Origin: Candidatus Zhuqueibacterota bacterium
GTDB taxonomy: Bacteria > Zhuqueibacterota > QNDG01 > JABMRT01
Direction: 5' to 3'
Assembly: GCA_013202295.1 (NCBI GenBank)
Contig: JABMRT010000080.1
Location: 1-39,082 of the forward strand
DNA length: 39,082 bases
The notes under the pieces were generated by a model, which was not told where the DNA came from, did not search any database, and worked only from the letters and a program-made list of their open reading frames with translations. Each line of letters starts with the position of its first letter. Within the stretch, counting starts at the first letter, position 1. Made by a program: the position numbers and the translations under genes. Below are positions 1 to 39,082 of this stretch, one piece after another.

Positions 1-64
1 TATGATCTGATCCGTTTTTCAAGGTTATATTATTGAACTGGAAGTATTGATAAAACACGATTCG

Positions 65-112
65 AAAGATGAGCGCCTATTGTTAATCGTATTGAAAGCG
101 TCTCATCTTTTT
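65..112 (+). terminator. Rho-independent terminator of a gene upstream of the window
   Basis: Arms AAAGATGAG (65-73) and CTCATCTTT (102-110) pair, extended by CGC/GCG around one bulged T, and the downstream arm runs into five T residues. The T-run lies on the plus-strand side, so it should end a plus-strand transcript entering from left of the window. No coding sequence of that gene is visible here. Confidence 0.7.
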
Positions 113-200
113 AAATAGGTGTGCATCCGTGAAAATCCGTGGCGAATTCATGTTTGTTGATTGGTACTGCCTACTCAAAACAACAAAGAATTTCAATCCA

Positions 201-824
201 TTATATTAGAAACGGTGTGACATCTCCCAGGCCTTCACGCAGGATGATCGGTTTTTCTCCGAGTAAATCAATGACCGTTGTGGGGATCAAGCTGCCATGT
301 CCTCCGTCAATTATCAAGTTCACCTGATGTTGAAATTGATCGCGGATTTCATCCGGATCGAACAGGGGATCTGTCCCACCGGGCGGAATCAATGTGGTGG
401 TGAGCATGGGTTCGCCCAACTCCCTCAGCAATGCGAGCGTGATCGCACAATCAGGGATGCGAATGCCGATGGTCTTTCGTTTGGGATGCATGAGCCGCCG
501 CGGCACTTCGCGTGTGGCCTGAAGTACAAAAGTATAGGCACCCGGTGTGTTCCCTTTGAGCAGGCGATAGGCCGGTGTGTCGAAACGTGCGTAGACTGAG
601 GCTTGTTTGATGTCGCTACACATCAAGGTGAATGGATGTTTACCTTCAAGCTGCCGGATTCGCGTAAGTCTTTCCATGGCTGCTTTGTCACCGATGTGAC
701 AGCCGAGTGCATATCCCGAATCCGTCGGATAGATGATTACATCGCCATTCTGAATATATGAAACAGCCTGTTTGATGAGGCGTTGCTGCGGCGTCTTGGG
801 ATGTATGCGGAAGTATTGGCTCAT
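201..824 (-). CDS. yciO: YciO/YrdC (Sua5) family protein
   Basis: This 207-residue protein matches the YciO branch of the Sua5/YrdC fold along its whole length. It starts MSQYFRIHPKTPQQRLI, contains the nucleotide/RNA-binding stretch YPTDSGYALGC near residue 30, KHPFTLMC near 62, KRKTIGIRIP near 115 and ends PTTVIDLL...LREGLGDV, very like the E. coli protein (about 206 residues). YrdC/Sua5 relatives make threonylcarbamoyl-AMP for the t6A modification of tRNA; YciO itself is a paralogue whose role is less settled. An ATG 13 codons further upstream is in frame, but the N-terminus of the family begins at the MSQYF methionine at 824, so I chose that. It is transcribed away from the uronate isomerase gene. 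Family assignment is secure; the exact substrate is not shown by sequence. Confidence 0.9.
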   Translation of the reverse strand: MSQYFRIHPKTPQQRLIKQAVSYIQNGDVIIYPTDSGYALGCHIGDKAAMERLTRIRQLEGKHPFTLMCSDIKQASVYARFDTPAYRLLKGNTPGAYTFVLQATREVPRRLMHPKRKTIGIRIPDCAITLALLRELGEPMLTTTLIPPGGTDPLFDPDEIRDQFQHQVNLIIDGGHGSLIPTTVIDLLGEKPIILREGLGDVTPFLI

Positions 825-938
825 TGTAAAACGTTCCATCCAATTGGAAGAATCCCAATACAATGGACTCTGACTGAGTAAAAGTAGCTATTCCAGTGTA
901 ATATGCAAGAAAAAAATCCAATATTTCGGATTCGGAGC

Positions 939-966
939 TTGACTTTTTCATCCAAATCTCTAACTT
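939..966 (+). promoter_or_regulatory. Candidate sigma70-type promoter for uxaC
   Basis: TTGACT at 939-944, a 16-base spacer, then TAACTT at 961-966. It lies about 65 bases upstream of the isomerase start in the divergent gap between yciO and uxaC. The -10 match is moderate, so this is a candidate only. Confidence 0.4.
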
Positions 967-1030
967 TATTTAGATTGAACCATGATCAGGTTAATCCGAT
1001 AGAATTGTCAGCATATAAAAAGGAGTGATT

Positions 1031-2446
1031 ATGCCGAAAAGCATTGATCTGCATGAGGATCGATATTTTGCCTCTGATCCGGCCGAGCGAAAGATAGCCA
1101 AGAATTTGTATATGCAGGTTAAGGATTTATCTATACTCTCACCGCATGGACATGTGGATCCCAATTTGTTTGTCGAAAATAAGCCTTTTCCTGATCCGAC
1201 CCAATTGCTCGTGATCCCGGATCATTATCTTTTTCGTATGCTGTATTCGCAGGGTATCCCTCTTGAAAAACTGGGTATTCCACGAACAGACGGCGGAGCG
1301 ACAGAGACCGATCATCGGAAAATATGGCAGATTGTGGGAGAGAATATTCACTTGTTTCGAGGCACGCCAACCGGGATGTGGCTGAAACATGAACTTCGTG
1401 AGGTGTTGGGTATTCAGACACGGTTATGTGCAGCAACAGCCATGGACATTTATGATCAAATTGTGGATGCATTGGCAAAACCTGAAAACTTTCCCAGAGC
1501 CATGTATGAGCGGTTTAATATCGAAGTTTTGAGTACCACTGATTTTCCCACGGATTCACTCGAACATGTGGACCGGATTCGCGAAAGCGGATGGAACGCC
1601 CGAATCGTTCCTGCTTTCCGTCCTGACAATGTTACGGATCTGATGCATAAGGATTGGCGCGGTCATATTGATCGACTCTCTGAAATTTCGGGTGAGGATT
1701 GCAGTTCATACAACGGATACATTCAAGCATTAGAGAAACGACGCGTCTTTTTTAAAGAGCAGGGCGCGACATCCACGGATCATGGAGTTTTTACAGCCCT
1801 CACCCTGGAACTTGATCATCGGGAAGCTGAAAAGATCTATGCCAGGGCAATCCATGGCCAGGCCACACCGCAGGATGCCGAAGTTTTCACCGGGCATATG
1901 TTGATGGAAATGGCCCGGATGTCTTGCGAAGATGGAATGACCATGCAGATTCACTCAGGAGTATTTCGTAATCATAATCCGGCGATTTACGCCAAATTCG
2001 GTACAGATAAGGGATGCGATATCCCAATTGCCGAGGACATGGTTCGCCATCTTAAACCTTTGCTGAACAAGTACGGCAATAATCCCGATTTCACACTGAT
2101 CGTCTTCACCATGGATGAAACGGTTTTTGCGCGAGAGCTCGCGCCGCTGGCAGGTCACTATCCAGCTTTAAAAATCGGGCCGGCCTGGTGGTTCAATGAC
2201 AGCCGTGAAGGCATGCTGCGGTATCGACGCATGACCACCGAAACGGCGGGTATTTATAATACGGTGGGATTTAATGATGACACGCGCGCATTCCCGTCCA
2301 TTCCCGCGCGTCATGATCTGGCGCGCCGCACAGACGCTCGCTATCTCGCAGAGCTGGTCGCGGAGCATGTCATTGATCTGGATGAAGCTGAAGAAATGAT
2401 TATGGATTTGACGGTAAATCTCCCGAAGCAGAATTATAAGTTCTAG
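1031..2446 (+). CDS. uxaC: Uronate (glucuronate) isomerase
   Basis: A 471-residue protein, the normal length for UxaC. It interconverts D-glucuronate and D-fructuronate (or galacturonate and tagaturonate), the first cytoplasmic step of hexuronate catabolism. The metal-binding signature SPHGHVDP is near residue 36, followed by the family-typical YLFRMLYSQGI, a DFPTDSLEH segment, and a C-terminal NDDTRAFPSIPARHD block. A GTG six bases upstream is possible, but AGGAG at 1021-1025 is spaced correctly for the ATG at 1031, which I use. The next gene downstream is a secreted sulfatase, which suggests that uronic acids released from sulfated polysaccharides feed this enzyme. That link is inferred from proximity only. 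No uxaB, uxuA or kdgK is present in the window. Confidence 0.95.
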   Translation: MPKSIDLHEDRYFASDPAERKIAKNLYMQVKDLSILSPHGHVDPNLFVENKPFPDPTQLLVIPDHYLFRMLYSQGIPLEKLGIPRTDGGATETDHRKIWQIVGENIHLFRGTPTGMWLKHELREVLGIQTRLCAATAMDIYDQIVDALAKPENFPRAMYERFNIEVLSTTDFPTDSLEHVDRIRESGWNARIVPAFRPDNVTDLMHKDWRGHIDRLSEISGEDCSSYNGYIQALEKRRVFFKEQGATSTDHGVFTALTLELDHREAEKIYARAIHGQATPQDAEVFTGHMLMEMARMSCEDGMTMQIHSGVFRNHNPAIYAKFGTDKGCDIPIAEDMVRHLKPLLNKYGNNPDFTLIVFTMDETVFARELAPLAGHYPALKIGPAWWFNDSREGMLRYRRMTTETAGIYNTVGFNDDTRAFPSIPARHDLARRTDARYLAELVAEHVIDLDEAEEMIMDLTVNLPKQNYKF

Positions 2447-2538
2447 GAATGGAGATTTGTCTTCGCTAAAGAGCCGCTATGGCGGATAAATGGGGAACGG
2501 GGAATGTGTAATCAGGGAAATTTGATAGGACATACAAA

Positions 2539-4035
2539 ATGAATAGATCTGATAAACAAGTGACGAGAAGATCCTTTCTTCAAACAGCCGGAGCGGCTGC
2601 TGCAGCTGTTCCACTTCTGGCCGGGGATTCGAAACTATACAAACTCCAGAAGATTAAAGGTGCAAAACCGAGGAATGTGATTTTCATTCTGAGCGACGAT
2701 CATCGATATGATGCGATGGGTTTTCTTGGCAAACCGAAATTTCTCGAAACGCCTCACATGGATCGGATGGCGCGTGAAGGTGCGTATCTTAAATACGCAT
2801 TTGTAACAACCTCGCTCTGTTCTCCGAGCCGCGCCAGCATTCTGACAGGGCAGTATTCTCACCGACACGGTGTCGTGGATAATCAGTCTTCCGTGCCTGA
2901 AGGCACGGTCTATTTCCCACAATATCTACAGCAAACCGGTGTGCAGACGGCGTTCTTCGGCAAATGGCATATGGGAGACAATGAAGATAATCCCAGACCT
3001 GGATTTGACAAATGGGTCAGCTTCAAAGGGCAGGGCGAGTACCATGATCCCACGTTAAATATTGACGGGAAACGTGAGAAAGTCCAAGGCTATATCTCAG
3101 ACTTGCTGACCGACTACGCTCTGGACTGGCTTGAGAATGATCGCGATCAGAACAAACCCTATTTCCTCTATCTTTCCCACAAAGCAGTGCACGCAATGTT
3201 TCAACCAGCCAAACGGCATCTTGGCACGTATGAGGATGTGGAGGTTGAATATCCCGAGAGTATGGCCAATACAGATGAGAATTATGAAGGCAAGCCGGAT
3301 TGGGTGCGTGCGCAGCGCAACAGCTGGCACGGCGTGGATTATATGTATCATGGCGCGATGGATTTTGATACGTTCTATAAACGATATTGTGAAACGGTCC
3401 GCGGCATTGACGACAGTGTGGGCCGCATTCTTCAATATCTCGAAGAAAAAGGCGAGGCCGAGAATACGGTCGTTTTTTATATGGGTGACAATGGATTCTG
3501 TTTCGGTGAGCACGGCTTGATTGACAAACGTCACATGTATGAATCATCTCAGCGGGTACCGTTTCTCGCCTGGGCACCGGGATTGATACAGCCCGGTACA
3601 CTCATCCAAGATATGGTACAGAACATTGATGTGGCGCCCACTGTGCTTGAACTGGCCGGATTGACAATGCCCGCCAATATGGATGGACATTCCATGTTGC
3701 CGCTCCTCCAAAAGAAGGAAGTCGAGTGGCGTGATGCGGTCTTCTACGAGTATTACTGGGAATGGAATTTCCCCCATACTCCCACAGTGCACGGCATCCG
3801 GACCGATCGATATAAATACATTCATTATCACGGAGTGTGGGATTCAGATGAATTGTACGATCTTGGAAAGGATCCCGACGAACGTCATAATCTAATTCAA
3901 AGTCCTGATCATAAGGACATTATCATCTCTCTGTCCGACCGGCTTTGGGAGTGGTTGGAACAAACGGAGGGTATGAAGATTCCACTTCGCAGGGCTAGAG
4001 GATTCCGGGCGGATCAGCGTGATCCAGAAAAATAA
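2539..4035 (+). CDS. Tat-exported Cys-type sulfatase
   Basis: A 498-residue sulfatase of the alkaline-phosphatase superfamily. The N-terminus has a twin-arginine signal (R10-R11-S-F-L-Q then an Ala-rich stretch), so it is probably exported folded. The active-site signature is C94-S-P-S-R98, meaning the cysteine type that must be converted to formylglycine. Other expected site residues are visible: D53-D54 (LSDDH), K142 and H144 (GKWHMG), D317-N318 (MGDNG), K330 and H332. It hydrolyses a sulfate ester, but sequence alone does not name the substrate; overall it resembles polysaccharide sulfatases more than human lysosomal ones. A ribosome-binding AGGA stands about eight bases before the ATG. 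No formylglycine-generating enzyme or anaerobic sulfatase-maturating enzyme is encoded nearby, so maturation must depend on another locus. Confidence 0.93.
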   Translation: MNRSDKQVTRRSFLQTAGAAAAAVPLLAGDSKLYKLQKIKGAKPRNVIFILSDDHRYDAMGFLGKPKFLETPHMDRMAREGAYLKYAFVTTSLCSPSRASILTGQYSHRHGVVDNQSSVPEGTVYFPQYLQQTGVQTAFFGKWHMGDNEDNPRPGFDKWVSFKGQGEYHDPTLNIDGKREKVQGYISDLLTDYALDWLENDRDQNKPYFLYLSHKAVHAMFQPAKRHLGTYEDVEVEYPESMANTDENYEGKPDWVRAQRNSWHGVDYMYHGAMDFDTFYKRYCETVRGIDDSVGRILQYLEEKGEAENTVVFYMGDNGFCFGEHGLIDKRHMYESSQRVPFLAWAPGLIQPGTLIQDMVQNIDVAPTVLELAGLTMPANMDGHSMLPLLQKKEVEWRDAVFYEYYWEWNFPHTPTVHGIRTDRYKYIHYHGVWDSDELYDLGKDPDERHNLIQSPDHKDIIISLSDRLWEWLEQTEGMKIPLRRARGFRADQRDPEK

Positions 4036-4047
4036 AAACATTAGTTG

Positions 4048-4668
4048 ATGACTTCCGCAAAACTTATTGTTGGTGTGACAGGTGGCGCTGGTAGCGGTAA
4101 GACCACCTTTGTGCACATGCTCCAAAAACTTGGCGCAGACATCCTGGACGTGGATGATCTTGCCAGGCAGCTAGTGGAGAGCAGGATGGATATCCAAGCT
4201 GCCATCCGTCAACAATTCGGAGATACCTATTTTGACAGTACAGGCGCGCTTCGGCGTAGAGAGCTCGGGCGTTTGGTTTTCTCCGATCCGGCACACCTTC
4301 AAAAGTTGAATGCTATAGTATGGCCGCCACTCCTTGATCAGCTGAAAAATGAAATTCAATCTTGGCAATCCAGAACGAAACAGGGTATTCTGATTGTAGA
4401 TATGGCCATTCTGTTTGAAATAAATGCGCAATCGTTTTTTGATCAAACGATTCTGATTGCAGCGCCAGAAACGATCCGAATTGAACGACTTCGAACCACA
4501 CGGCAATGGAGTGATGACGAGATTCAACATCGGATGCAGTCCCAGCAATCCGATGAGGAGAAAGGGGCGTATGCAGATATGATAATCCAAAATTTCGGAT
4601 CGCTTGATAACCTTGAACAGCAGGCCAAATCCCAATTTGATACATGGATAAAATCAAATTTGAATTGA
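4048..4668 (+). CDS. coaE: Dephospho-CoA kinase
   Basis: A 206-residue protein that phosphorylates dephospho-CoA with ATP, the last step of coenzyme A synthesis. The P-loop GVTGGAGSGKTT sits at the N-terminus, followed by the family-specific ILDVDDLARQLVE (CoaE DaDxiar motif), then RRELGRLVFSD and the adenine-side ERLRTTRQWSDDEIQHRMQSQ region. A TTG one codon upstream is in frame, but the ATG at 4048 is the better start and fits the family. It begins only 12 bases after the sulfatase stop, so it is probably co-transcribed, although the two functions are unrelated. Confidence 0.94.
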   Translation: MTSAKLIVGVTGGAGSGKTTFVHMLQKLGADILDVDDLARQLVESRMDIQAAIRQQFGDTYFDSTGALRRRELGRLVFSDPAHLQKLNAIVWPPLLDQLKNEIQSWQSRTKQGILIVDMAILFEINAQSFFDQTILIAAPETIRIERLRTTRQWSDDEIQHRMQSQQSDEEKGAYADMIIQNFGSLDNLEQQAKSQFDTWIKSNLN

Positions 4669-4911
4669 CTTGCTTTTTGCCAGAAATTGATTAAATTATT
4701 TGACGGATGGTTTATAAGGCAGAATTCATACAACAAATGCATATTCACAACCAACGTTTAGTCATTCTTAAAAATTATTTTCTTCAGACATTGTTTTTTA
4801 TACCGTTAAGGCAATTACTCTCCGGGTATATCATTTCATTCCAATTCCATTCAACATTTCATATGCAGGCCTTTCTCTAAACTCCGTCTCTCAACACGGA
4901 AGGAAAGTTTT

Positions 4912-5982
4912 ATGTATTGTGTTATTATGGCTGGCGGTTCCGGAACGCGATTTTGGCCTCGAAGCAGAGATAAAAATCCCAAGCAGTTTTTAAATATTTC
5001 AGGAAAACGGTCACTCCTAAAATCCACACTCGATCGATTTCATCAGTTTATTGGATGGGATCACATGTTCATTGCTGCGCGTGAAGGGCATCAAGAAGTG
5101 ATGGAAACACAGCGCTTTAAAGTTCCCGATTCAAATATTCTTTATGAACCTGTCGGGAAAAACACGGCCCCGTGTGTAGGGCTGGCCGCGCTTCAGGTAC
5201 AGAAACGGGACAAGGAGGGGACATTAATTGTGACCCCGGCCGATCATCTTATTCGAAAACAGGATCAATTTAAAAGAACTATTTTATTAGGGCACAAAAT
5301 CGCCAAAGAAAAACGCGGTTTGGTTACAATTGGCATTCAACCGAATCGTCCTGCCACGGGTTATGGATATATTCAAGTTGCTGAGGCAGTGAAAATGGAA
5401 GCCGCTGTGGAAGCATACAAAGTGAAAACATTCGCAGAGAAGCCAAACCTGGAAACCGCAAAACGCTTTCTTGAAAGCGGGGATTTCCTTTGGAACAGCG
5501 GTATTTTTATTTTTCGGGTTGATGTGTTCTTTGATACGATTGAGGAATATCTTCCAGATCTGTATGATGGATTGATGGAGATCAAAAAATATATAGATCG
5601 TCCCAATTATTCAGAAGTTCTGAATCGTGTCTATCATCAAATTAAAAGCGTCTCCCTTGATTATGGCATTATGGAGAAATCTAACAATGTCTATACCGTG
5701 CGCGGCAAGTTTTATTGGAATGATCTGGGCAGTTGGGAACAAGTCTATGATATCAGCAACAAGGATAAAAATAAAAATGTAGTATCGGGGGACGCGATTC
5801 TTGTGGATGTCAATGATTCCTATATCACTGCATCAAAAGGATTGGTAGCGGTTTTGGGGCTTGACAATATCGTTGTGGTGCAAGAAGGTGGCATTACACT
5901 TGTTTGTTCACGTGATAGGGTCGAGGATGTCAAAATGGTTGTGAATCAGATTAAACATAAAAAATTAAATAAATTTCTATAG
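4912..5982 (+). CDS. manC: Mannose-1-phosphate guanylyltransferase
   Basis: A 356-residue single-domain enzyme that makes GDP-mannose from GTP and mannose-1-phosphate for surface glycans. The nucleotidyltransferase signature MAGGSGTRFWPRSR...PKQFL is at residues 7-27, then EPVGKNTAPC, the metal-binding TPADHLI, TGYGYIQ, the mannose-binding FAEKP, WNSGIFIF, and DYGIMEKS...WNDLGSW. It lacks the C-terminal phosphomannose isomerase cupin of the bifunctional ManC/AlgA enzymes, so it is the short monofunctional form. AAGGAAA precedes the ATG at good spacing. The 243-base gap upstream holds several TTGAC-like boxes without a convincing -10. Two regulatory-type small genes follow closely. Confidence 0.94.
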   Translation: MYCVIMAGGSGTRFWPRSRDKNPKQFLNISGKRSLLKSTLDRFHQFIGWDHMFIAAREGHQEVMETQRFKVPDSNILYEPVGKNTAPCVGLAALQVQKRDKEGTLIVTPADHLIRKQDQFKRTILLGHKIAKEKRGLVTIGIQPNRPATGYGYIQVAEAVKMEAAVEAYKVKTFAEKPNLETAKRFLESGDFLWNSGIFIFRVDVFFDTIEEYLPDLYDGLMEIKKYIDRPNYSEVLNRVYHQIKSVSLDYGIMEKSNNVYTVRGKFYWNDLGSWEQVYDISNKDKNKNVVSGDAILVDVNDSYITASKGLVAVLGLDNIVVVQEGGITLVCSRDRVEDVKMVVNQIKHKKLNKFL

Positions 5983-6000
5983 AGATGATGAGGAACTATC

Positions 6001-6462
6001 ATGAATAATGGCGAATTTGTTTCCTATTTTAAAGAGGAATTCTTTATTCCGAAATTGAAGTCCAAGAAGAAAAAAGCAGTACTTGAAGAATTGATACAGC
6101 CACTCGTGAATAAAAAACTGATCAAGAGTCAGAAGCTCGTATTTGAGACATTGCTAAATCGTGAGACATTGGGATCGACGGGAATTGGCAAACAGGTGGC
6201 TATCCCGCATTGCCGCACATTGGCGATTCCTGAAATTTGCATTGTGGTTGGGGTTTCTGAAGTGGGTATTGAATTCAATGCAAGTGATGGCAAGGATGTG
6301 CAATTGTTTTTTCTGATTCTAGGTCCCCCTTTGGATGAATCCAATCAATATCTGCCCATTCTTGGAAAGCTATGTGAGAGGCTGCGAAAGAAAACTTTTA
6401 AGGATAAACTGGTTAAAGCAGAATCCTATGAAAAATTCATTAAACTTTTGGCGAAAGGATAA
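6001..6462 (+). CDS. PTS EIIA domain protein (fructose/PtsN type)
   Basis: A 153-residue protein that is essentially one PTS_EIIA type 2 domain. The phosphorylatable histidine is H70 in AIPHCR, with the usual upstream TGIGKQV and downstream VQLFFLILGP block. In this family the histidine accepts phosphate from HPr or NPr; free-standing copies such as PtsN usually regulate rather than transport. No EIIB, EIIC, HPr or EI gene is in the window, so a regulatory role is more likely, by inference. The gene follows manC by 18 bases with GAGGAA as ribosome binding site and precedes the zinc-ribbon gene by 5 bases, so the three probably form one operon. Confidence 0.88.
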   Translation: MNNGEFVSYFKEEFFIPKLKSKKKKAVLEELIQPLVNKKLIKSQKLVFETLLNRETLGSTGIGKQVAIPHCRTLAIPEICIVVGVSEVGIEFNASDGKDVQLFFLILGPPLDESNQYLPILGKLCERLRKKTFKDKLVKAESYEKFIKLLAKG

Positions 6463-6467
6463 ATTCC

Positions 6468-6806
6468 GTGATGCGAAGTCAAGTTGAATTGCTCGTTCTT
6501 TATCAAGATATTCTTCTTATGCTGGATGAAGCCAAGCATGAAGACAAATGCATGGGGATTGAGGTTGAAGGTGTTGAGAAATTGAAAAAGGCTCTTGAAG
6601 AGGTTGCCAAGGATATTCAACAGCGGTATATTAGAATGTTCGAAAGATTAAAAACCCGTTACTCACATCCTCTGGTGCCCGTACAAGAGGACACCTGTCT
6701 GGGGTGTTTCTCAAAATTGCCCACATCATACCATGAACGGGGTCGAAATGATGAAGGGATTTTCACTTGCGAAAACTGCGGCCGCCTGCTCTACTGGATT
6801 GAATAG
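6468..6806 (+). CDS. Short coiled-coil and C4 zinc-ribbon protein
   Basis: About 112 residues. The N-terminal two thirds is a charged predicted helix (EGVEKLKKALEEVAKDIQQRYIRMFERLK), and the C-terminus has two CxxC knuckles, CLGC and CENCG, ending RLLYWIE. This is the layout of the C4-type zinc-ribbon family (zf-RING_7, CT398-like), but members are usually about 240 residues with a long coiled coil, so this is a half-length version. The tail of the family is thought to bind nucleic acid or RNA-processing partners; nothing here shows the target. AAAGGA at 6454-6459 favours the GTG at 6468; an ATG at 6471 is equally in frame. Last gene of the manC operon. Confidence 0.75.
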   Translation: MMRSQVELLVLYQDILLMLDEAKHEDKCMGIEVEGVEKLKKALEEVAKDIQQRYIRMFERLKTRYSHPLVPVQEDTCLGCFSKLPTSYHERGRNDEGIFTCENCGRLLYWIE

Positions 6807-6832
6807 GTGATTTGTCCTTGAGTATAAGTGGA

Positions 6833-6859
6833 GAGAGCCAAAGCATTTGCCTTGGCTCT
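6833..6859. terminator. Hairpin after the zinc-ribbon gene, no clear U-tract
   Basis: AGAGCCAA and TTGGCTCT form an 8-pair stem with a loop of about 10 bases, starting some 25 bases after the zinc-ribbon stop. No T-run follows on either strand, so it may be a weak or factor-dependent terminator or an mRNA-stabilising hairpin. It lies in the convergent gap 6807-7096, where I see no gene. Confidence 0.35.
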
Positions 6860-7096
6860 GAAATTTGATGGAGAGAGAGGGAGTTTTTCTGTTACTCCCT
6901 TGATAAGCAAATCCAATACCAGACTATCCTACCATTCACAACACGTTGTTCTAAATAAATAATAAATAGTGGTTTGAGAATAATGATCAAATGAGGATCC
7001 ATCATCGACTGATGCAGACCATAGTCAATTATATTTGACAGTCCATTCGAAAAGATGACAGAAAATGGGTTGCTTTCCAAACGCTTTATTTTGGGA

Positions 7097-8215
7097 TCAA
7101 GTGCTCATTTCATACATGCGATACACTTTATAGACTTCCGCACCTAACATTTGCAGAGCTCGGTTCATCATTGTATTGTTCTCAAGAATCCAGGACATTT
7201 CACCTCGCGCGTATCCGCGTGCTGTGGCATTCCGCCAGGTATCCAGATAAAGCATGGCGTCTATCCCAAGATTACGATACTCAGGTATCACACCCATGAT
7301 AATCACACGGGCCATATCTATCTTTTTTTCATGGATCATGATTTTCGCCAATCCAGTAGGAAAAAGCCGGCCATTCGTGTGAATGAGTGCCTGATTTAAA
7401 TCGGGGAGGGTTAATGAGAAAGCAATCGGTTTTCCATCGATTTCCGCCATCAATGCGAGATCTGGTACAATGACAGATTTTAGGTGTTTGGCCAGATAGT
7501 CAAATTCATCCTCAGTCATGGGAACAAAGCCCCAATTTTTCTCCCATGCCTTGTTATAAATGACCCACACTTTTTTGGCTTCGTTCCAGAAATCTTTTAT
7601 ATTGATTGGACTGATGATAATATTATTTCGCGCTTTCTTTTTTTCCACAACCCGGATCAGTTTTTCCGGTGGATCAATCTTGTTTGCATCAATATAGTAG
7701 GCCCAAAGATCCATGGCCTTTTTTAATCCAAATGATTCAATCAGATTTTGATAGTAGGCATAATTATACGGCATCATTATGACAGGCGGAGTGTCGAACG
7801 CATTGGTGAGTAATCCGCAATCTTCATTTTGGCACGGATTGGCCGGACCGCGAAATCGATCCATCCCCTGATTTTTTACCCAGTCTTTCGCCGCGTTCAA
7901 TAATCCATTTGCTACTTTCTGATCATCGATGGTTTCGAAGAAACCAAAAAAACCCATTTTTTCTTCATGTACTTTATTGTGACGGTGATCCACAAGCGCT
8001 GCAATACGGCCTACGATCCGTTCTTCCATTTTTGCAAGAAAGAACTGATGATCGGCATGATTATAGAATGGATATTTTTTTGGATTATGCAATACTTTCT
8101 GATCCATAAGTAGCGGTGGAACCCAGGGAGGATGATCTTTGTAATGTTGATAGGGAAAACGAACGAATGTATTCCAATCTTTTTTCGATTGAACGGCTAT
8201 GATGTCAAGTGCCAT
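7097..8215 (-). CDS. GNAT-fold acyltransferase, candidate bacterial ceramide synthase
   Basis: A 372-residue protein. It opens with a segment typical of YghO-like proteins (FVRFPYQHYKDHPPWVPPL), then VGRIAALVDHRHN as a first acetyltransferase-like unit, a conserved FRGPANPCQNEDCGLL segment near residue 140, and a second GNAT-like half with IIMGVIPEYRNLGIDAMLY (acyl-CoA site) and ILENNTMMNRALQMLGAEV near the C-terminus. GNAT proteins of this general type next to serine palmitoyltransferase include the bacterial ceramide synthase described in Caulobacter, which acylates the sphingoid base. Here it lies 107 bases downstream of such an enzyme on the same strand. Fold is fairly sure; the ceramide synthase role is inferred from context. 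It could be an N-acyltransferase of another amine. Confidence 0.7.
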   Translation of the reverse strand: MALDIIAVQSKKDWNTFVRFPYQHYKDHPPWVPPLLMDQKVLHNPKKYPFYNHADHQFFLAKMEERIVGRIAALVDHRHNKVHEEKMGFFGFFETIDDQKVANGLLNAAKDWVKNQGMDRFRGPANPCQNEDCGLLTNAFDTPPVIMMPYNYAYYQNLIESFGLKKAMDLWAYYIDANKIDPPEKLIRVVEKKKARNNIIISPINIKDFWNEAKKVWVIYNKAWEKNWGFVPMTEDEFDYLAKHLKSVIVPDLALMAEIDGKPIAFSLTLPDLNQALIHTNGRLFPTGLAKIMIHEKKIDMARVIIMGVIPEYRNLGIDAMLYLDTWRNATARGYARGEMSWILENNTMMNRALQMLGAEVYKVYRMYEMST

Positions 8216-8230
8216 GGATGAAGTCCTGTC

Positions 8231-8260
8231 ATTATGAATGTTGAATTATGAATTTAAAAA
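8231..8260. repeat. Intergenic AT-rich GAATGTTGAATTATGAATT repeat unit
   Basis: One of three short intergenic tracts in this window built on degenerate TGAAT/TGAATTA words (others at 26252-26282 and 26841-26870). This copy lies between the SPT-like and GNAT genes. Function unknown; similar words recur in intergenic DNA of many genomes, from general knowledge. Confidence 0.4.
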
Positions 8261-8322
8261 GGAAGACTCCAAACGATGGGACTATGGAATTGTCTGAAGT
8301 CTTAACCCTTTCCACAAAAATA

Positions 8323-9507
8323 TTAAATGATTCCGAATTGTTTTCCTAAGTTGGCAAAAATATCCAGCACCTTGTCCAGCTCATCTTCCGTATGGGTGGC
8401 CATGTAACTGGTGCGGATGATGGCTTCATGTGGGGGGACGGCCGGGCTGACGGCCGGATTGGCAAAGATGCCATTCTCAAACATCAGTTTCCAGAAACCG
8501 AAACAAATCTCGTCCTCACCGATTTTTATTGGTATGATCGGTGTCTCGCTTTTACCCGTATCAAAGCCGAGACTTTTAAATCCATTACGCATTTTCTCGG
8601 TGTTTTTACGAAGCTGTTCGAGACGTTCCGGCTCGGATTCAATGATATCCAGACATGCGATAACTGTAGCAACTGCCGAAGGCGGCATGCTGGCGCTGAA
8701 GATAAACGAGCGTGCGTGGTGTTTGATATAGTGGATGACAGCTTCATCCCCGGCAACGAATCCTCCGAGCGATGCAAAGGATTTACTGAATGTGCCCATG
8801 ACGATATCCACGCTGTCTTCAAGACCCCAATGCTCTCCGGTTCCGCGTCCATGTTTACCGAGGACTCCTATGGAGTGGGCATCATCGACATACACACGGG
8901 CGCCGTATTGTTTTGCGAGATCCACAAGGGCTGGAAGATTGACAATGTCTCCTTCCATACTAAACACACCGTCAGTGATGATGAGCTTGCCCACATTTTT
9001 GTCTTTTATCACCTCCAATACGCGCTTGAGATCCTCCATGTCATTGTGCTTGTATTTAAGCACTTTGCCAAACGCGAGGCGGCATCCATCCACGATTGAA
9101 GCATGGTCCGCCCGGTCTATCAGCACGATGTCATTCTTGCCGAGGAGGGTTGAGATTGCGCCCTGATTTGAAGTGAATCCTGTGTTGAAAACCAGCGCCA
9201 AATCCCGGTTCATAAATTTAGCCAAGCGGTTCTCAAGTTCCTCGTGGATATCCAGTGTGCCATTTAATAACCGTGATCCAGTACATCCCGTACCGTATTT
9301 GTTGATCGCATTTATAGCAGCCTCGACCACTTTGGGGTGTCCGGTCAAACCAAGATAATTATTGGATCCTATCATAATCATCATTTTACCATCAATCATG
9401 ACTTCACTTCCCGGGCCGGATTGAATCTGTCTGAAGTAAGGATATACACCGGCAGCGATTGCTTCTTTTGCTCTTGTAAATTGACTACACTTATCAAATA
9501 GATCCAC
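8323..9507 (-). CDS. Serine palmitoyltransferase-like PLP alpha-oxoamine synthase
   Basis: A 394-residue fold-type I PLP enzyme of the alpha-oxoamine synthase family (Kbl, BioF, HemA, SPT). K242 in TFSKSFASLGGF is the PLP lysine, D208/H211 in VDDAHSIG bind the cofactor, and H135 in DHAS stacks on the ring. The N-terminal PYFRQIQSGPGSEVMIDG and GSNNYLGLTGHPKV, and the TGSRLLNGTLDIHEELE block, are close to the SPT group of Bacteroidota, which joins serine and a long acyl thioester to give 3-ketosphinganine. Glycine C-acetyltransferase (Kbl) is the main alternative, but no threonine dehydrogenase is adjacent. The start is GTG at 9507, preceded by AAAGGAA. A TTGACA-17-TAATTT promoter lies about 130 bases upstream. 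The GNAT gene follows on the same strand. Confidence 0.8.
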   Translation of the reverse strand: MDLFDKCSQFTRAKEAIAAGVYPYFRQIQSGPGSEVMIDGKMMIMIGSNNYLGLTGHPKVVEAAINAINKYGTGCTGSRLLNGTLDIHEELENRLAKFMNRDLALVFNTGFTSNQGAISTLLGKNDIVLIDRADHASIVDGCRLAFGKVLKYKHNDMEDLKRVLEVIKDKNVGKLIITDGVFSMEGDIVNLPALVDLAKQYGARVYVDDAHSIGVLGKHGRGTGEHWGLEDSVDIVMGTFSKSFASLGGFVAGDEAVIHYIKHHARSFIFSASMPPSAVATVIACLDIIESEPERLEQLRKNTEKMRNGFKSLGFDTGKSETPIIPIKIGEDEICFGFWKLMFENGIFANPAVSPAVPPHEAIIRTSYMATHTEDELDKVLDIFANLGKQFGII

Positions 9508-9640
9508 GAGATGTTCCTTTCAATTCGTGAGATTCAATGTCGTTTCAATGCAGAGAAAAAATCCAGCTTTAGTAAGATATTGCTCTACGTACCCACAAGT
9601 ACAATGATTGTTGTCGATTCATGAGTCAAATATTGGAATT

Positions 9641-9669
9641 AAATTAATCATAGATGAACAGAATGTCAA
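9641..9669 (-). promoter_or_regulatory. Sigma70-type promoter for the SPT-like/GNAT genes
   Basis: On the minus strand TTGACA (9669-9664), a 17-base spacer, then TAATTT (9646-9641). The -35 is a perfect consensus. Predicted transcription start near 9634 gives a leader of about 125 bases before the GTG start. Confidence 0.55.
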
Positions 9670-9723
9670 CAGAAAATTCCTTATACAAATGGATAAATAT
9701 TGTTGGCATTTTCAAAGTTGTAA

Positions 9724-9760
9724 TTAAAAAAAGGCCCATTCTTTCAAGAGATGGGCCTTT
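9724..9760 (-). terminator. Rho-independent terminator of the minus-strand lipoprotein gene
   Basis: AAGGCCCAT (9731-9739) pairs with ATGGGCCTT (9751-9759) around an 11-base loop. Read on the minus strand the stem is followed by a run of seven T. It sits about 95 bases past the stop of the lipoprotein gene at 9856. Confidence 0.8.
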
Positions 9761-9855
9761 AAAACTGGTTGCAGAAATATTTTTAACACATCAGTGTGAT
9801 CTGCTACATTTTTGGAGTGTTCAATGTTTTTTATTCCAATCTAACAGGATACAGG

Positions 9856-10878
9856 TTATGGACTGCTGATTGAAGCTGTCATATTAAAAATTGGCATAAA
9901 GGGGTGGAGTCCTTCATCGCCATACATTTCCGGTGTGGGACCATTTTCATAACCGGGTCCCAGATCCAGAACATTTGCTGTGAATATGACACCTGTAGGG
10001 GGTGTACCGGTTTCATGAAAATTCATTGTGTTTGAGATGTCCACCTCCAAATTGACGGTAAACAACGATGCGAGCTTCGTAGGAATTGTGAAAGAATTGT
10101 CCATTCTGCAATCCAGGCCGCCGACAGTGGAATGTGTACCGACGATGATGGGAGAAGGGGTGGCATAGCCTGACTCCGGGCCCCAGAAGGCCAAATCAGA
10201 AAAAAGATCTATTGTACTTTCGAAAGGCGGCCCACCAGGGGGATGGGAGTTCGAAGCGACTGAAATGAAGAAGTTACGGTATCCTGTTGAATCCATTACC
10301 ACTCTGCGCATCCAGTACCAGTCATCTGATCCCGGCACCGGTTCGACTACAAAATCCCTTTTCCAGTATTTAGCAGTTGCATTAAAGTAGAGTCGGAATT
10401 TGCGATTTACCTGTGTGTTGAAAATCGAGGGATCGGTATAATCGGTTTCCCAGGTTGCATCGGGTGTGTGAAAAACTACAGGCAGAGTCATCTCAATGTA
10501 AAGGAATTCCATTTTGTAACCAGTATAGGTTCCCGCAGGAAATGTCGCGGCAGCGTGCAGGGTTGTAACAGATGCGGTATCGTGAAAATCGATGACCAAT
10601 GGGCTGGAAATACTCGCACTAACCACATTTACATCCCCCGTGGCAGTGGAGAGCCAGTAATTCACGATCGCAAGCGAATAGGTTGACGGTGTGACATCCG
10701 TCTGGATTGAGGCTGATTTCTGCGGTGCGGATCCTACCGGAGCACTGAGAGAGTTCACTTTTGTGGCAGTGAAAACGATACTTCCATCTTCTTCTCCCGG
10801 CGAAACTGGATCAGATTTGCTGCCGCATCCAATGAATAAAATTACCAATAATAGATTCAATAACAGTTTGAACTTCAT
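9856..10878 (-). CDS. Hypothetical lipoprotein
   Basis: A 340-residue protein I do not recognise. The N-terminus is a lipoprotein signal: MKFK, a Leu/Val-rich core and LFIGC with the lipidated cysteine at 18, followed by GSKSDPVSPGEEDGS, a typical flexible tether. The remainder is rich in Thr, Ser, Pro and aromatic residues with alternating hydrophobics, consistent with a beta-sandwich surface domain; residues 75-135 (YSLAIVNYWLSTATGD...GTYTGYKMEFLYIEM) resemble the general pattern of DUF4382/DUF4397-like lipoproteins but not closely enough to name. GGAGGAGAC directly before the ATG is a strong ribosome binding site. It has a perfect TTGACA at 10943-10938 on the minus strand (poor -10) and its own terminator, so it is a single-gene unit. 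Confidence 0.75.
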   Translation of the reverse strand: MKFKLLLNLLLVILFIGCGSKSDPVSPGEEDGSIVFTATKVNSLSAPVGSAPQKSASIQTDVTPSTYSLAIVNYWLSTATGDVNVVSASISSPLVIDFHDTASVTTLHAAATFPAGTYTGYKMEFLYIEMTLPVVFHTPDATWETDYTDPSIFNTQVNRKFRLYFNATAKYWKRDFVVEPVPGSDDWYWMRRVVMDSTGYRNFFISVASNSHPPGGPPFESTIDLFSDLAFWGPESGYATPSPIIVGTHSTVGGLDCRMDNSFTIPTKLASLFTVNLEVDISNTMNFHETGTPPTGVIFTANVLDLGPGYENGPTPEMYGDEGLHPFMPIFNMTASISSP

Positions 10879-11128
10879 GTCTCCTCCGGTTTTGGTTTGG
10901 GGTGTTTATTAGATAAACGATAGAGATATCCATTTAGTGTCAAATCAATGCCAACATTGCAAATATTGTTCCTGTGAAGTTGATCTGAATCCAGACATCG
11001 TCGATTGTCTCAAATATAATACATTTGAAAGAGGTGAAGGTTTTGGTATTTATTTAGAAGTCAATATATTGATAAGCGCTTGAGAAAAATCTTGATTATA
11101 AAAAAAACATTTGTTACCATTATTAACT

Positions 11129-12043
11129 ATGTTTAGAAGTTTAAATATAAATGTTCATGATAGCGCACAAAGACTCCCTTCCTGGTTACGAAAGCCAGTT
11201 CGAGATGATGAAGAGGCCCTCCGTGTCCGCAAGATATTGAAAGAATACCATCTTCACACCGTGTGTCAATCTGCAGGTTGTCCCAATAAAAATGAATGCT
11301 TCCATGCTGCGACAGCCACGTTTATGATTCTAGGTGATGTGTGTATGCGGCACTGCCGATTTTGCGGTGTGGATAAAGGACGTACGCAGCCTCTTGACCC
11401 TGATGAACCAGAGCGTATTGGCGAAGCGGCCGCACGATTGGGATTGCAGCATGTGGTCATCACTTCAGTAACGCGTGATGATTTGCCGGATGGTGGTGCA
11501 GATCATTTTGCGAGAACCGTCCGGGCTGTTCGCAACCATCTGCCCAAGTCAACAATTGAAGTGCTGATCCCTGATTTTCAGGGAAATGAAGAAGCGCTCC
11601 TAACTGTCCTCAACAGCGGGATTGATGTCCTCAATCACAATGTGGAGACGGTTCCCAGATTGTATCCGGCAGTTCGGCCTGAAGCGGATTTTAAGCGATC
11701 TCTAACAATCCTTCAACACACAAAATTCCTGCGGCCATCCATAAAAACCAAAACCGGGTTGATGCTTGGATTGGGGGAATCCGAAGAGGAAGTCTTTTCA
11801 CTTTTCGATCATCTCGCTGAAGTGAAATGCCAAATGCTTACAATCGGGCAGTATCTTGCGCCGAACAGGAATGCATTTCCTGTTCAAACCTATATTCATC
11901 CCGCTCAATTTCAACGCTATAAAGAAGAAGCAATACGGCGGGGTGTTGGCTGGGTGATGGCGGGTCCCCTTGTGCGAAGTTCCTATCATGCAGAAGAACT
12001 TTTCAAGAAAAGTAAAGGAGACCTGCGTGAATCATCTATATGA
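11129..12043 (+). CDS. lipA: Lipoyl synthase (radical SAM)
   Basis: A 304-residue radical SAM enzyme inserting two sulfur atoms into the octanoyl group on lipoate-dependent proteins. Both iron-sulfur sites are intact: the auxiliary cluster C46-x4-C51-x5-C57 and the radical SAM C72-x3-C76-x2-C79. DLPDGGADHFA, the LNHNVETVPRLYP segment and C-terminal PLVRSSYHAEE (with the conserved RSSYH serine that ligates the auxiliary cluster) match LipA. A TTG 18 bases upstream is in frame but the ATG at 11129 fits the family N-terminus. No lipB or lplA is beside it; instead its last 17 bases overlap the start of an acyl-CoA-ligase-like gene, and five genes run on without a gap larger than 26 bases. Confidence 0.96.
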   Translation: MFRSLNINVHDSAQRLPSWLRKPVRDDEEALRVRKILKEYHLHTVCQSAGCPNKNECFHAATATFMILGDVCMRHCRFCGVDKGRTQPLDPDEPERIGEAAARLGLQHVVITSVTRDDLPDGGADHFARTVRAVRNHLPKSTIEVLIPDFQGNEEALLTVLNSGIDVLNHNVETVPRLYPAVRPEADFKRSLTILQHTKFLRPSIKTKTGLMLGLGESEEEVFSLFDHLAEVKCQMLTIGQYLAPNRNAFPVQTYIHPAQFQRYKEEAIRRGVGWVMAGPLVRSSYHAEELFKKSKGDLRESSI

Positions 12044-13559
12044 AATACTCGAGTCAGCTGCGGATAATGCTCCACACAAACCCGCGCTACATTTTCAAAA
12101 TCATACCATCACCTATCAGGATTTAAAGCATGTGACCGACCGTCTGGCGTCTGGATTTAAAAGTATTGGTCTGGGTGTGGGTGACCGGGTGGCCATCCTT
12201 TTGCCGAATGTGCCCCATTTTGTATTCAGTTATTTTGCTCTTCTTAAAATCGGAGCTACGGTCATTCCGATTTCGATTATGGACAAAGCCGCCGAGATTC
12301 ATCATCAACTTGATGATGCAGAAGTTCGTGGTTTGATATACTGGCAGGGTTTACGAACCCAGGTGCATCAGGCTATTTGCGGGCTGGAGCAATGCAATAA
12401 AATCATCGTTCTGGGAGAACAATTAGAACTAGGCGAATTTCGATTAACCACACTTATGGAAACCCATGCGCCGTATGATCATATAGAAATGGTGGATCCG
12501 GATGACACGGCCCTCGTTTTCTATACGGCGGGCATTACCGGACGTCCGAAGGGCGCGGAACTCTCTCATCATAATATTCTATCTAATGTGGAAGCCTGTC
12601 AATCTTTCTTCAAATTCACAGAGGATGACAGTGTGGTGGCTGAATTGCCGCTTTCACTGCCTGTGGGATTGACTTTAATTTTGAGCACATTCATCTATGC
12701 CAGAGCCAGTATTTATCTGATGCCAAAGTTTGATCCGGAATCCATTCTTGCAATCATTGCTGAAAAAAAACCCACATATTTTATCGGTATGCCGTCTTTG
12801 TACAACGCTTTAGTTGCGATGGATATGGAAGAAACTCCCAATTTGGACAGTATTAAATTCTGGCTCTCAATTGGCGACGCGATCAAGCAGGAGACTTTTG
12901 AAGCATTTGAGGCGAAATTTAACGCGATTATATTAGAAGGATACGGACTCACGGAAGCGGGTCCGATTGTCTCGTTCAATACACCTTCACGTGAACGCAA
13001 CCCGGGGTCGATCGGTCTGCCGCTGCCAGGGATCGATCTTAAAATTCTCGATCAGAATGGCCAGGAGGTACGAACCGGTCAGGTGGGAGAGATCTGTATT
13101 CAAGGGCCCAGCATCATGAAGGGATATCGCAATAAACCCGAAGCCACCAAAACCGCACTCGCAGATGGCTGGTTGCACACAGGTGACCTTGCACGTCTTG
13201 ACGAAAGCGGATTTCCCATGATTGTTGCCCGAAAGAAGAATGTGATCATGAAAAGCGGATTCAGTGTGTACCCGCGCGAAGTTGAAAAATTCCTGCTGGC
13301 CTATCCAAAAATCCAGGAAGCCGTGGTGGTCGGTTTGTCCGATTCCAACGTAGGTGAAGAGATCTATGCTTCAGTGGTTCTCAAAGCAGGAGAAGAGGCC
13401 ACACAGGAGGAAATTATCAATTACTGCCGCGATATGATGGCGGCCTATAAAGCACCCAAAACCATTCACTTTGTCTTATCACTTCCCAAGGGCCCGAGTG
13501 GGCGCATCATGCGGGAAGAGGTGAAACAAATCCTAACGGATAAACAACGTTATAGTTAA
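12027..13559 (+). CDS. AMP-binding acyl-CoA ligase family protein
   Basis: A 510-residue ANL-superfamily adenylating enzyme, closest in layout to long-chain fatty acyl-CoA ligases. The phosphate-binding A3 motif is YTAGITGRPKG (166-176), where most members have TSGTTG; GYGLTEAGP, LHTGDLARLDESGF and KKNVIMKSGFSVYPREVE are standard. The C-terminal A10 motif reads GPSGRIMREEV, so the usual catalytic lysine of SGK is arginine at 493. That could weaken adenylate formation. The start is GTG at 12027, six bases after AAAGGAG, which overlaps lipA by 17 bases. A longer upstream reading to 11970 would run deeper into lipA and is unlikely. Substrate unknown; the link with lipoate is positional only. Confidence 0.85.
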   Translation: MNHLYEILESAADNAPHKPALHFQNHTITYQDLKHVTDRLASGFKSIGLGVGDRVAILLPNVPHFVFSYFALLKIGATVIPISIMDKAAEIHHQLDDAEVRGLIYWQGLRTQVHQAICGLEQCNKIIVLGEQLELGEFRLTTLMETHAPYDHIEMVDPDDTALVFYTAGITGRPKGAELSHHNILSNVEACQSFFKFTEDDSVVAELPLSLPVGLTLILSTFIYARASIYLMPKFDPESILAIIAEKKPTYFIGMPSLYNALVAMDMEETPNLDSIKFWLSIGDAIKQETFEAFEAKFNAIILEGYGLTEAGPIVSFNTPSRERNPGSIGLPLPGIDLKILDQNGQEVRTGQVGEICIQGPSIMKGYRNKPEATKTALADGWLHTGDLARLDESGFPMIVARKKNVIMKSGFSVYPREVEKFLLAYPKIQEAVVVGLSDSNVGEEIYASVVLKAGEEATQEEIINYCRDMMAAYKAPKTIHFVLSLPKGPSGRIMREEVKQILTDKQRYS

Positions 13560-13585
13560 TTATTGTGTCAATCAAGGAGGGACCT

Positions 13586-15673
13586 TTGAAGGATTTTGCT
13601 TCTGAAATGATTAGAAATATCGGTCTTTTGGGCCACGGCAGCACCGGAAAAACCTCACTGGCTGAAGCATTGCTTTTTACAATGGGCGGAGTAAACCGAA
13701 TAGGGAAGGTGGATGATGGCTCGACAGTAAGCGATTATCATCCTGATGAAATAGGACGGAAATTCTCGATTGGGACGTCTTTGCTTCACGGTGAATGGAA
13801 GGAATGGAAAATCAATATGCTGGATGTGCCCGGCTATTCTGATTTTATTGGTGAAGCCAGAGGCGGCTTAAGAATCCTCGATCTGGCAGTTCTGGTTCTA
13901 AATGGTGTGGAAGGCGTTGAAGTCGGCACAGAGCAGATTTATGAGTCTGCTGAAAAAGGCGGTGTTCCCTGTATGTTCTTTGTCAATCGTCTCGATAACG
14001 AACACGCCGATTTTGATAAAGTTCTGAATATGGCCAAAGAGCGATACGGTACAAAAGCGGTTCCGGTTCAATTCCCTGTGAATCAGGGTCTGGGATTTAG
14101 CAAAATCGTGGATGTGGTTAAGATGAAGCTTCTGACTTACGAGGGTGGAAAAGGCAAAGCCACGCTTTCTGATATTCCCGCTGATCTTCAGGGCAAAGCG
14201 GAAGAGTTGCGTTCCCAGCTGGTCGAATCTGCTGCAGAGAATGATGAAGCACTCATGGAAGCTTATTTTGATAATGAAACACTGACAGATGCGCAGTTGA
14301 AAACCGGATTACGGAAAGGGATTTTATCAGGCAGCTTGATTCCGGTTCTATGTGGTTCCGCCGAGTTGAACGCGGGTTCGGGTGCATTGCTTGATTTTAT
14401 AGGTGAATTTTGTCCCACCCCGCTGGATAAAGGGATCATTACGGGTACGGTACCGGGTAAGGATGATAAAAAAGAACGGATCCTTGCTGTGGATCAACCT
14501 TTGTGTGCATTTGTATTTAAAACAGTTTCAGAGGCGCATGTGGGTGAACTTTCACTGGTTCGCGTCTATTCAGGGCAATTGCAATCCGGTGCTGAAGTAC
14601 AGAATAGTAATCAGGATCGATCTGAGAAAATTGGGCAAATCTATTTGATGAATGGAAAGAATCGTACCGAGACGGGTGTTCTGAAAGCAGGTGACCTCGG
14701 TGCACTGGTAAAGCTGAAAAAAACCTCCACAGGCCATACATTATGCGACAAGAGCGATCCCATTCAGCTTGCACCGATCGCGTTTCCCGATCCGGTGATT
14801 AGTGTGGCTGTCACGCCCAAAAGTCGTGGAGATGAGGAAAAGATATCCACAGGTTTTCATGTGCTGCATGATGAAGATCCCAGTTTTAGAGTGGTGATTG
14901 ATCCCGAACTCAAACAAATGATTCTTTCAGGTCAGGGCGATTTGCATCTGGCCGTGATTATTGGCCGGCTGAAAGAAAAGTATGGTGTGGAAGTGACTGA
15001 AGAACGTCCGAAGATACCTTATCGTGAAACCATTACAGCCAAAGCCGATGACAAATACCGTCACAAGAAACAAACCGGTGGTGCCGGTCAATTTGCCGAA
15101 GTCTGGATGAGAGTTGAACCGCAGCCGCGCGGCGAAGGATTTGCTTTCGAAAATGTGATCAAGGGCGGCAGTATTTCAGCTGTTTTCATTCCTTCCATCG
15201 AAAAGGGCATCAAGCATGTACTTGTTGAAGGCCCCCTTGCAGGTTACAATGTGGTTGATGTGAAGGCCATCGTGTACGATGGCAAAGAGCATCCGGTGGA
15301 CTCAAAAGATATTGCGTTTCAAAGCGCGGGGCGTGAAGTTTTCAAATCTGCATTCTTAAAGGCTCGTCCGATTCTCCTTGAACCGATTTACGATATCGAA
15401 GTCAAAGTGCCTGAAGAGGCCATGGGTGATGTCATGGGCGACCTTTCCAGCCGGCGCGGCAAGATAATGGGGATGGAAACCATGGGACATTTTCAAATTA
15501 TCAAAGCCAAGGTACCGCTTGCTGAACTCGATCAATATGCCACGACATTGCGGTCTATTACATCTGGCCGCGGGATTTACAAACGGTCATTATCACATTA
15601 TGATCCCATGCCGAAAGAGAGTGAAGCCAAAGTGATTGCGGATGCGCATAAAACCAAGGAAGAAGATAAATAA
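13586..15673 (+). CDS. Elongation factor G-like translation GTPase (EF-G2 type)
   Basis: A 695-residue GTPase with the whole EF-G domain order: G domain, domain II, then III-V ending in the typical GRGIYKRSLSHYDPMP. The P-loop is GHGSTGKT (16-23). The switch II motif reads D80-V-P-G-Y84, with tyrosine in place of the catalytic histidine of canonical EF-G (DTPGH), and the base-recognition motif is NRLD (134-137). Those changes are typical of the EF-G-like paralogue group (for example Thermus EF-G-2), so I do not assign it as the main translocase. AAGGAGG six bases before the TTG at 13586 favours that start over an upstream GTG at 13565. Third gene of the lipA operon. Family known, cellular role uncertain. 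Confidence 0.88.
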   Translation: MKDFASEMIRNIGLLGHGSTGKTSLAEALLFTMGGVNRIGKVDDGSTVSDYHPDEIGRKFSIGTSLLHGEWKEWKINMLDVPGYSDFIGEARGGLRILDLAVLVLNGVEGVEVGTEQIYESAEKGGVPCMFFVNRLDNEHADFDKVLNMAKERYGTKAVPVQFPVNQGLGFSKIVDVVKMKLLTYEGGKGKATLSDIPADLQGKAEELRSQLVESAAENDEALMEAYFDNETLTDAQLKTGLRKGILSGSLIPVLCGSAELNAGSGALLDFIGEFCPTPLDKGIITGTVPGKDDKKERILAVDQPLCAFVFKTVSEAHVGELSLVRVYSGQLQSGAEVQNSNQDRSEKIGQIYLMNGKNRTETGVLKAGDLGALVKLKKTSTGHTLCDKSDPIQLAPIAFPDPVISVAVTPKSRGDEEKISTGFHVLHDEDPSFRVVIDPELKQMILSGQGDLHLAVIIGRLKEKYGVEVTEERPKIPYRETITAKADDKYRHKKQTGGAGQFAEVWMRVEPQPRGEGFAFENVIKGGSISAVFIPSIEKGIKHVLVEGPLAGYNVVDVKAIVYDGKEHPVDSKDIAFQSAGREVFKSAFLKARPILLEPIYDIEVKVPEEAMGDVMGDLSSRRGKIMGMETMGHFQIIKAKVPLAELDQYATTLRSITSGRGIYKRSLSHYDPMPKESEAKVIADAHKTKEEDK

Positions 15674-16213
15674 TTGGCAGAGTCAAATCCAAAAGAAAGC
15701 AAGCGGATTCTCTGGGCACCCTGGCGCATTCAATACATCGAGAATTGTGATACACCAGAGGGATGCATTTTTTGCGATAAACCCAAAGAGGATAAGGATC
15801 GTGAGAATCTGATTGTCTTTCGTGGTCAGACGATGTTCATTATAATGAATCGTTATCCTTATAATAACGGCCATCTCATGATTGTGCCCTACAGGCATAC
15901 GTGTGATTTAGCGTCCCTGAGCCGGGATGAACAGATTGAATCCTTTGATTTGCTGGCTGCATCCAAAACAGTATTGGCAGAAGTGATGCGTCCACACGGT
16001 TACAATATCGGGATGAATCTGGGTCGAGTCGCCGGGGCCGGTATTGCCGACCATTTGCATTATCACATTGTTCCCAGATGGGATGGCGACACCAATTTTA
16101 TGCCGATCCTGGGTGCTGCAAAAGTTGTTTCTGAAGGATTGGAACAAACATGGGAAAAACTGATTCAAGGATTTAAATCCATTCAAATAAAAACAAATCC
16201 TGAAGGAGAATAA
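15674..16213 (+). CDS. HIT family nucleotide hydrolase/phosphorylase
   Basis: A 179-residue histidine-triad protein. The catalytic triad H127-x-H129-x-H131 is in [11 protein letters not shown], and C31-x-x-C34 with H75 may bind zinc, as in the group related to mycobacterial Ap4A phosphorylase. The N-terminal [10 protein letters not shown] is a hallmark of that group. Such enzymes split dinucleoside polyphosphates or AMP conjugates. The start is TTG directly after the EF-G-like stop codon, with purine-rich GGAAGAAG upstream; no better start is available. Part of the lipA operon. Confidence 0.88.
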
Positions 16214-16214
16214 A

Positions 16215-16880
16215 ATGAAAGCAAATCGATCGATCTGGATATTATTGGTACTCCTCGCTATATCAATGACCGCATGTAATGCAAATGAAGCGAGTGAGTT
16301 GAAATCTGAAACCCAACCAAAAGAGGTTCAAGTGACTGATCAACCCATCCCAATCGTTATAGAAACCAGCGCAGGTAATATTGAACTGGAACTGTATCCG
16401 GACAAGGCGCCTGTATCGGTTAAAAATTTTCTGGGCTACGTAGAGAGTGGCTTTTACGATAATACGATTTTTCATCGCGTCATTCGTGGATTCATGATTC
16501 AAGGTGGCGGATTTGATAAAGACCATGCCGAAAAACAATCTGGTGAGCCGATTGTCAACGAAGCGGGTAATGGTCTGAAAAATCTTCGTGGTACAATTGC
16601 TTATGCGCGTACCAATGTGGTCAACAGCGCGACCGCTCAGTTTTTTATTAATCATGGCGATAATGCGTCTCTCAATCATCAGAATGAGACTCAGGCCGGA
16701 TTTGGATATGCCGTATTTGGCAAGGTGACAAAGGGCATTGAAGTTGTGGATAAAATTGCCGGCGTTAAAACAGGTACAAAAAAGATGACCATCATGTATC
16801 AGGGTCAAAAAAAACAACAGCCTTATCAGGATGTGCCTCTGGAACCGGTGATCGTGAAATCGATAAAGGTTGTCCAGTAA
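16215..16880 (+). CDS. Lipoprotein cyclophilin-type peptidyl-prolyl isomerase
   Basis: A 221-residue cyclophilin with a lipoprotein signal: hydrophobic core then SMTAC with the lipidated cysteine at 21, and a short linker to about residue 45. The isomerase domain shows [13 protein letters not shown] with the catalytic arginine, ATAQFFIN, and [12 protein letters not shown]. It should therefore act on proteins in the periplasm, anchored to a membrane. A GAAGGAGAA box precedes the ATG and the gene begins one base after the HIT stop, so it is the last member of the operon begun by lipA. Confidence 0.92.
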
Positions 16881-16913
16881 CTTAGAAAAGAAGTCCTTAA
16901 TCAAATTGTTTTC

Positions 16914-16970
16914 AAGCCGTCATTGAGACACTCCTCCGATATCCGAGAGAGCCCGTTTCATGACGGCTTT
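16914..16970. promoter_or_regulatory. Long inverted repeat between the cyclophilin and XRE-cupin genes
   Basis: Perfect 10-base arms AAGCCGTCAT (16914-16923) and ATGACGGCTT (16960-16969) separated by 36 bases. It could be an mRNA hairpin ending the lipA operon (the downstream arm is followed by TTTA only) or an operator for the XRE-type gene that starts 48 bases later. I cannot decide between them from sequence. Confidence 0.45.
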
Positions 16971-17017
16971 ACTCATTCATTGGCATGTAAAAAATTGAAA
17001 GAAACGGGAGAATGATT

Positions 17018-17572
17018 ATGTCAGAGCCTGTGACAGAAATCGCAAACCGGATTCGTGAATTGCGGGAAAGTAATGAGATGTCATCCGAATGGGCAGCGCG
17101 TGCGCTCGGTGTGACAGTCGACGAGCTGAATTCATATGAATCCGGCGAGGATGATATCCCTGTCAGTTTTCTCTATATGGCCGCGAAAAAATATGGAGTG
17201 GATCTCAGCACGTTACTCACCGGGGAGAATCCGCACGACCGGATGTTTTCGCTGGTTCGAAAGGGCGAGGGTGTTCATGCAGAGCGATGTAGTGCTTATC
17301 AATATCAGAGTTTATGTGCTACATTTATGCATAAAAGCATGGAGCCGCTCCTGGTTACAGTGGAACCGAAACCGCCCAACGACGAACCACATTTTAATAC
17401 CCATTCCGGACAGGAATTCCAATACCTTCTCGAGGGCCAATTGCGTGTGACCATTCAGGATCAGGAACTGGATTTGAATCCCGGAGACTCATTGATTTTT
17501 AACAGTGAATATCCCCATTGTCTCAAGGCGCTTGGTGACAAGCCTGCCAAGATCCTGGTGATCATTGTATAG
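17018..17572 (+). CDS. XRE-family regulator with C-terminal cupin sensor domain
   Basis: A 184-residue protein. Residues 1-65 form a lambda-repressor-type helix-turn-helix (IANRIRELRESNEMSSEWAARALGVTVDELNSYESGEDDIP). Residues 105-184 are a cupin barrel with HFNTHSGQEFQYLLEGQLRVTIQDQ and the second motif NPGDSLIFNSEYPHCLK, including likely metal ligands. Proteins of this plan regulate small-molecule metabolism and sense a ligand in the cupin; the ligand is unknown here. The ATG at 17018 has GGGAG seven bases ahead; an ATG two codons earlier would be too close to it. The HAD gene begins 13 bases after its stop. Confidence 0.9.
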   Translation: MSEPVTEIANRIRELRESNEMSSEWAARALGVTVDELNSYESGEDDIPVSFLYMAAKKYGVDLSTLLTGENPHDRMFSLVRKGEGVHAERCSAYQYQSLCATFMHKSMEPLLVTVEPKPPNDEPHFNTHSGQEFQYLLEGQLRVTIQDQELDLNPGDSLIFNSEYPHCLKALGDKPAKILVIIV

Positions 17573-17585
17573 ACTGAATCCAGCA

Positions 17586-18206
17586 ATGAATACAATGATT
17601 TTATCTGTCCCGTCCCATATTTGCGGACTCATTTTCGATTGTGACGGCACGCTGGCCGATACCATGCCCCTGCACTGGGAGTCCTGGCATGAAGAATTCT
17701 CCTTGCATGGATTGACCTGCCCCCAAGAATTTCTGGATACACATAAAGGTGCATATGTGGCCGAGATTGTACGAGAATATAATCGGGTGTTCGATACCGA
17801 ACTCGATTCGGATCAATTTGCATTCAACAAAGAAAAGCGTTCATTGGAAAAGCTTCGAACCGTAAAACCCATTCAACCGGTTGTGGATATTGTCCATCAA
17901 TACCAAGGCATATTGCCGATGGCGGTTGTGTCCGGCGGAAACCGGACGAATGTGATGCTCACAATTGATGTGATTGGGCTGAAGGATGCATTCGAGATTG
18001 TCCTGACCGCTGATGACGGTTACCCCTCCAAACCCGCGCCGGACATGTTTCTCGAGGCGGCTCGCCTGATCGGCGTTTCCCCTGAATCCTGCCAGGTCTA
18101 CGAGGATGGAGATCTTGGTTTGAAGGCGGCCAAAAACGCGGGCATGTCTGCTGTGGATGTACGGCCGCTTTTTGAAGAAACCATTAATCTGCAATATTCC
18201 AAATAA
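17586..18206 (+). CDS. HAD-family hydrolase, beta-phosphoglucomutase/phosphatase type
   Basis: A 206-residue HAD protein of the group with a helical cap. Motif I is FDCDGTLADTMP (nucleophile and acid/base aspartates), motif II SGGNRT, motif III KPAPDMF, and motif IV YEDGDLGLKAAKNAGM. The WHEEF cap start resembles fructose-1-phosphatase/beta-phosphoglucomutase types, so a sugar phosphate is the likely substrate, but this cannot be fixed from sequence. The start at 17586 keeps the preceding gene free of overlap; an ATG at 17595 is also possible and neither has a strong ribosome site. Confidence 0.86.
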   Translation: MNTMILSVPSHICGLIFDCDGTLADTMPLHWESWHEEFSLHGLTCPQEFLDTHKGAYVAEIVREYNRVFDTELDSDQFAFNKEKRSLEKLRTVKPIQPVVDIVHQYQGILPMAVVSGGNRTNVMLTIDVIGLKDAFEIVLTADDGYPSKPAPDMFLEAARLIGVSPESCQVYEDGDLGLKAAKNAGMSAVDVRPLFEETINLQYSK

Positions 18207-18232
18207 ATTTGGCTTATAACATAGGATATAAA

Positions 18233-18541
18233 ATGTCAAAGCTTAAAGGATTTCAACGAAAATACCTGCGCAGTCAGGCGCATCATCTTGATCCGGTTGT
18301 TATGATCGGGAAGAATGGTTTGGTGGAATCCGTACTGGATAAGATCGATACATCGCTTGATGATCATGAGCTGATTAAAATACGCTTCCATGATTATGAA
18401 CGTGATGTTATTAAAGAGATGTGCGAGGAGATTTCCAAGAAAATGTCTGCAGAATTTTGCGGCAAGATCGGTCATGTAGGTATTTTCTTTAGACAGCATG
18501 ATGAGCCTGAGAATCGAAAAATCATGTTACCCGGACAGTAA
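18233..18541 (+). CDS. yhbY: YhbY-type CRM-domain RNA-binding protein
   Basis: A 102-residue single CRM domain: KLKGFQRKYLRSQAHHLDPVVMIGKNGL contains the conserved GxxG-like loop IGKNG, and the remainder follows the alpha-beta pattern of YhbY (DDHELIKIRF, GKIGHVGIFFR). Members bind pre-50S ribosomal particles. The ATG at 18233 sits after TAGGATATAAA; upstream codons in frame (to 18209) are not part of the family. It starts 26 bases after the HAD gene. Confidence 0.92.
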   Translation: MSKLKGFQRKYLRSQAHHLDPVVMIGKNGLVESVLDKIDTSLDDHELIKIRFHDYERDVIKEMCEEISKKMSAEFCGKIGHVGIFFRQHDEPENRKIMLPGQ

Positions 18542-18713
18542 AAGACCAATTCCGCTTGTAGCAAGGACCAGAAACTACTCTATTCCGGATCGATATTATT
18601 CCGACACCATATTTTTAGATTAAATTACTTCTTTTATTTATCATTTATTTCTTCTAAATTGAGCCTGTAAATTATTATTATCCAGTATAATTTTTAAAGT
18701 CATTAGAGATAAA

Positions 18714-19610
18714 ATGAAGAATATTTTTTACATGCAATTGGTAATACTGCTAATTGCTCTGATTTTGTCTTGCTCGAATCAACCTAATGAAAACACAGAA
18801 TCCCTTCGTATAGCGACCTCCATCTATCCAATCCAGGATCTGACACAGCAGATGGCGGGAGAATATGCGGACGTTTTCCATTTAATTCCCGCAGGTGCAA
18901 ATCCGCATCATTTTGAGCCGCCGCCCTCGATTATCCGGCAACTCCAGAATGTGGATCTGTTTGTGGGCGTGCATCCCGACTTTGATGGCTGGATTGAAGA
19001 CCTGTTACCGGTGCAAACACCACGGTTCTATCTTCATCCCAATGCAAAAAACGACGAGACTGAACATCCTGAAAATCTCGATCATGATCATTCCTTTAAT
19101 CCCCATTTTTGGCTGTCCATCCGAACCACCCAAAACGTATTGGGTCAAATTGCTCTAACCCTGTGTAAGACAGATACTCTTCATTGCGAAGCATATAAAC
19201 AAAATTTACAGGATTATCAATCCCGACTGGACAGCCTGGATCAGGAAATCCAAAATCAACTGCTTCCATTTCAAAATAAGGCATTCATTCAATGGCATCC
19301 GGCGTGGGACGGTTTTGCGTCGGATTTTGGTTTACGAATTGCGGGTACAATGGAGTATGGCCATGGTAATGCGCTGCCGATGCGCTCGTTTCAAAAGATC
19401 ATCCAAAACGCTAAAAGCGAAGGCGTTCGGCTGGTCGTGATCGGTTTAAATGTGGAAAGTGATGCAATCATTGCGCTGGTTCGCGAACTTAATGGACAGC
19501 TTCTCAGACTGAATACCATCGGCGGCCCAGAACAACCAGAGGCAGATACATATATAAAAATGATGGCCACCAATGCCAGGTACCTCGCTCAAGCTTTCGG
19601 AGAATTGTGA
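18714..19610 (+). CDS. znuA: Zinc/manganese ABC transporter substrate-binding lipoprotein
   Basis: A 298-residue cluster A-I metal-binding protein. A lipoprotein signal ends ALILSC (C20). ATSIYPIQDLTQQMAGE is the standard beginning, and AGANPHHFEPPPS gives the first histidine ligand. The segment DETEHPENLDHDHSFNPHFWLS is a short acidic/histidine-rich loop plus the second ligand, and AFIQWHPAWDGFA the third. The loop and the pairing with the ATPase and permease favour zinc, but manganese cannot be excluded. TATAAT at 18686-18691 lies about 20 bases upstream of the ATG with no clear -35. No Zur-type site was recognised. Confidence 0.9.
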   Translation: MKNIFYMQLVILLIALILSCSNQPNENTESLRIATSIYPIQDLTQQMAGEYADVFHLIPAGANPHHFEPPPSIIRQLQNVDLFVGVHPDFDGWIEDLLPVQTPRFYLHPNAKNDETEHPENLDHDHSFNPHFWLSIRTTQNVLGQIALTLCKTDTLHCEAYKQNLQDYQSRLDSLDQEIQNQLLPFQNKAFIQWHPAWDGFASDFGLRIAGTMEYGHGNALPMRSFQKIIQNAKSEGVRLVVIGLNVESDAIIALVRELNGQLLRLNTIGGPEQPEADTYIKMMATNARYLAQAFGEL

Positions 19611-19617
19611 GAAATCC

Positions 19618-20394
19618 ATGACAGGAAATCCTACCATATCCGTTCAAGATGTATCTGTAAGGTACGGAGAGAATCTTGTGCTGGACCGCATCCAGTTTGA
19701 TGTCAATCCCCATGAAATAGTCTCAATTGTGGGTCCAAATGGAAGTGGAAAGACCACGCTGATTCATACCATCCTTGGGCTCATTGAACCGTTTCATGGA
19801 ACTGTCCGCGTGTTTGAAAAATCTCCTCAGAGTGCGAGAAGTCGTGGTCAAATCGGATTTCTCCCGCAGGCGATTGGTACGGATTTACAGTTTCCAGTTT
19901 CAGCTTTCGATGTGGTGGCCTTGGCGGTTTCAAGTCATAAACGGATGTTTCGTCCCTTATCCCAAAACGATCGGGCAAGAGTATTGGAAGCCCTTCAAAA
20001 AGTGCAAATGGAGAAATCTGCTCAACTTCATTTTGGCAGTCTATCCGGAGGGGAAAAACAACGCGTGCTGATTGCCAGAGCACTCGCGGTGCATCCTAAA
20101 CTGTTGATCCTTGATGAGCCATCCACTGGATTGGATATTGTCGCGCAAGAGAGTTTTTATAAGCTGCTTCAATATCTTCGGGATGAAGAAGGTCTGACCA
20201 TCCTGTTCGTTTCACATGATATCGGAGCCGTATCCGGTGTGGTGGACCGTATCGCTTGTCTGAACCGCAAGATTCATTTTCACGGCAAGCCTTCGGATTG
20301 CATCCCTTCAGAGGCGCTTGAAGCGGTTTTCGGGAAAGATGTGCAGTTTGTATATCATGACCGCCACTGTCATACATGCGGGGAGGATTCATGA
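19618..20394 (+). CDS. znuC: Metal ABC transporter ATP-binding protein
   Basis: A 258-residue ABC ATPase: Walker A GPNGSGKTT (39-47), Q-loop LPQAIG, signature LSGGEKQR, Walker B LLILDEPSTGLD, and H-loop FVSHD. It powers the adjacent permease. It ends in an unusual YHDRHCHTCGEDS tail rich in His and Cys, which may sense or bind the transported metal (inferred). The ATG at 19618 leaves a 7-base gap to the binding protein; an upstream reading to 19573 would overlap znuA. Confidence 0.93.
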   Translation: MTGNPTISVQDVSVRYGENLVLDRIQFDVNPHEIVSIVGPNGSGKTTLIHTILGLIEPFHGTVRVFEKSPQSARSRGQIGFLPQAIGTDLQFPVSAFDVVALAVSSHKRMFRPLSQNDRARVLEALQKVQMEKSAQLHFGSLSGGEKQRVLIARALAVHPKLLILDEPSTGLDIVAQESFYKLLQYLRDEEGLTILFVSHDIGAVSGVVDRIACLNRKIHFHGKPSDCIPSEALEAVFGKDVQFVYHDRHCHTCGEDS

Positions 20395-21215
20395 GCGAAC
20401 TGCTTGCCATGTCCTTTTTCCACAATGCACTGTGTATGAGCTTGCTTCTCTCCGGGCTCTTTGGGCTGCTCTCGTTCTTTGTGGTGCTACGCAAGATGGT
20501 GTTTCTAGGGGCAGGCATTGCCCATACCGCTTTTGGAGGCGTGGCACTTGGCATTCTTCTTGGCGTGAATCCTCTGTATACATCGCTGGGATTTTGTGTC
20601 GCTTCCGCCATTCTCATCAGCAGGTTGGTTCGATCCGGAAACGTGAACTATGACACGGGTATTGGTATCTTTTTTTCTTTCTCCATGGCGCTCGGAGCAT
20701 TGCTCATTTCGCTGAGACGAGCCTACAGCTTTGATCTTAGCGGTTACCTTTTTGGCAATATTCTTGGTGTCAGTGCATTTGATCTTGTGATCACCTGTAT
20801 TACAGCCGCACTCTTCGCTCTCTTTTTTAGTCTATTTTTCCAGAAGTTGATGTTTATCACATTTGATCCATTGGTAGCAGAGGTGAGTGGTATCCGAGTT
20901 CAGTGGATCGAAACGATGATGTTGATTTTTCTGGCCGTCATTATCGTGGTGAGTGTAAAGATGGTGGGGATCATTCTCGTGTCTGCTCTGGTTGCGTTGC
21001 CTGCCAGTTTTGGATTGCTTCTCTCAAAGCGATATCAAATTGTGTTGGTGATCAGTATTTTTTATGCGATGACTATTCTAATTGGCGGATTGTTTCTCTC
21101 TTATACACTGGACACTCCTACCGGCGCAACTGTTGTGGTTTTGGGAACATTTCTCTATTTCATCACATTCATAATAAAACTTATATTACGATCTGTGTCG
21201 AAAGATGCAGGATAA
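20391..21215 (+). CDS. znuB: Metal ABC transporter permease
   Basis: A 274-residue membrane protein of the ABC-3 family with about eight hydrophobic segments, including the conserved MVFLGAGIAHTAFGGVALG stretch and VKMVGIILVSALVALPA. It forms the zinc/manganese channel with the ATPase upstream, whose stop it overlaps by four bases (ATGA). GGGGAGGA before the ATG at 20391 makes that start better than the ATG at 20376. Confidence 0.93.
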   Translation: MSELLAMSFFHNALCMSLLLSGLFGLLSFFVVLRKMVFLGAGIAHTAFGGVALGILLGVNPLYTSLGFCVASAILISRLVRSGNVNYDTGIGIFFSFSMALGALLISLRRAYSFDLSGYLFGNILGVSAFDLVITCITAALFALFFSLFFQKLMFITFDPLVAEVSGIRVQWIETMMLIFLAVIIVVSVKMVGIILVSALVALPASFGLLLSKRYQIVLVISIFYAMTILIGGLFLSYTLDTPTGATVVVLGTFLYFITFIIKLILRSVSKDAG

Positions 21216-21243
21216 TCCAATTAACTTTAATGTGGATACATCA

Positions 21244-22176
21244 ATGAACAAACCTCAAAATAAATTCAAAGTCTGGATGACAGCCGTGCGTCCTTTCGCG
21301 TACTCGGCTTCTATGACTGCGGTGTTTCTCGGTACAGCCATCGCATTTTATAATGGAGTGCCTATTCACTGGCTCCGATTTTTCCTGACACTCATCGGTG
21401 TGGTTTGTTTTCACACTGCCGCGAATCTGTTGAATGATCGATATGATTTTGAACGCGGACTGGATAAGCAGGTGTTGCCCATGAGTGGTGCGGTTGTGCG
21501 GGGATGGCTAACTCCCGCGCAGGTGACGCGGGCGGCAGTGGGATTGTTGATCCTCGGCGCCATACTCGGTCTTACTCTATTCTGGCAGACCGGATGGCCC
21601 GTACTTGCTCTGGGTGGATTGGGAACCTTGATTGTACTTGCATATACCCGATCAGGAATGTGCCTGAAGTATGCAGCATTGGGTGATGCCGCCATTTTTC
21701 TGGCGTTTGGCGTTTTGCCGGTATTTGGCGCGTTCTGGATTCAAACAGAAATGTTTCATTTTCTCCCAATTTTATGGAGTCTTCCGCTGGCTGCCTATAC
21801 AGTAGCTATCCTGCATGCGAACAACTGGCATGACCTTGAAACTGATCCCAACAAAGGATGCCGAACTGTCGCATCTCTGCTTGGTGATAAAAGATCGGCT
21901 ATCTATTATAAAGTGCTTGTTTTGGGGCCGCTCGCATTGATTGTCTCAGTTCTTATGAGCGGTTTGATAATCCAACAAATTCATCTGGGACCGTATGCAT
22001 TGGGTCTCTGCCTTCTTATATTGCCAAAAATAATCCAACTGGTTCGCATTAACAAAAACAGTGATCCTCAGAAATTCATGATGCTTGATGGATTGACAGC
22101 GCAGGCCCAGATGGGTTTCGGATTGCTTTTAACCGCGGCGTTTGTGATTGGCCGATTTCTGCCAAGTGTCATCTGA
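21244..22176 (+). CDS. menA: UbiA-family prenyltransferase, MenA type
   Basis: A 310-residue polytopic membrane protein. Two aspartate motifs that bind prenyl diphosphate and magnesium are visible: NLLNDRYDFERG near residue 60 and NNWHDLETD near 195, followed by GCRTVAS. The N-terminal WMTAVRPFAYSASM is typical of 1,4-dihydroxy-2-naphthoate prenyltransferase (menaquinone synthesis), the likely reaction. The rest of the men pathway is not in the window, so a different aromatic acceptor is possible. I chose the ATG at 21244; an ATG at 21205 would overlap the permease gene by 11 bases and add 13 residues. Position inside the metal-transporter operon looks like co-transcription rather than shared function. 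Confidence 0.85.
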   Translation: MNKPQNKFKVWMTAVRPFAYSASMTAVFLGTAIAFYNGVPIHWLRFFLTLIGVVCFHTAANLLNDRYDFERGLDKQVLPMSGAVVRGWLTPAQVTRAAVGLLILGAILGLTLFWQTGWPVLALGGLGTLIVLAYTRSGMCLKYAALGDAAIFLAFGVLPVFGAFWIQTEMFHFLPILWSLPLAAYTVAILHANNWHDLETDPNKGCRTVASLLGDKRSAIYYKVLVLGPLALIVSVLMSGLIIQQIHLGPYALGLCLLILPKIIQLVRINKNSDPQKFMMLDGLTAQAQMGFGLLLTAAFVIGRFLPSVI

Positions 22177-22177
22177 T

Positions 22178-22834
22178 ATGAAAATCTTTTCGCAAATGTC
22201 CCTTTTATTATTTTCGGCTATCATCGGATTTACTCTTCTTTTTTCTGGTATTCGATTTCATTTCTGGTGGCAAATGTCTCTGACTGCGGGTGGGCTGGCT
22301 TTGGCAGTGATCCTGCTTTATTCTGATATACGAACCCAGTTATTAGGAGACAGGAGTAGGGGAGCAGGAGATAGAACAAAGACCTGGAAAGCACTCGGTA
22401 TAGGGATCATTTCCGCTTTCATCCTATATGGAATCTTCTGGGCAGGCAATATTCTTGCCCAACGGCTGTTTGGTTTTGCAGCATCCGATATTGAATCGGT
22501 TTATGATTTTAAATCCGGAACACCGGTTTGGATAATCGGACTTCTGATTGCTTGCATCATCGGTCCGGCTGAAGAGATTTTCTGGCGAGGTTTTGTTCAA
22601 TCCCGCATTTCAATGAAGATGCATAAGTGGGGCTGGATCCTTGCCGCGTTTATCTACGCAGGCGTTCATCTTGCCTCGGTGAATGTGATGCTGGTATTGG
22701 CTGCGCTGATTTGTGGGCTATTCTGGGGATGGCTTTATCATCGTTTCCAGTCCCTCCATTTAAATATCATTAGCCATGTGGTCTGGGATCTCATGGTTTT
22801 TCTTCTGCTGCCCTTTCATCAGGTCAATTTCTGA
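22178..22834 (+). CDS. CPBP-family intramembrane glutamic protease
   Basis: A 218-residue protein with about six to seven membrane segments. The ABI/CAAX signature EExxxR is E132-E133-x3-R137 in PAEEIFWRGF, with H164 in YAGVHLASVN and H200 in ISHVVWD as the other metal or catalytic residues. Related proteins cleave CAAX or signal-type substrates in the membrane; the substrate here is unknown. It begins one base after the prenyltransferase stop. Residues 57-70 (GDRSRGAGDRTKTW) between the second and third membrane segments come from a purine-rich DNA tract that looks inserted. Confidence 0.85.
   Translation: MKIFSQMSLLLFSAIIGFTLLFSGIRFHFWWQMSLTAGGLALAVILLYSDIRTQLLGDRSRGAGDRTKTWKALGIGIISAFILYGIFWAGNILAQRLFGFAASDIESVYDFKSGTPVWIIGLLIACIIGPAEEIFWRGFVQSRISMKMHKWGWILAAFIYAGVHLASVNVMLVLAALICGLFWGWLYHRFQSLHLNIISHVVWDLMVFLLLPFHQVNF
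22345..22377. repeat. Purine-rich (AGACAGGAG-like) tract inside the CPBP gene
   Basis: A G/A-rich stretch of repeated GGAG/CAGGAG words lies in frame in the coding sequence and encodes a charged loop. A related G/A-rich tract lies between genes at 2488-2518. Both look like dispersed simple repeats; function unknown. Confidence 0.35.
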
Positions 22835-23164
22835 CTCTATTGCAATCTTTTTCTGAGACAGGTTCAGGTGATATAATATCATTCCTAGCTTTAATTGTAA
22901 TATCAGTTAAACCTAGAAATAATAATGATAAGAAAATTTTTTAAACCAATTCAAATCTATTTAATGAGTTTTTATACAACTTTGCAAGGTGAAATTATAG
23001 TTGAAAATATTCAATTTTCTTGTTGACCTCTAAGATATTAGTCTGTATATTGAAACAACTCCAGGTATAAGATCGACTCCGGACCCATAGGTTATTCCAT
23101 AGCTCTGATAGATACGGTTTTAGTACATGGGATTATCTCAACCATAGAATAAGGAGGATGGGAA
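22835..23164. other. AT-rich intergenic region with leader of the 58-residue gene
   Basis: This 330-base gap has no recognised gene. It contains an exact 13-base inverted repeat at 22869-22881 (TGATAT-A-ATATCA), a TTGAA/TTCAA inverted pair near 23001-23014, and the promoter at 23023-23051. The last roughly 107 bases are an untranslated leader. Confidence 0.5.
23023..23051 (+). promoter_or_regulatory. Sigma70-type promoter for the 58-residue gene
   Basis: TTGACC (23023-23028), exactly 17 bases, TATATT (23046-23051). Transcription should begin near 23058, giving a leader of about 107 bases before the small gene. Confidence 0.6.
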
Positions 23165-23341
23165 ATGAAAGCTGTTTTTTATGATGTGAAGCTTCGTAAA
23201 AAAGTAGAAGTAGATGTCTCTGAAAAAGTGACATATGGTGAGCCAGGTAAAGAGCGATATGCACTTAAAGGAAAAACACCAGATGGTCGCAATTTGACCA
23301 AATTTGTAAAGAAATCTGATTGGGAGCAAGCGAACGTTTGA
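23165..23341 (+). CDS. 58-residue basic protein, function unknown
   Basis: A small gene of 59 codons: MKAVFYDVKLRKKVEVDV then a turn, RYALKGKTPDGRNLTKFV and KKSDWEQANV. The alternating pattern predicts a compact beta-rich fold; Lys and Arg dominate. I do not recognise a named family, although short proteins starting MKA-FYD-K-R-K-V look familiar from other uncultured genomes (memory only). Support for it being real: AAGGAGG six to seven bases before the ATG, a good promoter at 23023-23051, and a strong terminator 78 bases after the stop. It stands alone between the CPBP protease and DAHP synthase genes. Confidence 0.75.
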   Translation: MKAVFYDVKLRKKVEVDVSEKVTYGEPGKERYALKGKTPDGRNLTKFVKKSDWEQANV

Positions 23342-23418
23342 TTTGATTTTGCTTCATTGCCCCAACATCTGTGGATTAGCATAAGAAAAGGCATTTTGTC
23401 AAAATCATTGATCTTCTC

Positions 23419-23446
23419 AAAGCCACCGAGTCACTCGGTGGCTTTT
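23419..23446 (+). terminator. Rho-independent terminator after the 58-residue gene
   Basis: AGCCACCGAG and CTCGGTGGCT make a GC-rich 10-pair stem with a TCA loop, extended by A/T pairs and followed by a run of five T on the plus strand. Confidence 0.9.
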
Positions 23447-23552
23447 TGATATTGTGGTTCCGCAATTCGCGGGTGCAGGATAGATTCTCAGGAACATTGC
23501 ATGATCCTAATTGTATTCAATAAAACATCACACATAAAATAAAGCTAGACAT

Positions 23553-24653
23553 ATGATTATTGAAATTGAAAAGGAATATGTTGAAACTGTAGAGCAGATC
23601 ACAAATCTGGTACGTTCAAAAAAATGTCGCCCCGATGTGTTGTATGGTGATTTTTACACAGTAATCGCTGTGGAAGGTGATGCCACCCAGCTCGATACGC
23701 AGTATATTGAAACCTATCCCGGTGTGGTGAGAACCTGGCGCATTTCGTCGTCATATAAAACTATCTCTCGAAAAGTGATTGGTGAAAATAGTCAAAAGGT
23801 CGAACGCGACAGGCGTCATGTCAAGGTTCCCGGCCCAGATGGTCAGATACGCGTTTTCAAGGATTCCCAATTTATTTTTATCGCGGGTCCCTGTGCCGTA
23901 GAAAGTTACGATCATACTGCATCCATCGCCGAAGGGCTGGCCAAACTCGCGGATAAATACAATATCCGTGACCGGATGATTCTACGAGGTGGTGCGTTTA
24001 AACCTCGAACTCGACCATGGGATTTCCGTGGTCTGGGGGAGGAAGCGCTGGATATCCTTGATAAAGTGAGTGAGAACACAGGACTGCCTTATGTGACCGA
24101 GGTGATGTCAATCACACAGGTTGACGAGGTTGCTTCCCGCGCGGATATGCTGCAAATAGGCACACGTAACTTCCAGAATTTCAACTTGCTCGAAGCGGTT
24201 GGAAAAGCAGGTAAACCCATCCTGTATAAAAGGGGTGTGGCGGCCGAGCTTGAAGAGTGGCTTTCTGCGGCCGAATATATTGCTCTGCAGGGCAACAAGG
24301 ATATTGTGCTATGCGAGCGTGGCGTCAAATCCACCACACATGGCGATTATAATCGCAGTCATCTTGATCTGGATGTGGTTCCTGCCATCAAGGATCGAAC
24401 TATTCTTCCTGTTATTGTGGATCCGAGTCACAGTGCAGGCATCGCAGACCTTGTACCCTATCAATTCTGCGGGGCCTCAGTATTCAAGGCCAATGGTGCA
24501 ATGGTTGAGGTTATCACGGATGACATTGAGCGAAAGTCCATTCGATGTGACGCGCGTCAGGCGCTTCGACTCTCTGTGTACGAGAAATTGATTCAGTTTC
24601 AGCTTGAGAGCGAGAAAATTAAACTGGATTTCACGGAACATCCCTTGAATTGA
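23553..24653 (+). CDS. aroF: DAHP synthase, type I-beta with N-terminal regulatory domain
   Basis: A 366-residue 3-deoxy-7-phosphoheptulonate synthase, first step of aromatic amino acid synthesis. Residues 1-85 form an N-terminal ferredoxin-like extension (YGDFYTVIAVEGDATQLD) as in Thermotoga-type enzymes, where it carries feedback control. The catalytic barrel shows FIAGPCAVES near 110, RGGAFKPRTRPWDFRG, GTRNFQNFNLL, VLCERGVKST, VIVDPSHSAG with the metal-binding histidine, and ANGAMVEV. No T-box or tryptophan leader was visible upstream. The terminator at 24681-24711 follows it, so it is probably expressed alone. Confidence 0.95.
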   Translation: MIIEIEKEYVETVEQITNLVRSKKCRPDVLYGDFYTVIAVEGDATQLDTQYIETYPGVVRTWRISSSYKTISRKVIGENSQKVERDRRHVKVPGPDGQIRVFKDSQFIFIAGPCAVESYDHTASIAEGLAKLADKYNIRDRMILRGGAFKPRTRPWDFRGLGEEALDILDKVSENTGLPYVTEVMSITQVDEVASRADMLQIGTRNFQNFNLLEAVGKAGKPILYKRGVAAELEEWLSAAEYIALQGNKDIVLCERGVKSTTHGDYNRSHLDLDVVPAIKDRTILPVIVDPSHSAGIADLVPYQFCGASVFKANGAMVEVITDDIERKSIRCDARQALRLSVYEKLIQFQLESEKIKLDFTEHPLN

Positions 24654-24680
24654 TTTGCGTTGCACGAACCGAACTAATTA

Positions 24681-24711
24681 CCCCAATGGTGATTCATTGG
24701 GGTTTGTTTTT
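24681..24711 (+). terminator. Rho-independent terminator after DAHP synthase
   Basis: CCCCAATG and CATTGGGG pair around GTGATT/TGATT-type loop bases, followed by TTTGTTTTT. It separates the DAHP synthase and AbgT genes. Confidence 0.9.
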
Positions 24712-24727
24712 AATGGATTAAATACTC

Positions 24728-26254
24728 ATGAACAACAAAACTATAACAACGTTTTTTAATGGGCTTGCCGTCAGATCATTGAATCAGATCGAAAGGATTG
24801 GCAACAAACTTCCACATCCAGCCACGCTGTTTGCGTTGTTTGCTGTGCTTGTGGTTGTTCTGTCCGATATCATTACACGATTGGGTGTTTCCGCGGTTCA
24901 TCCTGGGACAGGAGAGACGATTCTTCCTGTGAGTTTGCTGAATGCACATGGATTCCGCTACATGTACATGGAAGCGACCAAGAATTTCGTCCATTTTCCT
25001 CCTCTTGGAATTGTCCTCGTCGCAACACTTGGTATCGGTTTGGCAGATGGTTCCGGTTTGTTAAATGCACTACTGAAACAATTGGTACTTACCGCACCGA
25101 GACGGTTGGTCACTGCGACAGTGATCCTGGCTGGAATCCTATCGCACCTGGCATCTGCTGCGGGATATGTGGTACTCATCCCGTTGGGCGCATTGATTTT
25201 TGCGGCATTCGGGCGTCATCCATTAGCAGGATTGGCTGCTGCGTTTGCGGGTGTGTCTGGAGGGTACAGCGCGAACTTTTTCATCGGCGCGATTGATCCC
25301 ATTCTTTCCGGGCTGACCCAATCCGCGGCTGAATTCGTGGATGGTTCCATTCAGATCAATCCGGCAGTGAACTTTTACTTTATGTGCGTATCCGCGATTC
25401 TCCTGATCCTGGCAGGGACATGGGTCACTGAAAAGATTGTCGAGCCCCGGCTCGGTTCCTACAAAGGCGGTGCGGATACAGCGGAACCGTTGTCCAAAAT
25501 TGAAAAACGGGGATTGATTTGGGCGGGTGTGTCCGTTGTAATCGTGATTGGATTTCTGCTGCTGTTCACCATTCCTTCCAATGGATTGCTCAGAGATCCT
25601 GAATCCGGATCGCTGATTGATTCGCCATTCATGTCCGGCATCATCACAGCAGTGCTGATTCTTTTCTTCATCCCCGGATTGGTATATGGCGTAGTCACAG
25701 GCTCGGTTCGAAACGACAAGGATGTGGTCAAGCACATGTCCAGTTCAATCAAGGGATTGGCCGGATACATCGTGCTGGTCTTTTTTGCGGCGCAGTTCGT
25801 TTACTTTTTCAAGGAATCGAACATGGGTGTGCTGCTGGCCATCAGGGGCGCTGAGTGGCTGAAAGCGGTTGGATTTACAGGAATCTCTCTGTTCATTGCG
25901 TTTGTTCTTGTATCCGCATTTATTAATTTGTTCATGGGGAGCGCGTCCGCGAAATGGGCGATTATGGCGCCGATTTTCGTGCCGATGTTTATGCTGCTCG
26001 GGTATCATCCGGGGATTACGCAGGCGGCATTTCGTATCGGAGATTCGGTCACGAATATCATCACGCCCATGATGAGCTTTTTCGCGCTGATTGTGGCGTT
26101 CGCGCAGAAGTATGATGAGAAGGCGGGGATCGGTACTTTAGTCGCGATGATGCTGCCGTACTCTGTGGTCTTTTTTATCATGTGGACGATCCTCCTCATG
26201 GTCTGGATGCTTCTGGGATTACCGACCGGGCCGGGAGCGCCGTTGATATTTTAA
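24728..26254 (+). CDS. abgT: AbgT-family transporter
   Basis: A 508-residue membrane protein with about 11 to 12 hydrophobic segments matching AbgT: IERIGNKLPHPATLFALFA at the start, PPLGIVLVATLGIGLADGSGLLNAL, SHLASAAGYVVLIPLGA, SGGYSANFFIGAIDPILSGLT, then SASAKWAIMAPIFVPMFMLLG and GDSVTNIITPMMSFFA near the end. AbgT imports p-aminobenzoyl-glutamate in E. coli; other members export sulfonamides or act as metabolite pumps, so direction and substrate are open. No abgA/abgB hydrolase genes are beside it. The promoter is not obvious; the terminator of the previous gene ends 16 bases upstream. Confidence 0.92.
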   Translation: MNNKTITTFFNGLAVRSLNQIERIGNKLPHPATLFALFAVLVVVLSDIITRLGVSAVHPGTGETILPVSLLNAHGFRYMYMEATKNFVHFPPLGIVLVATLGIGLADGSGLLNALLKQLVLTAPRRLVTATVILAGILSHLASAAGYVVLIPLGALIFAAFGRHPLAGLAAAFAGVSGGYSANFFIGAIDPILSGLTQSAAEFVDGSIQINPAVNFYFMCVSAILLILAGTWVTEKIVEPRLGSYKGGADTAEPLSKIEKRGLIWAGVSVVIVIGFLLLFTIPSNGLLRDPESGSLIDSPFMSGIITAVLILFFIPGLVYGVVTGSVRNDKDVVKHMSSSIKGLAGYIVLVFFAAQFVYFFKESNMGVLLAIRGAEWLKAVGFTGISLFIAFVLVSAFINLFMGSASAKWAIMAPIFVPMFMLLGYHPGITQAAFRIGDSVTNIITPMMSFFALIVAFAQKYDEKAGIGTLVAMMLPYSVVFFIMWTILLMVWMLLGLPTGPGAPLIF

Positions 26255-26282
26255 AATGTTGAATTTAGAATTCTGAATGTAG
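26252..26282. repeat. Intergenic TGAAT-type repeat unit
   Basis: AATGTTGAATTTAGAATTCTGAATGTAGAAGT-like AT-rich words directly after the AbgT stop; the same kind of tract as at 8231-8260 and 26841-26870. Confidence 0.4.
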
Positions 26283-26309
26283 AAGTAAATTCAATACAAG
26301 GAGAAAATT

Positions 26310-26837
26310 ATGTCCCTAATCGAAATCCCCTATCAAAAACTGCGTGTGAATGCTCATGATCTGTTTGAGAATCAGTGGCTGCTGTTAACATGCGGTGATC
26401 TGTCCAAGAATGATTTCAACGGCATGACCATCGCGTGGGGAAGTCTGGGCACGATGTGGCATCGGCCGTTTGTTCAGGTTGTGGTCCGTCCCACGCGTTA
26501 TACATTCGAGTTTATGAACCGGTACGATCAGTTCACGGTGTGCGCGTTTCCTCAGTCACAGAAAAAGGCGTTGAATATCATGGGAACCAAATCCGGACGG
26601 GACGGGGACAAGATCGCGGAAGCAGGTTTAACACCAGCCGCAGCGGTCAAAATTGCTTCTCCCGCGTATGAGGAAGCGGAGCTGATCTTCGAATGCCGGA
26701 AGATCTATTTTGATGATCTGACCCCGGATGGATTCATTGATCCAACGATTGATAAGAATTATCCTCAGAAGGATTATCACGGTATTTATTTCGGTGAGGT
26801 GCTGGTGATAAGGGGAGAGGAGAAGTACCTTTCCTGA
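26310..26837 (+). CDS. Flavin reductase-like domain protein
   Basis: A 175-residue protein of the flavin reductase/flavoredoxin split-barrel type: NGMTIAWGSLGTMWHRPFVQVVVRPTRYT is the FMN-binding front, FTVCAFPQSQKKALNIMGTKSGRDGDK the second conserved part, and DYHGIYFGEVLVI the end. Such proteins bind FMN and reduce flavin or act as small electron carriers; partner unknown. AAGGAGAAAATT before the ATG is a good ribosome binding site. It lies between the transporter and a PPC-domain gene, each 40 to 55 bases away. Confidence 0.9.
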   Translation: MSLIEIPYQKLRVNAHDLFENQWLLLTCGDLSKNDFNGMTIAWGSLGTMWHRPFVQVVVRPTRYTFEFMNRYDQFTVCAFPQSQKKALNIMGTKSGRDGDKIAEAGLTPAAAVKIASPAYEEAELIFECRKIYFDDLTPDGFIDPTIDKNYPQKDYHGIYFGEVLVIRGEEKYLS

Positions 26838-26840
26838 TTT

Positions 26841-26870
26841 GAAAATTATGAATGATGAATTAAAAATATG
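26841..26870. repeat. Intergenic TGAAT-type repeat unit
   Basis: GAAAATTATGAATGATGAATTAAAAATATG-type AT-rich words between the flavin reductase and PPC-domain genes; third tract of the kind noted at 8231-8260 and 26252-26282. Confidence 0.4.
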
Positions 26871-26878
26871 AGAAAGCA

Positions 26879-27325
26879 ATGAAGTATTCCGAAGCGAAAC
26901 AGGGACGGGTTTTTGTGATCCGTTTGGAAGATGGGGATGTGGTGCATGAATGCGTCGAGCATTTGGCGCATGAGAAGAATGTGCAATCCGGCGCGTTGAT
27001 CATTCTGGGTGCGGCTGAGATAGGCAGTCAGTTGGTGGTCGGGCCGCAGGGAGAGGGGAGAACCATTCCAATCGAACCGAATGTCCAAATTCTGGATGGG
27101 GTGCATGATGTAACAGGCACGGGCACGCTTTTCCGGAACGAGGATGGTGAACCAAAACTTCATCTGCACATGGCTGCCGGGCGTGCCGATCAGACCTTGA
27201 CTGGTTGCATTCAAAAAGGTGTCAAGGTTTGGCGTACGATGGAAGTGGTCCTGTTCGAATTGAAGGATACATCCGCTTTGAGAAAACTGGATTCGGAGAC
27301 AGGATTTCATTTGCTGGAGCCGTAA
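26879..27325 (+). CDS. PPC/DUF296-domain protein
   Basis: A 148-residue single PPC domain. RVFVIRLEDGDVVHECVEHLAHEKNV opens the fold, GALIILGAAEIGSQLVVG follows, and KLHLHMAAGRADQTLTGCIQKGVKVWRTMEVVLFEL carries the histidines that bind metal in bacterial members. Plant versions are fused to AT-hooks and bind DNA; free bacterial ones form trimers and their role is not established. No DNA-binding segment is present here. Confidence 0.9.
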   Translation: MKYSEAKQGRVFVIRLEDGDVVHECVEHLAHEKNVQSGALIILGAAEIGSQLVVGPQGEGRTIPIEPNVQILDGVHDVTGTGTLFRNEDGEPKLHLHMAAGRADQTLTGCIQKGVKVWRTMEVVLFELKDTSALRKLDSETGFHLLEP

Positions 27326-27429
27326 AATCCACTACTGTTCTGCTATCGTGGAATGGATCTCTCCCTATTAAACGTCGGGACAGGCCTTATCTGGGGAATT
27401 CAAATATTGTATGAAATGGAATTTTTTAA

Positions 27430-28800
27430 TTGAAAAAAACAAATTCAAATAATTTAACTGAAGGGCCAATTGGTCCTCTATTATATAAGTTGACAGTGCC
27501 GATGATTTTCGGCATTTTGAGTATGGTCGCATTTAACTTGGTTGATACCTATTTTATCGGGCTGTTGGGTACGGAGCCTCTGGCGGCGATCAGTTTTACA
27601 TTTCCTGTGATTTTTATTATCGCTGGTGTCTCTATGGGATTGGGTGTGGGCGCTTCGGCAGCGGTTTCAAGAGCTATCGGAAAAGGTGATCATCATGAAG
27701 TGGAGCGTCTGACTACGGATAGCCTGATCCTCTCTTTGCTCATTGTGGCCGTGTTTATTCTCGCTGGTATCTTAACCGTCGATCCGATTTTTCGCTTGCT
27801 TAATGCAACCGATGCCTTGCTTCCGCTCATTCGGCAATACATGATGATTTGGTATCCGGGTATGCTTTTTCTGGTTGTTCCCATGATGGGCAACAATGTC
27901 ATCAGGGCGACGGGAGATACACGTACACCCAGTCTGATTATGTTGTTCGCGGTGGGTATCAACGCGATTTTAGATCCACTTCTCATCTTCGGCATCGGAC
28001 CATTCCCCCGAATGGAACTTCAAGGCGCGGCACTGGCCACTGTGATTGCAAGGGCAGTTACAATGGGTCTTTCATTGTATGTTCTGATTCACCGTGAAAA
28101 AATGATCTGTTTCAACCGTCCCTCCATTGAACAACTGTTTAAATCCTGGCGCGATGTTCTTTATGTCGGGATTCCAGTATCCGGGACGAATATCATTATC
28201 CCAATCGGAAGTGGTGTGATCACACGCATAGTGGCGTCGCATGGCACTGAGGCAGTCGCCGCATTTGGTGTGGGATCACGAGTTGAAGCGTTCGCGCTGA
28301 CGGTGATCATGGCGCTTGCCACGGTTCTGGGTCCTTTTATCGGTCAGAATCTGGGCGCTGGCAAATGCGATCGTATCCGGCGAGGCATTTTTCTATCCAC
28401 CCGATTCGCCATCCTCTGGGGCCTTTTCATGACATTGCTCCTTGCAGTGTCTGCTCGATGGGCTGCCGCACTTTTCTCGGATGATCCGAAGGTTCGGTCC
28501 TTCATTGCGCTTTATATGTGGATCATCCCCATCAGCTATGGATTGCAGAGTGTCATTATGCTTGTCAATTCAGCACTGAATGTGATGAAAAAACCGATAC
28601 ATGCTTCGTTATTGATGATCATCCACATGTTCGTGCTCTATATCCCGTTTGCTTATCTCGGTTCGAAATGGATGGGTGTATCCGGTGTTTTTGGTGCGGG
28701 TTCGATCGTACGTATTCTCACCGGATTGGGAGCCATCCTTCTTATAAAAATTGTGATGGATCGACAGCAATCCCGCATTGAATCTCAGAATTGTCTGTAA
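27430..28800 (+). CDS. MATE-family efflux transporter
   Basis: A 456-residue, 12-segment multidrug and toxin extrusion protein: PIGPLLYKLTVPMIFGILSMVAFNLVDTYFIGLLG at the start, and the duplicated family pattern VGIPVSGTNIIIPIGSGVI and VGSRVEAFALTVIMALATVLGPFIGQNLGAG in the second half. These proteins expel cationic compounds using sodium or proton gradients. An in-frame stop at 27427 forces the start to the TTG at 27430 or later; the TTG keeps the conserved N-terminal helix complete. It probably has its own transcript because 104 bases separate it from the PPC gene. Confidence 0.92.
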   Translation: MKKTNSNNLTEGPIGPLLYKLTVPMIFGILSMVAFNLVDTYFIGLLGTEPLAAISFTFPVIFIIAGVSMGLGVGASAAVSRAIGKGDHHEVERLTTDSLILSLLIVAVFILAGILTVDPIFRLLNATDALLPLIRQYMMIWYPGMLFLVVPMMGNNVIRATGDTRTPSLIMLFAVGINAILDPLLIFGIGPFPRMELQGAALATVIARAVTMGLSLYVLIHREKMICFNRPSIEQLFKSWRDVLYVGIPVSGTNIIIPIGSGVITRIVASHGTEAVAAFGVGSRVEAFALTVIMALATVLGPFIGQNLGAGKCDRIRRGIFLSTRFAILWGLFMTLLLAVSARWAAALFSDDPKVRSFIALYMWIIPISYGLQSVIMLVNSALNVMKKPIHASLLMIIHMFVLYIPFAYLGSKWMGVSGVFGAGSIVRILTGLGAILLIKIVMDRQQSRIESQNCL

Positions 28801-28830
28801 AGCGATAAATTGAATAATATCAGATATGTG

Positions 28831-28859
28831 TTGATTTTCCATTATTTTTGTTTTATTTT
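28831..28859 (+). promoter_or_regulatory. Candidate promoter for the small cupin gene
   Basis: TTGATT (28831-28836), 17 bases, TATTTT (28854-28859), the same boxes as in the arylsulfotransferase promoters further on, but in very T-rich DNA. It lies about 120 bases upstream of the cupin start. Confidence 0.35.
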
Positions 28860-28981
28860 CCCACAAGCAATATTGACATCAATTAATTAATCAACACGTT
28901 TTGCAGGATTACATACTGAATCATGTAATCCCTTTGTATAACATTAGAGGTTTTATACTTCAGCATATTGGGGAACAGTAC

Positions 28982-29257
28982 ATGTCAATCATTATCGTGG
29001 ATTCCGCTCCGGATCAGACCAAGCTCGATTCTCTTGGCGTATTTAATTGGCCAATCTGGACCAAAGAAGTCTCGGAATTCCCCTGGTTTTATGGTGAACA
29101 AGAAACGTGCTACTTTCTTGAAGGGGCAGTGGAGGTGAAACCAAGCGACGGAGAGCCAGTCCGGATGGGCAAGGGCGATCTGGTGATATTGCCGAAGAGT
29201 ATGTCATGTACCTGGCGAATTGTTGAAGATGTGCGCAAGCACTACCATTTTGGCTAA
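28982..29257 (+). CDS. Small cupin (DUF861/Cupin_3) protein
   Basis: A 91-residue single cupin. WPIWTKEVSEFPWFYGEQETCYFLEGAVEVKPSDGEPVRMGKGDLVILPKSMSCTW is typical of the DUF861/EutQ-related group, where the C-terminal HYHFG closes the barrel. Related proteins include (S)-ureidoglycine aminohydrolase and ethanolamine-associated cupins, but most single-domain copies are uncharacterised. I start it at the ATG at 28982 after GGGGAA; a TTG at 28901 would add 27 unrelated residues. Confidence 0.8.
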   Translation: MSIIIVDSAPDQTKLDSLGVFNWPIWTKEVSEFPWFYGEQETCYFLEGAVEVKPSDGEPVRMGKGDLVILPKSMSCTWRIVEDVRKHYHFG

Positions 29258-29391
29258 ATATTTGCATCTTTTGGTTTTACATTAAGTTATACAGGATCAT
29301 TGGCCTTAAGGGGGCTTGTGAATGATCGGTTTTCGAATGTTTGAGACAATTATATTGAACTCATTTTAATTAGAAAATAATAGGGGGACAA

Positions 29392-30237
29392 ATGAAAGCG
29401 CAGCAAAGACAATTCGCTTCTTGGATAATTGGGCTGCTCTTACTCTGTCTTTGGACATCATCCAGTATGGCTCAAGAATTTAGTGTACTTCGCAGTTCCG
29501 GCGATGCCGCTGTGATCGATGCAGGCAGCGCTGATGGTATTCAATCGGGCAATCTATTTCGCGTGTACCGGCGCGAGGCAGGCACAGAAAAAGATATCGC
29601 CACTGTACAAGTTACCCATGTGTTATTTAATATGACACGCATCGAAGTTACTGAGCGTGTCGGAAACGAGACAATCCTCCAGGGTGATTTGGCGGAAAGA
29701 ATTGAAGAAACATCGATTCAAACTCAGGAAGAATCCGGCAGTTCCCTGGGATATCAGGATTATTCGCCCGGATTATCGCAGCGCACTCCAGCACAACAAC
29801 GTGTCAAAGGAGTTTATCTGGGCCCCACAGCGGGGATGTTCATCCCGCTTGGCGACATGAAAGATGTATTTGAGAATAACTTCGGGTACGGCGGTATACT
29901 TGGACTTCAGTTCAAACCGGATCTTGATGTATCCATGCGTTTTTTCTTCACTGCAAAATCCACAGAGTGGTCAATATGGAATCTTCAGCTTTTGGGACGA
30001 CGTTATGTGAATGAACGCATTCTGTTTGATTTCGGATATGGTATCTTGTATCCCAAGGTTGGTGCAGCAGCACTTGGCAGCGGAGATATCCTTCTTGGTT
30101 TCATTGCGGGTACCGGCTACACTTTCCCTGCCGGGATGAATACATGGATTGAACTGGGAGTGCTGTATCATTATTATCCCAATTTTGGAGACAAAGTGGG
30201 TCAATTTATGACCATTCAAGGACGGTTGATTCTTTAG
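29392..30237 (+). CDS. Outer-membrane-type protein with FlgT-C-like domain
   Basis: A 281-residue exported protein with a signal peptide cleaved after SSSMAQ (about residue 28). Residues 30-105 (GDAAVIDAGSADGIQSGNLFRVYRREAGT...ATVQVTHVLFNMTRIEV) look like the small beta domain found at the C-terminus of flagellar assembly protein FlgT and in related envelope proteins. Residues 135-281 have amphipathic strands with many aromatics and Gly turns (GPTAGMFIPLGDMKD, GYGGILGLQF, MRFFFTAKS, GYTFPAG), consistent with a small beta-barrel. AGGGGGACAA before the ATG. The CsgG-like gene follows after a terminator. Function is unknown; the barrel assignment is an inference from pattern. Confidence 0.7.
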   Translation: MKAQQRQFASWIIGLLLLCLWTSSSMAQEFSVLRSSGDAAVIDAGSADGIQSGNLFRVYRREAGTEKDIATVQVTHVLFNMTRIEVTERVGNETILQGDLAERIEETSIQTQEESGSSLGYQDYSPGLSQRTPAQQRVKGVYLGPTAGMFIPLGDMKDVFENNFGYGGILGLQFKPDLDVSMRFFFTAKSTEWSIWNLQLLGRRYVNERILFDFGYGILYPKVGAAALGSGDILLGFIAGTGYTFPAGMNTWIELGVLYHYYPNFGDKVGQFMTIQGRLIL

Positions 30238-30262
30238 TTATAGAACATTGTTCGATTTGTTG

Positions 30263-30304
30263 AGCGGATGATCCTGAAATCATTTAAGGATTATCCGCTT
30301 TTTA
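30263..30304 (+). terminator. Rho-independent terminator after the outer-membrane-type gene
   Basis: AGCGGATGATCCT (30263-30275) pairs with AGGATTATCCGCT (30287-30299) with one G-U pair, giving a 13-pair stem, followed by a T-run on the plus strand. Confidence 0.9.
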
Positions 30305-30450
30305 TACGTTCAGCGAAAACCAAGTCTGAAACAACCTCGATTGTTTTGCGTTAACAGATATAAATTATTCTTTGGATTTAATAATCAAAACAATATCTTT
30401 CAATAATTCAGAAACACAGTTTTTATTAAACTTCAAGAGAGGGAAATCCC

Positions 30451-31551
30451 ATGCATGTTAAGATCCATTTGTCAAGCCTTTTGATAATTTCATTGACTTT
30501 TATCCTTTTTTGTACTCCGCCAGCAGCGATTAATGTTCAAGTGATGAAACCAGCCGCTATTCATTTACCGGGTATTCGAACTTTGGCAGTCGCTGATTTT
30601 CAGGGCCAGGGCCGATCCGGAAGTCAAATCGCAACACGGTTACAAGCTTATCTGCTGGAAACAGACTATTATGACATTCTAGAACGGGACAAACTGAAAC
30701 AGATTCTCGATGAACAGAATCTGGGTATGACTGGCGTGGTGGATGAAGCTACGGCAGTGGAGATCGGTAAACTACTGGGCGTGGATGCCATGATTTTTGG
30801 AGAGGTCACTGAATATCAGGTTGAACAGGATGAGCGGGGAAAAGAGAAAGTGCATCGTAAGGTGGGTACAGGTAAATATGAATGGGTAGAGCAAAAAAAT
30901 ATTTTTACTGGTAAGAAAAGCAAAGTGAAAAAAGAGATTATGAAAACAGTGCTGGTCGATCAGCATTACCGGATACGACGCGGTACGGCAGCTATTAATT
31001 TTCGCGCAGTGAAGGTCGAAACCGGGGAACTGCTGGCTGTTCACAGTGATTCCAAGAGTTACAATAGCGGCAAAGTGATCGAGGGCAGCAACAAGACTTT
31101 AAAACCAATAGGTGAGATTCTTTCAAATCTATCAGGAGGAATTTGCCGCAAGTTCGTCGGTATGATTGCCCCGCATTATGTGGATGAAACACGCTATGTC
31201 GAATCGGGTAAGGGATTGATCAAGACCGGAAAAAAATATGCTGAGAATGGTCTTTGGCCCGAAGCTGTGGATGCATGGGAGCAAGCGACTGTAATCCATC
31301 CAAAGGAACCGTCTGTGTGGTACAATCTGGGAGCTGCTGCTGAAATGGATGGGGATCTTGATCTGGCCGAGGAGTATTACAAAAAGGCAGTGGCCCTGAA
31401 ACAAAAGGACCTTTACATGGAATCCATTCAGCGGATTCGCAAGAAGCGTGAGGATCAGGCCAAACTTGAAGAGCAGTTCCGGGAGCGGGATGAGGTAGAA
31501 GAGGAGGATGAAGAAGAAGTGGAGATTGATCCATTTGATGGCTCGTTTTAA
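30451..31551 (+). CDS. CsgG-like lipoprotein with C-terminal TPR
   Basis: A 366-residue protein. A hydrophobic signal ends at ILFC (C21), a weak lipobox. Residues 40-235 match the CsgG/DUF799-like fold: TLAVADFQGQGRSGSQIATRLQAYLLETDYYDILERDKLKQILDEQNLG, GVDAMIFGEVTEY and GTAAINFRAVKVETGELL. Residues 255-335 contain two TPR-type helical hairpins (AENGLWPEAVDAWEQA and YNLGAAAEMDGDLDLAEEYY), and the end is a Glu/Asp-rich tail. CsgG proteins form secretion channels or bind envelope assembly partners. A GAGAGGG box precedes the ATG. It might work with the outer-membrane-type protein upstream (CsgG and FlgT-like domains occur together in other bacteria), though separated by a terminator. Confidence 0.75.
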   Translation: MHVKIHLSSLLIISLTFILFCTPPAAINVQVMKPAAIHLPGIRTLAVADFQGQGRSGSQIATRLQAYLLETDYYDILERDKLKQILDEQNLGMTGVVDEATAVEIGKLLGVDAMIFGEVTEYQVEQDERGKEKVHRKVGTGKYEWVEQKNIFTGKKSKVKKEIMKTVLVDQHYRIRRGTAAINFRAVKVETGELLAVHSDSKSYNSGKVIEGSNKTLKPIGEILSNLSGGICRKFVGMIAPHYVDETRYVESGKGLIKTGKKYAENGLWPEAVDAWEQATVIHPKEPSVWYNLGAAAEMDGDLDLAEEYYKKAVALKQKDLYMESIQRIRKKREDQAKLEEQFRERDEVEEEDEEEVEIDPFDGSF

Positions 31552-31620
31552 GCCTCAAAGATGATCTCTTGTATGGATGAATTTTAGATAATACAACAAG
31601 TCATTTGCAGAGATAAATTC

Positions 31621-31653
31621 AAAACATCCTCCTTGCAAGGAGGATGTTTTTTT
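31621..31653 (+). terminator. Rho-independent terminator after the CsgG-like gene
   Basis: A perfect 30-base inverted repeat (arms AAAACATCCTCCTTG and its complement, centre at 31635/31636), GC-rich in the middle and followed by T residues. Confidence 0.9.
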
Positions 31654-31666
31654 ATGCTCGAAGTGC

Positions 31667-31695
31667 TTGATTTTCTCCGATTAATCCTCTATTTT
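31667..31695 (+). promoter_or_regulatory. Promoter with GATTAATC palindrome, copy 1
   Basis: TTGATT (31667-31672), 17 bases, TATTTT (31690-31695). The spacer contains the 8-base palindrome GATTAATC at 31679-31686. The predicted start near 31702 leaves about 50 bases to the ATG. Two more copies of the same arrangement lie at 34870-34898 and 38668-38696. Confidence 0.65.
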
Positions 31696-31752
31696 GGTTC
31701 AATCTTTGTGGTATTATGTGTCACTGTCCATAGATAAACAAGAGAGGGTCAA

Positions 31753-34700
31753 ATGTCTTTACGGAAAATTATTCTGGTTATGGGTTTGTATCTCATATCG
31801 AACAGCGTGTTGATTTCAGCCTATCCAGAACAGGGATATCAATATCTGCATCCAAAGCCTGATGCGAAATATGCATCTGAAGCGACAACATTGATCATAC
31901 GTTTTGAGAGTATATCGCCTGATCAAGTTCAGAATTTAGATAAGTTCATCTCCGTTTCAGGTGAGGAGAGCGGTATCCATTTTGGTAAGAGTAAAATCGC
32001 ATCCGATCAAAAAACAGTTATCTTCACTCCGGATGAATACTTCCAACCTGGCGAAACAGTTACAGTGACACTCGCACCTATCATCCAATCATCATCTATT
32101 GAATCTATCAACTATCAGTTTACTGTGATTGCATCAAGTGTGGCCGATTATTCCGTATTAAACGAAGTAGATGAACGGGAATCAATCCATCGATATGAAC
32201 CGTCTCAGAAACGTCCCTCCTCTCAGGCGACGATTTTACCGAACGGTGTTTCAGTGCCGAGTGATTTTCCTCATGTGGAGATCACAGTCAATGACAATCC
32301 CTCCTCAGATTATATCTTCATCGACAACCGCGGTGGTGGACCGGGCCGGCCCTATAATGTCATCTTTGACAATACCGGATCACCTGTCTGGTATATTCAT
32401 CCGAACGATGAACGGCGTGATTTTAAAGTGCAACCGAACGGGTGGATCACCATGCTGATCCGTGGAGGATATGGTGGTTCCGGATGGGGACACATCGCGC
32501 TGGATGGGAGCTATGATTATGTGAAGACTTTCCGCGCTACGAATGGGTACACGACCGATGAGCATGAACTGCAAGTACTCGAAGATGGCGGCTGGTTGGT
32601 CATCGGCCGCAGAGATGTACAAAATGTTGATTTGAGCAGCTACGGTGGAAATCCCAACGCGACTGTTCGTGAGACCTGTATTCAGGAGTACACTGCGAAT
32701 GATGAATTGATCTTTCAGTGGGCTGCCTTCGATCATTTTAATATCGGGGATCTCGAAGGAGAAAGTTTGAACTCTTCCTATATTCGTTTTCCTCATATGA
32801 ATGCGATTGATATTGATGATGATGGACATATTATTTTATCGAGTCGCCATCTCAGTGAAATCTCAAAAATTCACAGAAATTCGGGTGAATTTATTTGGCG
32901 TTTGAGTGGCGCGCATAACCAATTTACGTTTGTTAATGATCCATTACAGGGGACACGAAATCAACATGCGGCCAGAGCTCTCGGTGGAGGAGTTTATACT
33001 GCATTTGACAATGGGAATGGTCATAATCCGCCTATTTCAAGGGCTGTGAAATATCAGATCAACACCAGTCAGATGACAGCCACACTGATTTGGTCATACA
33101 ATGAAGACGGATGGTTTTCTCAGCACATGAGCAATGCACAGCAACTTTCAAATGGAAATATGCTAATCAACTGGGGACAAAGTTATCTTCCGAAACTGAC
33201 AGAGATCAGACCGGATGGCAGCAAGGCGTTTCATATGGATTTTGTCTATAACTCAGAATGTTATCGGGTGCATCGATGCGCATGGAATGGCATGGCCGAA
33301 GTGCCTGTGCTGGATGTTGAACCGGCCCCTGATAACATCACATTGCTCATGAATAAATTTGGTGATCCTGATGTGGATTATTACAGGATTTACTCTGGCC
33401 GCAGTCAGAATCCAACCACAGTGTTTGACACATCAAATACCTCCTTGAAGAAAATTTATAATCTTGACAATGGGTATCACTGGATCCGGGTTACAGCCGT
33501 TGACAATGGAGGACTGGAGAGTGGATATTCAAATCAGGAACAGGTCTATGTAAGCTTTGTGACACCTGGTACAAATCTTGTCCAGAACGGAGATTTTTCC
33601 AACGGTCAGAATGACTGGACTTGGGAACTTCAGGGAGCCGGTGATGCAACCTGGTCGATTGTGGATGGCGCTGCGAACATCCAAATCACAAACGGCGGCA
33701 GCGCTGTCTATGCTGTGCAGCTCAGACAGAATAATATCCCCCTGATTCAGGGCAATACCTATATGTTTGAATTTGATGCCTCGGCGGATGCTTCCCGCAC
33801 AATAGAAGCCAAAGTCGGGCAGGATAGTTCTCCCTACACGAATTACAGCCAGATTGGACCCACATTCATTACACCGATTCCCGATCGGTTTTCCTATGAA
33901 TTTGATATGGAATCGGCCAGTGATGCCAATGGACGCGTTGTGTTCAATATGGGTGAGTCAAATGCCAATGTCACAATCGACAATGTCAGGGTGGGTCAGA
34001 AACTTGAACAGTATTCCTTTTTAGGATCTCCTCATGAATTGCCCGGCACGATTCAATGCGAGGAGTATGATTTCGGCGGTGAGGGCATCGCCTATCATGA
34101 TGATGATGCAAGGAGTGGAAATCCGGAATACAGGCCCGATGATAATGTGGATGTTGAGACAGCGGATGATGTGGATGGGGGATACAATATCGGATATGTC
34201 AATCCAGGAGAATGGCTTGAATATACCGTGAATGTTGAGTCGGGGATTTATAATATTGAATACCGAGTTGCTTCTGATCCCGGGGGTGGTGTGCTTGAAG
34301 TTGAACTTGATGGAGAGTCCCTGGCCACATTCAATGTGGAATCAACAGGTGATTGGCAGGAGTACGTGACGCTTACACAATCGGGCGTTGAACTAGAGGG
34401 TGACGACAATATTGTATTACGACTCAATATCATTGAGGAAGGTCAGAACCTGAACTGGCTTCGATTTGTGAATACAACCAGCAATGTACCCGAAAAGTCT
34501 GCAATACCGCTGAATTATGCGCTACATCAAAATTATCCAAATCCATTCAACCCAGAAACACGGATTGATTATCAGATCCCAGCTAAAAGCGACGTGCTTA
34601 TTCGCATATATAATGTTGCTGGCAAATTAGTGAGTACACTGCTGGATGAAGCACTGTCAAGCGGACAGCATCAGGTTTTATGGGATGGAAGGGATTCTCA

Positions 34701-34788
34701 CGGCGTACAGCAAGCAAGTGGACTCTACCTTATTTCCATGCAAGCCGGATCATTCAAGGCAGTGAGGAAAATAACCCTGTTAAGATAA
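31753..34788 (+). CDS. Secreted arylsulfotransferase-fold protein with CBM6 and sorting domain (paralogue 1)
   Basis: A 1011-residue exported protein. Order: signal peptide (1-23); Ig-like domain of the Big_5 type (30-130); arylsulfotransferase-type beta-propeller (about 195-510); fibronectin-like linker (520-600); CBM4/9-like domain (605-748); CBM6-like domain (765-905, ECEEYDFGGEGIAYHD and GEWLEYTVNV); and a C-terminal sorting domain (915-1011, NYPNPFNPETRIDY to KITLLR). Candidate site residues in the propeller are H271 (DEHELQ), H348 (PHMNAID), R365 (SSRHLSE), H405/R408 (NQHAAR) and H458, agreeing with the ASST family pattern; activity is not proven. GAGAGGG before the ATG. Known ASSTs move sulfate between phenols; here a surface role with sugar binding is inferred. 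The CBM6 module is missing from the paralogue downstream. Confidence 0.88.
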   Translation: MSLRKIILVMGLYLISNSVLISAYPEQGYQYLHPKPDAKYASEATTLIIRFESISPDQVQNLDKFISVSGEESGIHFGKSKIASDQKTVIFTPDEYFQPGETVTVTLAPIIQSSSIESINYQFTVIASSVADYSVLNEVDERESIHRYEPSQKRPSSQATILPNGVSVPSDFPHVEITVNDNPSSDYIFIDNRGGGPGRPYNVIFDNTGSPVWYIHPNDERRDFKVQPNGWITMLIRGGYGGSGWGHIALDGSYDYVKTFRATNGYTTDEHELQVLEDGGWLVIGRRDVQNVDLSSYGGNPNATVRETCIQEYTANDELIFQWAAFDHFNIGDLEGESLNSSYIRFPHMNAIDIDDDGHIILSSRHLSEISKIHRNSGEFIWRLSGAHNQFTFVNDPLQGTRNQHAARALGGGVYTAFDNGNGHNPPISRAVKYQINTSQMTATLIWSYNEDGWFSQHMSNAQQLSNGNMLINWGQSYLPKLTEIRPDGSKAFHMDFVYNSECYRVHRCAWNGMAEVPVLDVEPAPDNITLLMNKFGDPDVDYYRIYSGRSQNPTTVFDTSNTSLKKIYNLDNGYHWIRVTAVDNGGLESGYSNQEQVYVSFVTPGTNLVQNGDFSNGQNDWTWELQGAGDATWSIVDGAANIQITNGGSAVYAVQLRQNNIPLIQGNTYMFEFDASADASRTIEAKVGQDSSPYTNYSQIGPTFITPIPDRFSYEFDMESASDANGRVVFNMGESNANVTIDNVRVGQKLEQYSFLGSPHELPGTIQCEEYDFGGEGIAYHDDDARSGNPEYRPDDNVDVETADDVDGGYNIGYVNPGEWLEYTVNVESGIYNIEYRVASDPGGGVLEVELDGESLATFNVESTGDWQEYVTLTQSGVELEGDDNIVLRLNIIEEGQNLNWLRFVNTTSNVPEKSAIPLNYALHQNYPNPFNPETRIDYQIPAKSDVLIRIYNVAGKLVSTLLDEALSSGQHQVLWDGRDSHGVQQASGLYLISMQAGSFKAVRKITLLR

Positions 34789-34814
34789 TCCTAAATTGAA
34801 AATAGTCGATTCCC

Positions 34815-34854
34815 AACGTTCCCGATATAAAATAATATCGAGAACGTTTTTTTT
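34815..34854 (+). terminator. Rho-independent terminator between the two paralogues
   Basis: AACGTTCCCGATAT (34815-34828) pairs with ATATCGAGAACGTT (34835-34848) with one mismatch, followed by a run of T. It ends the first arylsulfotransferase-like transcript just before the second promoter. Confidence 0.9.
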
Positions 34855-34869
34855 GATCTTGTGAATTAC

Positions 34870-34898
34870 TTGATTTTCTCAGATTAATCCTATATTTT
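34870..34898 (+). promoter_or_regulatory. Promoter with GATTAATC palindrome, copy 2
   Basis: TTGATT (34870-34875), 17 bases, TATTTT (34893-34898), with GATTAATC at 34882-34889. It matches copy 1 at most positions from the -35 box to about 20 bases past the -10, and has the same distance (about 55 bases) from -10 to ATG. Confidence 0.65.
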
Positions 34899-34953
34899 GA
34901 TTCAATCTTTGTCCCACTTTATGCACCTATCTATAAAAAACAGAAGGGATCAA

Positions 34954-37530
34954 ATGTCCTTTAAGAAAATATTTGTTGATACGATTTTGTTTTTACTCTT
35001 GATTACTTCATTATTTTCAGGATATCACGATCAAGGCTATCAATACCTTTACCCAAAACCTGATTCAAAATTTGTCTCATCCGGAACCACGCTGATTATC
35101 CGCTTTGAACAAATATTACCCGCACAGGTAAAGAACTTGGAGGTATTTGTATCCATTACAGGGGAAGAAAGCGGAATTCACACTGGAAAGACCAAAATTG
35201 CATCCGATCAGAAAACAGTCCTTTTCATGCCTGACACTCCATTTATTCCCGAAGAGATGGTGACGGTGACTCTCACGCCAGTCATCAATTCTCCGAAAAA
35301 GACAGATATCAAACCCATTACTTATCAATTCAAAGTGATTAAGCACATCGTGTCCGATTATGAAGTAATGAAGGAGGCGGATGATGCTGTTTCCATCAAT
35401 TCACCAGAACCTTTGCAGAGATTTTCTGCTTCTCAGGCGATGATCATGCCCAATGGAGTTTCTGTGCCAAGTGACTTTCCTCATGTTGAGATTACTGTGA
35501 ATGACAATCCCAGTACGGATTATATTTTTATCGACAATCGCGGTGGCGGACCGGGCAGGCCTTATAATGTGATTTTTGACAACACCGGATCTCCGGTCTG
35601 GTACATGCAGACACTGGCTGAACGGCGCGACTTCAAGGTACAGAGGAACGGGTGGATTACCATGAGGATACAAAGCAATGACGACTATGGTAATAGGGAT
35701 GGATTTATCGCGTTTGATGAAAATTTTAATTTCATTAAGACTTTTCACGCCACTGGCGATGGTGTCTCAACAGATGAACATGAACTTCAAGTGCGTGATG
35801 ATGGTGGATACCTGCTCATCGGACTCAGATGGGTTTCCATTGATTTGACTCCCTGGGGCGGTCCTCCAGACGCAAGTATCGGTGAAACCGGTCTTCAGGA
35901 ATTCACGGCTGATGATGAATGTATTTTTCAATGGTGGGCTCTGGATCATTTTGATATAGCCGATGTGGAATTGGAATCTTTGACGAGCTCCTCAATGAGG
36001 TTCCCTCACATGAATGCCATTGATATTGACGATGATGATAACATCATTCTTTCCAGCCGGCATCTCAGTGAAATTACAAAGATTGAACGGGGAACCGGAG
36101 ACTTCATCTGGCGCCTGGGTGGTGCGCACAATCAGTTTACTTTCATTGACGATCCTCTGCAAGGCACCAGAAACCAGCACGCGGCCAGGGCACTCGGTGG
36201 AGGAATTTATACCGCATTCGACAATGGCAACGGGCATAATCCCTCGGTTTCACGTGCTGTGAAATACCAACTCAATACAGATCTGATGACAGCCACACTG
36301 ATCTGGGAATACAGGGAAGCCGGGTGGTATTCGCATCATATGAGTAATGCACAACAGCTCCCAAATGGAAACATGTTGATAAACTGGGCACAGAGCTCTC
36401 TCCCTAAACTGACAGAGATCAGACCGGATGGCAGCAAGGCGTTTCATATGGATTTTGTATATGCTTCTGAATGTTACCGCGTGCATCGTTTCGCCTGGGA
36501 TGGGATGGTGGATGTGCCCGTACTTGAAGTTGAACCTGGTATTGATAATGTGACGTTGCTTTTCAATAAATTCGGTGATCCGGATGTGGATCATTACAAT
36601 ATCTATTCCGGGCGTAGTCAAAATCCAACCACAATACTCGATACATCCAAGACTACCTTAAAGAAGATTTATGGTTTAGAGAATGGGTCTCACTGGATTC
36701 GTGTAACTGCTGTGAATCACAGTAGTCAGGAGAGTGGGTATTCCAATCAAGTACAGGTGTATGTGAACTCCACCAATCCCGGAGATAATCTTGTGATCAA
36801 TGGTGACTTTTCTGATGGTAAGAATGGATGGACATGGGAGCTGCAGGGTTCTGGTGAGGGAGAATGGTCTATTGACGATGGCGCAGCCCAAATTGATATT
36901 TCCAATGCGGGCAGCAATGTCTATGATGTGCAAATCAGGCAGAACAACATTCTCCTGATTCAGGGACACACCTATGTATTCGAGTTTGATGCATGGGCGG
37001 ATGCATCCCGATCCATCGAGGCCAAGGTCGGTCAAGATGTCTCTCCATATACCAATTATAGTCAGCTCGGCCCTACATTTATTACTCCAATTCCCCAGCA
37101 ATTCTCTTATGAGTTTAATATGGAGTCCGCAATCGATGCCAATGCGCGTGTGGTATTTAACTGTGGTCAGTCCAGCCCGAATGTGACTATCGACAATGTC
37201 TCGCTTAAACTTGTTGATACAAGTGTTCCAGATGAAATACAGGCTGTTCCGAATGAATATGTACTCTATCCCAATTTCCCGAATCCATTCAATCCCGAAA
37301 CGCAGATTGATTATAAATTACCGGAAGAGAATTGTGTTCTCATCCGAGTCTATAATGTGCTGGGCAAACTCGTCCAAACTTTGGTGGATGAAAAGCAGAT
37401 GCAGGGACGTTATCATGTTCTCTGGGATGGCACAGATCTTAGCGGTGTGCAGCAAGCATCCGGATTGTATATTATCCAATTGCAGGCAGGATCATTCAGG
37501 GCCATGAAGAAAATCACTTTATTGCGATGA
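34954..37530 (+). CDS. Secreted arylsulfotransferase-fold protein with sorting domain (paralogue 2)
   Basis: An 858-residue paralogue of the protein upstream, with the same order except that the CBM6 module is absent: signal peptide (1-23), Ig-like (30-130), arylsulfotransferase-type propeller (about 198-515), linker (525-605), CBM4/9-like (610-750) and sorting domain (765-858). Candidate site residues are kept: H276 (DEHELQ), H352 (PHMNAID), R369 (SSRHLSE), H409/R412 (NQHAAR) and H461/H462. I start at the ATG at 34954 (MSFKK, parallel to MSLRK in the first copy) after AGAAGGG; the upstream in-frame TTG at 34897 falls inside the promoter. The last bases overlap the start of the C45-type lipoprotein (ATGA), so the two are translationally coupled. 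Confidence 0.88.
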   Translation: MSFKKIFVDTILFLLLITSLFSGYHDQGYQYLYPKPDSKFVSSGTTLIIRFEQILPAQVKNLEVFVSITGEESGIHTGKTKIASDQKTVLFMPDTPFIPEEMVTVTLTPVINSPKKTDIKPITYQFKVIKHIVSDYEVMKEADDAVSINSPEPLQRFSASQAMIMPNGVSVPSDFPHVEITVNDNPSTDYIFIDNRGGGPGRPYNVIFDNTGSPVWYMQTLAERRDFKVQRNGWITMRIQSNDDYGNRDGFIAFDENFNFIKTFHATGDGVSTDEHELQVRDDGGYLLIGLRWVSIDLTPWGGPPDASIGETGLQEFTADDECIFQWWALDHFDIADVELESLTSSSMRFPHMNAIDIDDDDNIILSSRHLSEITKIERGTGDFIWRLGGAHNQFTFIDDPLQGTRNQHAARALGGGIYTAFDNGNGHNPSVSRAVKYQLNTDLMTATLIWEYREAGWYSHHMSNAQQLPNGNMLINWAQSSLPKLTEIRPDGSKAFHMDFVYASECYRVHRFAWDGMVDVPVLEVEPGIDNVTLLFNKFGDPDVDHYNIYSGRSQNPTTILDTSKTTLKKIYGLENGSHWIRVTAVNHSSQESGYSNQVQVYVNSTNPGDNLVINGDFSDGKNGWTWELQGSGEGEWSIDDGAAQIDISNAGSNVYDVQIRQNNILLIQGHTYVFEFDAWADASRSIEAKVGQDVSPYTNYSQLGPTFITPIPQQFSYEFNMESAIDANARVVFNCGQSSPNVTIDNVSLKLVDTSVPDEIQAVPNEYVLYPNFPNPFNPETQIDYKLPEENCVLIRVYNVLGKLVQTLVDEKQMQGRYHVLWDGTDLSGVQQASGLYIIQLQAGSFRAMKKITLLR

Positions 37531-38627
37531 GAAAAATATTTCCCATATTTCTGCTTGGTTACCTTTTCTGCTTTTGTTCAACTCCTGAACCGCGAGAGAT
37601 CAGAGTGGTTGAGCTCTCCGGATCTCCGTACAATCGGGGGCTGATCCACGGACAGATATTGATGGAGGAGGTTCATGCGATCCTCAATCAATTTGAAGCG
37701 CACGTGGAGCAAATGCATGAATTGCAGATTGATAGTGTTAAGACCGAATACCTGGCGAAGATTCGATATCAGAATGCGATTCAGCAGTGGAATCCAGCTT
37801 TGCTTGATGAGGTGCGAGGCATCGCCGATGGTGCGGATGTCGATTTCGAAACGCTGTTCCTGTTTCAAATGGGCGAGGAGTTTTTAACCTACCTCAACGA
37901 GACGCAACCGAAACGCTGCACTGCCATCGGTGTGAGCCATACGGATGACGCGCCCTGTATTGTGGCTCAGAATATGGATCCTCCTTATTTCCTGCATGGT
38001 TTTCCCACCCTGTTACATATTGAGTATGACAGTCTTGACCTTGAATCCTATGTCCTTACCGCTCCCGGATTGTTGGCATTAAACGGTATGAACAGCAAAG
38101 GGATCGGAATCACAGCAAATGGGCTGTCGGGACTCAATCCCGATTTGAAGGGACTGCCTGTCGCGTTTGTCATCCGGACTACACTAGAACAGACCTCTAT
38201 TAAAGATGCTGTTTCATTTATTAAATCTGTCAATCACGCCAAGGCGCAAAATTATATTGTGGGTGGTCCGGAAGAAGCTGTCAGTCTTGAATGTGACGGT
38301 CGGAAGATCCACTCTTTTGTATCCGAGAAGAATTCGAAAGTGACATACCATACCAATCATTATCTGGCGCGTCCACATGTTTCGAATTATGACTATTGTT
38401 CCCGTCTTGAGACAATGAAAGAGGCGCTGGAAAAGGTTGATTATCAGATCGGATTTAAAGAAATTCAGAAAATTCTGAGCTCCACCAAATGGAACGCGGG
38501 CCGTCCCATCAGCCATCCTTTTTGCTATGGCTCGACGATCATGGTGCTAGGTTCGCCGCCTGAACTTTATCTCGCTCCGGGACAGCCAGATCTTTATGAT
38601 TATGTCAGATTCGGATTTGAGGATTGA
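37527..38627 (+). CDS. C45/acyl-CoA:6-APA acyltransferase-type NTN-hydrolase lipoprotein
   Basis: A 366-residue protein with a lipoprotein-like signal (GYLFCFCSTPE; C15 or C17 lipidated). The SGSPYNRGLIHGQ segment is the conserved beginning of the C45/AAT family, and KRCTAIGV gives C131, the residue expected to become the N-terminal nucleophile after self-cleavage of the precursor. AQNMDPP, LTAPGLLALNGMNSKGIGITANG and the YIVGGPEEAVSLE block continue the family pattern. Relatives hydrolyse or transfer acyl groups on amides (isopenicillin N acyltransferase, bile-salt/acid amide hydrolases). Its four-base overlap with the arylsulfotransferase-fold gene implies co-expression at the cell surface. 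No substrate can be named. Confidence 0.85.
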   Translation: MRKIFPIFLLGYLFCFCSTPEPREIRVVELSGSPYNRGLIHGQILMEEVHAILNQFEAHVEQMHELQIDSVKTEYLAKIRYQNAIQQWNPALLDEVRGIADGADVDFETLFLFQMGEEFLTYLNETQPKRCTAIGVSHTDDAPCIVAQNMDPPYFLHGFPTLLHIEYDSLDLESYVLTAPGLLALNGMNSKGIGITANGLSGLNPDLKGLPVAFVIRTTLEQTSIKDAVSFIKSVNHAKAQNYIVGGPEEAVSLECDGRKIHSFVSEKNSKVTYHTNHYLARPHVSNYDYCSRLETMKEALEKVDYQIGFKEIQKILSSTKWNAGRPISHPFCYGSTIMVLGSPPELYLAPGQPDLYDYVRFGFED

Positions 38628-38667
38628 TCCATCCCATCAGGATGATTCTTCATCCTCCCCGAATGAT

Positions 38668-38696
38668 TTGCATAATTCCGATTAATCTTCTATTTT
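38668..38696 (+). promoter_or_regulatory. Promoter with GATTAATC palindrome, copy 3
   Basis: TTGCAT (38668-38673), 17 bases, TATTTT (38691-38696), GATTAATC at 38680-38687. The position of every element matches copies 1 and 2, and a GGAG ribosome site and ATG follow about 40 to 50 bases on. Confidence 0.55.
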
Positions 38697-38744
38697 GTTA
38701 AAACTAAATATAGAACCTTTGTCATTGTATCATGGAGAATGTAG

Positions 38745-38834
38745 ATGTCAATGAAACAATAGAATCCTTCACTTCTCTTCGCGATTGTCGTATTATTTTC
38801 CGGTATTGCCGGTTTATCCAAGGTTGTTTCTTGA
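38745..38834 (+). pseudogene. Decayed start of a third arylsulfotransferase-family-like gene
   Basis: After GGAG at 38734-38737 the reading frame begins MSMKQ, hits TAG at 38760-38762, continues NPSLLFAIVVLFSGIAGLSKVVS (a clear signal-peptide hydrophobic core) and stops at TGA at 38832-38834. The start MSMK parallels MSLRK and MSFKK of the two paralogues, and the promoter upstream matches theirs. No domain homologous to the rest of those proteins follows, so either this is a truncated remnant or an unrelated gene that captured the promoter. A sequencing error could mimic the first stop but not the loss of the body. Confidence 0.55.
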
Positions 38835-39082
38835 AGTTTACGGCCAGGAATGTTTTATAAAGAGAAGGGGCGGACACATGATTTTAGCCAGAGAGGGGCA
38901 GATCTTATAGGTAACGAAGAAACCCTGATTTAATTTACAAATCCAACGTAAAATTAACCAAATTTTGTTGACCTAGGTCCAACTTTAGGTTGCGTAGCTC
39001 ATGGCAACACATTTATTTATGTGAATATTTGTTTACATATCAGAGTTTAACGTTAATTCTAAGAAATTAATGACTTCAAACA

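Follow-up and report, generated by a model that had tools for sequence, protein, structure and literature searches.

The window considered here, a stretch of 39,082 nucleotides from the genome of a Candidatus Zhuqueibacterota bacterium, contains two large neighbouring genes, AssT1 and AssT2, encoding proteins with an arylsulfotransferase-type propeller, and a third gene of the C45 type that begins within the end of the second. Whether the two proteins are working enzymes, what they would act on and whether the third gene belongs with them are the questions that this locus raises. Such questions reach beyond one genome, with a 2026 review describing the natural sulfuryl acceptors as unidentified for most such enzymes and their physiological roles as poorly understood (PMC13426309). 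The reading favoured here, at a probability of roughly 0.55, is that AssT1 and AssT2 are exported enzymes of the branch containing Cpz4, that they sulfate acceptors which are likely to be glycans, and that a gene module elsewhere in the genome possibly supplies the donor.

AssT1 encodes, in order, a signal peptide, an N-terminal beta-sandwich, the AssT propeller, an FN3-like domain, the carbohydrate-binding modules CBM4_9 and CBM6 and a type IX sorting tail, with AssT2 having the same architecture minus the CBM6 (Table 1). The PF05935 (Arylsulfotrans) profile, which has a curated cut-off of 24.2 bits, matches AssT1 at E=4.5e-30 (105 bits) and AssT2 at E=1.7e-25 (90 bits), and the sorting tails of both proteins (31.8 bits in AssT2) exceed the TIGR04183 cut-off of 23. 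A homologue of SprA, of the type IX translocon, is also encoded in the genome (PF14349, 138.6 bits). The first-pass annotation had named the propeller, the binding modules and the sorting tail, all of which are confirmed; its Ig-like N-terminal domain falls under the Big_5 cut-off of 23.6 (19.2 in AssT1, 16.5 in AssT2), yet AlphaFold2 models this region with high confidence as a beta-sandwich. AssT1 and AssT2 are real, intact AssT proteins that, judging from their sequences, are predicted to be secreted and exported to the surface. They are about 70% identical over aa 1-751 and arose through a recent tandem duplication. The carbohydrate-binding modules, it may be added, would also fit polysaccharide degradation.

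Table 1. Features of the AssT locus, with positions counted from the first base of the window.
Feature	Position	Strand	Details
Intrinsic-terminator-like hairpin upstream of AssT1	31621-31650	+	Stem of 13 bp, then U-run; fold z = -6.05; ends CsgG/TPR gene unit
18-bp motif, copy 1	31679-31696	+	GATTAATCCTCTATTTTG; 56 bases 5' of AssT1 ATG; presumed promoter region
AssT1	31753-34788	+	Intact ORF, 1011 aa
AssT propeller of AssT1	32305-33243	+	PF05935 match
Active-site codons of AssT1	H271 32563; H348 32794; N350 32800; R365 32845; H405 32965	+	Alignment to EcAssT and Cpz4
CBM4_9 of AssT1	33574-33954	+	aa 608-734; PF02018 E=1.5e-14
CBM6 of AssT1	34129-34470	+	aa 793-906; PF03422 E=3e-19
Type IX sorting tail of AssT1	34534-34773	+	aa 928-1007; TIGR04183 27.3 bits
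Terminator-like hairpin between AssT1 and AssT2	34815-34848	+	z = -4.37, then U-run
18-bp motif, copy 2	34882-34899	+	54 bases 5' of AssT2 ATG
AssT2	34954-37530	+	Intact ORF, 858 aa counted from ATG
C45 (AAT-like) NTN hydrolase/acyltransferase	37527-38627	+	NF040521 168 bits; PDB 2x1d alignment
18-bp motif, copy 3	38680-38697	+	Followed by interrupted signal-peptide-like ORF (MSMKQ*NPSLLFAIVVLFSG...)

The catalytic set of the arylsulfotransferase of E. coli CFT073 (EcAssT, PDB 3elq), H252, H356, N358, R374 and H436, aligns with H271, H348, N350, R365 and H405 of AssT1 and with H276, H352, N354, R369 and H409 of AssT2 (the roles of these residues are given in PMC13426309), thus the His and Arg positions picked out in the first-pass annotation were correct. 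T501 of EcAssT is not conserved, being Met in the window proteins and Gln in Cpz4, and as Cpz4 is an active enzyme this position is taken as non-defining. The histidine that becomes sulfated, H436 of EcAssT, was invariant in all 43 sequences of a first alignment. An AlphaFold2 model (pLDDT 93) has Cpz4 as its best fold match in the PDB (9kf6, E 1.4e-28, TM 0.72 by target), with EcAssT also among the top matches (E 3.7e-17). The sulfotransfer half of the earlier hypothesis gains support from this full catalytic set and these folds, and on such grounds AssT1 and AssT2 look like working sulfate-transferring enzymes.

EcAssT shares with the window proteins an N-terminal beta-sandwich joined to a propeller, although identity is only about 16% over the fold match and EcAssT is periplasmic, without carbohydrate-binding modules or sorting tail. 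Closer by both profile (204 bits) and fold is Cpz4, the PAPS-independent enzyme of caprazamycin biosynthesis (PDB 9kf4/9kf6), which has an identical aligned set of His, His, Asn, Arg and His and favours sugar hydroxyls as acceptor (PMC13426309). Unlike Cpz4, the window proteins are predicted to be exported, carry an N-terminal sandwich, FN3, carbohydrate-binding modules and a type IX tail, and belong to a family of 26 copies, this being the number of PF05935 matches in the genome. In the literature searched, no paper combined arylsulfotransferases with type IX secretion, and only an unrelated fungal one combined them with carbohydrate-binding modules.

Tandem pairing of AssT genes proved to be a real and widespread pattern among relatives, with genes of the window type (A-type) adjoining a second, distinct subfamily (B-type), in which one active-site arginine is usually lost, across at least seven phyla when types are assigned by clade. 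No paper found in the literature searched describes conserved A/B pairing of this kind, in which one partner is degenerate. Clustering of the neighbours at AssT loci gave no universal partner, the largest cluster reflecting common sorting tails and the others being small groups of GH3, GH16, PD40 and one protein confined to Verrucomicrobia. Among 103 immediate neighbours the Pfam families were diffusely spread, GH5 (5) and CotH (4) being the most frequent.

One association of B-type genes may bear on the sulfate donor. In four genomes of the KSB1 phylum, including the source genome, where it lies outside the window on contig C218, a B-type AssT is adjoined by genes for a ketosynthase resembling KASIII and for a PAPS-dependent sulfotransferase; the C218 sulfotransferase matches PF13469 at 59.6 bits against a cut-off of 27. 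Close homologues of this sulfotransferase occur in 4 of 82 phylum genomes, all of them AssT-positive (p=0.006), and these include the three largest AssT expansions, with 26, at least 20 and 15 copies. The sulfate used by Cpz4 comes from a pyrone sulfated by the PAPS-dependent Cpz8 (PMC4257720, PMC6731281); having a PAPS-dependent sulfotransferase and a ketide-forming enzyme in one genome with the AssTs, the module resembles this two-step pathway, and by that analogy the genome may make its own sulfate donor. However, the pyrone carrier in the Cpz pathway is made by a type III polyketide synthase, whereas the neighbour here is a KASIII-type ketosynthase, so the module is classed as working in a like manner, not as a member of that pathway. 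No antibiotic cluster was seen. Only 4 of the 24 AssT-positive phylum genomes have the module, thus most AssTs must use another donor. A single spring is the source of at least three of those four, so that lateral sharing may have played a part.

In the PDB the C218 ketosynthase best matches the pyrone-forming type of MxnB and CorB (4v2p, 193 bits; CorB, 4yuc), with the Cys, His and Asn triad aligned, and it scores below the curated FabH cut-off (226.9 against 292.1 bits), a separate FabH-like gene being present on contig C79. As FabH enzymes match only somewhat lower (161 bits), pyrone formation is treated as a lead and not as a test, and the enzyme could instead serve unrelated lipid synthesis. 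Calling a pyrone synthase from the Glu of PpyS-type enzymes was rejected as non-diagnostic, MxnB and CorB having Val at this position and the C218 enzyme Ile (PMC4578411; alignment).

In the reaction envisaged, AssT1 and AssT2 would be arylsulfate sulfotransferases of the Cpz4-like branch, independent of PAPS and attached to the surface, in which His405 or His409 in the propeller pocket would be transiently sulfated by a small donor of arylsulfate or enol-sulfate type and would then pass the sulfuryl group to an acceptor hydroxyl in a ping-pong manner. The CBM4_9 modules, together with the CBM6 in AssT1, would keep the enzyme on a polysaccharide, which makes a glycan the most likely acceptor. 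The ketosynthase and sulfotransferase of C218 could supply a diffusible sulfated donor, which is what a compartment without PAPS would need. A fuller scheme is put forward tentatively, and as a whole is rather doubtful: the module would make a membrane-crossing sulfated carrier of pyrone or enol type, from which up to 26 CBM-bearing surface AssTs would draw sulfate to pattern extracellular polysaccharide, the arginine-poor B-type being the specialised partner of the A-type as carrier holder or regulator. An uncultured phylum with dozens of predicted surface AssTs, glycan-binding modules and a linked candidate donor module would offer a concrete and testable natural donor and acceptor.

The same proteins might work in the degradative direction, stripping sulfate from environmental sulfated polysaccharides or phenolic sulfates to another acceptor or to water and so aiding glycan breakdown. 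The CBM4 and CBM6 modules are compatible with this, GH5, GH3, GH31, GH88 and GH43 genes recur next to AssT genes in several genomes, and some 29 kb from the AssT genes the window carries a sulfatase gene adjoining one for a glucuronate isomerase. Yet such neighbours are few, even GH5 accounting for only 5/103, known AssTs use aryl sulfates and mostly favour transfer over hydrolysis, Cpz4 adds sulfate to sugars with no desulfation (PMC13426309), and the PAPS-sulfotransferase module favours donor synthesis, which together leave desulfation an unlikely reading.

Sulfation by active enzymes is also to be set against a catalytically dead propeller serving as a structural adhesin or lectin, the alternative that the first-pass annotation had allowed. 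Large multidomain surface proteins with carbohydrate-binding modules and many divergent copies could suggest such a role, as could the missing arginine of the B-type. Outside the B clade, however, the histidine nucleophile is kept in all 114 AssT domains and every aligned catalytic residue in 107 of them, as in AssT1 and AssT2, and such strict conservation across 30-60% identity would be unexpected for a scaffold. A dead propeller is accordingly rejected for the window pair as very improbable.

The C45 gene belongs to the acyltransferase/hydrolase family of isopenicillin N acyltransferase (NF040521 cut-off 85 bits), as had been claimed, and the nucleophile Cys of AAT aligns with Cys131, the candidate nucleophile, in an intact surrounding region. 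It was also described as a lipoprotein, a feature that does not define the family and is at most probable here: its lipobox (...LFCFC-S) is non-canonical, although relatives have canonical ones (FVAC, LFSC). Its start shares an ATGA with the stop of AssT2, confirming the four-base overlap and making co-translation of these two genes likely. The proposed coupling does not extend to AssT1, which forms a separate transcription unit as hairpins with U-runs lie on both sides of it. Relatives of the C45 gene were found in the flanks of none of 80 related AssT loci, and none of five C45 relatives in the phylum had an AssT beside it, and for want of conserved adjacency among these relatives, the test that the first-pass annotation itself had set, the C45 protein is rejected as a functional partner. 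The genome has one C45 gene against 26 AssT genes, and co-occurrence at the genome level is weak (4/6, Fisher p=0.06). A unit in which the C45 protein would process amide or acyl groups after surface sulfotransfer is thus the least credible of the alternatives; C45 probably lies outside the AssT system, as a neighbour specific to this lineage that is expressed by read-through from AssT2.

A further feature of the locus is an 18-bp motif that occurs three times in the window but, with at most one mismatch allowed, nowhere else in the 5.15-Mb assembly, the chance expectation in the window being 0.17 at up to three mismatches. The third copy, with the interrupted reading frame that follows it, is possibly the remnant of a third tandem unit.

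Both large arylsulfate sulfotransferase proteins of the window (AssT1 and AssT2) match Pfam Arylsulfotrans (4.5e-30 and 1.7e-25, respectively), and their genes, together with the NTN-hydrolase/acyltransferase gene that follows AssT2 (C45), lie where the first-pass annotation had placed them, including the four-base overlap. The start of AssT2 was taken at its ATG, the mechanical ORF opening at a TTG further upstream. The propeller, the carbohydrate-binding modules (CBM4_9 in both, CBM6 in AssT1 only) and the sorting tail of each protein stand as first described; for the Ig-like domain, Big_5 scores under its cut-off. A SprA homologue is encoded in the genome, which together with the sorting tails supports predicted export of the AssT proteins. 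The window is a complete contig, ending at 39082, of a draft MAG with 303 contigs.

The active site of the E. coli CFT073 enzyme (EcAssT) comprises H252, H356, N358, R374, H436 and T501 (review PMC13426309). When 43 propeller domains from the phylum were built into a profile and aligned to solved structures, the first five fell on H271, H348, N350, R365 and H405 of AssT1 and on H276, H352, N354, R369 and H409 of AssT2, a correspondence resting on the profile alignment rather than on measured inter-residue distances. The His/Arg positions named earlier align with the catalytic set. H271, N350 and H405 are each found in 43/43 domains, H348 in 42 and R365 in 34. T501 is not conserved in the window proteins, nor in Cpz4, the PAPS-independent sulfotransferase of caprazamycin, which is their nearest structural relative, heading the Foldseek search (9kf6, E 1.4e-28; 9kf4) ahead of EcAssT when a model of AssT1 residues 22-605 was used (61 relatives as input, mean pLDDT 93.2, pTM 0.91). 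Cpz4 favours a sugar hydroxyl as acceptor (PMC13426309). The surface AssT proteins are probably glycan-directed sulfotransferases (roughly 60%), which would pass sulfate to glycans.

Where the sulfate might come from is suggested by caprazamycin, the pyrone of which is made by a type III PKS. In that pathway the PAPS-dependent Cpz8 sulfates the triketide pyrone, which then serves as the donor for Cpz4 (PMC4257720, PMC6731281). The window's genome also encodes a PAPS sulfotransferase, but its ketosynthase belongs to another class. Contig C218 carries a B-type AssT, one of a second and distinct subfamily, with a KASIII-like ketosynthase and a PAPS-type sulfotransferase (PF13469) downstream of it. 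This module also adjoins a B-type AssT in three further KSB1-phylum genomes, G061 (L157), G047 (L076) and G007 (L077). The ketosynthase scores under the FabH curated cut-offs, its best solved matches being the ketosynthase 4v2p (MxnB) and CorB, with which its Cys, His and Asn triad aligns. Close homologues of the module sulfotransferase occur in 4/82 phylum genomes, all among the 24 that are AssT-positive (p=0.006) and including the three AssT-richest, with at least three of the four matching Zodletone spring records, so the habitats are not independent. Tentatively, and with the odds somewhat against it, the module could supply the sulfuryl donor for the surface AssTs in these four genomes.

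Pairing of AssT genes is common: among the 50 public loci whose flanks reach 1.5 kb or more on each side, 26 have another AssT immediately next to the first. In a tree of 154 domains most adjacent partners fall in clade B (40 rows, support 96), which spans KSB1, Verrucomicrobiota, Planctomycetota, Ignavibacteriota, Bacteroidota, Calditrichota and Gemmatimonadota. The sulfohistidine is kept in 38/40 B proteins; R365 and R505 are both kept in 8/40, against 108/114 elsewhere (Fisher p about 1e-19, only descriptive as the rows are related). A non-B AssT adjoins 33/40 B proteins, a fraction inflated because most came from the flanks of A loci. The tandem of A-type, the window's kind, with B-type, usually lacking R365 or R505, is conserved in at least seven phyla. 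AssT1 and AssT2 fall outside clade B among the A partners, making the window pair A+A, and the B-type of this genome is that on C218.

The assembly holds 26 PF05935 matches, in tandem arrays on C218 and C53 and elsewhere single; one paralogue, on C255, has an in-frame TGA and is probably a pseudogene. AssT1 and AssT2 are sisters (support 100) with 70% identity across residues 1-751, and their homology reaches into the sequence upstream of both genes. An 18-base motif occurs three times, all in the AssT1-AssT2-C45 locus; a search of the whole 5.15-Mb assembly that allowed one mismatch gave no further copy. The third copy is followed by an interrupted signal-peptide-like ORF, which suggests the remains of a third, decayed unit after C45. 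Strong hairpins with U-runs bracket AssT1, so only AssT2 and C45 appear, from sequence, to form one transcription unit.

The C45 product passes NCBIfam NF040521 (168 bits); in alignment, the position of the AAT nucleophile falls on its Cys131. Conservation of its adjacency to AssT in relatives was not borne out: it is the sole C45 gene of the genome, relatives were found in the flanks of 0/80 public-genome AssT loci (many on short contigs), an AssT neighbour beside 0/5 of the phylum's C45 relatives, and co-occurrence across genomes is weak (p=0.06). The placement of C45 beside AssT2 is therefore a local arrangement.

Positions of the features discussed (window coordinates unless prefixed; G000, the window's own genome; C, contig; L, locus)
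Feature	Position	Remark
AssT1	31753-34788	1011 aa
AssT2	34954-37530	858 aa, from ATG
C45 gene	37527-38627	ATGA shared with AssT2 end
18-base motif, copy 1	31679-31696	56 bases ahead of AssT1 start codon
18-base motif, copy 2	34882-34899	54 bases ahead of AssT2 start codon
18-base motif, copy 3	38680-38697	after C45 gene
Ketosynthase/sulfotransferase module	G000:C218:33225-35458 (L046:13223-15459)	beside B-type AssT
A/B tandem examples, among L078-L157	L107:9926-14986; L086:1416-7353	
AssT paralogue	G000:C255:22640-24343	in-frame TGA
CsgG-like gene	30451-31551	
Glucuronate isomerase, sulfatase	1025-4035	
PD40 propeller gene	L050:3235-4866 (-)	
GH5/CotH-kinase/GH43/GH88 genes	L107:8551-9768 and 15269-16618; L140:5424-9318	AssT neighbours

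Directly upstream of AssT1, and parted from it by a strong terminator, is a CsgG-like lipoprotein with TPR repeats and a very acidic C-terminal tail. Elsewhere, a protein that combines a PD40 propeller with the haem-type (CxxCH) motif CANCH recurs beside AssT genes in several genomes (relatives in L063/L098, L064/L100 and L102). GH5, CotH-kinase, GH43 and GH88 genes are further AssT neighbours, both in G007 and outside this phylum. The window contig also carries a glucuronate isomerase gene followed by a sulfatase with an SGSH-type C-terminus, possibly for the breakdown of a sulfated uronan or glycosaminoglycan.
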